This document shows positions 1 through 64,000 of a DNA stretch of 64,000 bases, piece after piece. A program made the translations under genes and the position numbers. A model generated the notes under the pieces. It saw nothing but the letters and a program-made list of their open reading frames with translations, had not been told where the DNA came from and did not search any database. Each line of letters begins with the position of its first letter. Positions within the stretch are counted from its first letter, which is position 1. Source of the stretch: a virus; the IMG/VR virus record IMGVR_UViG_3300042890_005066, positions 1-64,000 of that record; one strand, written 5' to 3'.

Positions 1-336
1 AAGAATTAGTAAGATGAGTGTCAGTTAACCCCGCCTTTAGCAAAGAATTAGTTAAATGGGTGTCAGTAAAAACCGCCTTGAGTAAAGAATTAGTTAAATG
101 GGTGTCAGTGAGCCCCGCCTTGAGCAAAGAATTAGTAAGATGAGTGTCAGTTAACCCCGCCTTGAGTAAAGAATTAGTAAGATGAGTGTCAGTAAAACCC
201 GCCTTTAGCAAAGAATTAGTAAGATGGGCGTCAGTAAAACCAGCCCTTAATACGGACCTAGCTTGATGAGTGTCAGTAAGACCCACTCTCAGAACTGCCC
301 TTGTCTGGTGGACATCGATAAGACCGGCTTTTAAAA
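1..336 (-). repeat. 42-bp in-frame tandem repeat array
   Basis: Units begin at 1, 43, 85, 127, 169 and 211 with near-identical sequence and no spacers; two diverged units follow to about 336. The period is a multiple of three and the array is coding on the minus strand, which fits expansion and contraction by slipped-strand replication or unequal recombination while keeping frame. Confidence 0.85.
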
Positions 337-469
337 ACGAAGATGCGTTATGTTGCCTACTAGCGGTCAATCGAATTAAAGTCTGAGTTAAATGTGTATT
401 CGCGAACGTCCTAACAGCGCCGGATAATGCGGCTAACGGAGCATCAGATATTGGTCCAAAACCTAGCAT
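1..469 (-). CDS. Partial structural-type protein with 14-residue tandem repeats
   Basis: The reading frame opens at an ATG at 469 (N-terminus MLGFGPISDAPLAALSG) and stays open to the left edge, so the C-terminus lies outside the window. After about 50 non-repetitive residues the protein becomes a tandem 14-residue repeat, consensus TDTHLTNSLLKAG(L/F). At DNA level the period is exactly 42 bp from base 1 to about 252, with two more degenerate units up to about 336. Short Gly/Ala/Pro-rich N-termini of this style occur in phage structural proteins, so a virion or tail-associated role is plausible but not shown. Upstream there is only a weak purine-rich ribosome site (AAAGAG). I do not recognise the family. 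Confidence 0.7.
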   Translation of the reverse strand, partial: MLGFGPISDAPLAALSGAVRTFANTHLTQTLIRLTASRQHNASSFLKAGLIDVHQTRAVLRVGLTDTHQARSVLRAGFTDAHLTNSLLKAGFTDTHLTNSLLKAGLTDTHLTNSLLKAGLTDTHLTNSLLKAVFTDTHLTNSLLKAGLTDTHLTNS

Positions 470-500
470 GCTTCACACTCTTTAAAAGACGTAAGGTCTC

Positions 501-1817
501 TTAAATATATTCCACCAAAGCAGAACTAGATGCATCATAAATTGTAGGCGCAATAAAGACTTCGCCCGCGATATCAGATCCTACGACATCACCGAGGCCC
601 GTATAAGGCTTACCCTTAACCAACACCTCAGGTCTCAACACAGTAATAATCTCCAACGGCGTTTCCTCATCAAACGGCACTACAAAATCCACAAAATCCA
701 AAGACCTAAGTATCTCCAACCTCCGCTCCAAACAATTAACCGGTCGCCCATCGCCCTTCAATCGTCTAACACTCTCATCAGTATTAACGCCAACAACAAG
801 CTTATCGCCTTTTGACTTGGCGAACCTCAAATAGTCAACATGCCCAGCATGAAGAATATCAAAACACCCATTTGTAAACACTAACTTAAAATCTCGGTCA
901 CGCAGGACAGACGAATCATGTATTAATTTGTCTTTAACGAAATCATATAACCTTAAAGGCTTAATACTCGATCTCTGAACGTACAGACTGGAAGCATAAG
1001 TCGCTAACTTAGCTGAATCATGAATACCAAACCCTAATAAGACACTATACCCAAAGAAAGCTAAAAAACAATCACCAGCGCCAATTATATTTCGCTTAAC
1101 GACTGGTTCTTGCGGTACTTTAAACAGAACACCATCATCTAACCCAGCCACGCCTTTTTCGGCCATAGTTATAATAATGTTTCTGCAATCGGTTGCCTTG
1201 CTGATGACATCAAGCTGCTTTAACAAATCATCAGATCCTGACGCTTCCCTTGCTTCCTTAGCGTTTAACTTTAAGGCAAAGCAACCACGCCAGCGATGAA
1301 TGTCATTAGGTTTTATATCCACTATCGCATTGCTTAGATGATCTTTAAACCAATCGGCTTTAAAGAACCCTTTATTGTAATCGGAGAATAGATTAACATC
1401 AGCTGTAGGAAACCGCATGAGGTTTTCATCAATTTTTGCACCGTGTTCTTCCCGGTCTATTCTAAAGATAAACTCACTGCCATTATAATACCGCCTCTTT
1501 ATTGGAGTCAGCGGACTGTTAAAACAGTTTCTTGTGTCTATTTTGTTCTCAGTATACACAGAAAATGCCTGGTGAGAGAGAGCACCTACTAATTGTGATT
1601 TTATAGGCATGTTGGTGTATTGGTACGCCACGTTACCAGCACCGCCAGGCATAGACGTTACATTTTTTTCTAAAAACGCTGGGAACACAGACTCTGGATT
1701 AAATTTAGGCTCTACTTGAATATACTCATCGACCAAACAGTCTCCGGCTATATTAATGACTTTAGTGTTATGTAAAGCTCTGGCAATAAAATCATTGGTC
1801 AATGTTGAACTTATCAT
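501..1817 (-). CDS. hldE: HldE-like bifunctional heptose-7-phosphate kinase / heptose-1-phosphate nucleotidyltransferase
   Basis: 438 residues, slightly shorter than bacterial HldE (about 477). The N-terminal PfkB-type kinase domain (about 18-300) shows GGAGN at 58-62, DYNKG at 146-150, KLNAKEA near 183 and the catalytic GAGD loop at 246-249. The C-terminal cytidylyltransferase-fold domain (about 310-438) shows TNGCFD and the HAGH nucleotide-binding motif at 323-326, then RLKGDGRPVN and LVKGKPY. In bacteria this enzyme phosphorylates D-glycero-D-manno-heptose 7-phosphate and adenylylates the 1-phosphate to make ADP-heptose for LPS. Both halves keep their signature motifs, so activity is likely. 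The start overlaps the end of the sulfotransferase gene by 26 bases and has no clear ribosome site, which suggests coupled translation. Substrate may differ from the bacterial one. Confidence 0.88.
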   Translation of the reverse strand: MISSTLTNDFIARALHNTKVINIAGDCLVDEYIQVEPKFNPESVFPAFLEKNVTSMPGGAGNVAYQYTNMPIKSQLVGALSHQAFSVYTENKIDTRNCFNSPLTPIKRRYYNGSEFIFRIDREEHGAKIDENLMRFPTADVNLFSDYNKGFFKADWFKDHLSNAIVDIKPNDIHRWRGCFALKLNAKEAREASGSDDLLKQLDVISKATDCRNIIITMAEKGVAGLDDGVLFKVPQEPVVKRNIIGAGDCFLAFFGYSVLLGFGIHDSAKLATYASSLYVQRSSIKPLRLYDFVKDKLIHDSSVLRDRDFKLVFTNGCFDILHAGHVDYLRFAKSKGDKLVVGVNTDESVRRLKGDGRPVNCLERRLEILRSLDFVDFVVPFDEETPLEIITVLRPEVLVKGKPYTGLGDVVGSDIAGEVFIAPTIYDASSSALVEYI

Positions 1818-2580
1818 AGTATGAACTCAAAAAAGGACCTAGTATCTTGTGCGGGTGAGTACTAATTTTATTTAGCGTGGGTCGGATAGCATGTAACCCA
1901 TTAAGCCCCCAAGCAGCATCCTTCGACTCAGCACAAGCATTGTCAATGTTACCAAAATCATGATCACAGCCGCTTAATCCAAGATAATCATCAATTCTAT
2001 TCATGGTCTCTAACGGAGAACCAGTAATCTCGTCATAAGACATCAATAAAATATTGCTACGATGATTGCTCAAACCATGAACAAGACTATTATAAGGATC
2101 AGAAATATAATTTTCCCACAAGCATTTAGCTCTAGCTTCAGTAGTGATAGGTATGCGCTTCTGCATAAGATGATTGTCGACAAAATTGTCACCCTTTTGC
2201 TGATTCATAAGGACAATATACGACGTAATAACCTCGCTAATCGGCCTATAAGTGCACATTATTTTAGGAGAAGGAGTTATGCACTTGGTGGCAGGCCAAA
2301 CATTCCTGGGCCAACCCCTGTGCTTATCAATGATAACTGATTCATTATACTGACCATAATAAGTCTCGACGATAGCTTTATAAATGTCAGTATCAATAGC
2401 CTCATTAAAAGTATAACAGACATTCAACCTATTGAAAGCTTCATTCGTAAAACACAATAAATCTAGCACCGGACTAGTTGGAGTCACGTACACATCTCTT
2501 TGCTGGGCTAAAAGAGAACCAAGCAAAGTCGAACCACTTCTTGGCAAACCAGATAGGAAATGAATAGTTTTTACAGACAT
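1792..2580 (-). CDS. Sulfotransferase-family protein
   Basis: 262 residues. The N-terminus carries the PAPS-binding P-loop-like motif LPRSGSTLLGSLL (about residues 12-24), directly after a beta strand, as in cytosolic and Golgi sulfotransferases and bacterial Sulfotransfer_3 proteins. A later region around YRPISEVITSY fits the 3'-phosphate-binding part (Arg/Ser). It would transfer sulfate from PAPS to a hydroxyl, most likely on a sugar given its neighbours. It overlaps the GT25-like gene by 10 bases upstream and the HldE-like gene by 26 bases downstream, so these genes are co-transcribed. Acceptor unknown. Confidence 0.75.
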   Translation of the reverse strand: MSVKTIHFLSGLPRSGSTLLGSLLAQQRDVYVTPTSPVLDLLCFTNEAFNRLNVCYTFNEAIDTDIYKAIVETYYGQYNESVIIDKHRGWPRNVWPATKCITPSPKIMCTYRPISEVITSYIVLMNQQKGDNFVDNHLMQKRIPITTEARAKCLWENYISDPYNSLVHGLSNHRSNILLMSYDEITGSPLETMNRIDDYLGLSGCDHDFGNIDNACAESKDAAWGLNGLHAIRPTLNKISTHPHKILGPFLSSYYDKFNIDQ

Positions 2581-3278
2581 CTATTATTCACCTTCATCAT
2601 ATGTGGATCGTTATATTTCTCAGTCTTTTCAGGGCTAGTAGACTCACCAGCCATATCAACCGCAAAAATCCCATGTTGCACTATTGGGAATACATCTATC
2701 CTTAGCAACACATCAATACTAGTCACAATACCAAACTTAATAACATGAGTCAACAACTGCCTAGCTATCATAGGATCAACAGCATAAGCGTGTGCCCTGA
2801 GCATGAACCTATAATTAGGATTTAATTGCCCATGGATAGGAATCAAGCCCCAATACTTATTCTCGACCTGCTCAATACTGCCGAGATACACAATGTTATT
2901 AATAGCATTATGATGAGTATAAGGCTGAACCATCACAGCGTCATGCTCAAGAATCACTATAGGCTGATCAATCTCAACACACCTAGCCCATAAAGACAAA
3001 TGGCTTAAAACTACAGACACCTCAGTCACAGCAAGTGCTGGGTTAATCTGCTTAATCCATTTCAAATATTGTCTGTCTTTAGAATGCTCAGGTATTAATA
3101 TCTCGCCTTTAGTGCCATCAAAAGCATCGTATACCACATAATTCATGCCTACTTCTTTACAAGAATCTTGGCATCTTTGAGACATGGTTTCGGATAACTC
3201 ATGCCCCTTCAATGTGATGATGTAAGCTGATTCTACTTCAGTGTTATACTTATATGAAAGCGATTCTTTGAGTATCAT
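2571..3278 (-). CDS. GT25-like glycosyltransferase (copy 1)
   Basis: 235 residues. It has the layout of glycosyltransferase family 25 (LPS biosynthesis galactosyltransferase-like): an N-terminal strand AYIITLKGH, a central VVLSHLSLW (about 90-97) and ILEHDAV (109-115), where family members usually have a LEDD-type metal site. The LEHD variant is notable because one acidic residue is replaced by His. It is a tandem paralogue of the next upstream gene (3275-3949), with closely matching segments throughout. It overlaps that gene by 4 bases (ATGA). Confidence 0.7.
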   Translation of the reverse strand: MILKESLSYKYNTEVESAYIITLKGHELSETMSQRCQDSCKEVGMNYVVYDAFDGTKGEILIPEHSKDRQYLKWIKQINPALAVTEVSVVLSHLSLWARCVEIDQPIVILEHDAVMVQPYTHHNAINNIVYLGSIEQVENKYWGLIPIHGQLNPNYRFMLRAHAYAVDPMIARQLLTHVIKFGIVTSIDVLLRIDVFPIVQHGIFAVDMAGESTSPEKTEKYNDPHMMKVNNRCL

Positions 3279-3949
3279 TTATTAGGCTCATATAACTCTG
3301 GGATTGTGGTCTTACCCGACAGATCTTGTGCGAAAAGTCCATGCTGAACTATTGGGAAAATATCAGCCCTAATCATACAATCGACAGGAGTCGTTATCCC
3401 GTACTTGATCAAATGGGAGAGCAGATTTCTAGCCACCATAGGATCGACAGCGTAAGCGTGAGTTTTATAGATATATCGAAAATCTGGCGATATCTGAGCA
3501 TGAATTGGTATCAATCCGCAATAATTGTTTCTTACCTGCACATTACTACCAAGATACACAATATTATTTAGAGCATTATGATGAGTGTACTTTTGAAGCA
3601 TCACAGCATCATGTTCTAATATGATAATGGGACGATCTATTTCTACACACTTGCACCACAGAGAATAGTGACTTAGAAGACAGCATACCTCTGGTGGCGT
3701 GAGAGTAAAATTGACCATCTTTAACAATTTCAGATAGTCTTTATCTTTGGAGTGGTCAGGGACAATAATTCTTCCTGATGTCCCGTCGAATGCATCATAT
3801 ATCTGTGCTGATTGACCGACGTCTATGCATGATTCTATACATCTTTGGGCCATTGCTTCTGATTCAGCGTGACCTTTAAGTGTTATAATGTACGCCGATT
3901 CGACTTCCAGGTTATAGTGATAGCTCAGACCTTCGAATACTTCATCCAT
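3275..3949 (-). CDS. GT25-like glycosyltransferase (copy 2)
   Basis: 224 residues, a paralogue of 2571-3278. It shares the N-terminal SAYIITLKGH strand, VYDAFDGT-like segment (here IYDAFDGT), CCLLSHYSLW and ILEHDAVM. The shared departure from the usual LEDD motif shows it was present before the duplication. The shared HHNALNNIVYLGS-like block and FPIVQHG block run to the C-terminus, so both copies are full length. The pair probably adds similar sugars to different acceptors or positions. It overlaps the TPR-transferase gene upstream by 8 bases. Confidence 0.7.
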   Translation of the reverse strand: MDEVFEGLSYHYNLEVESAYIITLKGHAESEAMAQRCIESCIDVGQSAQIYDAFDGTSGRIIVPDHSKDKDYLKLLKMVNFTLTPPEVCCLLSHYSLWCKCVEIDRPIIILEHDAVMLQKYTHHNALNNIVYLGSNVQVRNNYCGLIPIHAQISPDFRYIYKTHAYAVDPMVARNLLSHLIKYGITTPVDCMIRADIFPIVQHGLFAQDLSGKTTIPELYEPNK

Positions 3950-5411
3950 TTAGTATCTCTTTTAATTTGGCTATTGGTTCATCCCATACTCTTGGGCGTT
4001 CCTGTCTCAGTAGTGTCACGTTGTCACCATACCATGGGCTCTGGTCTCCTGAGTGGGACCAAACATAGTATGCCGAGATCGGCACTAGTACTATTACTTT
4101 TTTGCCCATTGACGCGGCAGCATGAGCTATCGATGTGCAGGATGTAATCACGACGTCTAAGTTGGCTAGCGCACCGAACAGGTCTTCAATGGTTTCAAGA
4201 TCACCACTTAGGTCTGATATGCCTGGGAAGTCTTGTAGTTCTTCTAGGCCATGGTCTCTTTGGAGGCTGTAATAATAGTGATTTGGGTTTTTACCTATCG
4301 CTTCGTAAAGCTGCTTGACTGGGTATGATCTGTGCAGGTCATGGTCATATGCTGGATTACCTTGCCATCTGATGCCTATTTTCAGTCGTTTTGGTAATTC
4401 TTCTGGTAATGGTTCAAATCCTGAATAGTATGTCAGGTAGTTCCATGCGTAGTCTTCTAATTTTTTAGACCATTTTTCTACGAAGTCTTCATCAGCTTTC
4501 AAGTATGGTCCGTACCAGAGGTCTTCGTATTGCAAGTCTAGATAAATTGGTAGATGCATAGAATACGTCCATTGTACTCCTGGTATTTTCCTTACTTCTG
4601 TTAGGTCGTTGATGACGGTGAAGCCGTTGTTTTGGAATAGTTCGGTTAAGCCTTTTCGTTCATCGTTGGTGGCTTTTCCATGCCATTTGGCATACCAGTA
4701 TGGTGTTATGCCGCGATCTTTAAGATGCTTCATGAATCTGATATTGATTATTTCATCACCGATTCCTGCTTCTGCGTAGATTATCAAATGTTTAACATCT
4801 GGAGAGCCTTGCCAGAATGGCAGGTCTAATTCTTGGTTTCTGTTGAATATTGTTTCGGTATTCCATAGTTTCATTTTGGCACCGTCTAATATGAAGTGCC
4901 TCAGTCCTTCTTGGAATTTATCTCTGTATAGGTAATAAGTCCCTAGGTTAAAGTTGATTTTTATTCTTGTCTGTTCGGATATGTCTTTGCTTTCTAGCGC
5001 TTTGTGTAGTATTTCTTCTGCTTCTGGTTTTCTGTTTAATAGGTATAGTGAGTATGCTTTTTCGAGTTGCACGTCTGCGTCTTGTGGCATGATGCGTTCG
5101 TTGCATTTAATATATGTGAGTGCTTTTTCTGGTTGGTTTGCGTGGTTGTAGACGTTTATTAGGTTGTTTCGTGTGATATAGGTATGTTGTGGGCTTGGTG
5201 CCACTACGAGTGCCTTTTCGCCATATTTAATGGCTTCCATATAGTTCTTGAGCTTGAAGTAGCATTTTGATATATTGTCGTATTGTGGGAAGTGCCCGGC
5301 ATGTTTGGCGAATGTTTCTAGGATTTGGAAGGATAGGTCTGTCCTTCCAAATTTTTCCAACATGTATGTGATCGGCTCGAGGTCGTCTACGCCTTTTGGT
5401 TGTTCATCCAT
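3942..5411 (-). CDS. TPR protein with GT9-like (heptosyltransferase-type) glycosyltransferase domain
   Basis: 489 residues. Roughly residues 10-190 form tetratricopeptide-type helical repeats (for example CYFKLKNYMEAIKYGEKAL and AYSLYLLNRKPEAEEILHKAL). The C-terminal half has GT-B features: EAGIGDEIINIRFMKHL early, then KIGIRWQGNPAYDHD, SLQRDHG and DVVITSCTSIAHAAASMGKKV near the end. This is the pattern of GT9/ADP-heptose:LPS heptosyltransferases and of TPR-GT fusions that glycosylate proteins. Its place in one operon with an HldE-like ADP-heptose enzyme makes a heptose donor reasonable, but that is inference. Overlaps neighbours by 8 bases on both sides. Confidence 0.75.
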   Translation of the reverse strand: MDEQPKGVDDLEPITYMLEKFGRTDLSFQILETFAKHAGHFPQYDNISKCYFKLKNYMEAIKYGEKALVVAPSPQHTYITRNNLINVYNHANQPEKALTYIKCNERIMPQDADVQLEKAYSLYLLNRKPEAEEILHKALESKDISEQTRIKINFNLGTYYLYRDKFQEGLRHFILDGAKMKLWNTETIFNRNQELDLPFWQGSPDVKHLIIYAEAGIGDEIINIRFMKHLKDRGITPYWYAKWHGKATNDERKGLTELFQNNGFTVINDLTEVRKIPGVQWTYSMHLPIYLDLQYEDLWYGPYLKADEDFVEKWSKKLEDYAWNYLTYYSGFEPLPEELPKRLKIGIRWQGNPAYDHDLHRSYPVKQLYEAIGKNPNHYYYSLQRDHGLEELQDFPGISDLSGDLETIEDLFGALANLDVVITSCTSIAHAAASMGKKVIVLVPISAYYVWSHSGDQSPWYGDNVTLLRQERPRVWDEPIAKLKEILNG

Positions 5412-5952
5412 TTTTCACCACCAGTAGTTTTATGAAGACGTCTTTGTATACGTTATTAAACCGTTTGCTGAGTGTATCGAGCTCTTCGTATTTGCCTTCT
5501 GTGGCGAGGTGTTGGAAGTCATCGTCGACTGAGTATGAGTAGTCTGCTACTTCGAAGTCTACATTTAATCTGGGGGCGAAGCCGCTGCTACTTTCGTGGT
5601 GTTCTTTATGCCACTCACAGTATTTCTTGCTGAATTGTCTTAGCATGTTGACTGTTATTGGGCGTCTGTGGGTTGGGTCGCCGTAGTAGTTTTCGTGTCT
5701 GTGGTGTGGTACTGCTATGTCGATTATTGCACTGTCTTGGCAGACTCTATATAATTCTTTAATGACGTGGAAGAAGCCTTCTCCTATATGTTCTAGGATG
5801 TGGTGGGCTCTTATTTCTTCTATGCTGTTGTCTTCGAATGGCCAGGTTTCTGTTTCGAGGTTGAAGCAGTAGTCTGGTTGTGTTAATGGGTCGTGGTCTA
5901 CGTTTTGGTAACCGTCTAGTCTTTTGTAGCCGCCGCCTATGTTTAGCTTCAT
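5404..5952 (-). CDS. Class I SAM-dependent methyltransferase
   Basis: 182 residues. The N-terminus MKLNIGGGYKRLDGYQNVD is the glycine-rich SAM-binding loop of small type-11-like methyltransferases, followed by WPFEDNSIEEIRAHHILEH, the typical segment after the acidic ribose-binding residue. A DIAVPHH stretch follows. Such small enzymes often methylate sugars or lipids and sit in glycan clusters, as here. The start overlaps the end of the YkgJ-like gene by 4 bases (ATGA). Substrate unknown. Confidence 0.75.
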   Translation of the reverse strand: MKLNIGGGYKRLDGYQNVDHDPLTQPDYCFNLETETWPFEDNSIEEIRAHHILEHIGEGFFHVIKELYRVCQDSAIIDIAVPHHRHENYYGDPTHRRPITVNMLRQFSKKYCEWHKEHHESSSGFAPRLNVDFEVADYSYSVDDDFQHLATEGKYEELDTLSKRFNNVYKDVFIKLLVVKNG

Positions 5953-6350
5953 CGTTTTTCCTGTATGAAGTCTTCTGGGCCGTATAGTTCTATTGTTTTA
6001 TTGTATCGCATGATTATATACTGGGTGTTGTGTTTGTGTGCGAAATCAGTTAGTTCTGATATGGCTTGTGGGTTGACGTTATTTGTTATTTCTATGGCTC
6101 TTAGGAATTGTCCTTTTGTCCATTTTTCTACTGAGATCATGAGTCCTGATTGGTCTGGTCTCATCCATTCTGGGAATAGTTCTTGGGTCCATGCGCATTG
6201 GTAGTTTTTGCAGACTTCGGGTCTTGCGTTGTATATGAGGCATCCTGAGCATTGGAATGGGCATTTATTGTTTAATATGGTTAGGCCATATACATTTAGC
6301 TTTAGGTGGCCGTCGCAACAGGCTGTGCATTCAGAGCAAGGTCGCATCAT
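5949..6350 (-). CDS. YkgJ-family cysteine-cluster protein
   Basis: 133 residues from the ATG at 6350, which overlaps the TGA of the RCC1 gene upstream (ATGA). Longer in-frame extensions to 6443 would run into that gene and lack a ribosome site. The N-terminus MMRPCSECTACCDGHLK holds the CxxCxxCC signature of the UPF0153/YkgJ family (putative Zn or Fe-S binding), and a second Cys group follows (CPFQCSGCLIY, then VCKNYQCAW). Biochemical role of the family is unclear. Its position between an adhesin and a methyltransferase suggests virion or glycan modification, but this is a guess. Confidence 0.75.
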   Translation of the reverse strand: MMRPCSECTACCDGHLKLNVYGLTILNNKCPFQCSGCLIYNARPEVCKNYQCAWTQELFPEWMRPDQSGLMISVEKWTKGQFLRAIEITNNVNPQAISELTDFAHKHNTQYIIMRYNKTIELYGPEDFIQEKR

Positions 6351-7528
6351 GTATCGCTGCTTAGTATTAATAAGCTTATTGAATTGCCACCGTCGATTGA
6401 TTTCCATTTTGATTGAGATATTGCTTGAATTGGTGAACTGCACCCTGTTGTGCTATTATTACCGAATTGTCCAGAACCATTATCACCCCAAAAATATACA
6501 GTGCCGTTTTTTTTAATAGCGATTGTGTGGTAATACCCACAGGACACAGCATACCAATCAGTCCCGCCAGCTACTGTTTGGACGGGTGACGAACGGTTTA
6601 TTGTGCTGTTATCGCCGAGTTGCCCATTGCTGTTTAAGCCCCAACACCATAAAGTACCATCGTATTTCACTGCAGCGGTGTGGTGATATAAGGTTGATAC
6701 TTGTTTCCAATTAGAGCCGATAGTTTGGACAGGCGATGATCTATCAGTTGAAGTACCATCGCCAAGTGTGCCAAGACTATTATAGCCCCACATCCATAAT
6801 GTACCATTAGTCTTGATAGCGGCAGTATGTGCTCTCCCGCATTCTGCTTGATCCCAATTGTAACTAACTGTTATTTCTTGATGCACACGAGCGTCAAAAA
6901 GATTACAATGACCATAGGTTGATCCCTCGCCTAATTGCCCACTACTATTGAGCCCCCATGACCATAACGACCCATCAGTTTTAATAGCTGCAGAATGTGC
7001 ATACCCGCAGGATACTTTTGACCAATTAGTAGCAGCGCTTATGTTGGGCATTGGCGAAATATAAGATTCAGTATTTGTGTCACGAAACCCAAGCCTGCAA
7101 TCACCGCTAAATCCCCAACAGTATATTGTTCCGTCAGTCTTAACTGCAGCCGCGTGAAAATTCCCAGCTGAAACGCTTGCCCAAGAGCCTGCACCAAATA
7201 TCTGAACTGGCGAACTTTTACTGGTACGTGTTCCATCACCAAGTTGACCATTTGTGCCTATACCCCATAACCATAAGGTGCCATCTGATTTAATAGCAGC
7301 TGAAAATCCACCGCCTCCCGTGGAAGCTTTAGCCCAGCTTGCGCCACCAGCTATGGTCTGGACAGGGGAGGATCTTGATGTTGTGGTATTGTCTCCGAGT
7401 CGTCCGGAACCGTTGGACCCAATAGCAAATAAAATACCAGAGCTATTAAGCATGTAGTACTTTTCCATATACACGTCGCTTAGGTCGACAGTCGCGTTAT
7501 TGTAATTGAACTTGTAACCACTTGCCAT
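6347..7528 (-). CDS. RCC1-repeat seven-bladed beta-propeller protein (adhesin candidate)
   Basis: 393 residues. A short N-terminal anchor MASGYKFNYNNATVDLSDVY, shared almost exactly with 7549-8718 and 50419-50793, is followed by seven RCC1-type blades. Each blade is about 50 residues with the pattern SSPVQT..GG..W..VS.G..HTAAIK.DGTLW.WG.N..GQLGD. Counting W/FxxG strand motifs gives seven, the number that closes an RCC1 propeller. It is more diverged between blades than its neighbours. A clear ribosome site (GGGAGAAATGG) precedes the ATG. A virion surface or receptor-binding role is inferred from the fibre-cassette context. Confidence 0.8.
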   Translation of the reverse strand: MASGYKFNYNNATVDLSDVYMEKYYMLNSSGILFAIGSNGSGRLGDNTTTSRSSPVQTIAGGASWAKASTGGGGFSAAIKSDGTLWLWGIGTNGQLGDGTRTSKSSPVQIFGAGSWASVSAGNFHAAAVKTDGTIYCWGFSGDCRLGFRDTNTESYISPMPNISAATNWSKVSCGYAHSAAIKTDGSLWSWGLNSSGQLGEGSTYGHCNLFDARVHQEITVSYNWDQAECGRAHTAAIKTNGTLWMWGYNSLGTLGDGTSTDRSSPVQTIGSNWKQVSTLYHHTAAVKYDGTLWCWGLNSNGQLGDNSTINRSSPVQTVAGGTDWYAVSCGYYHTIAIKKNGTVYFWGDNGSGQFGNNSTTGCSSPIQAISQSKWKSIDGGNSISLLILSSDT

Positions 7529-7548
7529 TATCCATTTCTCCCTTATTA

Positions 7549-8718
7549 TTATCCAGCAGCGATTGCAACAGTGTGATCAGGACTACCAGACTGAGAAGAC
7601 GCTGAAACGCTTTCCCAAACTATTCCTGTAACTACCGTCTGGACTGGACTAGATCTAGAAGTACTTGAATTGTCGCCCAAATTAGCATACTGATTATAAC
7701 CCCATAACCATAAGCTACCATTGTTTTTAATGGCGGCGGTATAACCACCGCCACACGACAATATTTTCCATGTACTTCCACCAGCCACAGTCTGAACAGG
7801 GGAAGATCTGCCGGTTGTGGTATTATCACCCAATCGCCCATTGCCATTGCCGCCCCATGACCACAAAGTTCCATCATTTTTAATAGCGGCACAATGATTA
7901 ACTCCGACCGAAACGCTACTCCAAGTAGAACCAGCGGCTATGGTCTGAACAGGCGAACTCTTAGTCACTATAGTGTTATCACCCAATTGGCCGCTAGTTC
8001 CCAGGCCCCATAACCACAAAGTACCATCCGTTTTGGTTGCAGCGACAGTCCCTAAGCCAACCGAAACACTTCTCCAAGTAGAACCACCGGTTATAGTCTG
8101 AACAGGAGAACTTCTGTTGACTATCGTATTATCACCGAGTTCACCACTACTATTCAAACCCCAAGCCCAAAGTGTTCCGTCAGATTTAATTGCAGCAGTC
8201 ACTTTATAGCCGCATGATACTTGTACCCAATTAGTACCACCAATTACAGTCTGAATGGGCGATGAATAATTTCCAGCTGTTACACCAAGTTGGCCAGAAG
8301 CGCCAGAACCCCACAGCCATAATGTACCATCAGTTTTTATAGAAGCAGCATGTATTTCGCCAGCAGAGACTTTATCCCAAGTATTGCCACCAGCTATAGT
8401 TTGTATAGGTGAACTTTTACTATTGGTCGTGCCGTCACCGAGTCCCCCAAGGAAATTTGCGCCCCAGCCCCACAGTGTACCATCAGTTTTAATAGCTAAA
8501 GTATAGCTATTACCGCTTGAAGCTTGTTTCCAATTCAACCCGCCTGTTACAGTTTGGACCGGCGAAGATTTAGAAACAACTGTATTGTCGCCCATTGCGC
8601 CAGAGCCACCGTTACCCCATGACCATAGTAAATTATCACCGAAATACTGCTTTTCCACGTATACGTCGCTTAGGTCGATTGTCGCGTTATTGTAATTGAA
8701 CTTGTAGCCACTCGCCAT
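7549..8718 (-). CDS. RCC1-repeat seven-bladed beta-propeller protein
   Basis: 389 residues. Same N-terminal anchor (MASGYKFNYNNATIDLSDVY) as the downstream gene, then seven blades with WxWG motifs (WSWG, WGWG, WLWG, WAWG, WLWG, WSWG, WLWG) and a closing strand HTVAIAAG. Blades are very similar to one another, e.g. SSPVQTIAGGSTW. Preceded by GGGAGAAATGA-type ribosome site and 20 bases from the next gene. The closest paralogue in the window is 50808-52031 in the second cassette for the propeller part, while the anchor matches 50419-50793, so anchors and propellers appear to have been exchanged. Confidence 0.82.
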   Translation of the reverse strand: MASGYKFNYNNATIDLSDVYVEKQYFGDNLLWSWGNGGSGAMGDNTVVSKSSPVQTVTGGLNWKQASSGNSYTLAIKTDGTLWGWGANFLGGLGDGTTNSKSSPIQTIAGGNTWDKVSAGEIHAASIKTDGTLWLWGSGASGQLGVTAGNYSSPIQTVIGGTNWVQVSCGYKVTAAIKSDGTLWAWGLNSSGELGDNTIVNRSSPVQTITGGSTWRSVSVGLGTVAATKTDGTLWLWGLGTSGQLGDNTIVTKSSPVQTIAAGSTWSSVSVGVNHCAAIKNDGTLWSWGGNGNGRLGDNTTTGRSSPVQTVAGGSTWKILSCGGGYTAAIKNNGSLWLWGYNQYANLGDNSSTSRSSPVQTVVTGIVWESVSASSQSGSPDHTVAIAAG

Positions 8719-8732
8719 TATTCATTTCTCCC

Positions 8733-9962
8733 TTAATAATTACCATCAGCAATAGCAGCAGTAAAGCCAATACCGCCTGCAACTAGTTTCCAAGTAGTCC
8801 CACCAGCAATAGTCTGAACCGGCGACGATCTACTTCCTGTTGTATTATTACCAAGCTGGCCAAAAGCGTTAAAACCCCACAACCATAACGCACCATCAGA
8901 TTTAACACAAGCAGTGTGCGCACTACCACACGAAACATTTTTCCAATTTGTCCCACCAGCAATAGTCTGAACCGGCGACGATCTACTTGTTACTGTATTA
9001 TTACCAAGCTGGCCAAAAGCGTTAAAACCCCACAACCACAATGTACCATCAGTCTTAACAGCAGCAGTATGACTTTGGCCACACGCAACTTGTTTCCAAT
9101 TTGTCCCACCAGCTATAGTCTGAACAGGTGAAGATCTCTTTGCTGTTGTGTTATTGCCAAGTTCGCCACTAATGTTATTACCCCCCCACAACCATAATGT
9201 ACCATCAGTTTTAACACAAGCAACATGGCCATAACCACATGATACTTGTTTCCAATTTGCCCCCCCTGTAATAGTCTGAACAGGGGAAGATTTATGCACT
9301 GTTGTATTATCACCAAGTTGACCATAACTGTTACAACCCCACAACCATAATGTACCATCAGATTTAACACCAGCAGAAAAACCCACAAACGAGCTAGATG
9401 CGGATACTTGCGTCCAATTTGCCCCACCAGTTATAGTCTGGACCGGCGACGATTTAGCCCCTGTATTACCTATACCAAGTTCACCATAGGCATTTCTGCC
9501 CCACAACCATAACGTACCGTCAGTCTTAACACCAGCAGTATGAAAATATCCGCACGCAACTTGTTTCCAATTTGTCCCCCCAGTAATTGTCTGAACAGGG
9601 GAAGATCTATCCACTATTGTATTATCGCCAAGCTGACCAGAGTAACTATTGCCACCCCACATCCATAATGTACCATCAGTTTTAACACAAGCTGTGTGCT
9701 GATAACCACATGCAGCTTGGCTCCAATTTGCCCCACCAGTGATTGTCTGGGCCGGTGACGACCTATTCACTACTGTATTATTACCAAGTTGACCAGAACT
9801 ATTGCTACCCCACATCCACAATGCTGGGGTCTTCACACCCGGTATTAAATTAGGGTAAACATCTATGATATAATCCTTTAAAACCCAACCAGTCGCCCCA
9901 AAATCAGTATTTAACATCTGATCTCTAAAGCCAGTGACTATTGTCCGATCGACAACTGTCAT
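8733..9962 (-). CDS. RCC1-repeat seven-bladed beta-propeller protein with KDYIIDVYPNL anchor
   Basis: 409 residues. The N-terminal 50 residues form a different anchor, including LKDYIIDVYPNLIPGVKTPA, which is also at the start of 50808-52031. Seven blades follow (WMWG, WMWG, WLWG five times) and the chain ends TAAIADGNY, the closing strand shared with 50808-52031. Blades are nearly identical at both protein and DNA level, e.g. the run FGQLGNN occurs in consecutive blades. The upstream gene ends one base before the ATG. Likely part of the tail-fibre/adhesin system. Confidence 0.82.
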   Translation of the reverse strand: MTVVDRTIVTGFRDQMLNTDFGATGWVLKDYIIDVYPNLIPGVKTPALWMWGSNSSGQLGNNTVVNRSSPAQTITGGANWSQAACGYQHTACVKTDGTLWMWGGNSYSGQLGDNTIVDRSSPVQTITGGTNWKQVACGYFHTAGVKTDGTLWLWGRNAYGELGIGNTGAKSSPVQTITGGANWTQVSASSSFVGFSAGVKSDGTLWLWGCNSYGQLGDNTTVHKSSPVQTITGGANWKQVSCGYGHVACVKTDGTLWLWGGNNISGELGNNTTAKRSSPVQTIAGGTNWKQVACGQSHTAAVKTDGTLWLWGFNAFGQLGNNTVTSRSSPVQTIAGGTNWKNVSCGSAHTACVKSDGALWLWGFNAFGQLGNNTTGSRSSPVQTIAGGTTWKLVAGGIGFTAAIADGNY

Positions 9963-9963
9963 A

Positions 9964-10653
9964 TCACTTCTCCTTAGATATCACGACAACAGCGTCAATA
10001 TCATCTAAAGTAGAGCAAGCATCAATCTCATTAACCTTAGCTAACTCCCAATCAAAAGCAGACTGAACACTCTTATCAACCTGCGAAAGAATATACTCAA
10101 TATCAGCCCTATTCAAATTCACCCAACCATCCTGCAACTTCCAATTTATAAACTCATCACCCAAAGGAGGCAGCTTAGAAGCCAGTAAAGACCTGGTTGC
10201 CTTGTCAGTCCTAATAGTGACAGAACGACCGACAGGTAGAAAATCGACACCAACTGTCAAACTATCAGGCACATAAGACGGAGGAGAAAAAGGCAGAGAC
10301 AGAGTTAAATCAACATTCTCCTTGTTATAACGCTCAACAGCCACCTCTTGCTTCAAATTACCCTTTGCGATATCAATATTAAGAGGACTGGTATAATAAG
10401 TCGCGATCACTCTATCCTCTTGAATATCCCATAATGGACCATCAAGATATTGGGTTCTAGGATTGCAATCCTGCCTGATTTCTATGAGTGGTAATATTCT
10501 AGTACGGAGATCAAGAGAAAATGGTACTCTGTCCTGGTCAGACATCATCACCATACCCGCTACACCAAGGTCACGCAATTCAGAATTAATACGCCCAAGA
10601 TACCATTTATCAAAGGTTATGGAAATCTGATTCATATAGACAAGAGCATACAT
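9964..10653 (-). CDS. Fibre-cassette protein of unknown function, paralogue of 52031-52732
   Basis: 229 residues. Not matched to a named family, but clearly paralogous to the 233-residue protein at 52031-52732: both start MYA(L/I)V, then share KWY(L/V)GR(I/L)NSEL(Q/R)DL, DGP..DIQED(R/K)VIA.YYT.PL and GDEFINWK/GNDFINWK followed by a W.L.N..D.E/L region. It sits at the same place in both cassettes, just upstream of the RCC1 protein with the KDYIIDVYPNL anchor. Pairing suggests a fibre-assembly or connector role. Ends with DDIDAVVVISKEK. Confidence 0.7.
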   Translation of the reverse strand: MYALVYMNQISITFDKWYLGRINSELRDLGVAGMVMMSDQDRVPFSLDLRTRILPLIEIRQDCNPRTQYLDGPLWDIQEDRVIATYYTSPLNIDIAKGNLKQEVAVERYNKENVDLTLSLPFSPPSYVPDSLTVGVDFLPVGRSVTIRTDKATRSLLASKLPPLGDEFINWKLQDGWVNLNRADIEYILSQVDKSVQSAFDWELAKVNEIDACSTLDDIDAVVVISKEK

Positions 10654-10656
10654 TTT

Positions 10657-11289
10657 TTAGACTCCTATCTCTTTAAGATCTAAAGCCACCAGAACAGCGT
10701 CAAGATCACAGACACTACCAGTAGCAAAACCGACCATATTAGAATAAACAGCAGTCGAAGTCTCAGCATCACATCTTACATAGAACAGCGTTTGTACACC
10801 ACTACTCTGAGTACCGCCAAATAGCTCAAGAGCCAAGAGTTGTGCTTTGGCATCTTCTGTAATAGAGACTACTGCGCCATAGTGTGTTGCTGGTTCCACG
10901 CCGGACCCTGATAATGGTATGTCAAAGCTATTGCCGGGTGCTATAACAGCAGCCATCGAGTTGTATTGGTCTTTAGCTGGCTCTAAGCAGACCATATAAT
11001 AGAGGTATGGTGTCGAGCTTTGGCCATCTGCGACTGTGACGTTGCCTGCGGTTGCTTCTATTGCCGTAGCTGCGTCTTGTTTTGCTTTTTCTATTTCGTA
11101 TAGCTTAACGTGTTGTGTTATAAACCCACGGATCACGCTATTTGCAAAAACAGCTTTGCTTTGCGGATTCGGGATGGTTCCTGTACCGTTTGGGTTGGGT
11201 ACTGTGTTTTGGTAGCTGAAGTTAGCAGCGATTGCATCAAATACTCTATCTGAGTCGATGTCTGCTATATAAATTGAAAGCGTTGCCAT
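10657..11289 (-). CDS. Fibre-cassette protein of unknown function, paralogue of 54007-54603
   Basis: 210 residues. It begins MATLSIYIADIDSDRVFDAI, matching MAVLSVYIPESDTDRVLNAV in 54007-54603, and both continue with an F.N.VIR.F...HVK..EI..A helix that could form a coiled coil, then an YxYxMVCLEPAKDQY / YHMVCVDAVKAQY segment and a shared F(Y/V)VRCD region. The family is unknown to me. The N-terminal helix and repeated pairing with RCC1/fibre genes suggest an oligomeric connector or chaperone. Three bases separate it from the next gene. Confidence 0.7.
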   Translation of the reverse strand: MATLSIYIADIDSDRVFDAIAANFSYQNTVPNPNGTGTIPNPQSKAVFANSVIRGFITQHVKLYEIEKAKQDAATAIEATAGNVTVADGQSSTPYLYYMVCLEPAKDQYNSMAAVIAPGNSFDIPLSGSGVEPATHYGAVVSITEDAKAQLLALELFGGTQSSGVQTLFYVRCDAETSTAVYSNMVGFATGSVCDLDAVLVALDLKEIGV

Positions 11290-11326
11290 GAGTAGCTATT
11301 CTCCATTTCCTATTATAGATTTGAGA

Positions 11327-13180
11327 TCAACCAGAGAATGTGGTTGCGAAAGTAGTATTATAACCACACTCGACCTGCTTCCAGAGAGACCCACCAGCAA
11401 GCGTCTGAATCGGTGATGACCTCCTAATTACAGTGTTATCACCAAGCTGGCCAACGCCATTAAAACCCCACACCCATAATGTACCATCATTCTTGATAGC
11501 GGCAGTATGCTTATAGCCGCACGACACATATTTCCAATTAGTGCCACCAGCGACAGTCTGGACAGGCGAAGACCTATCATTTATAGTATTGTCTCCAAGC
11601 TGGCCATAAGCGTTTGAACCCCATAACCATAAAGAACCGTCGGTCTTTATGCCAGCCATATGGCTCGCTCCAGCAGACACTTTAAACCAATCCATACTCT
11701 TTGTAAAAACCTGAACCGGTGATGATCTATTCGTGATGCTGTTATCGCCCAGTTGCCCCCAGATGTTATAACCCCATGTCCATAGAGAATAGTCAGTAGC
11801 GATAGCAGCAGAACTGCTGCTCACAGATACGTAGTTCCATCGTTTACCGGTGGCTGTGACTTGGATGGGAGAAGACCTGTTAACGACCGTATTATCCCCA
11901 AGCTGACCATAAGCGTTACCACCCCAAAGCCATAGAGTATTATCATCTTTGATACCTGCAGAAGATAGTCCACCACCTGTTGCCTGCAACCAGTTAGTTG
12001 CAGTTCCCACTTGAATTGGTGAGGACTTATTCACTGACGTAATATCACCGAGCTGACCACTACTATTTAACCCCCATGTCCAAATAGTATTATCAGTCTT
12101 AGTCGCCACTGCATGGAGAGACATAGAAAGATACTTCCAATTAGTTCCGCCAGCAACAGTCTGAACTGGTGATGATCTGTATGTAGTTGAAGTGTTTTGA
12201 CCAAGCTCACCAGCAGTATTGTAACCCCATGTCCACAAAGTACCATCGGACTTGATACCGCCTGACCTATAAAAACTCCTTGCAGCTTGTTCCCAATTTC
12301 CGCCGAAATCCACTGTCTGAACCGGCGTAGATCTGTTAGTTATAGAATTATCACCGAGCTGACCAAATTGATTAACCCCAAACACAAATAATTTGCTACC
12401 AACATACTGATCTATCAACCAAGCATCAGTAATGAAAAGATCATTTAATTTGGTACCACCAGCATAAAATGTGCTCTTCCCAGTTCCATATGACAACCAC
12501 CCTACGGTGCCGTGCGACTTTGTTGTCGCAACAGCGACATCTGAGGTATTACTGGCACCAAAAAGACCCGTTCCGCTCCATTGCAAATCGTTACTAATAA
12601 TGCCGGTGCCATATGAGCCACCAGAATTCAAATTAATAGTAAACCCACCCTCCGTATCCGTAACGTTATTGTTGAATTTCCAGTAATGAGATAAATTTAA
12701 CGGGTACGGAGAGGTTAACTCTGTAGGTGCTCCACCATTGTAGATCGTGGTTAGGTTTACTGGGGTCGCATCAGTACCTTGATAAATCTGAACTTCATCA
12801 ACCGAGTCATAGAAGCCGATTGTATTAAAGCTCCTAGCGCCCGCCCCACCAGCCCCAATCGCAGTAAACGCTCCAGCATTTACACTATACCTATATCTTG
12901 GATTCTGAGGTACGTCATCAGCGCACCTTATCGCAAGCATATACCAAGTATCTGCAGTAGCGGCGCTAGCCGTTGTCGGGCCTAAAACCAAAGAACCATT
13001 CAAGCCTTCCACTACCCAATTACCAGAGCTGTAGGAAAACGAGATCATGCAGTTAGTATTAGGTGGTGTATTGTCGTCCACCCCGTTATCCAGCTTGAAC
13101 CCTGATTTAACTCCTGCTGAGCTACGGTATTTGCACCATGCCACCATCGTCCAATCGCGTGCTGTTATAATTGCTGGCAT
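11327..13180 (-). CDS. LamG/ConA-like domain fused to RCC1 seven-bladed propeller
   Basis: 617 residues. Residues about 1-195 look like a concanavalin A/LamG-type beta sandwich (WTMVAWCKYRS, DTWYMLAIRCAD, VDEVQIYQG, SHYWKFNNNVTDTEGG), a fold that often binds sugars. Residues about 235-265 carry the anchor-like stretch FYAGGTKLNDLFITDA(W)..DQYV, also found at the N-terminus of 52745-54007. Seven RCC1 blades follow (FVFG, WTWG, WTWG, WLWG, WTWG, WLWG, WVWG). So a whole carbohydrate-binding-like domain was placed in front of an existing anchor-propeller unit. It lies 3 bases after the S74 fibre gene. Confidence 0.78.
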   Translation of the reverse strand: MPAIITARDWTMVAWCKYRSSAGVKSGFKLDNGVDDNTPPNTNCMISFSYSSGNWVVEGLNGSLVLGPTTASAATADTWYMLAIRCADDVPQNPRYRYSVNAGAFTAIGAGGAGARSFNTIGFYDSVDEVQIYQGTDATPVNLTTIYNGGAPTELTSPYPLNLSHYWKFNNNVTDTEGGFTINLNSGGSYGTGIISNDLQWSGTGLFGASNTSDVAVATTKSHGTVGWLSYGTGKSTFYAGGTKLNDLFITDAWLIDQYVGSKLFVFGVNQFGQLGDNSITNRSTPVQTVDFGGNWEQAARSFYRSGGIKSDGTLWTWGYNTAGELGQNTSTTYRSSPVQTVAGGTNWKYLSMSLHAVATKTDNTIWTWGLNSSGQLGDITSVNKSSPIQVGTATNWLQATGGGLSSAGIKDDNTLWLWGGNAYGQLGDNTVVNRSSPIQVTATGKRWNYVSVSSSSAAIATDYSLWTWGYNIWGQLGDNSITNRSSPVQVFTKSMDWFKVSAGASHMAGIKTDGSLWLWGSNAYGQLGDNTINDRSSPVQTVAGGTNWKYVSCGYKHTAAIKNDGTLWVWGFNGVGQLGDNTVIRRSSPIQTLAGGSLWKQVECGYNTTFATTFSG

Positions 13181-13183
13181 TTA

Positions 13184-16100
13184 TCATTCTCCTATGAGCT
13201 TGTTGTATTTCTCTTCGAGCTCATTGTATTTGATGCTCAATTCCTTTATTGCTTCCACCAGTAAGCTAGCCACATTGCCATAAGCCAATGATTTAACACC
13301 ATCGTGTTCTTTCACAAGGTCTGGTAGCACTTTCTCTACCTCTTGCGCTATAAATCCTAAGCTATGGATGCCGGTATCTTTCCAGTCAAATTCAACACCT
13401 CGGAGCTTGCTGACTTTATTAAGAGCATCTTCAATTGTTGAGATATTTTCTTTAAGTCTTTCATCCGAGTTCACGATGATATTACCACCAGCTGTGAAAT
13501 CACCGGTCGCTGGGTTAAAAGTTAGCTTTGTGGATGAAACATTAGCGGTCGTGATAGCACCGGAAGTAGCGCTCGTGAATACCAAATACCGCGTAGCTGC
13601 AGTGGTTGTGTCATCAACTATCGTCGTGCCACCAGTAATATCAGTAAGAAAAGCTATAGTCTGTCGGGTAGTAGAAGGCGAAAAATATAGCCTAGTCCCA
13701 TCAAACTCCATATTGCCAGCAGCTATAGTAGTCATATTCGTGCCGCTGGTAAACCTCAAAGGTCCCGTTGATGCGGTACCGGCAACGAGATTTACAACTT
13801 TAGATGATAGCGTTTCCGCACCTGCTAATGTCGCCAAGGTACCAGTCGTCGGGAGAGTAACTGAAGTTATCCCGGTGGCGACAAATGTTCGTGCAAAAGC
13901 ACCAGAGTGCGTGATATTGCCAGCCATTGTTAACGTGAAGCCGGTATTTGCGATCCCTGTGCCACCGTACTGACCAGGAATAACATTCCCGTTCCAAGTG
14001 GTATTCGTAGACAAGGTTTTATTCGTGAATGATTCAATGCCCGTCAGAGTCGCTAAAGTCCCAGTAGTGGGTAACGTGACCGATGTGGTACCGGTGGCTG
14101 TTAATGTACGGGCAAAAGCCCCAGCGTGAGAAACGTTACCAGCCATCGTTAGAGTGAAGCCAGTATTCGCTATACCTGTACCGCCATATTGACCAGGAAT
14201 CACATTACCATTCCAAGTCGTATTAGTCGACAATGTCTTATTAGTAAAAGACTCTATACCAGTTAAAGTAGCGAGAGTCCCAGTAGTGGGTAATGTAACT
14301 GATGTAGTTCCGGTGGCAGTAAGTGTAGTAGCAAACGCACCACTAGTGGTAAGATTCCCACCGATAGTGATTGTCTTGCCGGTGTTTGCTATCCCAGTAC
14401 CACCGTATTGCCCTGCTATTACAGTTCCGGTCCAAGTCCCTGTCATCGCACTATCAAGGTAAGCGACGACTTTTCTAGCACCAGCAACAGAAAAATAATA
14501 ATTAGCATTGTCAAACTCTATGGAACCATTCGCTACAGCAGTAGTATTAGCTCCTGAGGTAAGTCTTAGCCCAGCGACTGTAGTGTTACCAGCGCCTGTG
14601 GTAATATACTTATTGCTAAGTGATTCAGTGCCAGCTAATGTAGACAAAGTCCCAGTTGTGGGTAACGTTATTGAAGTGTTAGCAGTAGATGTAAAAGTAG
14701 TAGTAAAAGCACCGCTGGTGGTAAGATTCCCGCCAATAGTGATTGTTTTACCAGTGTTCGCTATCCCAGTCCCGCCATACTGGCCCAGCACCACATTGCC
14801 ATTATAATCAACATTAGTCGATAATGTCTTATTAGTAAAAGTCTCTGAGCCAGCCAATGTCGCTAAAGTTCCAGCAGTGGGTAAAGTAACTGAAGTATTA
14901 GCAGTGGAAGTTAAAGTAGTGGTGAAAGCACCAGATGTCGTAAAATCACCGCCAATTGTAATAGTCTTACCAGTGTTAGCGATACCTGTACCACCGTACT
15001 GACCTGCTATAACATTTCCATTCCACGCCGTATTAGTTGATAATGTCTTGTTGGTAAAAGTCTCGGACCCAGCTAACGTTGACAAAGTCCCAGCAGTAGG
15101 CAACGTTACACTGGTGCCTGCAGTTGCTGTTAAAGTCGTATCGAAAGCACCAGATGTCGTGAAATTACCACCGATGGTGATAATCCTACCAGTGTTGGCC
15201 ACGCCTGTACCACCGTATTGACCGGGGATAACATTACCATTCCAAGTCGTGTTAGTTGACAATGTTTTATTAGTTAATGTTTCTGATCCTGCTAGCGTCG
15301 CGAGAGTCCCAGCCGTAGGCAAAGTGACTGATGTAGTGCCAGTGGCAGTTAAAGTAGTAGTAAACGCACCACTAGTAGTAAGATTCCCGCCGATAGTAAT
15401 AGTTTTGCCAGTGTTTGCGATTCCAGTACCACCGTACTGCCCAGCTACTACAGCCCCCGCCCAAGTGCCAGTTAAAGTGCTATCTGTGTAAGCATTGACT
15501 TTTCTAGCACCAGCCACAGAAAAATAAAAATTCGTATTGTCGAATTCTATAGAACCATTCGCTACCGCAGTAGTATTCGCACCAGAAGTCAGCACTAACC
15601 CAGCTATCGAAGTATTGCCCGCACCAGTTGTGATGTACTTGTTGCTTAAGGATTCAGTGCCAGTTAACGTTGCTAGCGTTCCGGTCGTAGGCAAAGTCAC
15701 TGAAGTGTTAGCAGTAGAAGTTAAAGTAGTAGTGAAAGCCCCAGATGTCGTGAAATTGCCACCAATCGTTATGGTTTTACCTGTATTCGCTACTCCAGTA
15801 CCACCGTACTGTCCTCCAATGACATTACCGTTCCACGTCGTATTTGTCGACAACGTCTTATTAGTTAATGTTTCTGACCCAGCTAGCGTTGATAAAGTAC
15901 CAGCCGTAGGTAACGTTACACTAGTGCCTGCGGTGGCTATTAAGGTAGTATCGAAAGCTCCAGATGTAGTTAAATTCCCACCTATAGTGATGGTCTTGCC
16001 GGTATTTGCTACTCCTGTTCCACCATACTGCCCTGCTATAATATTACCATTCCAAGTCGTATTAGTTGATAGCGTTTTATTAGTAAAAGATTCTATACCA

Positions 16101-16861
16101 GCTAACGTGGCTAGGGTCCCAGCAGTTGGTAACGTAACGGATGTGGCTCCAGTAGCTGTAAAAGTCTGGGCAAAAGCCCCAGCGTGAGAAACGTTACCAG
16201 CCATCGTTAGAGTGAAGCCAGTATTTGCTATCCCCGTACCACCGTATTGACCGGGGATGACATTCCCGTTCCAAGTGGTATTCGTAGACATAGTCTTATT
16301 GGTAAACGATTCAATACCAGCTAGAGTCGACAAAATGCCAGCGGTAGGCAATGTAACACTAGTATTAGCAGTAGAAGTAAAAGTCGTGGTAAAGGCGCCA
16401 GATGTCGTAAGATTACCACCTATCGTTATAGTCTTACCGGTATTAGCGATCCCCGTACCACCGTATTGGCCAGATATCAAATTACCGTTGTAGTCTACGT
16501 TCGTTGATAATGTCTTGTTAGTGAGTGTCTGTACGTCCGTTAATGTGGCGTAGTTCACGATCTGATTCGCTGGCAGCGTTACAAAAACATTTTTCGTGCC
16601 TGTGCTGAATGTTACGACAGTGTTGGAGTTACTGCTTTTTAATACTGTTGTTCTTGTGAAAGTCGTTGGAGCACTTAAAGTTCCTAGACCTATTTCCCAC
16701 TCTGTTGTGCCTGGGTTCTCGATAACGTAGTAGCAAGTATTGCCTACCCCTATGGTGGCGTTAAATGTTTGATATCCAGTCGCGGCCCCGGCTAGCGTAA
16801 TATTAGTTGCGCCTGTAGTCTCGCTAGTCTCTTTCACTCTATCAGCTATTACCAGGGGCAT
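13184..16861 (-). CDS. Repetitive tail fibre with C-terminal S74 intramolecular chaperone (cassette 1)
   Basis: 1225 residues. The N-terminal 100 residues (LVIADRVKETSETTG..., TCYYVIENPGTTEWEIGLG) are the attachment-type region seen in phage fibres. The shaft has about eleven repeats of 65-70 residues built around GQYGGTG(I/V)ANTG, GGNLTTSGAF, SVTLPTAGTLATLAG and NKTLSTNTTWNGN. The C-terminus is an endosialidase-type chaperone (peptidase S74) with SDERLKENI; the predicted Ser/Lys autocleavage dyad is Ser1132 and Lys1137, spaced five apart as in the family, followed by GFIAQEVE and a coiled-coil tail. It should trimerise and cut itself during folding. Ribosome site TAAGGAGAAATTTTATG. It probably heads the cassette 1 transcript. 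Confidence 0.88.
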   Translation of the reverse strand: MPLVIADRVKETSETTGATNITLAGAATGYQTFNATIGVGNTCYYVIENPGTTEWEIGLGTLSAPTTFTRTTVLKSSNSNTVVTFSTGTKNVFVTLPANQIVNYATLTDVQTLTNKTLSTNVDYNGNLISGQYGGTGIANTGKTITIGGNLTTSGAFTTTFTSTANTSVTLPTAGILSTLAGIESFTNKTMSTNTTWNGNVIPGQYGGTGIANTGFTLTMAGNVSHAGAFAQTFTATGATSVTLPTAGTLATLAGIESFTNKTLSTNTTWNGNIIAGQYGGTGVANTGKTITIGGNLTTSGAFDTTLIATAGTSVTLPTAGTLSTLAGSETLTNKTLSTNTTWNGNVIGGQYGGTGVANTGKTITIGGNFTTSGAFTTTLTSTANTSVTLPTTGTLATLTGTESLSNKYITTGAGNTSIAGLVLTSGANTTAVANGSIEFDNTNFYFSVAGARKVNAYTDSTLTGTWAGAVVAGQYGGTGIANTGKTITIGGNLTTSGAFTTTLTATGTTSVTLPTAGTLATLAGSETLTNKTLSTNTTWNGNVIPGQYGGTGVANTGRIITIGGNFTTSGAFDTTLTATAGTSVTLPTAGTLSTLAGSETFTNKTLSTNTAWNGNVIAGQYGGTGIANTGKTITIGGDFTTSGAFTTTLTSTANTSVTLPTAGTLATLAGSETFTNKTLSTNVDYNGNVVLGQYGGTGIANTGKTITIGGNLTTSGAFTTTFTSTANTSITLPTTGTLSTLAGTESLSNKYITTGAGNTTVAGLRLTSGANTTAVANGSIEFDNANYYFSVAGARKVVAYLDSAMTGTWTGTVIAGQYGGTGIANTGKTITIGGNLTTSGAFATTLTATGTTSVTLPTTGTLATLTGIESFTNKTLSTNTTWNGNVIPGQYGGTGIANTGFTLTMAGNVSHAGAFARTLTATGTTSVTLPTTGTLATLTGIESFTNKTLSTNTTWNGNVIPGQYGGTGIANTGFTLTMAGNITHSGAFARTFVATGITSVTLPTTGTLATLAGAETLSSKVVNLVAGTASTGPLRFTSGTNMTTIAAGNMEFDGTRLYFSPSTTRQTIAFLTDITGGTTIVDDTTTAATRYLVFTSATSGAITTANVSSTKLTFNPATGDFTAGGNIIVNSDERLKENISTIEDALNKVSKLRGVEFDWKDTGIHSLGFIAQEVEKVLPDLVKEHDGVKSLAYGNVASLLVEAIKELSIKYNELEEKYNKLIGE
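13900..16560 (-). repeat. About eleven 200-bp coding repeats of the fibre shaft
   Basis: The shaft of the fibre is built from in-frame units of about 200 bp with high DNA identity to one another and to the units of the second fibre (55300-59400). Two unit types alternate: one with ITIGGNLTTSGAF and one with LTMAGNVSHAGAF. A longer unit carries NKYITTGAGNT and SIEFDN(T/A)N(F/Y)YFSVAGARK inserts. Confidence 0.8.
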
Positions 16862-16960
16862 AAAATTTCTCCTTAGGCTAAGATATATTTGTTACAAGTA
16901 AATATACGGTACCTAAAAATTATAGTCGCTAATGGCTATAGACACATAATAGGATAGAAT

Positions 16961-17269
16961 ATGTATAACCCTGAAAAACCGACATTTAACGTCTCCGAAC
17001 CATTTCTAGGTGTCACGAGCGTACAGCTAAACAGACCCATGGTAGACCTACTGATAAACGTGCTGCAAGACCAAGAAGGCCAACTAGAAAAAGAAGTATG
17101 GGCATTAGTCAGAGCTTTAAACGACCCAGCTGGCTGTAGAGAAATGAGAGCACAACGCAAACGCCTCATTAGACCGACAAGACCAAGATACAACACAAGA
17201 TACAACCAATACGAAGAATACGAACAAGACACAGAAATAGACGAAACACAAGACCAACCAAACGAATAA
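16961..17269 (+). CDS. Hypothetical protein with basic, Arg/Tyr-rich C-terminal part
   Basis: 102 residues. A compact N-terminal part (about 1-60; EGQLEKEVWALVRALND) is followed by a very basic stretch RAQRKRLIRPTRPRYNTRY and an acidic Glu/Asp/Gln tail. No family recognised. The gene is on the plus strand, divergent from the fibre gene, with an AGGATAG purine-rich site just before the ATG, and a strong hairpin terminator immediately after its stop supports the strand call over the antisense frame. A small nucleic-acid-binding role is possible. Confidence 0.65.
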   Translation: MYNPEKPTFNVSEPFLGVTSVQLNRPMVDLLINVLQDQEGQLEKEVWALVRALNDPAGCREMRAQRKRLIRPTRPRYNTRYNQYEEYEQDTEIDETQDQPNE

Positions 17270-17273
17270 TCAC

Positions 17274-17299
17274 AAGGCACGGTGAAAACCGTGCCTTTT
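17274..17299 (+). terminator. Rho-independent-type terminator
   Basis: Perfect 10-bp stem (AAGGCACGGT / ACCGTGCCTT) closed by a GAAA tetraloop, followed by TTC. It lies five bases after the stop of the plus-strand gene and just before the end of the minus-strand gene at 17299-17796, so it may serve both converging transcripts. Confidence 0.75.
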
Positions 17300-17796
17300 C
17301 AATAGACCTTACAATTATCAACCATAAAATCACCGATATTAGTCTTAATAATAACATCATAAACATCAGACTCAAGAGCTATCACCTTCACACCATAATG
17401 TGCTGAATGAATATGCTCAACAAGCTTCTTAATCTCACCATCGACAACGATCTGAGAATAGCAAACCGGGCAAATTAACTGAACAGTTTCCTCCCACAAA
17501 TCGTCTAATAAAAAAAGAAACTCTAGATATTCATAAAATTTAGCCTTGTATACTTCATCGTACGAGAAGCATACTTGGTCCATCACGACAGAAAAATAAT
17601 ACCTCTCATCATCAAATCGTTTTATTTCGATAGAACCAAGCTTTACAGTATCATCGTTGATAATATGCACACACTCACCCGAAAGTCTAAAAGGACCATT
17701 CTTCCTAGTGCTAAAAGCTTCAGCTATTCTCTTGATGCGTCTGATCTTACCGCCAGTAGCGATACCCAAAACATCATACATCATCATTGTCACCAT
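17299..17796 (-). CDS. Hypothetical protein with possible C2H2-type zinc finger
   Basis: 165 residues. Not recognised. Near residues 107-135 there is a CPVCYSQ segment followed by KKLVEHIHSAHYG, i.e. two Cys then spaced His residues, compatible with a single zinc finger. The N-terminal part contains GGKIRRIKRIAEAFSTRK, which is basic. It overlaps the start region of the PD-(D/E)XK gene's 3' end by 23 bases, so the two are co-transcribed. Confidence 0.65.
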   Translation of the reverse strand: MVTMMMYDVLGIATGGKIRRIKRIAEAFSTRKNGPFRLSGECVHIINDDTVKLGSIEIKRFDDERYYFSVVMDQVCFSYDEVYKAKFYEYLEFLFLLDDLWEETVQLICPVCYSQIVVDGEIKKLVEHIHSAHYGVKVIALESDVYDVIIKTNIGDFMVDNCKVY

Positions 17797-18679
17797 ATTC
17801 CATAAAACGCAAAGACTTCTCTATCTTCCCACAAGCATCAATTAATAACTTGCGTGACTTACTCGATATTTTCTGCAACACCTTTCTATCCAAAGAGCCT
17901 AAAACCTTAACAACATCGGTCGCTTTTTTATCGGCAGCAGCATCACCTATAAAATCGTCTGGTAAACCATTCTCTAACCACTGATGTAACCTCTTCCTAA
18001 AATCTTTCGCCCTATGGATCATAAACTCACCATCGTCCCTAAGATGGACAAGATATGAATCAGAAAGCTTAAAATCGGTATTCTTCTCGATTATCAGACG
18101 ATATAAGCTCAATTGTATGCTATAATAGTTCAACTCGCAATTATCAAGATCGTTAAATGGTGGAAGAAGCTTCTCGTAATGGTTATCTATTCGAAATTTA
18201 CCGGTCTTCCAGTCGAATATGTGCTTTGATTCAGTGCCTTTTATAGTGCATCTAAATATAGCGTCAACTCGACCAGCGACACCGTATTGTGCATCTCCTA
18301 CTACACATTCTTGATACTCAAGTTTAGCTTTTAATTTAGAAGCTAGTCTTTCCCAGACTTTATCAAAGGCATTCATTGCTTCTATGCGGTTGTTTACGGC
18401 TCTTGTGATGGGGTCTATTTTATCAACCATTAGATCTTCGATATATGTGTGCAGTCTTGTGCCCCTGTCTCTGCCCTGTTCTCCTTTCTTTTCCCATTGT
18501 TGCAGCACTTCTTCTTGTGATAACCCATCTCTTTCTGCTACTCTTCTGCTGACTCCTTCTTTGTCGAAGTCTGGTTTTAATCTTGATACAAGCGTGGTGG
18601 CCGAGATGAGGTTTTTATCATCTATTTTGTAGCCGTGGTTTTCAGTGTCTACTATAATGTGTTTGAATGCATTTTCCAT
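17774..18679 (-). CDS. PD-(D/E)XK superfamily nuclease (RecB-like)
   Basis: 301 residues. Motifs are in the order expected for the RecB/Cas4-type nuclease fold: GTRLHTYIE with His77, GVAGRVDAIF with Asp139, IFDWKTGK with Asp156 and Lys158, and NYYSIQLSLYRLI, the QxxxY-like motif. The catalytic core is intact. Phages use such exonucleases in recombination, DNA processing or host DNA degradation; which one applies here is not visible. C-terminal basic helix (KVLQKISSKSRKLLIDA). Confidence 0.75.
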   Translation of the reverse strand: MENAFKHIIVDTENHGYKIDDKNLISATTLVSRLKPDFDKEGVSRRVAERDGLSQEEVLQQWEKKGEQGRDRGTRLHTYIEDLMVDKIDPITRAVNNRIEAMNAFDKVWERLASKLKAKLEYQECVVGDAQYGVAGRVDAIFRCTIKGTESKHIFDWKTGKFRIDNHYEKLLPPFNDLDNCELNYYSIQLSLYRLIIEKNTDFKLSDSYLVHLRDDGEFMIHRAKDFRKRLHQWLENGLPDDFIGDAAADKKATDVVKVLGSLDRKVLQKISSKSRKLLIDACGKIEKSLRFMEYGDNDDV

Positions 18680-18787
18680 ATAGTTTAAATACTGTTAAGA
18701 TCTTGTGAAGTTGCTTAAAATAACGGAATTAACCAAAAACCTTGCTGATGTATCTCAAAACATATCATGCACAAAGGAGGGCAAATT

Positions 18788-19033
18788 ATGCCTAAGCTAC
18801 CAAGTCCACATGTCATAGCAGCGATAGTCGTTCTGAGCTTCGCGGCAATGGCCAATACCGACGCTACTATAAAAGCACTCGAACAAGAGCAGAAAATACT
18901 TGATGATAAAATATTCGATATTATGAGAAGAACATACATCAGACTCAAGATAGAAAATAAGCTACGAGGTCATCTCAAGAAAGAGTATGAGTCATTCATT
19001 GGGTATGACCTCGTGCTAAATCACCAATCATAG
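18788..19033 (+). CDS. Small membrane-anchored coiled-coil protein
   Basis: 81 residues from the ATG at 18788, chosen because a strong ribosome site (AAAGGAGGG) lies 6 bases upstream. Residues about 8-24 (HVIAAIVVLSFAAMA) form a hydrophobic signal-anchor, followed by a charged helical region (ATIKALEQEQKILDDKIFDIM) that looks coiled-coil. Topology resembles small phage envelope or lysis-associated proteins, but no family is recognised. Isolated on the plus strand and overlaps the convergent gene by 13 bases. Confidence 0.6.
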   Translation: MPKLPSPHVIAAIVVLSFAAMANTDATIKALEQEQKILDDKIFDIMRRTYIRLKIENKLRGHLKKEYESFIGYDLVLNHQS

Positions 19034-19701
19034 CTCTCTAACATCATCTTCTTCAAAGATCTGCGAAAGCTTTCGGTTTTTGGAGAACGACCACGAACCC
19101 TATCAGCAAAGCTGCTAAATCTGGCTTGCGAATCGCCTCTCCTTGGTCTGAAAGGAGGTGCTGATGATTGAGCAGGTGCGGCAGCCAGCTCTGGTTCATC
19201 AGAATCATACTGGTCTATCATATCCCACATTGAGTCGTCGTATTCGACACCTTCTGGGTCTTGACCGTACAATTCAGGCATCGGCCCATATGCTCGTTCG
19301 CGTTCTGGGTCCGGCTCTGGCATTGGGGGACCTTGTGGCCATCTCCAACTTTTTGGTTTTTCATCCATCTTCATTTCTTCGCTACCACGAAGAAAATCAG
19401 TATCAGAGTCACCAGGGGAGTGGTAGACAGTGCCGGGCACGTCGCGTGCAGTCCTCCATAAATGGGCATTGTTAGGATCATCATGCAGATCCTGGATTAC
19501 TTTACCAACTGCAGCCGGGCTAGCTCCGCCAATGAGCTCAGCAATTTCAGCGTTACTCCACTCACCCGGGTGGTGAATAAGAATATCTAAAATCTTTTCC
19601 CGAACACCTTTCGTGATATTCTTTCTTGGACCAGCCTCATTTAGATCATAAGACATGGCTTCAGCGATTAAAGCAATAATATACGGAGACATATTTGACA
19701 T
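19021..19701 (-). CDS. Hypothetical protein with N-terminal winged-helix-like region
   Basis: 226 residues. Residues about 28-75 (VREKILDILIHHPGEWSNAEIAELIGG.SPAAVGKVIQDLHDD) have the spacing of a helix-turn-helix/winged-helix DNA-binding domain. The rest is low-complexity, rich in Pro, Asp, Glu and Arg, ending in a basic tail (RGRSPKTESFRRSLKKMM). Could be a regulator or DNA-associated protein. Not assigned to a family. Confidence 0.6.
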   Translation of the reverse strand: MSNMSPYIIALIAEAMSYDLNEAGPRKNITKGVREKILDILIHHPGEWSNAEIAELIGGASPAAVGKVIQDLHDDPNNAHLWRTARDVPGTVYHSPGDSDTDFLRGSEEMKMDEKPKSWRWPQGPPMPEPDPERERAYGPMPELYGQDPEGVEYDDSMWDMIDQYDSDEPELAAAPAQSSAPPFRPRRGDSQARFSSFADRVRGRSPKTESFRRSLKKMMLESYDW

Positions 19702-19717
19702 AGCTAACCTCTCTTTC

Positions 19718-20374
19718 TTAACTTATGTTTACGTCCACAAAGCCAAGTTCGTCCAGACAAATAAAAGTTGTGCCATCTATGGTATGTGACCAATCATTAT
19801 GATAATGCCCAAAATACCAGAGCGAAGGCTTATGACATTCGAACATCTTCTGGAGATATATTGAGGTCAAAGTCGCAAAAGACAGCGGATCGAAACCAAA
19901 TCCTGTTAGAACCCTATCATCGCCTACCATAGAAGTAAGCATTTTAGGGCACTCGTGCGTGACCATTATATCTGGTTTAGCTGCTTTGTATGCTTCCAAA
20001 GCTTTTTCAAAAACATCTTCTTTTAGCTCTTCATTAAACCAGTAAGTCGGAGGGCCTCCCCAAGACATAGCCCTAAGCCTAGATTGTTTGTCTATGGAGA
20101 AGCCACCACGCACAAAAAAGAGACTAACACCACCCAGAACAGCAGACCCGTAATCTTTAGAACCGTCTGAACTGATCATAGCGTGCGGCGTCTGGTAGTA
20201 GTCGTCATAGTTATCATGGTTTCCACCCACAAAGACGTGGTTAGATGATTCAAGAGGGGATAGAGGCTCATAATCGAACCCCATGTCCCCTACTTGTAGC
20301 GAATATTCTGATTCAGATGCGATCTTCAGATATTCTTTGTATTTGCCGTGCACATCACCAATGATTCTTAACAT
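19718..20374 (-). CDS. Calcineurin-like metallophosphoesterase (1)
   Basis: 218 residues. Dimetal motifs in order: GDVHG (6-10), VGDMGFDY (28-35), GGNHDN (about 50-55), a HECPK segment and GHYHND near the C-terminus. All metal ligands of the family appear present. Phage members act on protein phosphates, nucleotides or nucleic-acid ends; substrate here is unknown. A second, different phosphoesterase lies at 23994-24524. Confidence 0.8.
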   Translation of the reverse strand: MLRIIGDVHGKYKEYLKIASESEYSLQVGDMGFDYEPLSPLESSNHVFVGGNHDNYDDYYQTPHAMISSDGSKDYGSAVLGGVSLFFVRGGFSIDKQSRLRAMSWGGPPTYWFNEELKEDVFEKALEAYKAAKPDIMVTHECPKMLTSMVGDDRVLTGFGFDPLSFATLTSIYLQKMFECHKPSLWYFGHYHNDWSHTIDGTTFICLDELGFVDVNIS

Positions 20375-20412
20375 GGTTCACCTCAGAGTTATGTTACTCT
20401 CTGAAATACATG

Positions 20413-20628
20413 TTAGACGTTGTAGGCTAGAAACTCCAAATACTTTGCGTTTTTGGGTATCGTCACTTCTTTGGTGAGGGTGTTGTCAATTGTGCCTATA
20501 TTGGTTAATGTTGTGCCATATAGGTTTGAGCTCCCTACGATGTACTTTGTTCTATTCTCTTCGCTATTTGGTGGCACTTGCACGAAACCGTTAATAATTG
20601 GGTATTGTCTAAAGATTCTGATAGCCAT
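20413..20628 (-). CDS. Small hypothetical protein
   Basis: 71 residues, not recognised. An AAAGGATAG ribosome site lies just before the ATG. The composition (FVQVPPNSEENRTKYIVG, then KEVTIPKNAKYLEFLAYNV) suggests a small beta-rich fold. Chosen over the opposite frame because of the ribosome site and the minus-strand operon. Confidence 0.5.
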   Translation of the reverse strand: MAIRIFRQYPIINGFVQVPPNSEENRTKYIVGSSNLYGTTLTNIGTIDNTLTKEVTIPKNAKYLEFLAYNV

Positions 20629-20705
20629 GGTTCACTATCCTTTCAAGATTTGGGTGTGCTGTTAATTTATATTTTATAAGCCACAGGCATACTATTTTAT
20701 AGCCA

Positions 20706-20939
20706 TCATATATGTTTTTGCAGATTTTTCACATCTGCAACAGCCATATCAGTGAGTATACTGTTCAGAAGCACTTCATCTCTACAATAATCAACTAGCT
20801 CCATAGACGCGGAACCAGGATGCTTCTCATCGTATTCCAAGATGAACTTTGGATCTTTTATAGCAATATCGATCAAACGCTTCCCAGAATAGATGCCATC
20901 AGTGACTCTGATGAGGTCGTTCCTGTGTTTATTAGCCAT
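20706..20939 (-). CDS. Small protein resembling the 'GKY/GK...DP' domain (DUF3820-like)
   Basis: 77 residues. The central RVTDGIYSGKRLIDIAIKDPKFILEY fits the short 'GKYKGK..EI...DP.Y...' domain found alone in phages and at the end of exonuclease-X-like proteins. A related but distinct protein is at 29435-29656. Function of the domain is unknown. Confidence 0.55.
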   Translation of the reverse strand: MANKHRNDLIRVTDGIYSGKRLIDIAIKDPKFILEYDEKHPGSASMELVDYCRDEVLLNSILTDMAVADVKNLQKHI

Positions 20940-20988
20940 CTCTTAGACCCTTGAAAGTATTAGGTAATCATCAGATATCTATCACTGG

Positions 20989-21942
20989 TCAATCTCCAGC
21001 TCTGTTCAATGCGGCTGGTGAGGGGTCACTGGTATTATACCAGGCAAGTATCTGATTAAACCCATCTTCTCCAATATATGATATCATCTTTTCGACATAA
21101 ATTCGTTTAGTATCTGTCTCTGGTAAAGCTTGCCAACCCGCCCCGACATTTTCTATAGTTGATTTGATAGTAGAAGATAGCTTTTCTGGAGCTGCCTTCA
21201 ATATTTCTACAGCGTCATCTGGATATGCCTTGAACAAACTTATAAGAAGTTTGGGCGTTTCTTTGAAATTCGTTCTAGAGAATATCGGGCGGTATTTATT
21301 CCCCAGCTCCTCAGCGTCCTTATAAACCTGACAAAAATTAGTCAACAACAGCTCAATGAATTTCTTTGTCAATAGAACGTTATAATAATAAGCCCTAGCC
21401 TTAGTAGAAAAAATACTGCGACGAGCCTCATTAATAGTAAAAAAGAACAGATTGATGTCTTCTTGGACCTGCTTGCCTTCTTCGGCCTGAGCCTTGGCTG
21501 GATCATTTCTAATCACCGAGAAATAGTATAGCCTCAATTGTTTGTTTGTGATATTATAGACCTCTTGTACTTTCGGCCCAGGCACCAATCTTTTGATTAT
21601 CTCTTCTGTGATTTTAAACTCATAATTGCTGGGGTCAGACGGCACTTGTGGAAAGCGGGTTAACCCGCTATCTTTGAATTCTTTAGCGTTCGCAAATTTT
21701 TTAAAAAAATAATTCTTTATTAAATTTTGCATAGTCGCTTCACCCATTTTGGCGGATGGGTCTATATTATTATATAATTCAACATAGTTGGATGGTATGC
21801 TGACCGGCTTATTTAATTCATAATAAATTTTACCAATATAATACTTAAAGTGGCTGCGATCCAGATCAGCCAAGCCATAACCGGGCTCTGGTTTTCTACT
21901 AGGCCATTCTACAATTGGTTCATGTATTGAAGATAGTTTCAT
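20989..21942 (-). CDS. Hypothetical protein, all-helical
   Basis: 317 residues, not recognised. Mostly long amphipathic helices (e.g. AYYYNVLLTKKFIELLLTNF). No catalytic motif or membrane segment is clear. A GGGATAATAATG start context supports the call. It precedes the basic-repeat protein gene in the same orientation. Confidence 0.6.
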   Translation of the reverse strand: MKLSSIHEPIVEWPSRKPEPGYGLADLDRSHFKYYIGKIYYELNKPVSIPSNYVELYNNIDPSAKMGEATMQNLIKNYFFKKFANAKEFKDSGLTRFPQVPSDPSNYEFKITEEIIKRLVPGPKVQEVYNITNKQLRLYYFSVIRNDPAKAQAEEGKQVQEDINLFFFTINEARRSIFSTKARAYYYNVLLTKKFIELLLTNFCQVYKDAEELGNKYRPIFSRTNFKETPKLLISLFKAYPDDAVEILKAAPEKLSSTIKSTIENVGAGWQALPETDTKRIYVEKMISYIGEDGFNQILAWYNTSDPSPAALNRAGD

Positions 21943-21993
21943 TATTATCCCTATAACATCTAGCCGTTCTCATAAATTATATTTGGGACCAAA

Positions 21994-22686
21994 TCAGATT
22001 AAGCCATTTTTACGTTCGCGGTAACGCCTAGTTCTCTCCCGACTATCAGACTTACGACGTTCATATTCAGCTAGTTCTATCCAGACTTCTCTACCATAAG
22101 TATTATAATGCCAAAACACTTTACCATCTATAATAGTCCCACGCTTAACCTTATTATCGACCTTGAGCAGAATTCTGTCCCTCCGTATCCGACACTTCCT
22201 AACACATCTACCTGCGGTTTCTCTGCGAGCTTCGACATGTTTTTTTAAGCCTTCAGGGTCCTTCCAGCACGGTCTGTTGTGCGTATAATATGCAAAAAAT
22301 AGTCCAGGCTTACTCGGATGTGGATCTCCAAAATTTAACGGCTCTTTTTTAAGCTTCGCGCACCTAGCTTTATGTCTTTTACGTATTCCGTCTCTTTTTT
22401 TCCTTATTAGGAGATATTCATTGTAATCTACCCATCGTTCTTTGGAACTTGTCCTCCCAACATAATATAATTTCTTGTGAAAATCATAATACCAAAGGGG
22501 CGGGTGCTCCTTCGTATTAAAAAGCTCTTTGTCCCTAGTCTCATAATCTTTGCAAATCTTAACTTTCTCATTGAATCTCTTTTCATCATACCATAACTGT
22601 CTGCCGCCACTGTATGCGAAAAAGATTCTGCCATCAGCACCGACATCACCTCTCTTAAGAGGCCCATACTTGCTGAATCGTTCCAT
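21994..22686 (-). CDS. Basic protein with repeated G-FF-Y-W modules
   Basis: 230 residues, very rich in Arg and Lys. It contains about four copies of a 35-45 residue module with the pattern (K)(R/F)G....G.(I/L/V)F(F/W).Y....R..W......(F/Y): DGRIFFAYSGGRQLW, KLYYVGRTSSKERW, PGLFFAYYTHNRPCW and DGKVFWHYNTYGREVW. Between modules are basic linkers (KKRDGIRKRHKARCAKLKK). Repetition plus charge suggest nucleic-acid binding, like the modular repeats attached to phage endonucleases, but no nuclease motif is visible. Confidence 0.6.
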   Translation of the reverse strand: MERFSKYGPLKRGDVGADGRIFFAYSGGRQLWYDEKRFNEKVKICKDYETRDKELFNTKEHPPLWYYDFHKKLYYVGRTSSKERWVDYNEYLLIRKKRDGIRKRHKARCAKLKKEPLNFGDPHPSKPGLFFAYYTHNRPCWKDPEGLKKHVEARRETAGRCVRKCRIRRDRILLKVDNKVKRGTIIDGKVFWHYNTYGREVWIELAEYERRKSDSRERTRRYRERKNGLI

Positions 22687-22688
22687 GA

Positions 22689-22958
22689 TTAAGCTCCGTA
22701 GTAAATGAACTCATGGCCGTCAATAATGCGGTCAGCAATATTCATCGCATTCGGGTTAGCATCATGCTTAGCCATAATACGGACCCCATTATTGTTAATG
22801 AGCAAAGTTAGTTGCCCCTCAACATCCGCTAAAGTACAACAATTCGCAGCAGATAACTCAGCCGCACATGCATCTGACACTGGTGCTCCCTCCATTTCAA
22901 GAGCTAAAGTGCACTGCGAAGTGATCGAAGAAAACCAAATGATTTGTGATTTAGTCAT
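22689..22958 (-). CDS. Small hypothetical protein with several cysteines
   Basis: 89 residues. ATG overlaps the previous stop (ATGA), so it is translationally coupled. Contains DACAAELSAANCCTLADVEG. No family recognised; no clear signal peptide. Confidence 0.55.
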   Translation of the reverse strand: MTKSQIIWFSSITSQCTLALEMEGAPVSDACAAELSAANCCTLADVEGQLTLLINNNGVRIMAKHDANPNAMNIADRIIDGHEFIYYGA

Positions 22959-23203
22959 TGATGCTTAGATTTCCTCTGATAATGGACTTTCTGAACCGGA
23001 TTATGGTGATCTATATCGTCTGGATCTTGGTTAAAGCTGTAGACCAAGCCATCTTTTATAGCCAGTGCAGCTTCCTCTATGGTAGGGTAATAAACAGGCG
23101 ACATGCCGGTTTTCACTACATACCCATTCCCTATCTTCTGAATCCTGATTTGTACACTGACATCATTCGGCTCATTGCGTACTACGAATTCTAATTCTGG
23201 CAT
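22955..23203 (-). CDS. Small hypothetical protein
   Basis: 82 residues. Beta-rich N-terminal half (ELEFVVRNEPNDVSVQIRIQ, then GNGYVVKTGMSPVYYP) and a charged C-terminus ending in KVHYQRKSKHQ. Tightly packed between neighbours in the minus-strand operon. Function unknown. Confidence 0.55.
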   Translation of the reverse strand: MPELEFVVRNEPNDVSVQIRIQKIGNGYVVKTGMSPVYYPTIEEAALAIKDGLVYSFNQDPDDIDHHNPVQKVHYQRKSKHQ

Positions 23204-23206
23204 GTT

Positions 23207-23704
23207 TCATTCATTCCTGCTAGAGATTCCACCGTCTAACTTTGCCGTTATTGCGATAAAGCCGATTGCCCACAGCTCAAATTGTGCGTTATCACCACGG
23301 TTTTCCCAAATCACAACGCCATCCTCTTCTATCGAGACCGGCATGAATGTGTTGTCCTCTATAGCCCAGTAAGCAGCTATAGCCGCACGCATGACTGATT
23401 CGTGATAAGATACATCTGCAGTACCGCGCTCCATATAATTCAACCGAACATTCTTGGCGGCTACTTCTGCCTTCTCTATTGGCTTGTATTCATCGAGTGC
23501 CTTGCGACAAATAGTGCAATAGTCTTGTTCTACAGCATCATCAAACTGCTTTTTAGATGCAACAAGCCAAAATCTTATTGCAGCATTCAGCCTACGGGCT
23601 ATGAATTCAGGCCAATTGTCGCTGACAGAGTCATTCAGCCAATCATCTATCAGATCCTTTGGGATCATATCAGGTGTGATATAATACTTGTCTTCTATGA
23701 GCAT
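23207..23704 (-). CDS. Hypothetical protein
   Basis: 165 residues, not recognised. Contains DWLNDSVSDNWPEFIARRLN, a CTICRKALDEY segment with one CxxC pair, and a C-terminal hydrophobic strand region (WAIGFIAITAKLDGGI). Three bases separate it from the next gene. Confidence 0.55.
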   Translation of the reverse strand: MLIEDKYYITPDMIPKDLIDDWLNDSVSDNWPEFIARRLNAAIRFWLVASKKQFDDAVEQDYCTICRKALDEYKPIEKAEVAAKNVRLNYMERGTADVSYHESVMRAAIAAYWAIEDNTFMPVSIEEDGVVIWENRGDNAQFELWAIGFIAITAKLDGGISSRNE

Positions 23705-23715
23705 TTCCTATATCC

Positions 23716-23997
23716 TTATTCTGGTAAAAATGGCACGTATTCTCTATGATACAATTTGGTGGGCTTTGCCTTCCAAATCCTGCTTCTAATATCGTAAATG
23801 AGAGAGGCTTGGGGCTCATCATATTCGGAATGATGCGGAACGTACACGTAAATCCCTACTGCTTGGGGGTCGGTTTTTTCCGCAAAATTGACGATAGCCT
23901 CCAAATCAGAAGACTTAATCCCGCTAACTGAGTCAAGATAGACATCTAAAAACCCAGTACGGCTGATCCTATATCCCTCGAAGCCTTCAATAGTCAT
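23716..23997 (-). CDS. Small hypothetical protein
   Basis: 93 residues. Start ATG overlaps the stop of the phosphoesterase gene by 4 bases. Includes VYLDSVSGIKSSDLEAIVNF and ending REYVPFLPE. No family recognised; coupling suggests it is made with the phosphoesterase. Confidence 0.55.
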   Translation of the reverse strand: MTIEGFEGYRISRTGFLDVYLDSVSGIKSSDLEAIVNFAEKTDPQAVGIYVYVPHHSEYDEPQASLIYDIRSRIWKAKPTKLYHREYVPFLPE

Positions 23998-24524
23998 TTT
24001 GCTAGCCCTTTCCTGGCTTCTTCAAGTACCCAATTCAAAAGCACAGGGCGATATCCAGTATGTTCAACACATACGTTCACATACCTAAAATCCCTGGCTC
24101 CATCACGCATCACATGATTGTAATGTGTATGACCATGGATGTTAAAGCTGAAACGACCAATACAATCAGGATGAATGGGGATATGTGACATTACGGCTCC
24201 CTCATGGACATGCACAGCCCTTATGTCTCTAAAGTACCTGCGATACAGCGATATCCTTTCTGTGTCGTGATTACCACGAATCAAGACTTTGTCGCCATTT
24301 AGCTTTCCTAGGGTGTGTATGTTTTTTGCGCCTATCGCTACGTCGCCTAGGTGATAGACTTTGTCGCATGGTCGTACCACACTGTTCCATTGTTCGACCA
24401 TGAAGTCATCCATCTCTTTGGATGTTTTAAATTCTGGCCTGGCGGCTGAGCCGTCGGCTTTAAGATATGTGAGCATTTTCTCATGCCCAAAATGCGTGTC
24501 GCTGGTGACGAATATCTGTTTCAT
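23994..24524 (-). CDS. Calcineurin-like metallophosphoesterase (2)
   Basis: 176 residues. Motifs: SDTHFGH (8-14), YHLGDVAIG (about 57-65), LIRGNHD (about 82-88) and NIHGHTHYN near the C-terminus, with all metal ligands kept. This compact YfcE/phage-type layout is common in large phages. Substrate unknown. Confidence 0.82.
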   Translation of the reverse strand: MKQIFVTSDTHFGHEKMLTYLKADGSAARPEFKTSKEMDDFMVEQWNSVVRPCDKVYHLGDVAIGAKNIHTLGKLNGDKVLIRGNHDTERISLYRRYFRDIRAVHVHEGAVMSHIPIHPDCIGRFSFNIHGHTHYNHVMRDGARDFRYVNVCVEHTGYRPVLLNWVLEEARKGLAK

Positions 24525-24616
24525 ACGACTCTATGGCAAGCATCTGTGTTGGTGTCAATTATATTATTTAAGCAATTAAATTTATATTATAAAACAATTC
24601 TGTAGGGAGCTTCTAC
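24525..24616. promoter_or_regulatory. AT-rich divergent intergenic region with possible promoter
   Basis: Region between the divergent phosphoesterase (minus) and HExxH (plus) genes. On the minus strand a TTGACA hexamer (24558-24553) is followed 17 bases later by CATAGA, a weak -10 match. On the plus side there is an AT-rich TTATATTATAAAA stretch before the ribosome site TAGGGAG. Only suggestive. Confidence 0.3.
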
Positions 24617-26335
24617 ATGGCTGGCTTTAATAGACGCGATGTGATTAAACTTGAATCACGCACCAAGGGTATTCATTGTTTTACTAAGGCTTATGAATAT
24701 TTGTTAGAGGCAAAGACTCCATCTATTTCTGAGGATTTTAAGGCTGCGTGGCCGACGGTTCTTAATGCTATTAAACAGGTTCAGAGGACTGGTCGGGCTC
24801 AGGAGCTTTTCATAACTGGTAAGTCTGTTAGCTATAAGAATTATGAGCCTCAGGGTGATATTAAGATGAAAGTGACAGTCAAGCAGCATGAAGGCGAAGA
24901 TGAAGGCGCGGTATATTCGAGAACGACTAGTAACGCACTCTCCGAGCCAGTCAATCACGGTATTATAAATGTCGAGAGATTCATTAATCCTGACGCTATA
25001 TTTCGGGATTTTTATGATAGGTTATCGAAGGCTATGGGCGATACGGAGAAGGTCAGCGCGCTTAAGAAGGGTTTGATGAATAAGTTGAAGAGGTATGGTG
25101 CTCCTGCGTCATGGCTAAAAATTGTACAGAGATATGTCGATACCTTGATAGACAAGAGCGGATCGAATGTGAGCTTTGTGGATATGATCATACGTACTAT
25201 TGCTGGCTTTAGGATTGATGCGGATAATCTAGATGATGCGATAAGAATGTTAGATATAAAGCTGGCACAGGAAGGTGTGTTGGCAAGAGGTGAGATTAAG
25301 ATATACACGAGGCCAGGCATATCGGATACAGAATATAAATCAATTTTTATACATGAACTTACACATGCTTTTGATCCTAAAGCTCATTTGCCACATAGAA
25401 CCCGCGATAAAAACGATAAAAAAGGCTCTGAATATTATTCAATCGACCCGTTGGAGTTAGACGCATCGTTGAATCAGTTCGGTACTATAGCTAAAGAACT
25501 TCCAGATGAGTTTAATTCTGCTGTTAAGAATATCATTAAGAGGGGTCAAATCGGCGACTATACCTCGAGAGAGTTTGATAAACTGATTTCAAAATATAAG
25601 GGTAGGGTTAATGAGTCGACACTATTGCTTTATCAGGAGAATCTGTATCATCTGTACACAAGAATCAAGAAATTATCTGATGAAGCAAAGGTCGGCTTGA
25701 ATCTTTTCAGGACTCGCGATGGTAGTATTGATAAGAGTCAGAATAAGTTCTTCCTAAAGCTAATGAACATTTTGGATGATCCTAAGGAAGCCATGAACAG
25801 GTCGCTACAGGATAGGCTTTCTTCTTATAAGGATTCTAAAAAGCGGAATGAGTCCCAGGGGTTTGAGAATTCTCCAATTCCTCCAGCACCGGTTACTCCA
25901 GCACCAGCTCCTCCAGCACCAGCTCCTCCAGCACCAGCTCCATCTGCATCCGCCCCTTCGAATAATGCTACGCCGGGTGCCGTGGATGATTCGTTATTGC
26001 AAGAGGTGTTGCGTGAGACTTTTGGGGCAACTAATGGTGCGTATAATTATGGGAGGATGGCGTATGGTGATAGGCGTATTATGCCTCAAAATAGTGCGTT
26101 TAAGCATTATCCTGAGGTACTGGCTATGTGCAAAAACATAATTCAGCGTGGTGTTGCTGGTCTATCTGCTGCCGAAGCTAAACAGGTCGTATATCTTGTC
26201 GCGTTTATAATGGTACAGAAGGGCTCTAATCTTGCATTCCACCTTGGCAGATTATTGAATTTAAAGACCATAGCTAGGGTGGATGGTGGATTGTTTGCAA
26301 GGTTCGTGAAGGTCGCTATTGAGATGGAATTTTAA
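24617..26335 (+). CDS. HExxH zincin-like protein with Pro/Ala-rich linker
   Basis: 572 residues. The middle contains [15 protein letters not shown] with HELTH at 246-250, the zinc-binding signature of zincin metallopeptidases; a downstream Glu in a helix could be the third ligand but is not obvious. Residues about 420-445 form a Pro-Ala linker ([15 protein letters not shown]) leading to a C-terminal domain ([20 protein letters not shown]). N-terminal 200 residues are helical. The plus-strand gene has its own TAGGGAG ribosome site. Possible roles are virion maturation or entry; not assigned. Confidence 0.65.
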
Positions 26336-26691
26336 TGGGTCTTGTACATAAGCCTCAGCAGTATTTCTCGTTGTTGATGGGTTATGTCAGGGTCGTCTAT
26401 AAATGTTTTCATCTCTTGTATGTGTTCATCCTCGCAGTATACCGTAGTGCTATCGGCTGATGAGGCTGCGTCAAAGAAGCCAACTTCGAGCAGAAAGTTT
26501 CTTAGCTTGATTGATTTTAGGTTATCTCTCGGCGGGTGACTGAAAAATGTCCCGCTGAGGTCCATTTTGTCTTGGTAGGAGAGTATGTGTTTTTTCATAT
26601 TGTTGGCCTGTGGTGTTCCCATCTGTTGACGGCGCGGTGGTATGTGAGTTCTGGTTCGTCCTGGATGTTTGTCGTGTTCGTCATTAGCCAT
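26332..26691 (-). CDS. Hypothetical protein
   Basis: 119 residues from the ATG at 26691 (MANDEHDKHPG), preferred to an upstream in-frame TTG because AAAGG precedes it. Basic N-terminus (RTRTHIPPRRQQMG) and a helical C-terminus. Converges on the zincin-like gene with a 4-base overlap. Not recognised. Confidence 0.55.
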   Translation of the reverse strand: MANDEHDKHPGRTRTHIPPRRQQMGTPQANNMKKHILSYQDKMDLSGTFFSHPPRDNLKSIKLRNFLLEVGFFDAASSADSTTVYCEDEHIQEMKTFIDDPDITHQQREILLRLMYKTH

Positions 26692-26702
26692 TGCCTTTGG
26701 TG

Positions 26703-27197
26703 TCAAGGTTCGATTATACTTCGTTGGACTTCAATCCATTCTTGGAATTTGTAGTATTGGGTGTTTATGATGTTCATGGTTTCGGTGTGCCGTTGATTTA
26801 ACGTTTTTTTGGCTTCTTCCAGTGATTGTGTGAGTTGTTTGACGTTTTTGATTGCTTGCGCGTAGTCTAGAACGGCTTTCTGGAGTGCCAAGCTGGTTTG
26901 GAGTGGGTCGTGTGGGGGGTCTGGTTCATGTTTCGGCATATAGGAATCGCTTTTTGGTTGTTGGTCTGGCATTGTTGGTTCCATTGACGGATTTTCTAGC
27001 CGTACTTCTTGGCATCCGGTTTTATTGTGCATATAGAAATCTATCCCTGCTTTTTTAAGATAATCTTTGTTCTTGTCCCACCATGCTGCCTGTTCGGCTA
27101 GTCTTTTGGCTGAGACTTCTGCGGTCAGTTTGCGTTCTTGGTGGGCTCGTTCATCATTCGGACGGATGAACGACTGATTGTCATTGTTTTTGGTCAT
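26703..27197 (-). CDS. Hypothetical coiled-coil protein
   Basis: 164 residues from the ATG at 27197. The frame is open further upstream, but that part overlaps the better-supported Cys-rich gene (27238-27411). Contains ERKLTAEVSAKRLAEQAAWW, a Pro-rich middle and a C-terminal coiled coil (VLDYAQAIKNVKQLTQSLEE). Function unknown. Confidence 0.5.
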   Translation of the reverse strand: MTKNNDNQSFIRPNDERAHQERKLTAEVSAKRLAEQAAWWDKNKDYLKKAGIDFYMHNKTGCQEVRLENPSMEPTMPDQQPKSDSYMPKHEPDPPHDPLQTSLALQKAVLDYAQAIKNVKQLTQSLEEAKKTLNQRHTETMNIINTQYYKFQEWIEVQRSIIEP

Positions 27198-27237
27198 TTT
27201 TGCACTTTCTTCTGGACTTCCTTGCTCTAAATAGCAC

Positions 27238-27411
27238 TCACTCGGTGTCATCATCATCCTCTTCATTCTCATCATCAGGTTGGCAGTAACAGCAATAGTC
27301 ACACTCGCCGCAGATCTCGCACTGGACCATGCTTGTGTTTGCTCTTCGTACCCAAATGCTCCACCACGCATCTTCGCACACAGGACAGATCAAAAACATA
27401 CGCCGTATCAT
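27238..27411 (-). CDS. Cys-rich zinc-ribbon-like microprotein
   Basis: 57 residues (ATG at 27411, TGA at 27240-27238). It has CPVC near residue 9, then CEICGECDYCCYC, i.e. nine cysteines mostly in CxxC pairs, and an acidic tail rich in Asp and Glu. An AGGAGACC ribosome site lies just before the ATG, right after the stop of the upstream gene. Probably binds zinc; role unknown. Confidence 0.55.
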   Translation of the reverse strand: MIRRMFLICPVCEDAWWSIWVRRANTSMVQCEICGECDYCCYCQPDDENEEDDDDTE

Positions 27412-27420
27412 GTGGTCTCC

Positions 27421-27690
27421 TCATAGCCCAATACCATTGTCGAACCATCTCACCTCCCCCTTATAAACCACAGCGTGCCATTCGAAAGGATAAATAAAGC
27501 CGGTAGGGATGTACTCCTCAGCATCTTCCTTTGTTGGAAAGAGGATCATTGCACCAAATCTTTTTACCAGTCTTTTTTCTTTGATGTGCTCAATCGCCCA
27601 AACGACTGGCCTGTTCACCAGTTCGGCTTCAAGCTCGGCAATCTTGGCCTCAAGCTCGGCTTGTTTATCTGTCACTCTGAACATCTCCAA
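27421..27690 (-). CDS. Small hypothetical protein with N-terminal coiled coil
   Basis: 89 residues. DKQAELEAKIAELEAELVN is a clear heptad coiled coil, followed by a mixed domain (GAMILFPTKEDAEEYIPTGF) resembling small phage proteins of unknown function. Overlaps the ATPase gene end by 26 bases. Confidence 0.55.
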   Translation of the reverse strand: MEMFRVTDKQAELEAKIAELEAELVNRPVVWAIEHIKEKRLVKRFGAMILFPTKEDAEEYIPTGFIYPFEWHAVVYKGEVRWFDNGIGL

Positions 27691-28267
27691 TCTTCTGGGT
27701 GCTTATAAAATCACCAGACTTCATCCACTTGCCGTGCTCTAAAGACAATACATCATCAGCAGCCTGAATAATAACAAGAGAATGAGTCGCTATTATTATC
27801 TGACACTTGCGTTCACTAGCCCTTGTGACCTCATCCCAGACTTTAAACTGATTTCTTAACGATAAACCGGCCTCAGGCTCATCCAACAAGATCACACTAT
27901 CCTTCACCTTTTTGAGACAGTCAACCGTATACATTTTTAAAACCTCACCATGAGACTTAAATCTAGACATGATTGACCCGACATAGCCAATACCAATATC
28001 CTCACCGTTAGCCTTAGAGTAAAGCGTCGGATCAGTGGTCCTGGGATTCATATTCTCCGAATCAAAATAAAATGAATTCACTCCCTTTAAACCAAGAGGA
28101 GTTAGCTGAAGATCTAAAAATTTACCCTGGGCTTGTAACCCCTTCAATAATGTTGATTTACCACAGCCCTGGTCACCGACTATGACCGTTATATCTCTAA
28201 ATCTGAATTTTTGACCCTTTTTGAAGCATCTGTGCTGGCTAGCGATTTTCGCCTGTTCAATGTACAC
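27665..28267 (-). CDS. ABC-type ATPase (AAA_21-like)
   Basis: 200 residues from a GTG at 28267, preferred because GAGGAG lies 6 bases before it; the frame extends to a TTG at 28321 without a ribosome site, so a longer product is possible. Walker A is GDQGCGKST, the signature-like and Walker B region is VILLDEPEAGLS, and the H-loop is IIIATHS. This layout matches single-domain ABC ATPases that act in DNA repair or defence, not transport; no membrane partner is nearby. Role not assigned. Confidence 0.7.
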   Translation of the reverse strand: MYIEQAKIASQHRCFKKGQKFRFRDITVIVGDQGCGKSTLLKGLQAQGKFLDLQLTPLGLKGVNSFYFDSENMNPRTTDPTLYSKANGEDIGIGYVGSIMSRFKSHGEVLKMYTVDCLKKVKDSVILLDEPEAGLSLRNQFKVWDEVTRASERKCQIIIATHSLVIIQAADDVLSLEHGKWMKSGDFISTQKIGDVQSDR

Positions 28268-28338
28268 TAGTGACTCCTCTTCTTGATTGTGTGACTCTAA
28301 CCAGTCATTAATGGCAAGCAATCAAGTCGGCGTCAATA

Positions 28339-28440
28339 TCAGACCTTCTCTAATCTGAAACCATAGACCACAATAGTTTCATTATCTTTTTGATAGTCTG
28401 AACATTGGAGTTCTACATTTCTATCCTTGTTGTCATTCAT
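28339..28440 (-). CDS. Microprotein (33 residues)
   Basis: ATG at 28440 overlaps the end of the upstream gene by 8 bases and has AGGGGAC just upstream; stops with TGA at 28341-28339. Charged N-terminus (MNDNKDRNVELQ) and a short hydrophobic beta-like stretch (ETIVVYGFRLEKV). Tight coupling supports it; nothing else is known. Confidence 0.4.
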   Translation of the reverse strand: MNDNKDRNVELQCSDYQKDNETIVVYGFRLEKV

Positions 28441-28669
28441 TTCTGTCCCCTATCGCATTGGGTGATACCCTGTTAACAATCTTATGAAAGTGTCTCCGAG
28501 CTTTCCAATGTTGTCCAAAAAAGCATGGGTCATCCCCAGTCATGATATTTGGCCTTGTGCGGAGAGTATAGGGCAAGCCCAAGGGATCTTCGTCTTTTTC
28601 CTTGACCAACTCTATTGTGATACCATTCACTGTAACAGAGTTGATCATTATCAGATCATCTTCAAGCAT
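28433..28669 (-). CDS. Small hypothetical protein
   Basis: 78 residues with a strong GGGAGGAATTTC-ATG ribosome context. Beta-rich N-terminus (MINSVTVNGITIELVKEKDE) and CFFGQHWKARRHFHKIV at the end. Not recognised. Confidence 0.55.
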   Translation of the reverse strand: MLEDDLIMINSVTVNGITIELVKEKDEDPLGLPYTLRTRPNIMTGDDPCFFGQHWKARRHFHKIVNRVSPNAIGDRNE

Positions 28670-28694
28670 GAAATTCCTCCCTTATATCAGGGTG

Positions 28695-28874
28695 CTAATA
28701 TAGCTCATCTGGCACAGCGTCGATGTATACGACGTTCTCAAGGGTATCATACCATACGGAGAGAGCCGGTTCTTCATGGATTCGACCATCCGTGGTCTCA
28801 AATTCGTACCGTAAAGAAACCGTGGCGCTTTGTTCTAATTGTAAGAGCTTTTCGATTAGCTCAGCGATAGTCAT
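28695..28874 (-). CDS. Small hypothetical protein
   Basis: 59 residues from the ATG at 28874 (MTIAELIEKLLQLEQ), chosen because AAGGAGAAGAC precedes it at good spacing; an upstream in-frame ATG at 28943 with GGAGG farther away would add 23 residues. Pattern of a small phage protein (AELIEKLLQL, then DAVPDELY). Unknown function. Confidence 0.5.
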   Translation of the reverse strand: MTIAELIEKLLQLEQSATVSLRYEFETTDGRIHEEPALSVWYDTLENVVYIDAVPDELY

Positions 28875-28958
28875 TGTCTTCTCCTTACTGCCTCTTTTAG
28901 GTTTTAGGGTGCCTACACGCCCCCAACACATCATACAATACAATTCCTCCGCTCTAGA

Positions 28959-29219
28959 TTACCAGTTGTTTTTAGAATCCTGAAGCACTATCAACTGCCG
29001 CACCAACGCAGGATTAGCCTTGCCGTCAAGAGCCATCATAATCTGAACTAACAAAAAATTCTTTACAGAGTCAGGATTTTTCTTGCCAGTCTTGAATTCT
29101 TCCATCACCTTGGAATTCAACTCTAAAACACCTCTAATCGCTTTTAATATCTGAATTTCATCATTAAGCCTTCCAGTTTGATTAGGACCGCTCAGATCGA
29201 TATCCTTGATATCGCTCAT
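28959..29219 (-). CDS. Small hypothetical helical protein
   Basis: 86 residues. ATG overlaps the previous stop by 4 bases. Helical (NDEIQILKAIRGVLELNSKV). No recognised family. Confidence 0.5.
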   Translation of the reverse strand: MSDIKDIDLSGPNQTGRLNDEIQILKAIRGVLELNSKVMEEFKTGKKNPDSVKNFLLVQIMMALDGKANPALVRQLIVLQDSKNNW

Positions 29220-29431
29220 CCCTGCTCCTCATTTAATTTAGACATAGGAATATAGGTTGTTTTGCATCCACCTTCCTCATCGAAAGCCTCGACCGCTATG
29301 GCAGGAACACAGTCCCCCATGTAGTCCTCGCACGGCGCAAGATCGCCCAGCCCGCAACCACATTCACCATTGCACAGTCCCTCAGCACCTATCTGCCGGA
29401 GCTGGATCACTATCATATCAAGAACTCTCAT
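29216..29431 (-). CDS. Small Cys-containing hypothetical protein
   Basis: 71 residues with CNGECGCGLGDLAPCEDY, five closely spaced cysteines possibly binding a metal, and an acidic C-terminus. Coupled to neighbours. No family recognised. Confidence 0.5.
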   Translation of the reverse strand: MRVLDMIVIQLRQIGAEGLCNGECGCGLGDLAPCEDYMGDCVPAIAVEAFDEEGGCKTTYIPMSKLNEEQG

Positions 29432-29434
29432 TGT

Positions 29435-29656
29435 TTAGCCCCTATCCCCATAGTTCTCAGCATCAAAGTAAGCCGACATTTCCATAATCTCTGCTTCTTC
29501 TTGGCACGCTAACATCAACTCAAGGCTGCATGGGACTGGTTTCACAGTATGATACATCCACACGATATAATGCGGATCAATAATCGACACATCACAAGGC
29601 ATCATGCCTCTATACTTGCCAAAAGTAAGGTAGACCTCATCAATATCCTTAGCCAT
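29435..29656 (-). CDS. Small protein of the 'GKYRG...DP.Y..W' type (DUF3820-like)
   Basis: 73 residues. YLTFGKYRGMMPCDVSIIDPHYIVWM matches the short domain pattern also hinted at in 20706-20939. AGGAGTGATAG ribosome site. The domain also occurs at the end of exonuclease-X-like proteins; its role alone is unknown. Confidence 0.55.
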   Translation of the reverse strand: MAKDIDEVYLTFGKYRGMMPCDVSIIDPHYIVWMYHTVKPVPCSLELMLACQEEAEIMEMSAYFDAENYGDRG

Positions 29657-29744
29657 CTATCACTCCTATTCTATAACATATAAAATACAAAAGGACTACC
29701 GAAGCAATAATAATAAAAGTAAATATAGCGACATTCCAAGCCAT
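29649..29744 (-). CDS. Single-pass membrane microprotein (31 residues)
   Basis: ATG at 29744, TAA at 29651-29649, overlapping the next gene's start by 8 bases (ATGGCTAA). Residues about 3-24 are a near-perfect transmembrane segment (VAIFTFIIIASVVLLYF). The ribosome site is weak, so translation is not certain, but a random frame would rarely give this composition. Confidence 0.4.
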   Translation of the reverse strand: MAWNVAIFTFIIIASVVLLYFICYRIGVIDG

Positions 29745-29760
29745 TCCAAAGGACACTGTG

Positions 29761-30492
29761 ATGATAATCGCATACTATCCAATTCACTACGGCTCAGATT
29801 ACTTAGGTTACAGTATCAAAAGCATATATGACCGAGTTGACCAGATCCATATTTTATATGCACAGAACCCCTCACACGGGCATGGCACAAATCTCAAAAA
29901 CCCAGACACATTCGATAAATTACTAGAAGCGAGCTCGCAATTCGGAGACCCCCAGAATAAAATAGTATGGCATCACGGTGAATGGCCATACGAAGGTGCT
30001 CAACGAGACACTATTAATAAAATCGCTTCAAAAGTAAACGCCGACATGATACTGGCAGTCGATGCAGATGAAATATGGGACGAAAACGTTCTAGACCAGG
30101 CAATAACAACGGCATTTCAAAACAACAAAAAATTTAACCTAATCAGAATGTTAACGTTCTGGCGATGCTTCAATAAAGTAGTAACAGATGAAATGTGCCC
30201 AAACAGGATAATTCTACCAAAAGCAGAAGAAGGTACAAATTATCTTACCGGAAGGGTCCACCACTTCGGATACGCCAGAACAATCGAAAACATAGAATAC
30301 AAAATGTCGATCCACGGCCATAAAAACGAATGGCGAAAAGAATGGATAGACATATACAAAAATTGGCCCCACTCAAGAAACACAGACCTGCACCCAACAT
30401 GCGAAAACATGTGGACCGTAGAAGATTTTGATAAAACCACCCTGCCAGATTTCATGCACCAACACCCATACTACGATTTAGAAATAATCTAA
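29761..30492 (+). CDS. GT2-like glycosyltransferase
   Basis: 243 residues from the ATG at 29761 (a GTG three bases earlier is possible; AAAGGA lies 7 bases before the ATG). Early IIAYYPIHYGSDYLGYSI, then ADMILAVDADEIWDENV, where DADE is the metal-binding DxD of GT-A family 2-like enzymes. Ends with several His/Trp-rich segments. First gene of a plus-strand glycan cassette, divergent from the minus-strand small-gene operon. Acceptor unknown. Confidence 0.7.
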   Translation: MIIAYYPIHYGSDYLGYSIKSIYDRVDQIHILYAQNPSHGHGTNLKNPDTFDKLLEASSQFGDPQNKIVWHHGEWPYEGAQRDTINKIASKVNADMILAVDADEIWDENVLDQAITTAFQNNKKFNLIRMLTFWRCFNKVVTDEMCPNRIILPKAEEGTNYLTGRVHHFGYARTIENIEYKMSIHGHKNEWRKEWIDIYKNWPHSRNTDLHPTCENMWTVEDFDKTTLPDFMHQHPYYDLEII

Positions 30493-30501
30493 GAGGTAAA
30501 A

Positions 30502-31008
30502 ATGGGCGAGCTAAAAATGGGCAAAGGATCATACGGAAGTATAGTGAGACGAGGAGTCCACAATAGCATCACAGTTGGTAATTATTGCTCCATAGCAGAA
30601 GGATGCATCTGTGACGGTGGTTTCGGCCACAACACCAAATTTGTAACAACATATCCTTTAAACGTCAACATGAGAGACTGCAGTCAACTTACCGGACACC
30701 CTGTCTGGAAAGGAGACATCATAATAGGTAATGATGTATGGATCGGTGAACATTGTATGCTCATGAGCGGAATAACAATTGGAGATGGAGCAGTAATCGG
30801 CGCAAGATCGATAGTCACCAAAGATATACCACCATACACAATAGCAGCAGGCTCCCCAGCCAGAGTAATCAAAAAACGATTCACCGATGATCAAATAGAA
30901 AAATTGCTAAAAATAAAATGGTGGGACTGGGACGAACAAAAAATAGTCGACAATGCTCACCTGTTAATGAACACTAATATCGACAATTTCACATCTTTAC
31001 ACCTCTGA
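30502..31008 (+). CDS. Hexapeptide-repeat acyltransferase (CAT/WbbJ type)
   Basis: 168 residues. Left-handed beta-helix repeats: [13 protein letters not shown], then [41 protein letters not shown] and [13 protein letters not shown], the classical ending of acetyltransferases that modify sugars. GAGGTAAAAATG gives a good start. Ten bases after the glycosyltransferase gene. It probably O- or N-acetylates a sugar. Confidence 0.82.
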
Positions 31009-31018
31009 AAGAAACCAA

Positions 31019-31579
31019 ATGCTAGATTCTGCTAGAAACCTGTCGACGACAACAAGAGAAACTGTAAGCCAAACAGACCTATCAAAAAACATAAACAAGA
31101 TAGAGGACACTTTTGCTCATTATTATACGGCTTCCCCGGGTGCTGAACATTATAGGCTACTAGCATATATCAGTTATTTCACTAACGGAACCAATATCCT
31201 AGACATCGGAACTTATCTAGGATATTCATCGATAGCATTAAGCCAAAACAATAACAATAAAATTATTTCATACGACGTTAACAAACAACACAACCAAGAA
31301 GATCACGATAATGTTACTTATCGGATAGGTGATGCTAGAGACTTTGAGGATTTTGAAAACACAAAAGTGATATTGTTAGATACATATCACGACGGTGTAT
31401 ATGAAGAAAAATTCATAGAGCATTTAAGATCGATAAAATGGCATGGGTTACTCATCATGGATGATATCCATGAATACCCGCAGTTGAAAGAATTATACGA
31501 CAAATTGCCAGAAGAAAAATACGACATAACAAATATTGGTCACTGGTCAGGGACTGGTATAGTACTATTTCAAAAATAA
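31019..31579 (+). CDS. Class I SAM-dependent methyltransferase
   Basis: 186 residues. ILDIGTYLGYSSIAL is the SAM-binding motif I, SYDVNKQH motif II-like acidic loop, VILLDTYHDGVYEEKF and GLLIMDDIHEYPQLK follow, as in small O-methyltransferases related to the type-24 family. Part of the plus-strand glycan cassette. Confidence 0.75.
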   Translation: MLDSARNLSTTTRETVSQTDLSKNINKIEDTFAHYYTASPGAEHYRLLAYISYFTNGTNILDIGTYLGYSSIALSQNNNNKIISYDVNKQHNQEDHDNVTYRIGDARDFEDFENTKVILLDTYHDGVYEEKFIEHLRSIKWHGLLIMDDIHEYPQLKELYDKLPEEKYDITNIGHWSGTGIVLFQK

Positions 31580-31616
31580 ACTAAAACTCCCTTAATCAAT
31601 TGGATATCGCGATATA

Positions 31617-32255
31617 ATGATTAATCTTGATAGGATCACGGCTGTTTGCTGGGATGGGCGGCCTTTGACACCGGAGCGCTCATCTAGATATCAAGCTATT
31701 TTTAAGCATATGTCAAACAAATTCAAATTTGCTGCGATTAACTTATATATAAATGGTAGTTTTAACTATGAAGGAGTAAAAGTTACCAACATTAATGAAT
31801 CTAGCATAAACGATTACAATATATGGTGCCAAACCAAATTAGCTGACTCTTTTAACACTGATTTTGTGTTAGTATTTCAAGACGATGGCTTCCCAATACA
31901 TCCTGATAATTGGAAAAACGAGTTTTACGAATATGACTACATAGGTGCGCCATGGCCCTTATATATAGGATGGCCAAAAGAAAATTTTCAGGTAGGTAAT
32001 GGCGGTTTTAGTTTAAGATCGAAGAAAATATGCACAAGAGTACAAAAATTCCCTGCTACAACTAGCAATGAAGATGCAGTTCTCTGCTCAAATTATAAAC
32101 CATTGCTGGAGAAAGAGGGCTTTAAATGGGCACCCATAGATGTGGCTAAAAGCTTTGCTATTGAATTCCCAATAGACGAAAAACATTCATTAGCCAGCGT
32201 ATTTGGATATCATGGAAATGTGCATAATCATGAAATATCTAAGATCATATTTTGA
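31617..32255 (+). CDS. DUF5672-like glycosyltransferase-type protein
   Basis: 212 residues. The pattern FVLVFQDDGFPIHPDNW, DYIGAPWPLY and VGNGGFSLRSKK is that of DUF5672-type proteins found in glycan clusters and thought to be glycosyltransferases. QDDG holds acidic residues that could bind metal. No clear ribosome site before the ATG at 31617. Confidence 0.7.
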   Translation: MINLDRITAVCWDGRPLTPERSSRYQAIFKHMSNKFKFAAINLYINGSFNYEGVKVTNINESSINDYNIWCQTKLADSFNTDFVLVFQDDGFPIHPDNWKNEFYEYDYIGAPWPLYIGWPKENFQVGNGGFSLRSKKICTRVQKFPATTSNEDAVLCSNYKPLLEKEGFKWAPIDVAKSFAIEFPIDEKHSLASVFGYHGNVHNHEISKIIF

Positions 32256-32330
32256 AGCAGTGTTTTGATTCTACTAGGCCGAAAAACGTTGTAGCAACGG
32301 ACGATTAAAAATAATATGAGGAGCTAAATA
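32256..32330. other. Intergenic region with small inverted repeat
   Basis: 75 bases between two glycan genes. The only structure is a 5-bp inverted repeat CGTTG-TAG-CAACG without a T-tract, and a good ribosome site GAGGAGC before the next gene. No gene seen. Confidence 0.3.
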
Positions 32331-32966
32331 ATGAGCATTATGATAGGCATACCTGTAATTTATAATGAGACTTGTGTAAGAATATGCTTAGAACACTTAA
32401 AAAATCAAAACATCGAATTATTCATAATAGATAATAACTCAGAAGAATCGATCAAAAAACTAATCGAACCATATAAAAAAATAGTAAACGCACAAAACGT
32501 ATACGTGAACCCAGCATGGAACCAAATACTAGAGGAATTCCTTAAAACAGGCCATGACCTATTAGTCATAATGAATAGCGACCTTTACCTTAATCACGAC
32601 GTTATAAAAAAACTAAGCGAACTAGACTTAGATAGAGATAAAACCATAGCATGTCTAAACCTAGTAGACCTCTTCTATGAATGCGAGAGGCAAATAACCT
32701 ATGTTAGTGGTGGCGTAGCAGGCGTCTTTATCCCCTTAACCAAAAAAATGGCAAGAGAAGTATACCCAATACCGCCAGAACTAAAAATCTGGTACGGTGA
32801 TAACTGGATATATGAAAAACTCAAAAAAATAGGCTACCAGCTAACAATCTTTAACGATTTGCAAGCCCAACACATCTGGAGCAGTAGCGTGGGCGTACTG
32901 CCAGAAGCACACCAAGTTATAGAACAGGACCAACTAGCATGGCCGACAGTACAGACACGCATCTGA
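32331..32966 (+). CDS. GT2 family glycosyltransferase
   Basis: 211 residues. IGIPVIYNETCVRICLEHL and ELFIIDNNSEESIKKL are the N-terminal nucleotide-sugar-binding motifs of family 2, and LLVIMNSDLYLNHDVI contains the NSD variant of the DxD metal site. Ends with an IWSSSVG segment. Overlaps the next gene by 28 bases. Confidence 0.8.
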   Translation: MSIMIGIPVIYNETCVRICLEHLKNQNIELFIIDNNSEESIKKLIEPYKKIVNAQNVYVNPAWNQILEEFLKTGHDLLVIMNSDLYLNHDVIKKLSELDLDRDKTIACLNLVDLFYECERQITYVSGGVAGVFIPLTKKMAREVYPIPPELKIWYGDNWIYEKLKKIGYQLTIFNDLQAQHIWSSSVGVLPEAHQVIEQDQLAWPTVQTRI

Positions 32967-33535
32967 CCCGCGACATCATAATCAACAGACTTATCCAACA
33001 AAAAGAATACAAATCATACCTAGAGATAGGAATCCAATACAAAGTCAATTGGAACCTTATTAAATGCCAAGACATGGTCGGCGTAGAACCGTCAGCAGAT
33101 GAAATGCATGACGACAGAATAATCAAAGTCACAAGCGATCAATACTTCGCAAACCACACCAAAACTTTTGACATTATATTCATAGACGGCGACCATAACG
33201 CACCAACCGTAAGCAGAGATCTCGAGAATTCATTCAAAGTTTTAAACGAAGGAGGAACAGTTGTTTTACATGACACCTATCCTCCAGAAGAAGAGTTCAC
33301 ACACCCGTACAGATGTGGGACAGTATACGAAGCTGTCTGGCAATTCAGACAAAACCCGGGCTTCGACATACTCACATACCAACATGATTTTGGAGTCTGC
33401 CTTATGAAGAGGGGACAGACTGACAAGACAATACATCCAAAGACAACATACTCGGACTACGTGAACAACGCTAGAGAAATTATCAACTTAAAAAACACAA
33501 ACGAAGAATTTTACAGAGCATTAAAAGAATGGTGA
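32939..33535 (+). CDS. SAM-dependent methyltransferase (Methyltransf_24-like)
   Basis: 198 residues. YLEIGIQYKVNWNLIK is motif I, VGVEPSA motif II, DIIFIDGDHNAPTVSRDL is the characteristic IDGDH motif and GGTVVLHDTYPPEEEF follows, as in type-24 methyltransferases of cell-surface sugar clusters. Last gene of the plus-strand cassette; 2 bases from the convergent gene. Confidence 0.8.
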   Translation: MADSTDTHLTRDIIINRLIQQKEYKSYLEIGIQYKVNWNLIKCQDMVGVEPSADEMHDDRIIKVTSDQYFANHTKTFDIIFIDGDHNAPTVSRDLENSFKVLNEGGTVVLHDTYPPEEEFTHPYRCGTVYEAVWQFRQNPGFDILTYQHDFGVCLMKRGQTDKTIHPKTTYSDYVNNAREIINLKNTNEEFYRALKEW

Positions 33536-33536
33536 T

Positions 33537-33887
33537 CTAACCAGACGTTGCAAAGTTTATCTCGTGGGTCACCGTTTCTGCCGCATCTTTGGGTATCCAT
33601 GTTGCTTCAGCCTTAGAGGGCGAAACAAACTCGATCGAGTGATAAAACCAAGGGGAATACCATTCGAACAATACCGTCTGATTCACAGACGCTGAGACTC
33701 TATGAGGAGCCGGTATCAGACCACTCTCAAATTGGGCGAAAAAGCGCGACGCCGAATCCACAAGCTCAACAGGTGGAGTAATTGAATCTTCCCCATCAAA
33801 ATTATTCTCATAATTCCGTATTCTAAGTAATTCAGAGTAAATAAATTCAGGCGGCGTCTTGGCCCCCACAACGATCTTGTCACTCAT
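33537..33887 (-). CDS. Hypothetical protein of the 'NFDGEDS...P' family
   Basis: 116 residues from the ATG at 33887 (GGAG 7 bases upstream; a nearer in-frame ATG is 12 bases up). ELLRIRNYENNFDGEDSITPP with later PHRVSASVNQTVLFEWYSP fits a widespread small family with a WDG-like motif of unknown function, often in mobile or accessory regions. Convergent with the methyltransferase and downstream of the LAGLIDADG-methyltransferase gene. Confidence 0.5.
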   Translation of the reverse strand: MSDKIVVGAKTPPEFIYSELLRIRNYENNFDGEDSITPPVELVDSASRFFAQFESGLIPAPHRVSASVNQTVLFEWYSPWFYHSIEFVSPSKAEATWIPKDAAETVTHEINFATSG

Positions 33888-33928
33888 CACACGCTCCATT
33901 CTTAAAATTCTTTAATTAAGATACATCA

Positions 33929-35632
33929 TTAGTCGTGAGTAATTCTATCCTTGATTTCCGTAAACCATTCATTAGGTGCTTTGTGTCTATTGACAGAATA
34001 TAGTTTTATATCACTAGTGTCATATTCTTTATTTATAGAGGCTAACATAGTATTATCAACATGTAGCACCACCCGATCAGCCATGACCTTACATTTCCGT
34101 ATTAATGGCATGAAAAATGCCGATTCCCACTTCTCATAAGTCCCATAATTAACTCCATCCAAGTAATCCTCCTTATTATAAAATGGCGGAGATGTCAGAA
34201 TAAAATCCGACTTCTTCCAATCATAGTCTTGCCATTTTTTATTTTGAATATCGTATCCAGATCCTAGAAATTTTTGGATGCGTTTTAAACCCTCAAAAGT
34301 CACACCAGGATCAGTAGCTTCATACTCATAATTTAAAACATATGCAACCAAAAGTCTGTTACCCCAACCAGCACAAGGGTCGAACCATTTCCCTTTTAGA
34401 CCAAAATTCTTGATAGCCGCTAGTATGACTGGGACACTTAACAAAGAAGCACTAGACAAACCAGTATATTTAAGCTCTCTGAGAAGCCTAGCCGGGTATA
34501 GCTTATCCTCTTGCTTTAAGAACGCTTGCGTAGCTCTTCTAACATGCTTTTCATGCTTGATCAAATCGGCTAAACAGGGTGTATTATTCTGTCTTATACG
34601 AAATATAATTGGCTGGTAATGCGATATGACTTTATTGCCAGGTGCTAAACCATTCCTAATGCCCTCGCCTTCAATGAGATAGTTCTTAAGATTAATATTC
34701 TTGCAGTCCTCTAAATCTTTAGATACATCATATTTCGGATTAGACCATCCTTCTGATAGTAAACGCTTAAGTATAATCTGTTCAGTATTCTCATTTACAC
34801 ATGTTACTCTAAAATCATGCATATTATTCCATTCTATCCCATCAGATTTAACTAACGCACTATTAAATTTAAGCTTTTTTCGCAGAAGACAATACATGTA
34901 GCCGTTTTTGTAAATATAGCTGTGAAATGTCTCCACATTTTTTAGATTTGGATATACTAAAGCGTAAACACCTTTCCTATCCCTCACGATATTGGCAGGC
35001 CCACCGTCCACTATAATTCTATTCTTGATGGCTTCTAAATGGTCCTCGTACTTGCACACGATATTCGCATACCACCTTCTTTTCTTGCGATGTAACCTTT
35101 TCTGAGAACTGATGCAGCCATCTCCATCAAAATAGCCTCTAACAAATACAGAAAACAAGTCGTCAGGGATAACATCAAGAATCCTCGAATTTAAGCCAGT
35201 CTTATAATCAAGCCAGCCAAGCTCTATTAACTTCTTGCCCATGTAAACATCGTTAAACACGACAGAAACACGCCTATGACCGTCCCGGTTTGACACATGC
35301 AACTTGCCCCTATATCCTACAAATCTAGCGAATTCTTCTAAGTGGAGTTGATCTCTGTCCTGTATCGACAACCTCAAAGCCCGAAACGTACCAGCCGACT
35401 TTGCCAAACAACCGTCAGCAAGCAAAAATCCAAGCCAATAGGCTTTCTCAGGCATATCGATATTGTCAAAGATAGTGCTGTTAATTGTATAGGATCTAAC
35501 ACCCACACTATGGCCTTTCAAATCGGCCTTCTTCATTAGCCTTCTAATGGTTTTAATACTGACATTTAGGGATTCCGCCATCGATTGCTGAGTAGCACCA
35601 TTAGAGTGCATCTCTCTGATTCTGTCTATCAT
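33929..35632 (-). CDS. LAGLIDADG homing endonuclease fused to DNA methyltransferase
   Basis: 567 residues. Residues 1-38 form a helix-turn-helix (QSMAESLNVSIKTIRRLMKK). Residues about 55-255 are a LAGLIDADG endonuclease with two motifs, AYWLGFLLADGCL (64-76) and VFVRGYFDGDGCI (162-174). From about 280 on is a Rossmann methyltransferase with FDPCAGWGNR (417-426; motif I) and FILTSPPFY (477-485; motif IV of amino-methyltransferases of adenine N6 or cytosine N4). An internal Met271 could allow a separate methyltransferase product, but its ribosome site is weak. The start has TAGGAG at good spacing. No intein splice motifs seen. It lies between a small gene and the capsid gene's terminator. Confidence 0.8.
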   Translation of the reverse strand: MIDRIREMHSNGATQQSMAESLNVSIKTIRRLMKKADLKGHSVGVRSYTINSTIFDNIDMPEKAYWLGFLLADGCLAKSAGTFRALRLSIQDRDQLHLEEFARFVGYRGKLHVSNRDGHRRVSVVFNDVYMGKKLIELGWLDYKTGLNSRILDVIPDDLFSVFVRGYFDGDGCISSQKRLHRKKRRWYANIVCKYEDHLEAIKNRIIVDGGPANIVRDRKGVYALVYPNLKNVETFHSYIYKNGYMYCLLRKKLKFNSALVKSDGIEWNNMHDFRVTCVNENTEQIILKRLLSEGWSNPKYDVSKDLEDCKNINLKNYLIEGEGIRNGLAPGNKVISHYQPIIFRIRQNNTPCLADLIKHEKHVRRATQAFLKQEDKLYPARLLRELKYTGLSSASLLSVPVILAAIKNFGLKGKWFDPCAGWGNRLLVAYVLNYEYEATDPGVTFEGLKRIQKFLGSGYDIQNKKWQDYDWKKSDFILTSPPFYNKEDYLDGVNYGTYEKWESAFFMPLIRKCKVMADRVVLHVDNTMLASINKEYDTSDIKLYSVNRHKAPNEWFTEIKDRITHD

Positions 35633-35646
35633 ATCGATCTCCTATG

Positions 35647-35703
35647 GGTACTTTTATAAAATACACATACCGTGTACGTAATATATTTTTTAATAAAAGT
35701 ACC
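35647..35703. promoter_or_regulatory. Inverted repeat upstream of the LAGLIDADG-methyltransferase gene
   Basis: An 11-bp perfect inverted repeat (GGTACTTTTAT at 35647-35657 and ATAAAAGTACC at 35693-35703) encloses 35 AT-rich bases, within which TACAC-ATACC-GTGTA is a smaller palindrome. It lies just before the gene's ribosome site on the minus strand, so it could be an operator or RNA structure, or a remnant of insertion. Confidence 0.45.
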
Positions 35704-35792
35704 AACTGAGTTTCTATTATTCTTAATATTATATCAAGCGATACCAAGCTATAACTTTGCCATATTCTGTCATATTTTTTAGTAGAAATACT

Positions 35793-35822
35793 AAGACGCC
35801 CCAGATTTCTCTGGGGCGTCTT
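35793..35822 (-). terminator. Strong terminator after the major capsid gene
   Basis: Perfect 13-bp stem AAGACGCCCCAGA / TCTGGGGCGTCTT with a 4-base loop (35806-35809), 32 bases after the end of the capsid gene. On the minus strand it is followed by AGTATTTCT. It separates capsid transcription from the LAGLIDADG-methyltransferase gene. Confidence 0.82.
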
Positions 35823-35854
35823 GTGGCTTCCTTACTGTTTCTGAAAATCAGAAC

Positions 35855-37441
35855 TCACAGGTTAGAAACATTAATTGTCGCATAGTACAGACCGCCATCT
35901 TCAATCAGCTTCTTACCATAACGGCACATGATGCCCTTCGATGGCGAGTAGCTGTTGGGGTCGAGAACCGTAGGGGTACTCAGCAGCGGAATATAAGGAG
36001 CATAGAAGTAGCCAGCATCCAGAACGCTTGATCCCTTGAAGCCCATCAGGATTTTGCAGTTAGGGAACAATGGGTCCTTGTAGAGGCGCATCTTGCCTTG
36101 GATTGTTCCAACGTTCATGATGCCGATGTCCACACCTTCGGTGTTCATGGCGTCTGAGGCGCGGAAGTCGTTGAGTTGCTCGAACTTCGATGCGATGTCG
36201 GCGCTCATAACCATCCAGTTAGCAGGGCCACGCAGGGTGGTTCTGTGGATGATGTTGGCAACTTCGAGTGACTTGTACATCAGGGCGATGTTACGGTCGG
36301 TGAAGTTAACCGAGGCACCAGCGGCGGTGGCGAAGTTGTGATCGGCGCGGATAGCAGCAGCAATGATGAGGTCATTGATGATTTCCCGGTCGATTTCGGC
36401 AACCATTTCGTCGGCCATGAGGTCGGTCAAGGTGCTCTCAGCGTCAATGTTGTGAACTGACTTGAGGTCTTGAGCGGCTTCGAGGCTCCAGGAGGTCTTC
36501 AGCTTACGGGTGATTGCGGAGACCGAATCACTGTCGATGCTGAGGGTGACTTCTGGCTGGAATGGGTTGGATTCCAGGTCGTACTCGTAGTTGATGCGAG
36601 CGATCGCGCCAACTGGGTAGATGCCTGCTGTGAGGCGGATGTTTACTTCGCCGGTGGCGTGGTTGAAGCTTGAAGAGGCTTCGTTGACTGCCAGATTAGC
36701 GGTGAAGCTACAGTCGCCGATGACAACCGTGTCGACTGCGCCGTCGGAGTCGAAGGTGACGCGGAGACATGGTGTTGGGTCGTTACAAGCTGGGCTTGCT
36801 CCGGCTTCGTCGGCGTAGACTTCTACGGCTACTGTACCGGCGAGTACTGGGCGGTGAGCCAGTGTTTGTTGGACGTGGTTGCGGTTCAGAATCGTACCGG
36901 TTTCACCCACAACTTGTTGTGAGGAGTAGTATGGGTCGAGAGCCCAGCCGTTGTTACGGGCGTAACTTTGGGCTGTGTTTTGGCGCATGATCTGTGTTCC
37001 GGCGACCGTTTGTCCCTTGGAGAGGGCGTAGCGATAGCGGATGTAGAAGATGAGCGATGCTGGCTGGCTCATTGGCTGGACACCGACCAGGTTGTCGGCG
37101 ATCAGCTTTGGATATGATTTGCGGATGAGGGGGAGGGCAAACCGTGTGAAGTCAGCGATGTTCGATGTCGTGGTTTGGTCTTCCAGGATCATGGAGCGAC
37201 GTTCTGGGTTCCAGGCGTTGAACTGGTTTTCCAGGATGCTTGCCATGAGGCCGAATTTGGCCTTAGGTACTTCTTTGCACTTGTTGAGGACTGAGGCCCA
37301 TTTACCAACGAGTTGGTTTTTCTTGGACTCGTGGATGATGCTAGCCTTGTGGAGGTCCGTGGCGGCTCCAGCGATGGCTTGGCGGTTTTCGGTGAGGTGA
37401 CGACGGCCTTGTGGGGCGCGTGATTGTGTTCTGGGTAGCAT
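35855..37441 (-). CDS. 23: Major capsid protein (T4 gp23-like)
   Basis: 528 residues. ADFTRFALPLIRKSYPKLIADNLVGVQPM and the following ASLIFYIRYRYA are typical of gp23-type capsid proteins (HK97 fold). Later DREIINDLIIAAAIRADHNF and NWMVMSADIASKFEQL fit the same family. It is slightly longer than T4 gp23 (521). The N-terminal region is probably removed by the prohead protease encoded at 42543-43265. It follows the scaffold gene in the T4 order 21-22-23. A strong terminator follows. Confidence 0.92.
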   Translation of the reverse strand: MLPRTQSRAPQGRRHLTENRQAIAGAATDLHKASIIHESKKNQLVGKWASVLNKCKEVPKAKFGLMASILENQFNAWNPERRSMILEDQTTTSNIADFTRFALPLIRKSYPKLIADNLVGVQPMSQPASLIFYIRYRYALSKGQTVAGTQIMRQNTAQSYARNNGWALDPYYSSQQVVGETGTILNRNHVQQTLAHRPVLAGTVAVEVYADEAGASPACNDPTPCLRVTFDSDGAVDTVVIGDCSFTANLAVNEASSSFNHATGEVNIRLTAGIYPVGAIARINYEYDLESNPFQPEVTLSIDSDSVSAITRKLKTSWSLEAAQDLKSVHNIDAESTLTDLMADEMVAEIDREIINDLIIAAAIRADHNFATAAGASVNFTDRNIALMYKSLEVANIIHRTTLRGPANWMVMSADIASKFEQLNDFRASDAMNTEGVDIGIMNVGTIQGKMRLYKDPLFPNCKILMGFKGSSVLDAGYFYAPYIPLLSTPTVLDPNSYSPSKGIMCRYGKKLIEDGGLYYATINVSNL

Positions 37442-37493
37442 TTACTAACTCCGTACCTGTTCAGGAAAAAGTGTGTGAAATCGGATTCTAGTG

Positions 37494-38204
37494 TCAGACG
37501 AGGTCCGTGTCCATGTTTGCCGCGATGTCTAGGACTGTAATGTTACTGGTCGGTCGGACAGTTACGTTACTTTGTCTTGGCTTCGAGGCTGGACGGCGCT
37601 CTTGGCTTTCGAGAAGAGTGGCGCGAGTCGTTGTCGGTTTGCTTTGACGCACGGTTGGTTCCATTCGGCGGGGTGAGCGGTTTTCTACAACCGGTCTGCT
37701 CGCGTTTTGGAATTTAGCGTTTTCTGCGACTAGGGCTCGGTTCTGCTTCAGGGCTTTTTCGGCGATAGCTGTCTTACGATTAGCTTCGGCGACTGCTCTG
37801 TTGCGTTCTTCTGCAAGTTGCTGAGCTCGACGGTTGGCTTTTTCCAGAGCGGCGGCGGATTGTCCATTTGCAATACCATTCAGCTGTACGCCTTCGAGCA
37901 GTGCTCGAACGCTCTTGAGCTTGGTCATTGCTTGGGATTCGCTTAATGCCGACATTTTAGCCAGCTGGGTCTCGATCGCAGCGGATTTTGTCTCACAGAA
38001 AATCTGGAGACGACGGGCTAGCTCACGCTTGTGGGCTTCCGTTTCTTCGACGCAGACCTTCTTGGTTTTTTCAACTGTGCTATTAAAATTAGCAGCAAAT
38101 TGCTCTTGAAGACCTGTCTTGTATCTGTCCAAAGATTCAGCAATCGCATTTACCAATTCAGGCTTGCAACCAGACTTGGAGAGCAACTCTTTGATCTTAT
38201 CCAT
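37494..38204 (-). CDS. 22: Prohead core scaffolding protein (gp22-like)
   Basis: 236 residues, almost entirely helical with long coiled coils (RRAQQLAEERNRAVAEANRK) and a basic, Ser/Thr/Pro-rich region (RPVVENRSPRRMEP) before the C-terminus. Primary sequence similarity to T4 gp22 is weak, but composition, size and position between protease and capsid genes support it. As a scaffold it would be digested by the protease. Confidence 0.72.
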   Translation of the reverse strand: MDKIKELLSKSGCKPELVNAIAESLDRYKTGLQEQFAANFNSTVEKTKKVCVEETEAHKRELARRLQIFCETKSAAIETQLAKMSALSESQAMTKLKSVRALLEGVQLNGIANGQSAAALEKANRRAQQLAEERNRAVAEANRKTAIAEKALKQNRALVAENAKFQNASRPVVENRSPRRMEPTVRQSKPTTTRATLLESQERRPASKPRQSNVTVRPTSNITVLDIAANMDTDLV

Positions 38205-38296
38205 TATCAGCTCCTATAGGGACCAGTTTAGCTTATTTTTGCCGAAATCCCTAAAAATATTCATACTCGGCACAATAGTCATATAGTATTTTTTTC

Positions 38297-39208
38297 TCAA
38301 TCATCATCGTCTATGTCATCATCACCAGTATAAGCAGCCTTCATATCCTGCAAAATCTTACCAATCTGATCCATAGCATCAGCCACAGCACCACGATCCT
38401 TCAACTTATCCAACATAGCAGCCTTCAATGCTGAAAAATCACCCTTCAACGTTGCCTTCATCCTATCTGGAACTACACCATACACACCATCCAAAGTAGC
38501 AAGATTATCAACATGCTGCTCAGCAACATCATCAGGACACTGCAAAACCCGCTTGATAATCCTCTTCGCACCCTTCTGCAAATTAATAAACTTTAATTGC
38601 TTCTCCTTTTCATCTGACTTCTTAACAACATTCTCCTTAACATGCTTAACTAAATCAGCAGATAAGCCAGACTCACCCGCCACAATAGAATCATACACAG
38701 CCTTGGAAATATAATAGTCCTCACGATACGGAATATAAGCATATTTATGAAGAGCCGGCTCATCCAAAAACCGTTTCATAAACCTATCATACACAATGTT
38801 CATATCATCAGAATACCCAGAAAAATTCAAAAATGCTGGAGCATCACCATGTCTATCAACATAATCAGTTAAACAATTAATCATAACACTGTAAACAAAC
38901 ACCTCATTCTTTAAACCAGTCTTATCAAAATTTTCTATCACATTAGGTTTATTACCCCAAGTTAACCCCATACCAACAGAACCAGGATACTCACTCAAAA
39001 TGGCCCTAAACAACTGGGACATTCTAGGGGGATCATTAGTTATATTCACTTTATAATAAGGACTTTTAGCCCCAAGCTTCGGATCTCTAAAGACATAGTC
39101 ATAATCACCATTCTTGATAATGGGCTCTATACCCAGGCTTTTTAACTTCTGCGGATCTCGATCAAACACTTCATTAAGAACAAGGCTTACTTTTTCATTG
39201 AATCTCAT
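38297..39208 (-). CDS. Hypothetical protein
   Basis: 303 residues from the ATG at 39208 (MRFNEKVSLVL); an upstream in-frame ATG at 39223 would add five residues. C-terminal tail is acidic (GDDDIDDDD). A region rich in Tyr/Asp (HKYAYIPYREDYYISK) and LKFINLQKGAKRIIKRVLQC. Not recognised. Located inside the capsid module, so a virion role is possible. Confidence 0.6.
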   Translation of the reverse strand: MRFNEKVSLVLNEVFDRDPQKLKSLGIEPIIKNGDYDYVFRDPKLGAKSPYYKVNITNDPPRMSQLFRAILSEYPGSVGMGLTWGNKPNVIENFDKTGLKNEVFVYSVMINCLTDYVDRHGDAPAFLNFSGYSDDMNIVYDRFMKRFLDEPALHKYAYIPYREDYYISKAVYDSIVAGESGLSADLVKHVKENVVKKSDEKEKQLKFINLQKGAKRIIKRVLQCPDDVAEQHVDNLATLDGVYGVVPDRMKATLKGDFSALKAAMLDKLKDRGAVADAMDQIGKILQDMKAAYTGDDDIDDDD

Positions 39209-39279
39209 AGCGCACCCCAACATGGTTCAAGTATAAAATATTTTCACAATCAAACCATAACGGCGACAAGACTACATTA

Positions 39280-39378
39280 TCAGCTCTTATAAGATGAACA
39301 CTTAATAGCAAACCCAACAACAAGTATACCCACAATGAACCAACCAATCAGTTCTACTATCAGCCTGATGCACAGCAT
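39280..39378 (-). CDS. Single-pass membrane microprotein (32 residues)
   Basis: ATG at 39378, TGA at 39282-39280. GAGGGG lies 6 bases before the ATG, a good ribosome site. Residues about 4-24 (IRLIVELIGWFIVGILVVGF) form one transmembrane helix, with a short Cys/Ser/Lys tail. It lies between a glycosyltransferase gene and a hypothetical gene on the same strand. Confidence 0.5.
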   Translation of the reverse strand: MLCIRLIVELIGWFIVGILVVGFAIKCSSYKS

Positions 39379-39400
39379 AGATCACCCCTCGCAAAGCACA

Positions 39401-40105
39401 TCAAAATGTAACGTACTTGATATTTGAAAAGCAAAACTGGTGCCTCTGCCCAGAAGTCAAATGTCCCTGCCAACCATCAGGAATATAGCAAGTCGTGTCA
39501 GCCTTACCTAAAGCAGAAGCAAGAACAGCCTGACCACTAAATGAACACACAAAATGATGACAACTATGGATAACGTCAGCATAGTGCATCAACGAATCAA
39601 CATCAACATGTCCATTAACGGAGAACTCATTATTCACAACCGTGGTAACCTTGCGCTTAAAAACAGGGCTCACTACAAGCTTACCCGGGAACTGCTCCCG
39701 AATCATCTCGTTGAATCGCAACGGTATGCTTTTAGAACCACTCACACCACTAATATCTATGACAATTATATCCTTAAGCTCATCAATAAAATTGGGCTTG
39801 TAATATAACTTGCAAAGGTCATTCTTAGGGGCAAAACCATGAGCGATCTCTTGATTAAAAACAATGTTTTTATGAGGTACTAGCCTCTTATCATACATGC
39901 AACTACCGATATTATGCGGTTCTTTCGATATGCCTTTAACAAATGGATTTGTCCCCCACACTAGGTCGTATATCTCCGGACTCCTATAGGCATTAGCTTC
40001 TGAGACGTAAAAATCCCATCCACGATCAGCGTATAACTCCGGCAATGTGCTGTATTGAAGATTATCTCCGAGGCCACCCCAAGGCTGAAACAAGATTTTA
40101 TTCAT
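39401..40105 (-). CDS. GT9-like glycosyltransferase
   Basis: 234 residues. It starts MNKILFQPWGGLGDNLQYST, the glycine-rich GT-B start of GT9/heptosyltransferase-type enzymes, and near the C-terminus has HHFVCSFSGQAVLASALGK, matching the donor-binding end. Shorter than typical GT9 (about 320), so a compact or partial version. Together with the TPR-GT9 and HldE genes it points to heptose-type sugar transfer. Confidence 0.65.
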   Translation of the reverse strand: MNKILFQPWGGLGDNLQYSTLPELYADRGWDFYVSEANAYRSPEIYDLVWGTNPFVKGISKEPHNIGSCMYDKRLVPHKNIVFNQEIAHGFAPKNDLCKLYYKPNFIDELKDIIVIDISGVSGSKSIPLRFNEMIREQFPGKLVVSPVFKRKVTTVVNNEFSVNGHVDVDSLMHYADVIHSCHHFVCSFSGQAVLASALGKADTTCYIPDGWQGHLTSGQRHQFCFSNIKYVTF

Positions 40106-40176
40106 ATATCCTTCTTTGGTCTTAGAGACATTCTAGTAGTATTTACATATAGCCGAACAACATAAGGGACCAAAAA

Positions 40177-40914
40177 ATGAACAATATACCAGCTAATAGA
40201 GAGACCTGCGAAATCTCTTTGAATATCCTAAAAAGAATGCAACCATGGGGGGTAAAAAACTCGCCATATGCTTATAACCATATAGTTCCTGCCTCTACAC
40301 TAAGCCCTTGGTATAGCGATATAGAATTCATAGAAATCTATTCCAAAATAGGCATAAACTACACCCTCGTCGACCATTATAGGTGCTATGAACTCTGGAC
40401 GCTAGCAAAGCAGACCCACAAGATACCAGGTGTAATCCTTGAAGTTGGTGTATGGAGAGGAGGCTCCGGGGCTCTTCTAGCCAAAGCCGCACCCGACAAA
40501 AAAGTATACTTGGCAGATACGTTTAGTGGGGTCGTCAAGGCATCCAGTAAAGACTTAACTTACATTGGTGGAGAACATTCTGATACTTCTAGAGCGACAG
40601 TCCAGACAATACTGGACGAATTAGACATTACAAACGCGGAGGTGCTAGTTGGCGTATTTCCCGACGACACTGGGCATATGATTTCAGAAAATATAGCGCT
40701 ATTACATTGTGATGTAGACGTCTTTGAGTCAGCAAGAGACATTACGCAATGGTGCCTGCCAAAGCTTTCAGTCGGTGGTATACTCGTATTTGATGACTAT
40801 GGGTTTGAACAATGCAATGGAATAAGCTTACTTTGTGATATGCTTAGAGAAGATGAGAATTTACTGTTTTTATATAATCTAAATGGGCATGCGATATTCA
40901 TTAAAATTAAATGA
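40177..40914 (+). CDS. TylF/MycF-type O-methyltransferase
   Basis: 245 residues. GVILEVGVWRGGSGALLAKA is motif I, KVYLADTFSGV has the acidic residue after it, LLHCDVDVFES holds the metal-binding acidic residues and GGILVFDDYGFEQCNG the third metal site, as in the Mg-dependent TylF family of sugar O-methyltransferases. AAGGGACC precedes the ATG. Divergent from the GT9-like gene and convergent with the Vsr-like gene (8-base overlap). Confidence 0.82.
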   Translation: MNNIPANRETCEISLNILKRMQPWGVKNSPYAYNHIVPASTLSPWYSDIEFIEIYSKIGINYTLVDHYRCYELWTLAKQTHKIPGVILEVGVWRGGSGALLAKAAPDKKVYLADTFSGVVKASSKDLTYIGGEHSDTSRATVQTILDELDITNAEVLVGVFPDDTGHMISENIALLHCDVDVFESARDITQWCLPKLSVGGILVFDDYGFEQCNGISLLCDMLREDENLLFLYNLNGHAIFIKIK

Positions 40915-42427
40915 TGATCTTTACAAAACATAATTTCTTACCACCATACTTTTTAATATATCCGAACTGCTCTGCATAAGCGTTCTCAGTTGTGCTAAGC
41001 CTTTTAGCCCTAGAGTACAAGGTCTTCTTATGCATCACCCATCCATTCTGATCCACATACCAATAATCAGAGTCAACTTCGTGGTGCATTTTAAAACCCA
41101 AAGACTTATAGACAGCTCCAGTATGTCCAACTGTGGTGTCACAATAGCTCACTATATTATCACAGTCCAAATGCTTAAAAGTCTTAGACAGGAAATAACT
41201 AGCCAGATTGTGCTTTTGATAACTTGGATGGATACAAAGCCTTGCCAATTCTAAGCTTTTACCATCGAACTGATGACCAATATTCTGACGGACCAAGTTA
41301 GAATAAACGGCACAAGCCACAAGCTCATCACCCAAAAAAGCTCCAAAGCATTTGCCTGACCTTCCTTTCCCAATGTAATGGTAGGCATCGAGGAAGCTAT
41401 TCAAGGACTTCGCTGATACATCATCAGATATTTTAAGATCCTTAAAATCGAAATCGTTCACCTTAACATCAATGCCAAACTTGGACTTAAGCCTCCCGAG
41501 TACCTTATCCTTAGCATAAAACTCATGCTCCCAGATATACATTATCTCATATTCTGGAAAATACTTCTCGATATAGGTGAATTTAGCCTTATCTCTGGCA
41601 GGTGCTCTTTCTAGTGTATGCCAATAGTCACCCTGGCATTCAATCAATAGCCTCTTATACCTCGTAGGGACCATACAATCGAAGACATATGGCCCTATCA
41701 CTGTATTTGGACCCTCTTTGTGATAGGCGATATTCAAATCATCTAGAAACTTGTAGAGTAACCTCTGAATATTACTCTCTCTAGGCTGATTAGCCCTAGC
41801 AACAGCCATTTTGGACTTCACATCTTCAGTATATCCTGATGATTGCTTGGCTCTGTAGCCATCATTATTCCATAAAACTTTGCTCTGTCTACTCTTTAAT
41901 TCAGAATAGTCTTCTCTTTGCCAAGCCAATTTTACGGATTCTGATAGCATCTTTATTCTCTGTGTATCAGACCATATCTTCTTTGATATTTCCGATCTTC
42001 TGTCTTTGGATAACTCTTTTTTAGCAGACATTTGGTCCCTATAACTGCTATCAGCCCACCTCTCTTTAGCTAATTCTGATAGTATCTTTTTACCCTCTTC
42101 AGACGGGGTATTGTGTACCACAATGAATTTTCCATCCTTATGCCCCTGAACCATAGCACAATGATGGCATCTCCAATCTTTAAACCTTCCAGCCCTAAAT
42201 AGCTGCTCCTGTGTCTTACCACAATCAATGCAAGTATAAGTCACTATTTCGTTTGTCTTCATCTCATGCTTCTGCTTAACACATGACATGCATATATGCT
42301 CTGGCTTTCTTTTAGCCACTTGATATAGCTGGCTTCTAGGCTTATTGCATTTTTCGCAGACGACAATAATTTTGTCTTTATTTTTCGCTATTTCTACCGA
42401 TGATTTTGAAAGCTGCCAATCTATCAT
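40907..42427 (-). CDS. Vsr/EDxHD-like homing endonuclease with GNAT/Mom-like C-terminal domain
   Basis: 506 residues from the ATG at 42427 (AAGGAG at good spacing; the frame extends upstream without support). Zinc fingers CEKC...CMSC (24-49) and CIDC...CHHC (66-90) are followed by NUMOD3-like repeats (e.g. KERWADSSYRDQ, KIWSDTQR, AWQREDYSEL). The nuclease core (215-310) has YVFDCMVP, LLIECQGDYWH (261-270) and IMYIWEHEF (295-303), the Vsr-type EDxHD pattern. Residues about 335-470 resemble GNAT/Mom-type acyltransferases (LELARLCIHP, SYCDTTVGHTGAVYKSLGF). Free-standing between the TylF gene and the protease gene. Confidence 0.7.
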   Translation of the reverse strand: MIDWQLSKSSVEIAKNKDKIIVVCEKCNKPRSQLYQVAKRKPEHICMSCVKQKHEMKTNEIVTYTCIDCGKTQEQLFRAGRFKDWRCHHCAMVQGHKDGKFIVVHNTPSEEGKKILSELAKERWADSSYRDQMSAKKELSKDRRSEISKKIWSDTQRIKMLSESVKLAWQREDYSELKSRQSKVLWNNDGYRAKQSSGYTEDVKSKMAVARANQPRESNIQRLLYKFLDDLNIAYHKEGPNTVIGPYVFDCMVPTRYKRLLIECQGDYWHTLERAPARDKAKFTYIEKYFPEYEIMYIWEHEFYAKDKVLGRLKSKFGIDVKVNDFDFKDLKISDDVSAKSLNSFLDAYHYIGKGRSGKCFGAFLGDELVACAVYSNLVRQNIGHQFDGKSLELARLCIHPSYQKHNLASYFLSKTFKHLDCDNIVSYCDTTVGHTGAVYKSLGFKMHHEVDSDYWYVDQNGWVMHKKTLYSRAKRLSTTENAYAEQFGYIKKYGGKKLCFVKIII

Positions 42428-42487
42428 ATAAGTGCTCCTTATTATATTTATAATACAAGGAGCTGCCAAGCTACGGATTATATGAAA

Positions 42488-42513
42488 AAGGCCAACAGTT
42501 TCCTGTTGGCCTT
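42488..42513 (-). terminator. Terminator after the prohead protease gene
   Basis: Perfect 11-bp stem AAGGCCAACAG / CTGTTGGCCTT with a 4-base loop; on the minus strand it ends with CCTTTTTC. It lies 30 bases after the protease stop and before the Vsr-like gene start, so it separates their transcripts. Confidence 0.82.
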
Positions 42514-42542
42514 GGGCCTAGGATAAAACCCTAGGGGAGGAA

Positions 42543-43265
42543 TTATTTAACACCAAAATACTTGTTGATCTCTTTAACAAGCATGTCCTGGTATACTTCT
42601 GGTCTAAACATCGCCTTCTTCTCTTGGATAGGACGTACTCTTTTTTGCAGTCCTTCTGAGATGTTTAGAATAGCACCAGTTACTGATGGTTCAGCGACAA
42701 CATCCCACGTCACGAAAGAATACCCTGGCAGCACTCTGTAGATCTCTTTGCCATTGTGTTCGACAATTTCCATATCGCCGACACCGCGAGAGGAGATCCC
42801 AACTTGAATCTTGTGCTCAAACAGTCCCCGCAGGCATGCACCCAGTGGTAGTTTGTGCAGCACTTCTGCTTCACCGTATACCTTTTTGCCTTCCATCCAG
42901 ATTTTAGTCATAAGGTGACTAATGCGATCTAGGTGGATTTTGGCGTCTGCTGGGTGGTCGTATTCGCCCATCACTGATCTTCTTGAGATATCCTCTTGGA
43001 TGTCTCTTACAGCTGGGCCTAGCACATCGTTAGAGCTGTATACTCTACCGTTGGCATTTTCGTTATCGCCCATTTGGATGAGCCCGGTGATTTTCATCAC
43101 TTGGTGCTCACGTCCATTTGAGTCTTCTGCCATCACTTTTTTCTGGTCAAGCACTTGGAATGGGTAAGTGTCTTGCATCAGGGAGTAACCAGCAGGAATC
43201 ATGCCGGTTTCGGCTATCAGCCGCCGATCAATTGATCGGCGGTTTGCGTTTCTTGAGCGGATCAT
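42543..43265 (-). CDS. 21: Prohead core protease (T4 gp21-like, peptidase S80)
   Basis: 240 residues. NENANGRVYSSNDV, GEYDHPADAKI with the likely catalytic His104, VYGEAEVL and QVGISSRGVGD with the catalytic Ser (158/159) follow the order of the gp21/S80 family, a herpesvirus-protease-like fold. It activates itself in the prohead and cuts scaffold and capsid precursors. Its start overlaps the preceding gene's stop by 4 bases. Confidence 0.9.
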   Translation of the reverse strand: MIRSRNANRRSIDRRLIAETGMIPAGYSLMQDTYPFQVLDQKKVMAEDSNGREHQVMKITGLIQMGDNENANGRVYSSNDVLGPAVRDIQEDISRRSVMGEYDHPADAKIHLDRISHLMTKIWMEGKKVYGEAEVLHKLPLGACLRGLFEHKIQVGISSRGVGDMEIVEHNGKEIYRVLPGYSFVTWDVVAEPSVTGAILNISEGLQKRVRPIQEKKAMFRPEVYQDMLVKEINKYFGVK

Positions 43266-46200
43266 TTTTTGCCACCTTTTCTTGCGAATGGTGGGTTTGA
43301 TCCTTTGCCATCATCGGTTTTAAGATCAGGACCCATGCCCTCTAGCTTGTTACCGTTACCTTTTTTGCCGATGGCGTGTTTTGGTACTTCACGGCGATCA
43401 GCGTTTGCGACTTTGTTGTAGCCGCCTTCTGATGGAGCTGTGATGTCCATATCTTCGGCCAGACCTTCATCGTCGTCGTCAGACTCGTCATCGTCATCAG
43501 ACTCTTCGTCTTCGTCTTCTTCGTCGTCAGACTCATCATCTTTATCGAAGTCAGGCATTTCGTCGCCATCGAGGTCTTTCTTGACTTCGATCGTGTCGTC
43601 AACTGGCTCGATCTCGACTGCGTCTACTGGCTTCATTTCGTCCATGTCTTCGTCATCAATATCTTCGTCATCGACGTCGATATCTCCAGACAATTCCACT
43701 TTCATTGAACCATTCTTGCCAGTGGTAATAACTGCCATAGCTTCGTTGAGAGCCTGATCTTCTTCAGAGCTGGTACCACGGAGTTGTTCGACCGATTCGG
43801 TTAGCCATCTCGTGAAGGCAGAAGAGTCGCCTTTAGCCAGACCAGCTGAAGCCAGAGCACCCTTGACGAGCTTGGCAGGAATCGGGATTTCAGCACTGAT
43901 ACCATCTTCGCTCAGGATTACAGGCTGAATCGAACTAGCTGAACCACCGTGATCAAGGATGAAGTTAACACCGTTGATCATGCCCATGGCTGCATCTTCT
44001 TGCCGCTCAAGCCAAGTGATCTTGCCTTCTGAAGCGACACCCCTCTTGGACTTGCTAGCTGTCATGCCAGCTCTGCCGTAACCAGCCTTCTTCATACGGG
44101 CTGATTTGTACTGGTCTTCTGCGAAGCCATCATCTTCGTCACCTGGATGCACCGGAGGAGGCGTTCCATCTGCGCGACGGGCGAACAAGTCTACCAAGTT
44201 ACCAGTTTCCAAGGCGTTATATATGTCACGGTCGAGAACAATATATCCACCCTTGACAATTTCATCCCAATCATAGCCATATTTCTGAGCTAACTGTCTG
44301 CCTGTCTTAGTGCCGACTTTGACGTATCCCTTGTCGTACGAGTCCCCATAGCTGGACCAGATTTTTTCGAAGACGTCATATTCTTCCATGTCATTTGAAA
44401 GCTGATCGTCGCTTTCTTTAACCGTAGCGAAAGGATTGCCATCAGATTCTTCGTCAGATTCTTCGTCCGAATCTTCGTCGTCCTTGTGCTTCTTGCCGAA
44501 CGGCTTGGCAGCACCTGGGAACGGAGCCTTGGCTTCTGAAATGAAAGTCTGGACGGCTTGCTCGATAGCAGCTTCCATTCTAGCTTCTGGAACTCTCAGG
44601 CCAACAGCTTCGATGCTGGCTTCAGCCATGTCATCAAGATTTTCAGCAAGATCTCTGCCAGTGAGGTTATGCTCAACAGCCAGACGTCGCATCAAGCCAA
44701 CAACACGGTCCAGGTCAGCTTCATCTTTAATGACTGGCGAACCATATTCCATCAGATAAGAAGACTTGCCCTTGCCTGAGAAGGCATATGGGTCATTCGA
44801 CTCTTCAATTTCGTGATCAACTTCTTCTGTATCATCCGAAAGATCATCATTTTCATCGTTCATCTCATAATGAAGCGGACGCGATTCATTAAGTGAGCTG
44901 AAACGATTACGTGATTCGAAACGAGGTGGTGCCGGGGCTGCTGGAGCTGCTGGAGCGCCTGCTGCACCTGGGCCTGCTGGAGCTGGGGCCGGAGCTGGAG
45001 CCGGAGCTGGAGCTGGAGCTGGTGCGAATTCTTCCTCGCCGCCGAGCATAGAATCGAGTTCATCGTCTTCTGACGGTGGCATCTCTGGATCGAGCTCTTC
45101 TTCCTCAGCACTACCGCTTGATCCACCGATTTGGATCAGAGGGCTGTTGATGTTAATGATTGGTTGGCCTTTTCCGCCACCATTCGAAATAGCATCAACT
45201 GGTGCGTTCATTCCACCACCTGCGCCACCCATGTCGCCCATGTCGCCAGGCATTGAATCGAAGTCTTTGAGTGATTCTGATGCTGACAATTCTTCTTGAA
45301 TTGTGGCGATCAGGTCTTCTGCTTCGTAGATCGCTGAATCATCAAAGTCTGATCTCTTCAAGCGTGAGATGAGGCTCATCAGCTTGCTTGAAAGGTCATG
45401 CGATTCTTTGATTTTTGGCGTTTTGTCGCGGAGGACTTGGAGCGTCGTGGCGAGTGATTCAGCAGCGACTTGGCGGTTGCTGATTGCTTCGAACACGAGG
45501 TGGAGGAATTTATTGTATGAAGCTTCGAAGTTTTTGGATTCTGATAGAATCTGAACGTTTTCTGCGAGCACTGGGTGTTCGGCGTTTCTCGCGATTGCTT
45601 TCCACTCTTTTACAATCTTGTTCTTACTGACTTTTAAGTTAGTCTTGAAGAAGAGTGTTGATGTGTCGTCACAGAGTTGTTGGTTAAATACACCTTGTGT
45701 TGCAAGAGTGTTCTCGATCAGTGTCGAGACTTGTTTCCTGTTTAACAGTGTGAATTCTTCCATTTCCATCAGGAATGGTGCGAGCGTCTTGATTGCGTTC
45801 TCAATTTTGTTTTCAGCAATCATGTTGGAAACTGCGAGGATTCTTTCCTGGAATCCTTGGCTTTGGTAGGCGGTGTTTGCTACGTCTCGCATCTTGCGAG
45901 CTACCAGTTTGCGGGTTGCCCATTTGGTGACTGGAAGTCTAAAGCGTTGACCGTCGTTGAAGTATCCGGCAGTTACCTGACCGTTTTCGACGATTACTTT
46001 ATCTTGCAGACTTTCTACGATAGTTGAAACGAGCTTGTCTTTAACTGATTCGTTAAAACCGTCTTGGCTTACACTGATATTACGGATAATACCGTCTCTT
46101 GTGCGGACCACACCCGAAGCTGGGACTGTTCGTCCGCTAAATCTTTGGGCTTTCATTCTGCCAAAGGCAGATGACATTTTGCTCTGATCGTTTTCTTCGA

Positions 46201-46534
46201 TTGCATTGACTAAACGCAAGCAGGAGTCTTCGAATAATCCGGCTTTTTCACCTTCAACGACCTCAATAGAACGAATATTGCTGATAGCAATACGGCCTTG
46301 ATCTTTTGTATGCGATGCTACAAAAAATTGATTGTCATTGACGTCTTCAATGAATAAATCTTTAGAGCGAAGAGCGGCTAATCGCCACTGTTTGCCCGCC
46401 AATTTACCCATCTCTTCGACCTTTTCGGAGAAGAATGAAACTCTTGCTTGAGCGCTATCGTTCAACGCACTCAGAAACTTTCGGCTATCCATTTTGATAC
46501 TTGAACTAGCCATAGTATTCTGATTTTGTGCCAT
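43262..46534 (-). CDS. Large acidic prohead/virion protein
   Basis: 1090 residues from the ATG at 46534 (AAGGGG upstream), preferred over a further upstream frame start. Helical N-terminal half (e.g. ALRSKDLFIEDVND, LLNRKQVSTLIENTL), a Pro-Ala linker (APAPAPAPAPAPAPAG) near 530, and very acidic stretches (DDEDSDEESDEESDGN; DEEDEDEESDDDDESDDDD) near the C-terminus. In T4 the small core proteins gp67 and gp68 occupy the place between portal and protease; here one giant protein does. A core or internal protein cut by the protease is a reasonable guess. No family recognised. Confidence 0.65.
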   Translation of the reverse strand: MAQNQNTMASSSIKMDSRKFLSALNDSAQARVSFFSEKVEEMGKLAGKQWRLAALRSKDLFIEDVNDNQFFVASHTKDQGRIAISNIRSIEVVEGEKAGLFEDSCLRLVNAIEENDQSKMSSAFGRMKAQRFSGRTVPASGVVRTRDGIIRNISVSQDGFNESVKDKLVSTIVESLQDKVIVENGQVTAGYFNDGQRFRLPVTKWATRKLVARKMRDVANTAYQSQGFQERILAVSNMIAENKIENAIKTLAPFLMEMEEFTLLNRKQVSTLIENTLATQGVFNQQLCDDTSTLFFKTNLKVSKNKIVKEWKAIARNAEHPVLAENVQILSESKNFEASYNKFLHLVFEAISNRQVAAESLATTLQVLRDKTPKIKESHDLSSKLMSLISRLKRSDFDDSAIYEAEDLIATIQEELSASESLKDFDSMPGDMGDMGGAGGGMNAPVDAISNGGGKGQPIININSPLIQIGGSSGSAEEEELDPEMPPSEDDELDSMLGGEEEFAPAPAPAPAPAPAPAPAGPGAAGAPAAPAAPAPPRFESRNRFSSLNESRPLHYEMNDENDDLSDDTEEVDHEIEESNDPYAFSGKGKSSYLMEYGSPVIKDEADLDRVVGLMRRLAVEHNLTGRDLAENLDDMAEASIEAVGLRVPEARMEAAIEQAVQTFISEAKAPFPGAAKPFGKKHKDDEDSDEESDEESDGNPFATVKESDDQLSNDMEEYDVFEKIWSSYGDSYDKGYVKVGTKTGRQLAQKYGYDWDEIVKGGYIVLDRDIYNALETGNLVDLFARRADGTPPPVHPGDEDDGFAEDQYKSARMKKAGYGRAGMTASKSKRGVASEGKITWLERQEDAAMGMINGVNFILDHGGSASSIQPVILSEDGISAEIPIPAKLVKGALASAGLAKGDSSAFTRWLTESVEQLRGTSSEEDQALNEAMAVITTGKNGSMKVELSGDIDVDDEDIDDEDMDEMKPVDAVEIEPVDDTIEVKKDLDGDEMPDFDKDDESDDEEDEDEESDDDDESDDDDEGLAEDMDITAPSEGGYNKVANADRREVPKHAIGKKGNGNKLEGMGPDLKTDDGKGSNPPFARKGGKK

Positions 46535-46620
46535 GTTATGACCCCTTATGCTTGCATGCATATTAAACTACTCATAAATTTGCCGAGAAACCAACCATAT
46601 GTCTCTCCGGCCAGACCCGT

Positions 46621-48603
46621 TTACCCAACTATCGCAGGTAGATCATCATCAGTAATATCGCCCTCTTCTACCTCAGGCTTAGCGGCATTCTCCATTAAAA
46701 CATCATAATTCTCCCTGATAGCGTCATTTCTCTCACCCTCATCAACAGACCAACGGACCAAACAACTCTCAGAACGACTAGGATCATAAATATCCAAACC
46801 ATCATTCAGATACCTCTCCCTAGTCAAACCATCAAATTCCTTAGTATTCAACATGAACTCATATGCATTATTAAAGGACTGCTCTTCATCCTTATAGACC
46901 TCTTTATTCTGACGCTTAGTCCAAGACTCCATGATTTTACGTCGCCTGTTACGATCCCTGGTCTTAGCCATCTCATTAATCAGACGACGATTAGCAGACT
47001 GGTCAAGCCCATACAAGCCTTCAGGCAACCCACCCTCAGGAGGAGCACCAGCTTCAGGACCACCAGCCGCACCAGCCTCAGGAGGAGCACCACCAGCCTC
47101 ACCACCCTCAGGAGGAGCACCCTCAGGACCCCCCTCAATGCCGCCCAAATCATCACCGCCCCCAAGATCAGCCATTCCACCGCCCATCCCACCACCGCCG
47201 CCAAAGCCGCCACCACCACCGGCAGCCTCATCAGCCTCAACATCCTTAAGCTCTTCAATCTCATCAGGAGACAAATCAGTAAAATGAGTAACGATCCATT
47301 CCTTAGGAAACCAGCCCAAATCCTTTAAATCATTCATAACAGAAGCACGAGTCTGCCAAGTCTCAATCCTATAAAGCTCCTCCAAAGCAGAGCCAGCAGA
47401 AAACATCAGCTCAAAGCCCTTCATATCATCCACAGAATAACCGCGCAACGCAAGGTGAACAATGGCAACCTTAGTTAAGCCATTAACACCCTCACGCTGC
47501 ACCCACTGAACAGCCTTAGCAAACTCAGAGCTGGACTGCGATAACGACTTATCGTTAGCCTCACCAGCACCATCGCCAATCCCGACTCTCGCAAACGGGA
47601 TCTTCATGGGAGCAATCATCTTCTTCTTGAAATACTCGATATCCTTAATCTGATCAAGATTCTCAGCACCAGGCATCACCTCAATATCAGGGCCAGAACC
47701 ATCAGGACGACGTGGTAAAAAGAAATCATCCTCCTGGATCAACGGAGAATATCGTTCATCAAAAGCACCGGTGGTCGGATTATAGAACCGCTGCCTCTTA
47801 AACGTCCTAGCAACCATCTGCATGTACTCAGGGACTTCCTTAGGAGGAATGTTACCGACAGGAATCACGAACTTTCTTTTCTCAGGAGCTCTAGTGATTC
47901 TATAAATCAAAGCAGCATCTTCCATCAACCGCAACTGCTTAAAAGCCTTCCTACCGCCATCAAGAAGGCTTCTACCATAAGGGTGATAGATGTTTTCGAA
48001 GCTCGTGAGACGTAAATGCATCACCTGCCAAGGATGCAGAAACTGTGGTTTTGGGAAGAGAGCATCCATAAAGAAGAAACCGATTAGGTCACCATACCTA
48101 GTCTCAATTCTTGTAAAATTGTAGACGTTCATGAACCGCAATGAGCTAACGCCACCACGGTTTTGGTCTAATACTATTTCAAACGGGGCGTCGCCATATT
48201 TGCAGAGGTATCTCATAGTGGGACGACAAAAATTATCCCATCTTAGTATGTTATAGAATAAGTCTTCTAATTCTTTTTTAAGCCTTTTATTTTTAGCTTT
48301 TATGACTAGCGTGTGCTTTCGTTCACTATCAACTAGGGAAGCTTCATCGGCGTATAAGTCCAGGGCAAGACTCACTTCGCCAGTTTGATCCATCTGCTCG
48401 TAGTCTTTGTATCGTTCAAGCCTATTTATCTGGAGATTTGTCTGATCAAGGATAGCAGCTTGGGAACTGAAATCCAAGAACTCTCCGCCAGTAGTAAGCT
48501 TGTCTAAACTAGACTGATCCTGGAATATTTTATCTGCTCTGAAAACGTTCGCAGATTTGGTCAGCGCGCGTATTCTGTCAAAGACAAGCCAATTACTAGG
48601 CAT
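46621..48603 (-). CDS. 20: Portal vertex protein (T4 gp20-like)
   Basis: 660 residues (T4 gp20: 524). Typical gp20 features: TGEVSLALDLYADEAS, KYGDAPFEIVLD, HPWQVMHLRLTS, LMEDAALIYRITRAPEKRKF, RRPDGSGPDIEVMPGAENL and IDYFKKKM-like IEYFKKKMIAPMKIPFARV. About 100 extra residues near the C-terminus are a Gly/Ala/Pro-rich insertion (GGGGGFGGGGGMGGGMADLG) before a final charged domain. It forms the packaging channel. Confidence 0.92.
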   Translation of the reverse strand: MPSNWLVFDRIRALTKSANVFRADKIFQDQSSLDKLTTGGEFLDFSSQAAILDQTNLQINRLERYKDYEQMDQTGEVSLALDLYADEASLVDSERKHTLVIKAKNKRLKKELEDLFYNILRWDNFCRPTMRYLCKYGDAPFEIVLDQNRGGVSSLRFMNVYNFTRIETRYGDLIGFFFMDALFPKPQFLHPWQVMHLRLTSFENIYHPYGRSLLDGGRKAFKQLRLMEDAALIYRITRAPEKRKFVIPVGNIPPKEVPEYMQMVARTFKRQRFYNPTTGAFDERYSPLIQEDDFFLPRRPDGSGPDIEVMPGAENLDQIKDIEYFKKKMIAPMKIPFARVGIGDGAGEANDKSLSQSSSEFAKAVQWVQREGVNGLTKVAIVHLALRGYSVDDMKGFELMFSAGSALEELYRIETWQTRASVMNDLKDLGWFPKEWIVTHFTDLSPDEIEELKDVEADEAAGGGGGFGGGGGMGGGMADLGGGDDLGGIEGGPEGAPPEGGEAGGAPPEAGAAGGPEAGAPPEGGLPEGLYGLDQSANRRLINEMAKTRDRNRRRKIMESWTKRQNKEVYKDEEQSFNNAYEFMLNTKEFDGLTRERYLNDGLDIYDPSRSESCLVRWSVDEGERNDAIRENYDVLMENAAKPEVEEGDITDDDLPAIVG

Positions 48604-48655
48604 CGAAAAATCCCCGTATGTATTGTTAATATATATTTACAAGGAGTCGCTGAAT

Positions 48656-50017
48656 ATGATCAATTGGAACAAGACCCATCATAAATTTGGATACAGGTCC
48701 CTAATAGACCTAAAAGGAATCAAGCGACCATTAGTAGTATGTGAATGCGTACGGTGCAAAAAAGAAAAAGATATCCAGCTACGATCAAAACAAGGCTTTG
48801 TATGGACCTGCCCAGCCTGCATATCACTATCCAGAAGCGACAAAATATCAGAACAATTAAAATCCAATTGGCAAGACAAAACATATCGAGCGAACCAGCT
48901 AACAAAAAAGAATCAAGAAGACTATAGAAAGAACCAATCTGACCTGTCGAAGGAACGCTGGAAAACCGAAGAATACGCATCCAAGCTAAGGACTGGAATC
49001 GATCAGGAAAGACTTAAAGAAGATAAATTTAAAATCTTAGAGTCCACCAATTGGCAACAGCAAATAACAGTGAGATGCCTTACCTGTGGCTTTGTAAATT
49101 CTTTAACGCCACAAAGGCACTTCGATAATCAATACTGTCCAAAATGCCATATAAGCAAGGGACAAAGAGAAATATCAGAATGGCTGTCTTCTTTAGAAAT
49201 ACCACATACCATAAACGACTGGAATATATTAAAACACAAAGAACTAGATATATTCTTACCAAATCACAATATAGCAATAGAGTATCACGGATTATACTGG
49301 CATTCCGAAAGTATAAATGGCTCTAAAAACATTAAAGAGAGCCACCAGTCAAAAGCAATCGCCTGCAGGGATAAAAACATCAGATTATATCAAATATTCG
49401 AGCATGAATGGTCAAAACAAAAAGATCTAGTAAAATCGATGATATTGTTAAACATTTTATCACCACAAAAGATAGATGCACGTAAAACCACATTCAAAAA
49501 ATTACAGAATAACGAAGCAAAACGATTCTTCGAAGCCAATCATTTGCAGGGTCACAGAAACGCTAAACATATATATGGGTTGATTTACGATAAAGAATTA
49601 GTGATTGCTATATCATTTAACGAAATCAAGAGAGCTGAATATGAAATCATACGCCTAGCCAGCAAGCAAGGCCATATGATCAGAGGTGGTGCTAGTAAAC
49701 TTATCGCTAATTTCGATAAGCTTTTTAACAGTCCGATAATCCATACATTTGCTGATTTAAGGCACTCGCAAGGCACAGTGTATAAGACTCTGGGATTTTT
49801 GGAATTATCTGTAACGCCACCTGGGTATTTTTATTATCATCCGAACGGTAACGTAATCTTATCACGCCAACAATGTCAGAAGCACAAACTTCATAAATTA
49901 TTAGAGAATTTTAATAACGCTGCTTCTGAAACTCAGAATATGTTCAATAACGGGTTCAGACGAGTTTGGACAGCGGGAAATATTAAATTCATTAGACCTA
50001 AACTCATCTCATCCTAA
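48656..50017 (+). CDS. Vsr/EDxHD-like homing endonuclease
   Basis: 453 residues from the ATG at 48656 (AAGGAG 10 bases before; longer starts overlap the portal gene). Zinc fingers CVRC...CPAC (about 31-55) and CLTC...CPKC (141-164), charged NUMOD-like repeats (SNWQDKTYRANQL, SKERWKTEEYASK), then the nuclease core: REISEWLSSL, KELDIFLP, IAIEYHGLYWHSE (207-218) and IRLYQIFEHEW (242-252). The C-terminal 170 residues (e.g. FADLRHSQGTVYKTLGFLEL) resemble a GNAT-like fold, as in 40907-42427. It is the only plus-strand gene here and is free-standing next to the portal gene. Confidence 0.72.
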   Translation: MINWNKTHHKFGYRSLIDLKGIKRPLVVCECVRCKKEKDIQLRSKQGFVWTCPACISLSRSDKISEQLKSNWQDKTYRANQLTKKNQEDYRKNQSDLSKERWKTEEYASKLRTGIDQERLKEDKFKILESTNWQQQITVRCLTCGFVNSLTPQRHFDNQYCPKCHISKGQREISEWLSSLEIPHTINDWNILKHKELDIFLPNHNIAIEYHGLYWHSESINGSKNIKESHQSKAIACRDKNIRLYQIFEHEWSKQKDLVKSMILLNILSPQKIDARKTTFKKLQNNEAKRFFEANHLQGHRNAKHIYGLIYDKELVIAISFNEIKRAEYEIIRLASKQGHMIRGGASKLIANFDKLFNSPIIHTFADLRHSQGTVYKTLGFLELSVTPPGYFYYHPNGNVILSRQQCQKHKLHKLLENFNNAASETQNMFNNGFRRVWTAGNIKFIRPKLISS

Positions 50018-50291
50018 CCCAGACGTTTTTATCAGTCGCTTTATTCTTTCTGTAGAGGACATTTTCGATCGCGTTGTAATAGTAGTCGCTTCTGTGGGTT
50101 TCTGGGTCTGGTTCGAAAGCTGTGGGCTGAACTATGTGTGCTCCATGCTTTTCTAGAAACCACACACAGTCTCCGCGACTATAGTTCAATCTGCGACGGT
50201 TGAGTATGTCAGTCAAAAAGTCACTCTGTGTGGCTATCTGGGCTTCTGAGAAATCAACAAAGGCACCAACGCCGAATGGTTCACCAAACAT
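50004..50291 (-). CDS. Small hypothetical protein
   Basis: 95 residues from the ATG at 50291, where GGGGGAGG lies at ideal spacing (an in-frame TTG six bases upstream is less likely). Contains DFSEAQIATQSDFLTDILNRRRLN and DCVWFLEKHGAHIVQP. Its end overlaps the Vsr-like gene by 14 bases. Not recognised. Confidence 0.6.
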   Translation of the reverse strand: MFGEPFGVGAFVDFSEAQIATQSDFLTDILNRRRLNYSRGDCVWFLEKHGAHIVQPTAFEPDPETHRSDYYYNAIENVLYRKNKATDKNVWVRMR

Positions 50292-50367
50292 GAGCAACCT
50301 CCCCCACTACGATATTATTTAAGGTCATCAGATTGTGCCGTTTGGGACTGACTTGGCAATATTGCAT
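50281..50367 (-). CDS. Possible 28-residue leader or microprotein
   Basis: ATG at 50367, TGA at 50283-50281, overlapping the next gene's start by 11 bases. AAGGAG lies 5 bases before the ATG. Basic N-terminus and hydrophobic C-terminus (NNIVVGEVAHVW). Tight overlap suggests translational coupling; no other support. Confidence 0.3.
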   Translation of the reverse strand: MQYCQVSPKRHNLMTLNNIVVGEVAHVW

Positions 50368-50418
50368 GATTGCTCCTTAGGACATCCTCGGGGTGAAGTT
50401 TACGGTGTAGAGGCTTGA

Positions 50419-50793
50419 TCATTGTAGACGAGGAGGTCCTTCGTTTAACATATACCAATCTCTAATTGCTCCGTACCCGTACCCTACCTTGGTCCACGCA
50501 AATAGTTTTCTATCACTTCGGATGGCATATGTGCTTTTAATTGGACCTAGGAAATTCCCGGTTGAAAGGCCAACACTTATTTTGCTCCAATCTTGACCTA
50601 ATCCAAGAGTAGTTTGGACTGGCGAAGACCTGCTAAAATAATCACCTACTCCCATCGTGTCTCCACCATAAGAGTTTCCACTATTCCCACCCCACATCAG
50701 TATAGAATTAAAACTGAAGTATTGCTTTTCCATGTATACGTCGCTTAGGTCGACTGTCGCGTTATTGTATGTGAACTTGTAACCGCTTGCCAT
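50419..50793 (-). CDS. Truncated RCC1 protein with MASGYKF anchor
   Basis: 124 residues. It has the same N-terminal anchor (MASGYKFTYNNATVDLSDVY) as 6347-7528 and 7549-8718, then one recognisable blade (ILMWGGNSGNSYGGD) and a degraded second one (STYAIRSDRKLFAWTK) before ending. Full-length homologues are about 390 residues with seven blades. The 120 bases downstream hold no further blades, so the rest is lost. It may be a decaying gene or still supply an anchor. Confidence 0.65.
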   Translation of the reverse strand: MASGYKFTYNNATVDLSDVYMEKQYFSFNSILMWGGNSGNSYGGDTMGVGDYFSRSSPVQTTLGLGQDWSKISVGLSTGNFLGPIKSTYAIRSDRKLFAWTKVGYGYGAIRDWYMLNEGPPRLQ

Positions 50794-50807
50794 TGTTCAT
50801 TTTTCCT

Positions 50808-52031
50808 TTAATAATTTCCATCAGCGATAGCAGCAGTATGACCAGGACTACCAGATTGCGCAGATGCTGAAACACTTTTCCAAAAGTTTCCGCGCATAAC
50901 AGTTTGAACTGGACTAGACCTACTAGTGATTGAATCATCACCCAAATTAGCATATTGATTGTAGCCCCATGACCATAGACTACCATCGGTTTTGATAGCA
51001 GCGGTGTAACCACCACCACATGATAATGATCTCCATGCACTCCCACCAGCTACAGTTTGCACAGGCGAAGACCTGCTGATTAGCGTATTATCACCCAATC
51101 GCCCATTGCCACTACCACCCCACGACCACAAAGTACCATCAGTTTTAATAGCAGCACAGTGGTTATGTCCGACCGAGACACTGCGCCAATTAGAACCACC
51201 AGCTATGGTCTGGACAGGCGAACTTCTACTAGTTATAGTGTTATCACCCAATTCACCGCTAGTTCCCAGACCCCAAAGCCACAATGTGCCGTCAGATTTA
51301 ATCGCTGCTACGGTGCAACTAGTCGTATTACTACCCACCGAAATACTATTCCAATTAGAGCCTCCCGTTATAGTCTGTATAGGTGAACTTTTATTAACGA
51401 TGGTGTTATCACCAAGTTGGCCTTTGTTATTTAACCCCCATAGCCACAATGTACCGTCAGTTTTTATAGCAGCAGTCACCTTATAACCACATGATACTTG
51501 CTTCCAATTATTCCCACCAGTCACTGTTTGAACCGGTGATGAACGATTAGTGACTGTATTAGAACCAATTTGGCCAGAACCACCGTTGCCCCATAACCAT
51601 AGCCTCCCATCGGTCTTTATAGCAGCACAATGGACTCCGGCAGCAGAAACCGCACGCCAATTAGAACCACCGGCGACAGTCTGCACCGGCGAAGATTTAG
51701 AAACAACTGTATTATCGCCAAGTGACCCAGTATCATTAGTACCCCATCCCCATAATGTACCATCAGTTTTAATAGCTAAGGTATAGTTAGTACCGCATGA
51801 TGCTTGTGCCCAATTACTGCCTCCTGTCACAGTTTGAACCGGCGAACTTCTGGTCGTATTTGCGTTATCTCCCAACTGGCCAGCACTATTATTTCCCCAC
51901 ATCCATAACGCTGGTGTTTTCACACCTGGCGCTAAATTTGGGTAAACATCGATAATATAATCCTTGGTTACCAATCCCTTGCCACCAATGTCAGTGCTCA
52001 CATCCACAAACTTAGTTGTGATATCAGGCAT
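50808..52031 (-). CDS. RCC1-repeat seven-bladed beta-propeller protein with KDYIIDVYPNL anchor (cassette 2)
   Basis: 407 residues. N-terminal anchor TKDYIIDVYPNLAPGVKTPA as in 8733-9962, then seven blades (WMWG, WGWG, WLWG, WLWG, WLWG, WSWG, WSWG) and the closing strand TAAIADGNY. Several blades match those of 7549-8718 more closely than those of 8733-9962, which is the mosaic pattern expected if blades or propellers are exchanged between paralogues. TAATG-type overlap (1 base) with the upstream gene. Confidence 0.82.
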   Translation of the reverse strand: MPDITTKFVDVSTDIGGKGLVTKDYIIDVYPNLAPGVKTPALWMWGNNSAGQLGDNANTTRSSPVQTVTGGSNWAQASCGTNYTLAIKTDGTLWGWGTNDTGSLGDNTVVSKSSPVQTVAGGSNWRAVSAAGVHCAAIKTDGRLWLWGNGGSGQIGSNTVTNRSSPVQTVTGGNNWKQVSCGYKVTAAIKTDGTLWLWGLNNKGQLGDNTIVNKSSPIQTITGGSNWNSISVGSNTTSCTVAAIKSDGTLWLWGLGTSGELGDNTITSRSSPVQTIAGGSNWRSVSVGHNHCAAIKTDGTLWSWGGSGNGRLGDNTLISRSSPVQTVAGGSAWRSLSCGGGYTAAIKTDGSLWSWGYNQYANLGDDSITSRSSPVQTVMRGNFWKSVSASAQSGSPGHTAAIADGNY

Positions 52032-52732
52032 TATACGACCCCCGAATCGGGTAAACCAGGATTAGCAGGCTCCTCAAGATTCTCAGGCTTCTCAATAATC
52101 TTAACAGCGATCAAATCATCCAGACTATAACAATTATCGACCTCAGCGTGCTTATTAAATTCCCAATCATATACACTCTGCACATGTTCGTCAATATGAA
52201 GGATCATGAGCTCTAAATCCAAATGGTTTACAAGTGCCCATCCTTCATTAAATTTCCAATTGATGAAGTCATTCCCTGTGGTCGCTAGCTTAGATGATAT
52301 CAATGACCTTGTCTCTCTGCTTGTCGAGACTGAGACTGTTTCGAAAAGCTCGGCTTTGTCATTTATTATGGGTATTGGTATTTGTATAGTTGTTGTTTCT
52401 TTAGCGTATCTGATTGTTGTGATATTTTCTTTTAAGATGCCTTTTGCTATGTTTAGGTCTAGTGGTCTTGTGTAGTAGTTGGCTATTACTTTGTCTTCTT
52501 GTATGTCGTAGGTTGGTCCGTCGTAGCATTGTATTCTCGGGTTTATTGGTGGGTATGATACGAGGTATTTTAGTATTTTGGTGTCTTCGTCTATCGTTAT
52601 GGGGACGTTTTGTTCGTCTGATGGGTATATTGTTTTGTTGATTTCTAGGTCTTGTAGTTCTGAGTTCAGTCTACCGACGTACCATTTTTCGCTGGTGATC
52701 GTTACGTTGTTTTTGTGAACTATCGCGTACAT
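52031..52732 (-). CDS. Fibre-cassette protein, paralogue of 9964-10653
   Basis: 233 residues. MYAIVHKNNVTITSEKWYVGR and later GPTYDIQEDKVIANYYTRPL and FINWKFNEGWALVN match the 229-residue paralogue in cassette 1. Middle residues are strongly diverged, the ends conserved. Ends with a Pro/Gly-rich tail (PENLEEPANPGLPDSGVV). Function unknown; position is conserved directly before the KDYIIDVYPNL-anchored RCC1 gene. Confidence 0.7.
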   Translation of the reverse strand: MYAIVHKNNVTITSEKWYVGRLNSELQDLEINKTIYPSDEQNVPITIDEDTKILKYLVSYPPINPRIQCYDGPTYDIQEDKVIANYYTRPLDLNIAKGILKENITTIRYAKETTTIQIPIPIINDKAELFETVSVSTSRETRSLISSKLATTGNDFINWKFNEGWALVNHLDLELMILHIDEHVQSVYDWEFNKHAEVDNCYSLDDLIAVKIIEKPENLEEPANPGLPDSGVV

Positions 52733-52744
52733 TCAAGCTTCTCC

Positions 52745-54007
52745 TTAGATATTTTGCTGAATAGCACCAGTAAAATGCCAGCCGCATGTTACTTGCGACC
52801 ATTTCTTGCCACCAAATGTCTGCACGGGTGAAGACTTGTCCACTGTTGTGTCATCACCAAGCATCCCTATTGCCTGAGTCCCATAAATGTATAGATTATT
52901 ATTGCCCCACATCCATAGCGTACCATCTTGTTTAATGGCTGCTGTGGTCGAATGACCTTTTGATACTTTATGCCAATTCGTACCACCGCTTACGGTCTGA
53001 ACTGGTGAGGACCTTGTTATTATAGTATTATCGCCAAGTTGACCATAAGCATTACTACCCCACATCCACAATGTTCCGTCAGTCTTCACAGCCGCAGTTG
53101 ATCCTCTAACATCAAAATAATACCCATTCCCGCTATTACACGAGACTTGCTTCCAAGTAGTCCCACCGGTGATGGTCTGGACCGGACTAGATGTACCAAC
53201 TGTGGTATTAGTACCAAGATTTCCGGTAAAGTTTGGTCCCCATAACCATAACGTACCGTCTGTTTTAACAGCAGCTGTATAAGTACCACTACATGATACT
53301 TGTTTCCAAGTAGTACCACCGGTTATAGTCTGAACTGCTGAAGATTTGCTTACAACGGTATTATCACCAAGCTGTCCATTATCATTGTAGCCCCATAACC
53401 ATAACGTACCATCAGTTTTTATAGCTGCCATATGGGTTTGCCCACACGCTACTTGTTTCCAAGCACCACCAGCCATGGTTTGAACTGGCGAAGATTTTGG
53501 CACAACAGTATTATCGCCAAGCTGACCCAAATCATTTCTGCCCCAAGCCCAAAGTGTTCCATCAGTCTTAATAGCAGCAGTAAAACCAACACCACACGCT
53601 ACTTGTTTCCAAGTAGTTCCTCCAGTTATCTCCTGGGTTGGTACGGAAACACTCGTGTAAACATTGGCGGGGTATGGGAGTGCCTGACCGTTGCCTATTT
53701 GACCATATTCATTTGATCCCCAGCTATACAATTTATTATCTGCAGTAATGGCAGACATGCATGATGCATATCCATTCCTAACGCCTGAACATGAAATTTG
53801 CGTCCAATAATAATCGTTTATGACCGTAGGTACTAATACTACATGATTTGTATATTGATATCCTTGGCCGAATATTCCCCAGACTCTTTGCGCGAAATTT
53901 TTGCCCCACATCCATATCTGCCCGGTTTGCCTCACATGTTGATCAACAATGTCAGCGTCAGTGAAGTAAAAATTATTGAGATTTACACCGCCTGAATAGA
54001 ATGGCAT
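52745..54007 (-). CDS. RCC1-repeat seven-bladed beta-propeller protein (GG-anchor)
   Basis: 420 residues. N-terminal MPFYSGGVNLNNFYFTDADIVDQHV matches the internal FYAGGTKLNDLFITDA anchor of 11327-13180, here without the LamG-like domain in front. Seven blades follow (WMWG, YSWG, WAWG, WLWG, WLWG, WMWG, WMWG), the second and last being longest and most diverged, and a closing strand CGWHFTGAIQQNI. Its stop overlaps the paralogue gene's start by one base. Confidence 0.8.
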   Translation of the reverse strand: MPFYSGGVNLNNFYFTDADIVDQHVRQTGQIWMWGKNFAQRVWGIFGQGYQYTNHVVLVPTVINDYYWTQISCSGVRNGYASCMSAITADNKLYSWGSNEYGQIGNGQALPYPANVYTSVSVPTQEITGGTTWKQVACGVGFTAAIKTDGTLWAWGRNDLGQLGDNTVVPKSSPVQTMAGGAWKQVACGQTHMAAIKTDGTLWLWGYNDNGQLGDNTVVSKSSAVQTITGGTTWKQVSCSGTYTAAVKTDGTLWLWGPNFTGNLGTNTTVGTSSPVQTITGGTTWKQVSCNSGNGYYFDVRGSTAAVKTDGTLWMWGSNAYGQLGDNTIITRSSPVQTVSGGTNWHKVSKGHSTTAAIKQDGTLWMWGNNNLYIYGTQAIGMLGDDTTVDKSSPVQTFGGKKWSQVTCGWHFTGAIQQNI

Positions 54008-54603
54008 TATACACCACCAATCTCAGTAAGACCAAGGGCAACCAAAACATCCCCAAAAGTGCACAACTCGCCGATCTTATCAAAACCCACAATATTACTA
54101 CTCACAGCAATATTGCTAACAAAATCACACCTCACATAATACAAAAGAATCGAGCCTCCAGACTCCGTGCCCCCCAATAACTCCATCGCAGCAAGGCTCT
54201 CCCTCATACCCTCAGTAGCAGCCAAAGACAAACCCCAATACAAGTCACCAATGCTATTCGCAAGATTCACATTAAAAACCGAACCAGGCAACAGCTGCCC
54301 AGCAATCCCATCATATTGAGCCTTAACAGCATCAACACACACCATATGATATTGATAAGGAGTGACGGTTGTAGCATCTTCCAGATCAACGTGGCTACCA
54401 GCAATAGCAGCCGCCTCAGCAGCTACCCTAGCCTCAGTGATCTCAAAAGCCTTAACATGCTCCTGAAGAAAATTCCTGATGACTTGATTCACAAAAGACT
54501 GTATTGTCTGCCCAGAATCACTAGACCAACCATGATTAGAAGCGACCGCATTGAGTACACGATCAGTATCAGACTCAGGAATATACACAGAAAGAACAGC
54601 CAT
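54007..54603 (-). CDS. Fibre-cassette protein, paralogue of 10657-11289
   Basis: 198 residues. MAVLSVYIPESDTDRVLNAV, then VNQVIRNFLQEHVKAFEITEA, YQYHMVCVDAVKAQYDG and YYVRCDFVSNIAVSSNIVG match the 210-residue protein in cassette 1. In cassette 2 it directly follows the S74 fibre, in cassette 1 it follows the LamG-RCC1 gene, so the order of the two was swapped. A duplicated fragment of its start lies just upstream. Confidence 0.7.
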   Translation of the reverse strand: MAVLSVYIPESDTDRVLNAVASNHGWSSDSGQTIQSFVNQVIRNFLQEHVKAFEITEARVAAEAAAIAGSHVDLEDATTVTPYQYHMVCVDAVKAQYDGIAGQLLPGSVFNVNLANSIGDLYWGLSLAATEGMRESLAAMELLGGTESGGSILLYYVRCDFVSNIAVSSNIVGFDKIGELCTFGDVLVALGLTEIGGV

Positions 54604-54787
54604 TACTTCACGAACCTTTCAACAAGAGCCTCAAGAAGTTTAATTCTCTTATCTTAATCTTTGATCGCCGCATTGAGTACACGATCAGTATCAGACTCAG
54701 GAATATACTCAGAAAGAACAGCCATTACTTGACAAGCCTTTCAACAAGAGCTTCGAGCAGTTTAATTCTCTTATCCTGATCTTTGAT
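54542..54787 (-). repeat. 122-bp partial tandem duplication at the fibre/connector junction
   Basis: The segment around 54542-54665 recurs at 54664-54787 with a 122-base shift and few mismatches. Each copy contains the end of the fibre gene joined through TAATG to the start of the connector gene (MAVLS(V/E)YIPESDTDRVLNA). The two copies meet at GATCGCC-GCATTGAG near 54664-54674, a join between the middle of a connector start and a fibre end. It is the scar of a duplication and deletion. Confidence 0.85.
54654..54725 (-). pseudogene. Vestigial connector-gene start (23 codons)
   Basis: ATG at 54725 overlaps the fibre stop (TAATG). It encodes MAVLSEYIPESDTDRVLNAA and three more residues before a TAA, because the frame runs into a fused fragment of a fibre end. 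It still has the native start context and is probably translated as a useless peptide. Confidence 0.7.
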
Positions 54788-57700
54788 CGCCTCAATCAAT
54801 ACAGCAATAAGATTACCATACGCAACCGACTTCAAACCTTTATGCGTCAACACTACCTCAGGTATGATATCCTCGACTTCTTGAGCGATCATACCGATAC
54901 CATGTCCACCAGATTCAATCCAATCGAATTCCACACCACGCAAGTTATTCACTTTGTCAACTGCACCAGTAATAGTGGTGATATTATTTTTCAAAGTCCG
55001 GTCAGACAATGCTGTGATACTGCCACCAGCAGTAAGATCGCCAGTGGAGGGATTAAAATAAAGTTTTGAAGATGATGTATTAGCTGTAGAGACTGAACCA
55101 GACGTGGCATTAGTAAAAATAAGATATCGCGTAGCATTTGAAGACGTATCATCAGCAACTGTCAAGCCACCTGTGATATCAGTGAGGAAGGCAACTGTCT
55201 CACGAGTAGTCGATGGTGTGAATAAAAGTCTAGTACCGTTGAATTCCATATTGCCAGCAGCCGCAGCCGTCATATTCGTACCACTGGTGAACCTCAAAGG
55301 TCCCGTGGTAGCGTTACCAGCAGCAAGATTGACTGTCTTGTTAGATAAAGTCTCAATACCAGCTAGCGTCGCCAAGGTACCAGCAGTCGGAAGTGTGATT
55401 GAAGTGGTACCGGTGGCTGTTAATGTGCGGGCAAAAGCCCCAGCATGAGTAACGTTACCGGCCATTGTTAACGTAAAGCCGGTATTCGCTATACCTGTAC
55501 CGCCGTACTGACCTGGGATTACGTTACCATTCCAAGTCGTGTTGGTCGACATGGTTTTATTAGTAAATGATTCTATGCCAGCTAGCGTCGCTAAAGTCCC
55601 AGCAGTTGGTAATGTAACTGATGTAGTTCCAGTAGCTGTAAAAGTCTGAGTAAAAGCCCCAGCATGACTGACGTTACCAGCCATAGTAAGAGTAAAACCA
55701 GTATTCGCTATACCTGTACCGCCGTACTGACCTGGGATTACGTTACCATTCCATGTCGTATTAGTCGACATGGTTTTATTAGTGAATGATTCTATGCCTG
55801 CTAATGTAGCGAGAGTCCCAGTAGTTGGTAAAGTGACCGATGTTGTGCCAGTAGCTGTTAAAGTTTGGGCGAAAGCCCCAGCGTGACTGACGTTACCAGC
55901 CATCGTTAACGTAAAGCCGGTGTTCGCTATTCCTGTACCGCCATACTGGCCGGGGATGACGTTGCCATTCCAGGTCGTATTGGTCGACAATGTTTTATTG
56001 GTAAACGATTCAATACCAGCTAGCGTCGCTAAAGTGCCGGTGGTCGGAAGAGTAACTGAAGTGTTAGCCGTAGAGGTTAAGGTCGTGGTAAAAGCACCAG
56101 AAGTGGTTAAATTTCCGCCAATTGTGATAGTTTTTCCAGTGTTTGCTGCCCCAGTTCCACCGTATTGACCTGCTACTACTGCCCCGCTCCATGTACCGGT
56201 TAAATTACTGTCAAGGTAAGCATTGACTTTTCTACTACCAGCAAAAGAGAAGTAATAATTCGTGTTATCAAACTCGATAGAACCATTGGCCACCGCAGTA
56301 GTATTGGAACCAGAGGTGAGGACTAGCCCAGCAGCAGTGGTGTTACCGGCGCTTGTAGTGATGTACTTGTTGCTTAAGGATTCAGTACCAGCTAGCGTAG
56401 CTAGAGTCCCAGCAACTGGCAATGTGACTGAAGTGTTAGCAGTGGCTGTTAAAGTAGTAGTAAACGCACCACTAGTAGTAAGATTCCCGCCGATAGTAAT
56501 AGTTTTGCCAGTGTTTGCGATTCCAGTACCACCGTACTGCCCTGCTATAACATTACCATTCCACGTCGTGTTAGTCGACAATGTTTTATTCGTAAATGTT
56601 TCTGACCCAGCTAACGTGGATAAAGTGCCAGCCGTAGGCAACGTCACGCTGGTGGCTGCGACGGTCGTTAAAGTCACATCGAAAGCGCCAGATGTCGTTA
56701 AATTCCCACCTATAGTAATAGTCTTACCAGTATTCGCTACTCCAGTACCACCGTACTGCCCTGCTATAACATTACCATTCCACGTCGTGTTAGTCGACAA
56801 TGTTTTATTAGTGAATGATTCTAGACCAGCTAGCGTCGCTAAAGTACCGGCAGTTGGGAGGGTAACTGATGTGGTTCCGGTGGCTGTTAAGGTACGGGCG
56901 AAAGCCCCAGCATGAGAGACGTTACCAGCCATAGTTAAAGTGAAACCAGTATTTGCTATTCCAGTGCCACCGTATTGGCCGGGAATAACATTACCATTCC
57001 AAGTAGTGTTAGTCGACAATGTCTTATTAGTGAATGATTCTACACCAGCTAAAGTCGCTAAAGTACCGGTAGTTGGTAAAGTGACTGATGTGGTTCCGGT
57101 GGCCGTAAAAGTCTGTGCGAAAGCTCCAGCGTGTGAAACGTTGCCAGCCATAGTTAAAGTGAAACCAGTGTTCGCTATCCCAGTTCCACCATATTGACCG
57201 GGAATCACATTACCATTCCAAGTCGTGTTGGTCGATAATGTCTTATTAGTGAATGATTCTATACCAGCTAGCGTCGCTAAGGTACCGGCAGTTGGGAGGG
57301 TAACTGAAGTATTAGCTGTAGCTGTTAAAGTCGTGGTAAAAGCGCCAGAAGTGGTTAGATTACCACCGATAGTTATTGTCTTGCCGGTGTTGGCTATCCC
57401 AGTTCCACCGTATTGCCCTGCTACTACAGTTCCGGTCCAAGTACCTGTCATCGCACTATCTAGGTAAGCATTAACTTTCCTAGCACCGGCCACCGAAAAA
57501 TAAAAATTTGTATTATCGAATTCTATAGAACCATTCGCAACGGCAGTGGTGTTAGAACCAGAGGTTAAGACTAACCCAGCGACTGTAGTGTTACCAGCAC
57601 CTGTGGTGATATACTTGTTACTTAAGGATTCAATACCAGCCAGTGTTGCTAACGTTCCGGTCGTTGGTAAGGTAACACTGGTATTAGCAGTAGAAGTAAA

Positions 57701-60418
57701 AGTAGTAGTGAAAGCCCCGGATGTCGTTAAATTCCCACCTATAGTAATAGTCTTACCAGTGTTAGCGACTCCAGTTCCACCATACTGCCCTGCAATGACA
57801 TTACCGTTCCACGTCGTATTAGTTGAAAATGTCTTGTTAGTTAAAGTCTCAGACCCAGCTAGCGTTGATAAAGTACCAGCCGTAGGTAAGGTAACACTGG
57901 TATTAGCAGTAGAAGTAAAAGTAGTAGTGAAAGCCCCGGATGTCGTTAAATTCCCACCTATAGTGATAGTCTTGCCGGTGTTTGCTACCCCTGTTCCACC
58001 ATATAGCCCTGCTATAACATTCCCATTCCAAGTCGTATTGGTTGATAGCGTTTTATTAGTGAATGATTCTACACCAGCTAGCGTCGCTATAGTACCAGCC
58101 GTAGGTAATGTGACTGACGTCGTTCCAGTAGCCGTAAAAGTCTGTGCAAAAGCCCCAGCATGACTGACGTTACCAGCCATCGTTAACGTAAAGCCGGTGT
58201 TCGCTATTCCCGTGCCGCCGTACTGGCCTGGGATGACGTTGCCATTCCAGGTTGTATTGGTCGACAATGTTTTATTGGTAAACGATTCAATGCCAGCCAA
58301 AGTCGACAAAGTACCGACGGTAGGTAACGTTATGCTGGTGTTTGCGGTTGATGTTAAAGTCGTGGTGAAAGCACCAGAGGTAGTAAGGTTTCCACCGATA
58401 GTGATCGTCTTCCCGGTGTTAGCAATCCCGGTGCCACCGTACTGACCCGCTACTACTGTCCCGCTCCAAGTCCCTGTAATATTACTATCAAGGTAAGCAA
58501 CGGTCTTCCTAGCACCAGCCACCGAAAAGTAGAAATTAGTGTTATCGAACTCGATAGAACCATTCGCGACCGCAGTAGTATTAGTGCCTGATGTGAGTAT
58601 TAATCCGGCGACAGTGGTATTTCCGGCACCTGTGGTAATATACTTGTTGCTTAACGTCTCAGTGCCAGCTAATGTGGCTAATGTACCGGTTGTTGGCAAC
58701 GTTATGCTTGTATTGGCCGTGGAAGTTAGAGTAGTAGTGAAGGAACCCAAGGTCGTTAAATTACCGCCAATCGTGATTGTCCTGCCGGTATTCGCTACTC
58801 CAGTACCTCCATACTGCCCCGCGATGACATCGCCGTTCCAAGTAGTGTTGGTGGAAAATGTTTTATTAGTAAAAGTCTCTGAACCTGCAAGTGTCGCTAA
58901 AGTACCGGCTGTCGGTAATGTTATGCTAGTGCCTGCCGTGACTGTAATGGTAGTGTCGAAAGCACCAGAAGTCGTTAAGTTACCACCGATGGTGATAGTC
59001 TTTCCAGTATTGGCCACTCCAGTGCCGCCATACTGCCCTGCTATAACATTGCCATTCCAGGTAGTATCGGTTGACAAAGTCTTATTAGTTAATATCTCAG
59101 AACCGGCAATAGTCGCTAATGTACCGGTCGTTGGTAATGTGAGTGAAGTATTAGCAGTAGAAGTTAAAGTCGTGGTGAAAGCACCAGAGGTAGTGAGGTT
59201 ACCACCAATTGTAATCGTTTTTCCGGTGTTCGCTATCCCTGTACCACCGTATTGTCCCAGCACAACATTACCATTGTAATCAACGTTGGTCGATAACGTC
59301 TTATTGGCTAAAGTTTCAGAACCAGCCAGAGTCGCTAAGGTACCAGTCGTCGGCAACGTTACTGAAGTGTTAGCGGTAACAGTGAGAATGGTATCAAAGG
59401 CACCACTGATGGTTAGCGCGGGCTTGCCAACCAGGTCGGTATAATTCCCAGATGTTGCCACGTTGGCTAGCGTGGGCTTGCCTGTGATATTAGCATAAGT
59501 GAAGTTAGACGATGGAAGCTTTGCGTCCAGAGCTGTTTGAAGCCCTGTGACGTTGGATATTTCGTGCGTGTGTCCTAAAACCGCAAACGTCGAGTTGGCA
59601 CTGGTGATAGTCAAGTATGGTGTAAGGTTGGCCGATGTCAGCCCATCGGTAATGCCATATCCTGCTAGCGTGGTTGGCTTGCCAGTCAGGTTTGCAAACG
59701 TCAGGTTGGCGGACGTAAGGTAAGCCCCGACAGCCTGATAACGAGTGTCCATCATACTACGTGTAAGAATTGAATCGTCTGTTTCAGTATAGTTGCCGTT
59801 ATAGAAAAGATCAAAACTGGTAGAAGTTAAAACCACATTGATGTTCTGGCTTGAAACTAAATCTTGAACAGTCCAGCTAGACTGATTTGTCCTAAGATTA
59901 AACGTCGATATATAAGTGTCGTCACTATATGACGATTCAACTCCCAATGCGTAGTCCCAAACTACAGAAGCTTCATTAACCCCTGAACTCGAAGCAACAC
60001 CAAATGTGCCGCTACCTGTTACAGACTGAGCTATATTATTGTCTAACTGCACATACCTAGCATCTACCAGAGAAGTAATATCACTTTGAGTAAGTGTGGC
60101 AGCTACCAAGTTAACAAACTGATCAGAAGTCAGAGCAAGGGAAATAGTCTTATCGCCAGCAATAAAAGACACCTTATCATCGTTAGAACTGCTAGTCTTA
60201 ACAGTGGTTCTCTGTAATAAGTTAACATTTATAAGAGTCCCGATACCAGTTTCCCAGTATCCGGTTCCTGTATCGACAATGCTATAATAACATGTGTCCC
60301 CAATAGCCATAACTGAAGAAAAAGTCTTAAACCCTGCTGGGTTGCCAATCAACACAGCATCACCAAACCCAATCACTGATGCGTTTTCTTTGACTCTATC
60401 GGTTGTAATCAGTGCCAT
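54725..60418 (-). CDS. Giant repetitive tail fibre with C-terminal S74 intramolecular chaperone (cassette 2)
   Basis: 1897 residues from the ATG at 60418, six bases after GGAG; the frame opens at an upstream TTG. N-terminal MALITTDRVKENAS and TCYYSIVDTGTGYWETGIG match the cassette 1 fibre. A unique region (about 130-330, with SANLTFANLTGKPTTLAGYGI) precedes about sixteen 65-70 residue repeats (GQYGGTGIANTG, SVTLPTTGTLATLAG). The C-terminus is an S74 chaperone with SDRTLKNNI (dyad Ser1805/Lys1810), GMIAQEVEDIIPE and a coiled coil (KRIKLLEALVERLVK). It should trimerise and self-cleave. One of the largest proteins here and about 1.5 times its paralogue. Confidence 0.88.
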   Translation of the reverse strand: MALITTDRVKENASVIGFGDAVLIGNPAGFKTFSSVMAIGDTCYYSIVDTGTGYWETGIGTLINVNLLQRTTVKTSSSNDDKVSFIAGDKTISLALTSDQFVNLVAATLTQSDITSLVDARYVQLDNNIAQSVTGSGTFGVASSSGVNEASVVWDYALGVESSYSDDTYISTFNLRTNQSSWTVQDLVSSQNINVVLTSTSFDLFYNGNYTETDDSILTRSMMDTRYQAVGAYLTSANLTFANLTGKPTTLAGYGITDGLTSANLTPYLTITSANSTFAVLGHTHEISNVTGLQTALDAKLPSSNFTYANITGKPTLANVATSGNYTDLVGKPALTISGAFDTILTVTANTSVTLPTTGTLATLAGSETLANKTLSTNVDYNGNVVLGQYGGTGIANTGKTITIGGNLTTSGAFTTTLTSTANTSLTLPTTGTLATIAGSEILTNKTLSTDTTWNGNVIAGQYGGTGVANTGKTITIGGNLTTSGAFDTTITVTAGTSITLPTAGTLATLAGSETFTNKTFSTNTTWNGDVIAGQYGGTGVANTGRTITIGGNLTTLGSFTTTLTSTANTSITLPTTGTLATLAGTETLSNKYITTGAGNTTVAGLILTSGTNTTAVANGSIEFDNTNFYFSVAGARKTVAYLDSNITGTWSGTVVAGQYGGTGIANTGKTITIGGNLTTSGAFTTTLTSTANTSITLPTVGTLSTLAGIESFTNKTLSTNTTWNGNVIPGQYGGTGIANTGFTLTMAGNVSHAGAFAQTFTATGTTSVTLPTAGTIATLAGVESFTNKTLSTNTTWNGNVIAGLYGGTGVANTGKTITIGGNLTTSGAFTTTFTSTANTSVTLPTAGTLSTLAGSETLTNKTFSTNTTWNGNVIAGQYGGTGVANTGKTITIGGNLTTSGAFTTTFTSTANTSVTLPTTGTLATLAGIESLSNKYITTGAGNTTVAGLVLTSGSNTTAVANGSIEFDNTNFYFSVAGARKVNAYLDSAMTGTWTGTVVAGQYGGTGIANTGKTITIGGNLTTSGAFTTTLTATANTSVTLPTAGTLATLAGIESFTNKTLSTNTTWNGNVIPGQYGGTGIANTGFTLTMAGNVSHAGAFAQTFTATGTTSVTLPTTGTLATLAGVESFTNKTLSTNTTWNGNVIPGQYGGTGIANTGFTLTMAGNVSHAGAFARTLTATGTTSVTLPTAGTLATLAGLESFTNKTLSTNTTWNGNVIAGQYGGTGVANTGKTITIGGNLTTSGAFDVTLTTVAATSVTLPTAGTLSTLAGSETFTNKTLSTNTTWNGNVIAGQYGGTGIANTGKTITIGGNLTTSGAFTTTLTATANTSVTLPVAGTLATLAGTESLSNKYITTSAGNTTAAGLVLTSGSNTTAVANGSIEFDNTNYYFSFAGSRKVNAYLDSNLTGTWSGAVVAGQYGGTGAANTGKTITIGGNLTTSGAFTTTLTSTANTSVTLPTTGTLATLAGIESFTNKTLSTNTTWNGNVIPGQYGGTGIANTGFTLTMAGNVSHAGAFAQTLTATGTTSVTLPTTGTLATLAGIESFTNKTMSTNTTWNGNVIPGQYGGTGIANTGFTLTMAGNVSHAGAFTQTFTATGTTSVTLPTAGTLATLAGIESFTNKTMSTNTTWNGNVIPGQYGGTGIANTGFTLTMAGNVTHAGAFARTLTATGTTSITLPTAGTLATLAGIETLSNKTVNLAAGNATTGPLRFTSGTNMTAAAAGNMEFNGTRLLFTPSTTRETVAFLTDITGGLTVADDTSSNATRYLIFTNATSGSVSTANTSSSKLYFNPSTGDLTAGGSITALSDRTLKNNITTITGAVDKVNNLRGVEFDWIESGGHGIGMIAQEVEDIIPEVVLTHKGLKSVAYGNLIAVLIEAIKDQDKRIKLLEALVERLVK
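55300..59400 (-). repeat. About sixteen 200-bp coding repeats of the fibre shaft
   Basis: Same in-frame unit as in the first fibre (13900-16560), with the GGNLTTSGAF and AGNVSHAGAF types and three longer units carrying NKYITT(G/S)AGNT and SIEFDNTN. Adjacent units are often nearly identical, pointing to recent expansion or gene conversion. Confidence 0.8.
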
Positions 60419-60448
60419 CATACTCTCCAAATGTTAGATACTATATTT

Positions 60449-62437
60449 TTATTTATTATTCTTAGGAGCTTTAGTATAGAAATAGTCTCTTGGGGTGACA
60501 ATCGGCTTACCCTGGCTTATAGGAATAGCTCCAAGCTGCAACGTATAAGCATCAATAACTCTAGAAGCCACAGTCTCAGGAAGCTCTTCCGGGCTCAGTG
60601 CCATAGGCATCAAAGTCATCTGACCACCCTTCTCAATAAAGCTCTTCTGGTAATCAATCATAGCGCTATCGCCGTACAGCATCGGGCCAGTCATGCTAGT
60701 GAAATCAATGCTGCCATTGGTAGGCATCATGTTGCCAGCATCAAGCACAAAACCATCGCTTGTACCAACAAGTGCTAAAGCTGTACTCATCACAAGGTCA
60801 TCGAAGTTGCCAGCACCGTCTTCTGCCTCTGTCCTGCCGGTGTCTCTGCCAGACCTATCTCTTTTCCTGACGTAGATCTGCAGCTGTTTATACAATCTCT
60901 TGCTGTAGATCTTCCATGTTTCTTCTGGATTAGCTCGAATACAATCAGTCAAGTACTTGTTAAGAATAGCCTTACTGGCATTGCTTGTGTTATAACCGTA
61001 ATGCGATACTTTTAGCGCTCGTTGCTTTCTTCTAGTACCGCTTTGGGGTACAGGTTTGTCATTTATGTCTTTTTTCCTCCAAAGCTTTGGGTAGTTCACA
61101 TCATATCTAAGACTATCAATAACAATGTCTCCGCCGTTGTTACGTTCTACGACAGCCACAGCATTATTATAATAGCGTCCTATTCTGTCGACATATTTTA
61201 CTAATTCTCTTGGTAGAACACGAGCCATGAATTCAGCTACTTGTTCTTGCTCCTCCAAGTCGAATACCTCTATTGCGCTATAGTCACGGCCTTTGCCTGT
61301 AGAAATATCGACACCCATAACGTAAGTGTGGGCGCCTTGGCCTGGGTCTACTATCTTGCCATTAATTCGTTTTTCTGGTAGAGCGATTACCGGTTTCTTA
61401 AAGATCCAGAGCCCCTGATCTGCGTCATCAAATTCGAAATCCTGCGCTTCGGATTGGCCTGTAACAGGGTGGATGTAAACCTGAGTGCCTTTAACTCGTG
61501 TCTCTGGGTCTCGGACAGTCGTCGATATAAGCGACAGGACTTCCTTATCTAAAACGGTATTGCCGCTACCAACAAAGGATGCGAGGATTTCCTGTTCGAA
61601 TTTCCAGGCTTCACCTTCTGAGACAAGATTCTGATATTGGTGCTCTAACCATGGGGACCAATAGGGGCCATATTTCTTAATCTCATCTGAATTTTTACAT
61701 GGGCGTATTCCGTCTATCGGACAGATCCTCACATCTTTTTTGCTTAACGGGTCAACATAATTTATGACCCAGTCCATATCCCACCAATTTATAACAATTG
61801 GGTTCCAACTATTTAGGCCAGCTTCCGCATCAACCCATGTATTCCAGTACCATCCGCCGATGCCAGCAGTAGTGCTGATTGCTATAACACTACCACCCAT
61901 GTTTAATGTGGGAGCTGCTGACGCCCACATTTCATCCATGCCTTGGATGAACGCTGCTTCGTCTATGATGTTTAACGAGGAACTGTTTGAGCGCATAACG
62001 TCAGGGTGGCTTGTCAGACTGCTTATTCTCGACCCGTTTGGGAAGATCACTTCGTGTTCTGTTTGCTTTACCGGCTTCCAGTTCTCCTTCATCCATTCGG
62101 GTAAATGGTTAAAAGGGAACATAATCTGCTCTCGTAAAAAACCCATTGCATCTTCGTTCCGGCGAGAGACGATAAGAATGGTTTTATTATTTTGAAACAT
62201 CGCGTACCATAACGCGAAACCACCAGCGATTTTTGAAGCGCCTACTTGCCTACATTTCTTGAAAATGTTAAATCTATTTGTTCTAAAGCATTTTAAAGCA
62301 TGCTTTTGATAGTTGAAAACATTGAATGGAATTATACCAGCCATCGGGTGTTTGATCTTGCCAAAGTTTCTAAGAAACCATGAACATGATTTCTGGCACC
62401 GCTTGACAGCTTCTAACTGGTGTTTATCTAGTGCCAT
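60449..62437 (-). CDS. 17: Terminase large subunit (T4 gp17-like)
   Basis: 662 residues (T4 gp17: 610). Walker A-like KKCRQVGASK (60-69), which replaces the usual GKT by GASK, Walker B LNIIDEAAF (155-163), coupling motif AISTTAG (186-192). The RNase H-like nuclease shows YVMGVDIS (Asp377), AVVERNNGGD (Glu431) and a late DDLVMSTALA with the third acid. It packages DNA into the prohead and cuts it. Overlap with upstream gene is none (7 bases gap). Confidence 0.92.
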   Translation of the reverse strand: MALDKHQLEAVKRCQKSCSWFLRNFGKIKHPMAGIIPFNVFNYQKHALKCFRTNRFNIFKKCRQVGASKIAGGFALWYAMFQNNKTILIVSRRNEDAMGFLREQIMFPFNHLPEWMKENWKPVKQTEHEVIFPNGSRISSLTSHPDVMRSNSSSLNIIDEAAFIQGMDEMWASAAPTLNMGGSVIAISTTAGIGGWYWNTWVDAEAGLNSWNPIVINWWDMDWVINYVDPLSKKDVRICPIDGIRPCKNSDEIKKYGPYWSPWLEHQYQNLVSEGEAWKFEQEILASFVGSGNTVLDKEVLSLISTTVRDPETRVKGTQVYIHPVTGQSEAQDFEFDDADQGLWIFKKPVIALPEKRINGKIVDPGQGAHTYVMGVDISTGKGRDYSAIEVFDLEEQEQVAEFMARVLPRELVKYVDRIGRYYNNAVAVVERNNGGDIVIDSLRYDVNYPKLWRKKDINDKPVPQSGTRRKQRALKVSHYGYNTSNASKAILNKYLTDCIRANPEETWKIYSKRLYKQLQIYVRKRDRSGRDTGRTEAEDGAGNFDDLVMSTALALVGTSDGFVLDAGNMMPTNGSIDFTSMTGPMLYGDSAMIDYQKSFIEKGGQMTLMPMALSPEELPETVASRVIDAYTLQLGAIPISQGKPIVTPRDYFYTKAPKNNK

Positions 62438-62444
62438 TCATTCC

Positions 62445-62945
62445 TCAATATTCGTCATCCATCGGATTTGCTAGAATGTCTTTAAGGTAATCGTCGCCTG
62501 TAGCAATGTTCAAATTATTATTATTAACGGTTAATGAACCTGCCTTTGTCGCAGCCAGCATCTTCGCATTTACTTCCATTATCTTGACAGCCATCATATT
62601 CACATTAGCTTTAGTTTCTAAAAGCTTAGTCAGATTATCCGTGTACCCACGTGAGGGGATTCGTCCGTTATCCCTGTCTTCTCGTATTTCGTCGAACATT
62701 AAGTTCACGACTTCTTGGATTTCTGCTCTGTCTTGCTTGCAGGCTGTCAGCACTTCTTCTGTTACGATGTCTAGTTTTGCATGATATTTTATGACGTCAA
62801 CTGGCGGGCTCTGCGGCTCTGCCTTCAATATAATTGATTGCTCTGGAGCTTTTTTTTCTGACGCTTCTGGTATATTCAAAGCGTCATTGGGCTCGTCTGA
62901 CTCATCATCAAGTTCTTGAAATAATGCGTCTAATTCTTCACTCAT
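62445..62945 (-). CDS. 16: Terminase small subunit-like (gp16)
   Basis: 166 residues: acidic N-terminus (DALFQELDDESDEPND), central coiled helices (EVLTACKQDRAEIQEVVNLM, then KLLETKANVNMMAVKIMEVN) and a C-terminal NNNNLNIATGDDYL. Size, central coiled coil and place just before the large terminase fit gp16-type proteins that recognise DNA and stimulate packaging. Sequence similarity alone is modest. Confidence 0.7.
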   Translation of the reverse strand: MSEELDALFQELDDESDEPNDALNIPEASEKKAPEQSIILKAEPQSPPVDVIKYHAKLDIVTEEVLTACKQDRAEIQEVVNLMFDEIREDRDNGRIPSRGYTDNLTKLLETKANVNMMAVKIMEVNAKMLAATKAGSLTVNNNNLNIATGDDYLKDILANPMDDEY

Positions 62946-63426
62946 TTTCTTTTTTGCTGTCCGGCTCAGGGTTTTTGTCTAGCTCTTTTAAAATAGCATA
63001 TGCGAAATTCGAATCGATTAATCGGTGCTCGATCAGATCGAGAATAATCTTTTTGTCTTTAATTAGCTCTGATATTTTTTTCGCTTTTTCAAAGTACAAT
63101 GTGTCTGCTTTGGCTTCAGGCTCTTTTTTGTCTTCATGCATGGCTTGGATGGTCTTGGAACTATGTTTTCTGCCTAGCTTACCTCTACCGTGATTTTGTT
63201 TATTCTTTGGTTTTCGCTTTGGCTTGACCCGGCTATCAAAGGTCGGGGTACGCAATGGCTGGTGACCATCTCGGTCGATATGGGATTTGGTAGCGTTAAC
63301 TTGTGTGCGCCGTCGTATTCTTTCTTGTACAGATGAAGCTATACTATCATTTATAAGGGCATCGAAATCCTCAGTGGTAACTGTCATATTTTCGATTTTG
63401 CTCAATATCTCTTCAAATATGTTCAT
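62938..63426 (-). CDS. Hypothetical basic protein
   Basis: 162 residues. A very basic middle (KPKRKPKNKQNHGRGKLGRK) follows a helical N-terminus, and a helical acidic C-terminus ends it. It overlaps the small terminase start by 8 bases and the upstream gene's stop by one base. Could bind DNA; not recognised. Confidence 0.6.
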   Translation of the reverse strand: MNIFEEILSKIENMTVTTEDFDALINDSIASSVQERIRRRTQVNATKSHIDRDGHQPLRTPTFDSRVKPKRKPKNKQNHGRGKLGRKHSSKTIQAMHEDKKEPEAKADTLYFEKAKKISELIKDKKIILDLIEHRLIDSNFAYAILKELDKNPEPDSKKENE

Positions 63427-64000
63427 TATCCAAAATCCTCATCATCAACGACATTCTTCCTTTTATCATATTTAAATTCACTATAAGTGCGGTTGAGAGG
63501 ACTATCTGTAAATTCAAAGCTTCTCAATTTCACCATCTTGAGAAAATTGGTGACAATAGCCCTAGATAACCCAGATTCGTCTACCAATTTTCCTATTAGC
63601 CCGTCGTGGGGCCGATCATCAGTCATCACTATTTTTTCTAAAGCATCTAAGATACTCAAATGGTCTGCACTATATTGGGATAATTGTCTGGCTTCTTGTA
63701 AAAACCTATCAACGATATTATTATTGTTACGTTGCCTTGTTCCTAGGTGATTCATATAGTTATGGCCGTTCTTTCTGTCTCTACCTTCTTTTTTAATGTA
63801 TGCCAATATAACTGTTCTCGAAATCTGGGACCACATATTGAAAACTTTACTCATGCCTCTGTAGATTATTGTCTCTGTACCCCCGAAGCATCCTTGTCTT
63901 GGTAAGATGTATGGATACGATTCTAATTTAGTGTTACAGTGCGGGCAGGTTGGATGATTTAATATTACTTGGTTTATCTTGATGATACCATATTCCCTAA
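63426..64000 (-). CDS. Partial zinc-ribbon/helix-turn-helix protein
   Basis: The frame is open to the right edge with no start codon upstream of an internal ATG at 63854, which has only a poor ribosome site. Upstream in-frame residues include NHPTCPHCNTKLESYPYIL, a CxxC zinc-ribbon half. The rest (about residues 90-150 of the visible part) has RPHDGLIGKLVDESGLSRAI followed by a helix, a helix-turn-helix-like segment. So the gene starts outside the window. Possibly a transcription factor; not assigned. Confidence 0.6.
   Translation of the reverse strand, partial: REYGIIKINQVILNHPTCPHCNTKLESYPYILPRQGCFGGTETIIYRGMSKVFNMWSQISRTVILAYIKKEGRDRKNGHNYMNHLGTRQRNNNNIVDRFLQEARQLSQYSADHLSILDALEKIVMTDDRPHDGLIGKLVDESGLSRAIVTNFLKMVKLRSFEFTDSPLNRTYSEFKYDKRKNVVDDEDFG

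Follow-up and report, generated by a model that had tools for sequence, protein, structure and literature searches.

Directly 3′ of its gp23-like capsid gene, and read in the same direction, the stretch of DNA from a T4-like phage analysed here (the window; 64,000 nucleotides, part of a 65.8-kb virus record) carries one gene predicted to encode a LAGLIDADG homing endonuclease joined in frame to an amino-type DNA methyltransferase (MTase). The best reading of this gene, although a tentative one, is that of a free-standing homing endonuclease that would have a DNA modifier of its own on the same polypeptide and so protect itself. The gene and its parts are as follows:

33929-35632, minus strand: fusion gene, 567 aa, comprising a helix-turn-helix (HTH), a LAGLIDADG nuclease and an amino-type DNA methyltransferase (frame, profile matches, alignment, model)
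35525-35629, minus strand: N-terminal HTH, residues 2-36 (three helices in the model; Pfam HTH matches weak)
35405-35452, minus strand: LAGLIDADG helix 1 and motif, residues 61-76, catalytic D73 (alignment, model)
35111-35164, minus strand: LAGLIDADG helix 2 and motif, residues 157-174, catalytic D171 (Pfam, alignment, model)
33932-34795, minus strand: methyltransferase domain, residues ~280-567 (alignment, model, structure and profile matches)
34355-34384, minus strand: methyltransferase motif I, FDPCAGWGNR, residues 417-426 (conservation)
34181-34195, minus strand: methyltransferase motif IV, TSPPF, residues 480-484 (conservation)

The gene is a single ATG-started frame of 567 codons with zero internal stops and with GGAG 6 nt 5′ of the ATG. 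The same frame is present in an independent contig (IMGVR_3300010885_052152; L001/L096) at 98% amino acid identity and against a different gp23 background, and more distant LAGLIDADG-MTase fusions, which share 51% (L105), 45% (L149), 37% (L163) and 30% (L159) identity with that of the window, retain D73, D171 and the MTase core in the alignment. The one-frame fusion noticed in the preliminary description is thus real; the two outcomes that the description had named as fatal, a sequencing error between separate genes and the loss of key residues in relatives, are contradicted by the second contig and the diverged fusions, in which the key residues of both domains are kept. An intron or intein was also rejected, as the nuclease is N-terminal, Pfam gives no splicing-domain match and Rfam finds no intron in 33400-37500, where its sole match (BjrC68) falls below the gathering score and lies over a terminator hairpin. 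In comparison with L096, the nuclease half has a dN of 0.003 and a dS of 0.045 (dN/dS ~0.07) and the MTase half a dN of 0.007 and a dS of 0.057 (dN/dS ~0.12), ratios indicative of purifying selection on both. An AlphaFold2 model built on a 44-row alignment has a mean pLDDT of 91.7 and a pTM of 0.65, values that speak for reliable individual domains but not for their position relative to each other.

The nuclease half is predicted to be an intact, two-motif LAGLIDADG homing endonuclease. Residues 3-256 match PHROG 4645 ("endonuclease") with an E value of 7.8e-41 over nearly the whole length of the family and up to its C-terminal end, and the Pfam LAGLIDADG_3 match exceeds the Pfam cut-off. The two motifs were initially placed at residues 64-76 and 162-174, in agreement with predicted helices at 61-73 and 157-171, and D73 and D171 are invariant in seven of seven aligned fusions. 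Structure prediction, proposed at the outset as a check on both halves, returned a LAGLIDADG fold here (two helices with catalytic acidic residues and two alpha-beta-beta-alpha-beta-beta-alpha repeats; PI-PfuI, Z 18.8 over 183 residues at 2.5 A; I-DmoI, Z ~15) and a class I MTase fold for the remainder. That the nuclease half is inactive, a mere DNA-targeting domain for the MTase, has next to no probability: the invariance of D73 and D171, the dN/dS of ~0.07 and the homing footprint in L096 (see below) argue against it, although inspection of the predicted secondary structure reveals no obvious separate target-recognition domain in the MTase half, as this alternative would have it. Among LAGLIDADG_3-type open reading frames, an MTase is absent from ~80 of 99 in viral contigs and from 90 of 90 in bacterial and archaeal genomes; the genome scan for a bacterial origin, driven by nuclease motifs, gave unfused LAGLIDADG_3 proteins only, and bacterial MTase fusions with other nucleases may have escaped a scan of that design.

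The C-terminal half, when searched alone, has no Pfam or NCBIfam match and only a weak match to phrog_12517, and its identification as an amino-type (N6A/N4C) DNA MTase comes from the profile of its relatives, a phage MTase family near PHROG 12517 whose members stand as genes of their own in Vibrio phage 2.058.O and in Staphylococcus phages. Motif I followed by motif IV in a class I fold is the arrangement of an amino-MTase, and the core recognised in the preliminary description is intact, with D418, G422, G424, R426, T480-S481-P482-P483, E488 and Y490 invariant among 22 diverse members. By fold the substrate could be RNA, as the nearest structures are RNA MTases (Trm11, TrmN and METTL5; Z ~15), whereas the family profile, when compared with solved structures, matches DNA MTases only, and the Pfam matches of the relatives' MTases also point to DNA rather than RNA. 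Met271, which had been put forward as the old start of the MTase, is unsupported in that role because it is not conserved (Ile is the residue in most other members of the fusion alignment, e.g. "NNIHDF"); the start of the MTase domain lies near residue 280. Members of this MTase family are also found fused to an RNA ligase (RNA_lig_T4_1) domain in L081:2677-4230 and to a ParB_N domain in L038, L069 and L074.

The following features surround the fusion upstream:

35647-35703, minus strand: inverted repeat (RNA hairpin) just 5′ of the ribosome-binding site (-22.9 kcal/mol, z -3.4)
35793-35822, minus strand: terminator-like hairpin between gp23 and the fusion gene (structure prediction)
35855-37441, minus strand: gp23-like major capsid protein gene (gp23 search, homology)

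In T4, segD lies between genes 23 and 24 (PMC2988022), and the fusion occupies this segD position. Strong hairpins also precede other fusions (L105:5620-5706, z -6.5; L149:5600-5680, z -4.6; L172:2740-2824, z -8.1), where they are long, almost perfect inverted repeats of unrelated sequence just 5′ of the LAGLIDADG-MTase start; none was found at the same position before the L159, L163 and L127 fusions. These repeats may have a role in regulation or be tied to the target. On its other side the fusion adjoins a 120-aa protein of no Pfam match (33537-33899, minus strand), and DNA similar to this gene also lies behind an HNH gene in L090, L093 and L095, partly duplicated in L093 and L095. Beyond it, a cluster at 29758-33535 (plus strand), opposed to the capsid genes, resembles by eye glycosyltransferases, a hexapeptide acetyltransferase and small-molecule methyltransferases.

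The fusion shows well-supported signs of having moved between phages. In phages with nearly the same gp23 it is missing: L090, L091, L093 and L095 have an HNH gene instead, and L092 has 184 bp behind gp23 that appear to be an HNH-gene remnant. The gp23 genes of L095 and L096 are ~99% identical up to nt 1380, and from nt 1431 to the stop L096 is window-like at 23 of the 24 sites that separate the window from L095; its pre-fusion spacer is identical to that of the window along its whole length. L096 thus has an L095-type backbone followed by a window-type gp23 3′ end and the fusion, with the switch between the two falling within gp23 nt 1380-1431. Homing would produce such a pattern, since a break near the gp23 3′ end would be repaired from the carrier, although the pattern is seen in one natural pair (L095/L096) and could also result from ordinary recombination. 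Copying into an allele that lacks the element, with co-conversion of the flank, is what defines a homing endonuclease, and on the sequences compared, gene conversion that took the gp23 3′ end along is a well-supported account of how the fusion moved. The counterpart of this tract in the window is the gp23 3′ end from 36011-36062 on, which is likely the neighbourhood of the cleavage target.

LAGLIDADG nucleases have long, rare recognition sites and are ill-suited to restriction. This property, together with presence/absence and gene conversion at one site as signs of homing, speaks against a distinctly improbable alternative, that of a single-chain, type IIG-like restriction-modification enzyme directed against unmodified DNA, be it from co-infecting phages or from the host, with homing secondary. 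The alternative draws on the resemblance of the architecture to bifunctional nuclease-MTase enzymes, on the Mom-REase fusions of jumbo phages, for which Iyer et al. proposed such a combination of protection and attack (PMC7824862), and on a Mom-REase fusion that the window encodes at the far side of its capsid genes:

40907-42469, minus strand: REase_MTES_1575 and Mom fusion, Hef-like (Pfam Mom 6.6e-15, MTES_1575 1.5e-5)

This second fusion is placed between a gp21-like protease gene (recognised by eye) and gp22/gp23. REase-Mom-type fusions were also observed near the capsid genes of L096, L134, L149, L158 and L105.

A survey of the site behind gp23 places the fusion in a wider context. The gp23 search yielded 80 loci, 67 of which, the window among them, extended at least 1.3 kb past gp23 and reduced to 48 non-redundant loci; the site holds a nuclease-MTase fusion in 16, a nuclease-Mom fusion in 3, a nuclease only in 9 (nearly all HNH), an unfused MTase in 4 and nothing detected in 16. 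The 16 fusions comprise LAGLIDADG_3 (window, L096, L105, L127, L149, L159 and L163), HNH (L106 and L153), NUMOD3/TnsA-like (L104 and L112) and multi-HTH plus PD-(D/E)XK forms (L136, L139, L143, L154 and L158), the last labelled by eye from a PDF...EIK motif rather than from a Pfam match; further fusions beside gp23 occur in L172 and L173 (LAGLIDADG_3) and L010 (TnsA-like). Vsr-like nuclease and Mom fusions were seen directly behind gp23 at L099:5305-6621, L111:1858-3378, L134:5567-7087 and L135:4168-5715. In a tree of 62 MTase domains, 20 of 21 gp23-site MTases (all except the Vsr-type L055) fall on one side of a branch with support of 96/90, a clustering that is partly expected from the kinship of the sampled phages. 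Because the gp23-site MTases form one clade, the nuclease domains have been exchanged on one resident lineage, which held the site while its nuclease partner changed.

These counts bear on two further explanations. According to the first, which is unlikely, the homing endonuclease spreads the gene and the MTase is cargo, a passenger with its own recognition sequence, useful to the phage for withstanding host restriction or for regulation. A search for the MTase without the nuclease, which the preliminary description had recommended, is consistent with such a role, in that the same family proved common as a separate phage gene (L005, L006, L024 and others), and at the gp23 site the four unfused MTases stand alone (L151) or behind a separate HNH gene (the other three); yet 16 of the 20 MTase-bearing gp23 loci have the MTase joined to a recognised nuclease, and a passenger needs no fusion, let alone repeated fusion with unrelated nucleases. 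The second holds that a homing nuclease gene inserted by chance, and in frame, 5′ of an MTase gene that was already there and that the halves do not cooperate. The unfused MTase of L151 and the unfused state of most LAGLIDADG_3 nucleases of the same kind fit this account, but several nuclease families show such a pairing, which has persisted across deep divergence (~30-50% identity), and chance is thus very improbable; invasion of an MTase gene, one of three proposals made initially, is for this reason the weakest of them, and either of the other two, protection of the cleaved target or a selfish restriction-modification unit, may apply.

Comparable fusions involve other MTase lineages as well. 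LAGLIDADG_2-HTH-MTase proteins are found in L004 (1230 aa, a jumbo phage), L013, L017, L019, L023, L025, L027 and L040, Vsr-like nuclease-MTase fusions in L008 and L055, and LAGLIDADG_3 fused to another MTase lineage in L179, L235 and L248; a single origin of all LAGLIDADG_3-MTase pairs, these three together with those of the gp23 site, is rejected (p-AU 1.3e-48). In L185, L187, L206, L211, L214, L234, L241 and L242 a LAGLIDADG_3 gene is followed by a separate, adjoining or overlapping beta-class N6_N4 MTase gene (~290 aa); these pairs were left out of the fusion counts as their MTase is of another class.

Since nucleases have been exchanged on one MTase lineage and fusions recur, cutting and modifying seem to belong together. 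In the proposed self-protecting element, the nuclease would cut near the gp23 3′ end of element-free phages during co-infection, and repair from the carrier would copy the element into the cut phage; the fused MTase, which the HTH/LAGLIDADG part common to both activities would direct to that target too, would methylate the carrier's copy and leave it uncut. Nuclease types would be exchangeable on one MTase lineage because, through the covalent linkage, the attached nuclease would also aim the MTase. Self-protection by methylation is the weakest step of this mechanism: methylation is not required for immunity, because the 24-site gp23 conversion alone would be enough to destroy the target, as in ordinary homing; many free-standing nucleases, at the gp23 site and elsewhere, have no modifier; and the MTase may have a recognition of its own. 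More tentative still is the generalisation that homing nucleases of at least four folds, repeatedly joined to an MTase or to Mom, form a general self-protecting mobile class, a homing restriction-modification unit in which a single DNA-binding part would direct cutting as well as protection and the carrier could keep its target.

The usual explanation for why a homing endonuclease spares its carrier is that the target there has been disrupted or changed. A modifier in the same protein, if the proposal is true, would offer a second route to carrier safety and would tie homing endonucleases to restriction-modification, two selfish DNA-cutting strategies that are usually kept apart. The same MTase joined to several kinds of cutter at one site points to a mobile element equipped with protection of its own. 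The question can be tested because nuclease types have been exchanged on a single MTase lineage at one site, and the analogous Hef-like genes of cultured T4-like phages are laboratory material for this. In addition, such fusions could be naturally occurring, targeted DNA methyltransferases with long sites.

Among known systems, the free-standing homing endonucleases of T4-type phages (SegD, SegA-G and MobA-E) are likewise separate genes next to a conserved phage gene; segD in particular lies 3′ of gp23, with presence/absence and converted flanks, and the segD-like seg43(25) has, as the fusion does, a leader hairpin of its own (PMC2988022). Unlike the fusion, the T4 Seg and Mob enzymes are GIY-YIG or HNH nucleases without a DNA-modifying domain (PMC2988022), and segD is opposed to gp23 whereas the fusion reads with it. 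The Hef-like and REase-Mom fusions (PMC3296691, PMC7824862) also unite a nuclease and a DNA modifier in one chain, as in the CP81 Hef with its REase-like and Mom-like parts, but their nuclease is of the Vsr/REase fold and their modifier an acyltransferase rather than a methyltransferase; an REase-fold nuclease with a Mom-like acyltransferase is what 40907-42469 encodes and what 33929-35632 does not. With profiles built here, Campylobacter CP81 Hef matches Vsr (E 2.5e-8) and Mom (E 5.7e-12). Genes of the Hef type separate gp23 from gp24, in opposite orientation, in Acinetobacter phage KARL-1 (L331:817-2358) and Yersinia phage phiR1-RT (L332:823-2337), a kinship that rests on tblastn to CP81 Hef; Pfam Mom matches none of the three Hef proteins, and the Vsr and Mom profiles built here give no direct match to those of KARL-1 and phiR1-RT. 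No paper that ties Hef homing to Mom-type modification was found in the open-access literature. Cleavage by Hef, its own DNA included, was reportedly shown by Sandegren et al. in 2005.

Type IIG/IIC enzymes have a PD-(D/E)XK nuclease and short recognition sites. Like the fusion, they carry a nuclease and an amino-MTase on one polypeptide (TspGWI, RM.BpuSI and MmeI); the fusion differs in its LAGLIDADG nuclease at a mobile locus, and the pairing of a PD-(D/E)XK nuclease with an amino-MTase, absent from it, occurs in its relatives. In the ShiLan element (PMC11855218) a homing nuclease is associated with a phage DNA methylase, but there an HNH gene lies out of frame inside the methylase gene, whereas one frame encodes both in the window. 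The HTH-LAGLIDADG endonucleases of the LAGLIDADG_3/PHROG 4645 family resemble residues 3-256 of the fusion up to the family's C-terminal end, where, unlike the fusion, most members stop without an MTase. No LAGLIDADG-MTase or HNH-MTase fusion was found in the open-access literature searched. The nuclease-modifier fusion as a kind thus has precedent in the Hef-like and REase-Mom proteins, and the joining of LAGLIDADG, HNH and TnsA-like nucleases to an amino-MTase, together with the exchange of modules at one site, appears to be new within that literature.
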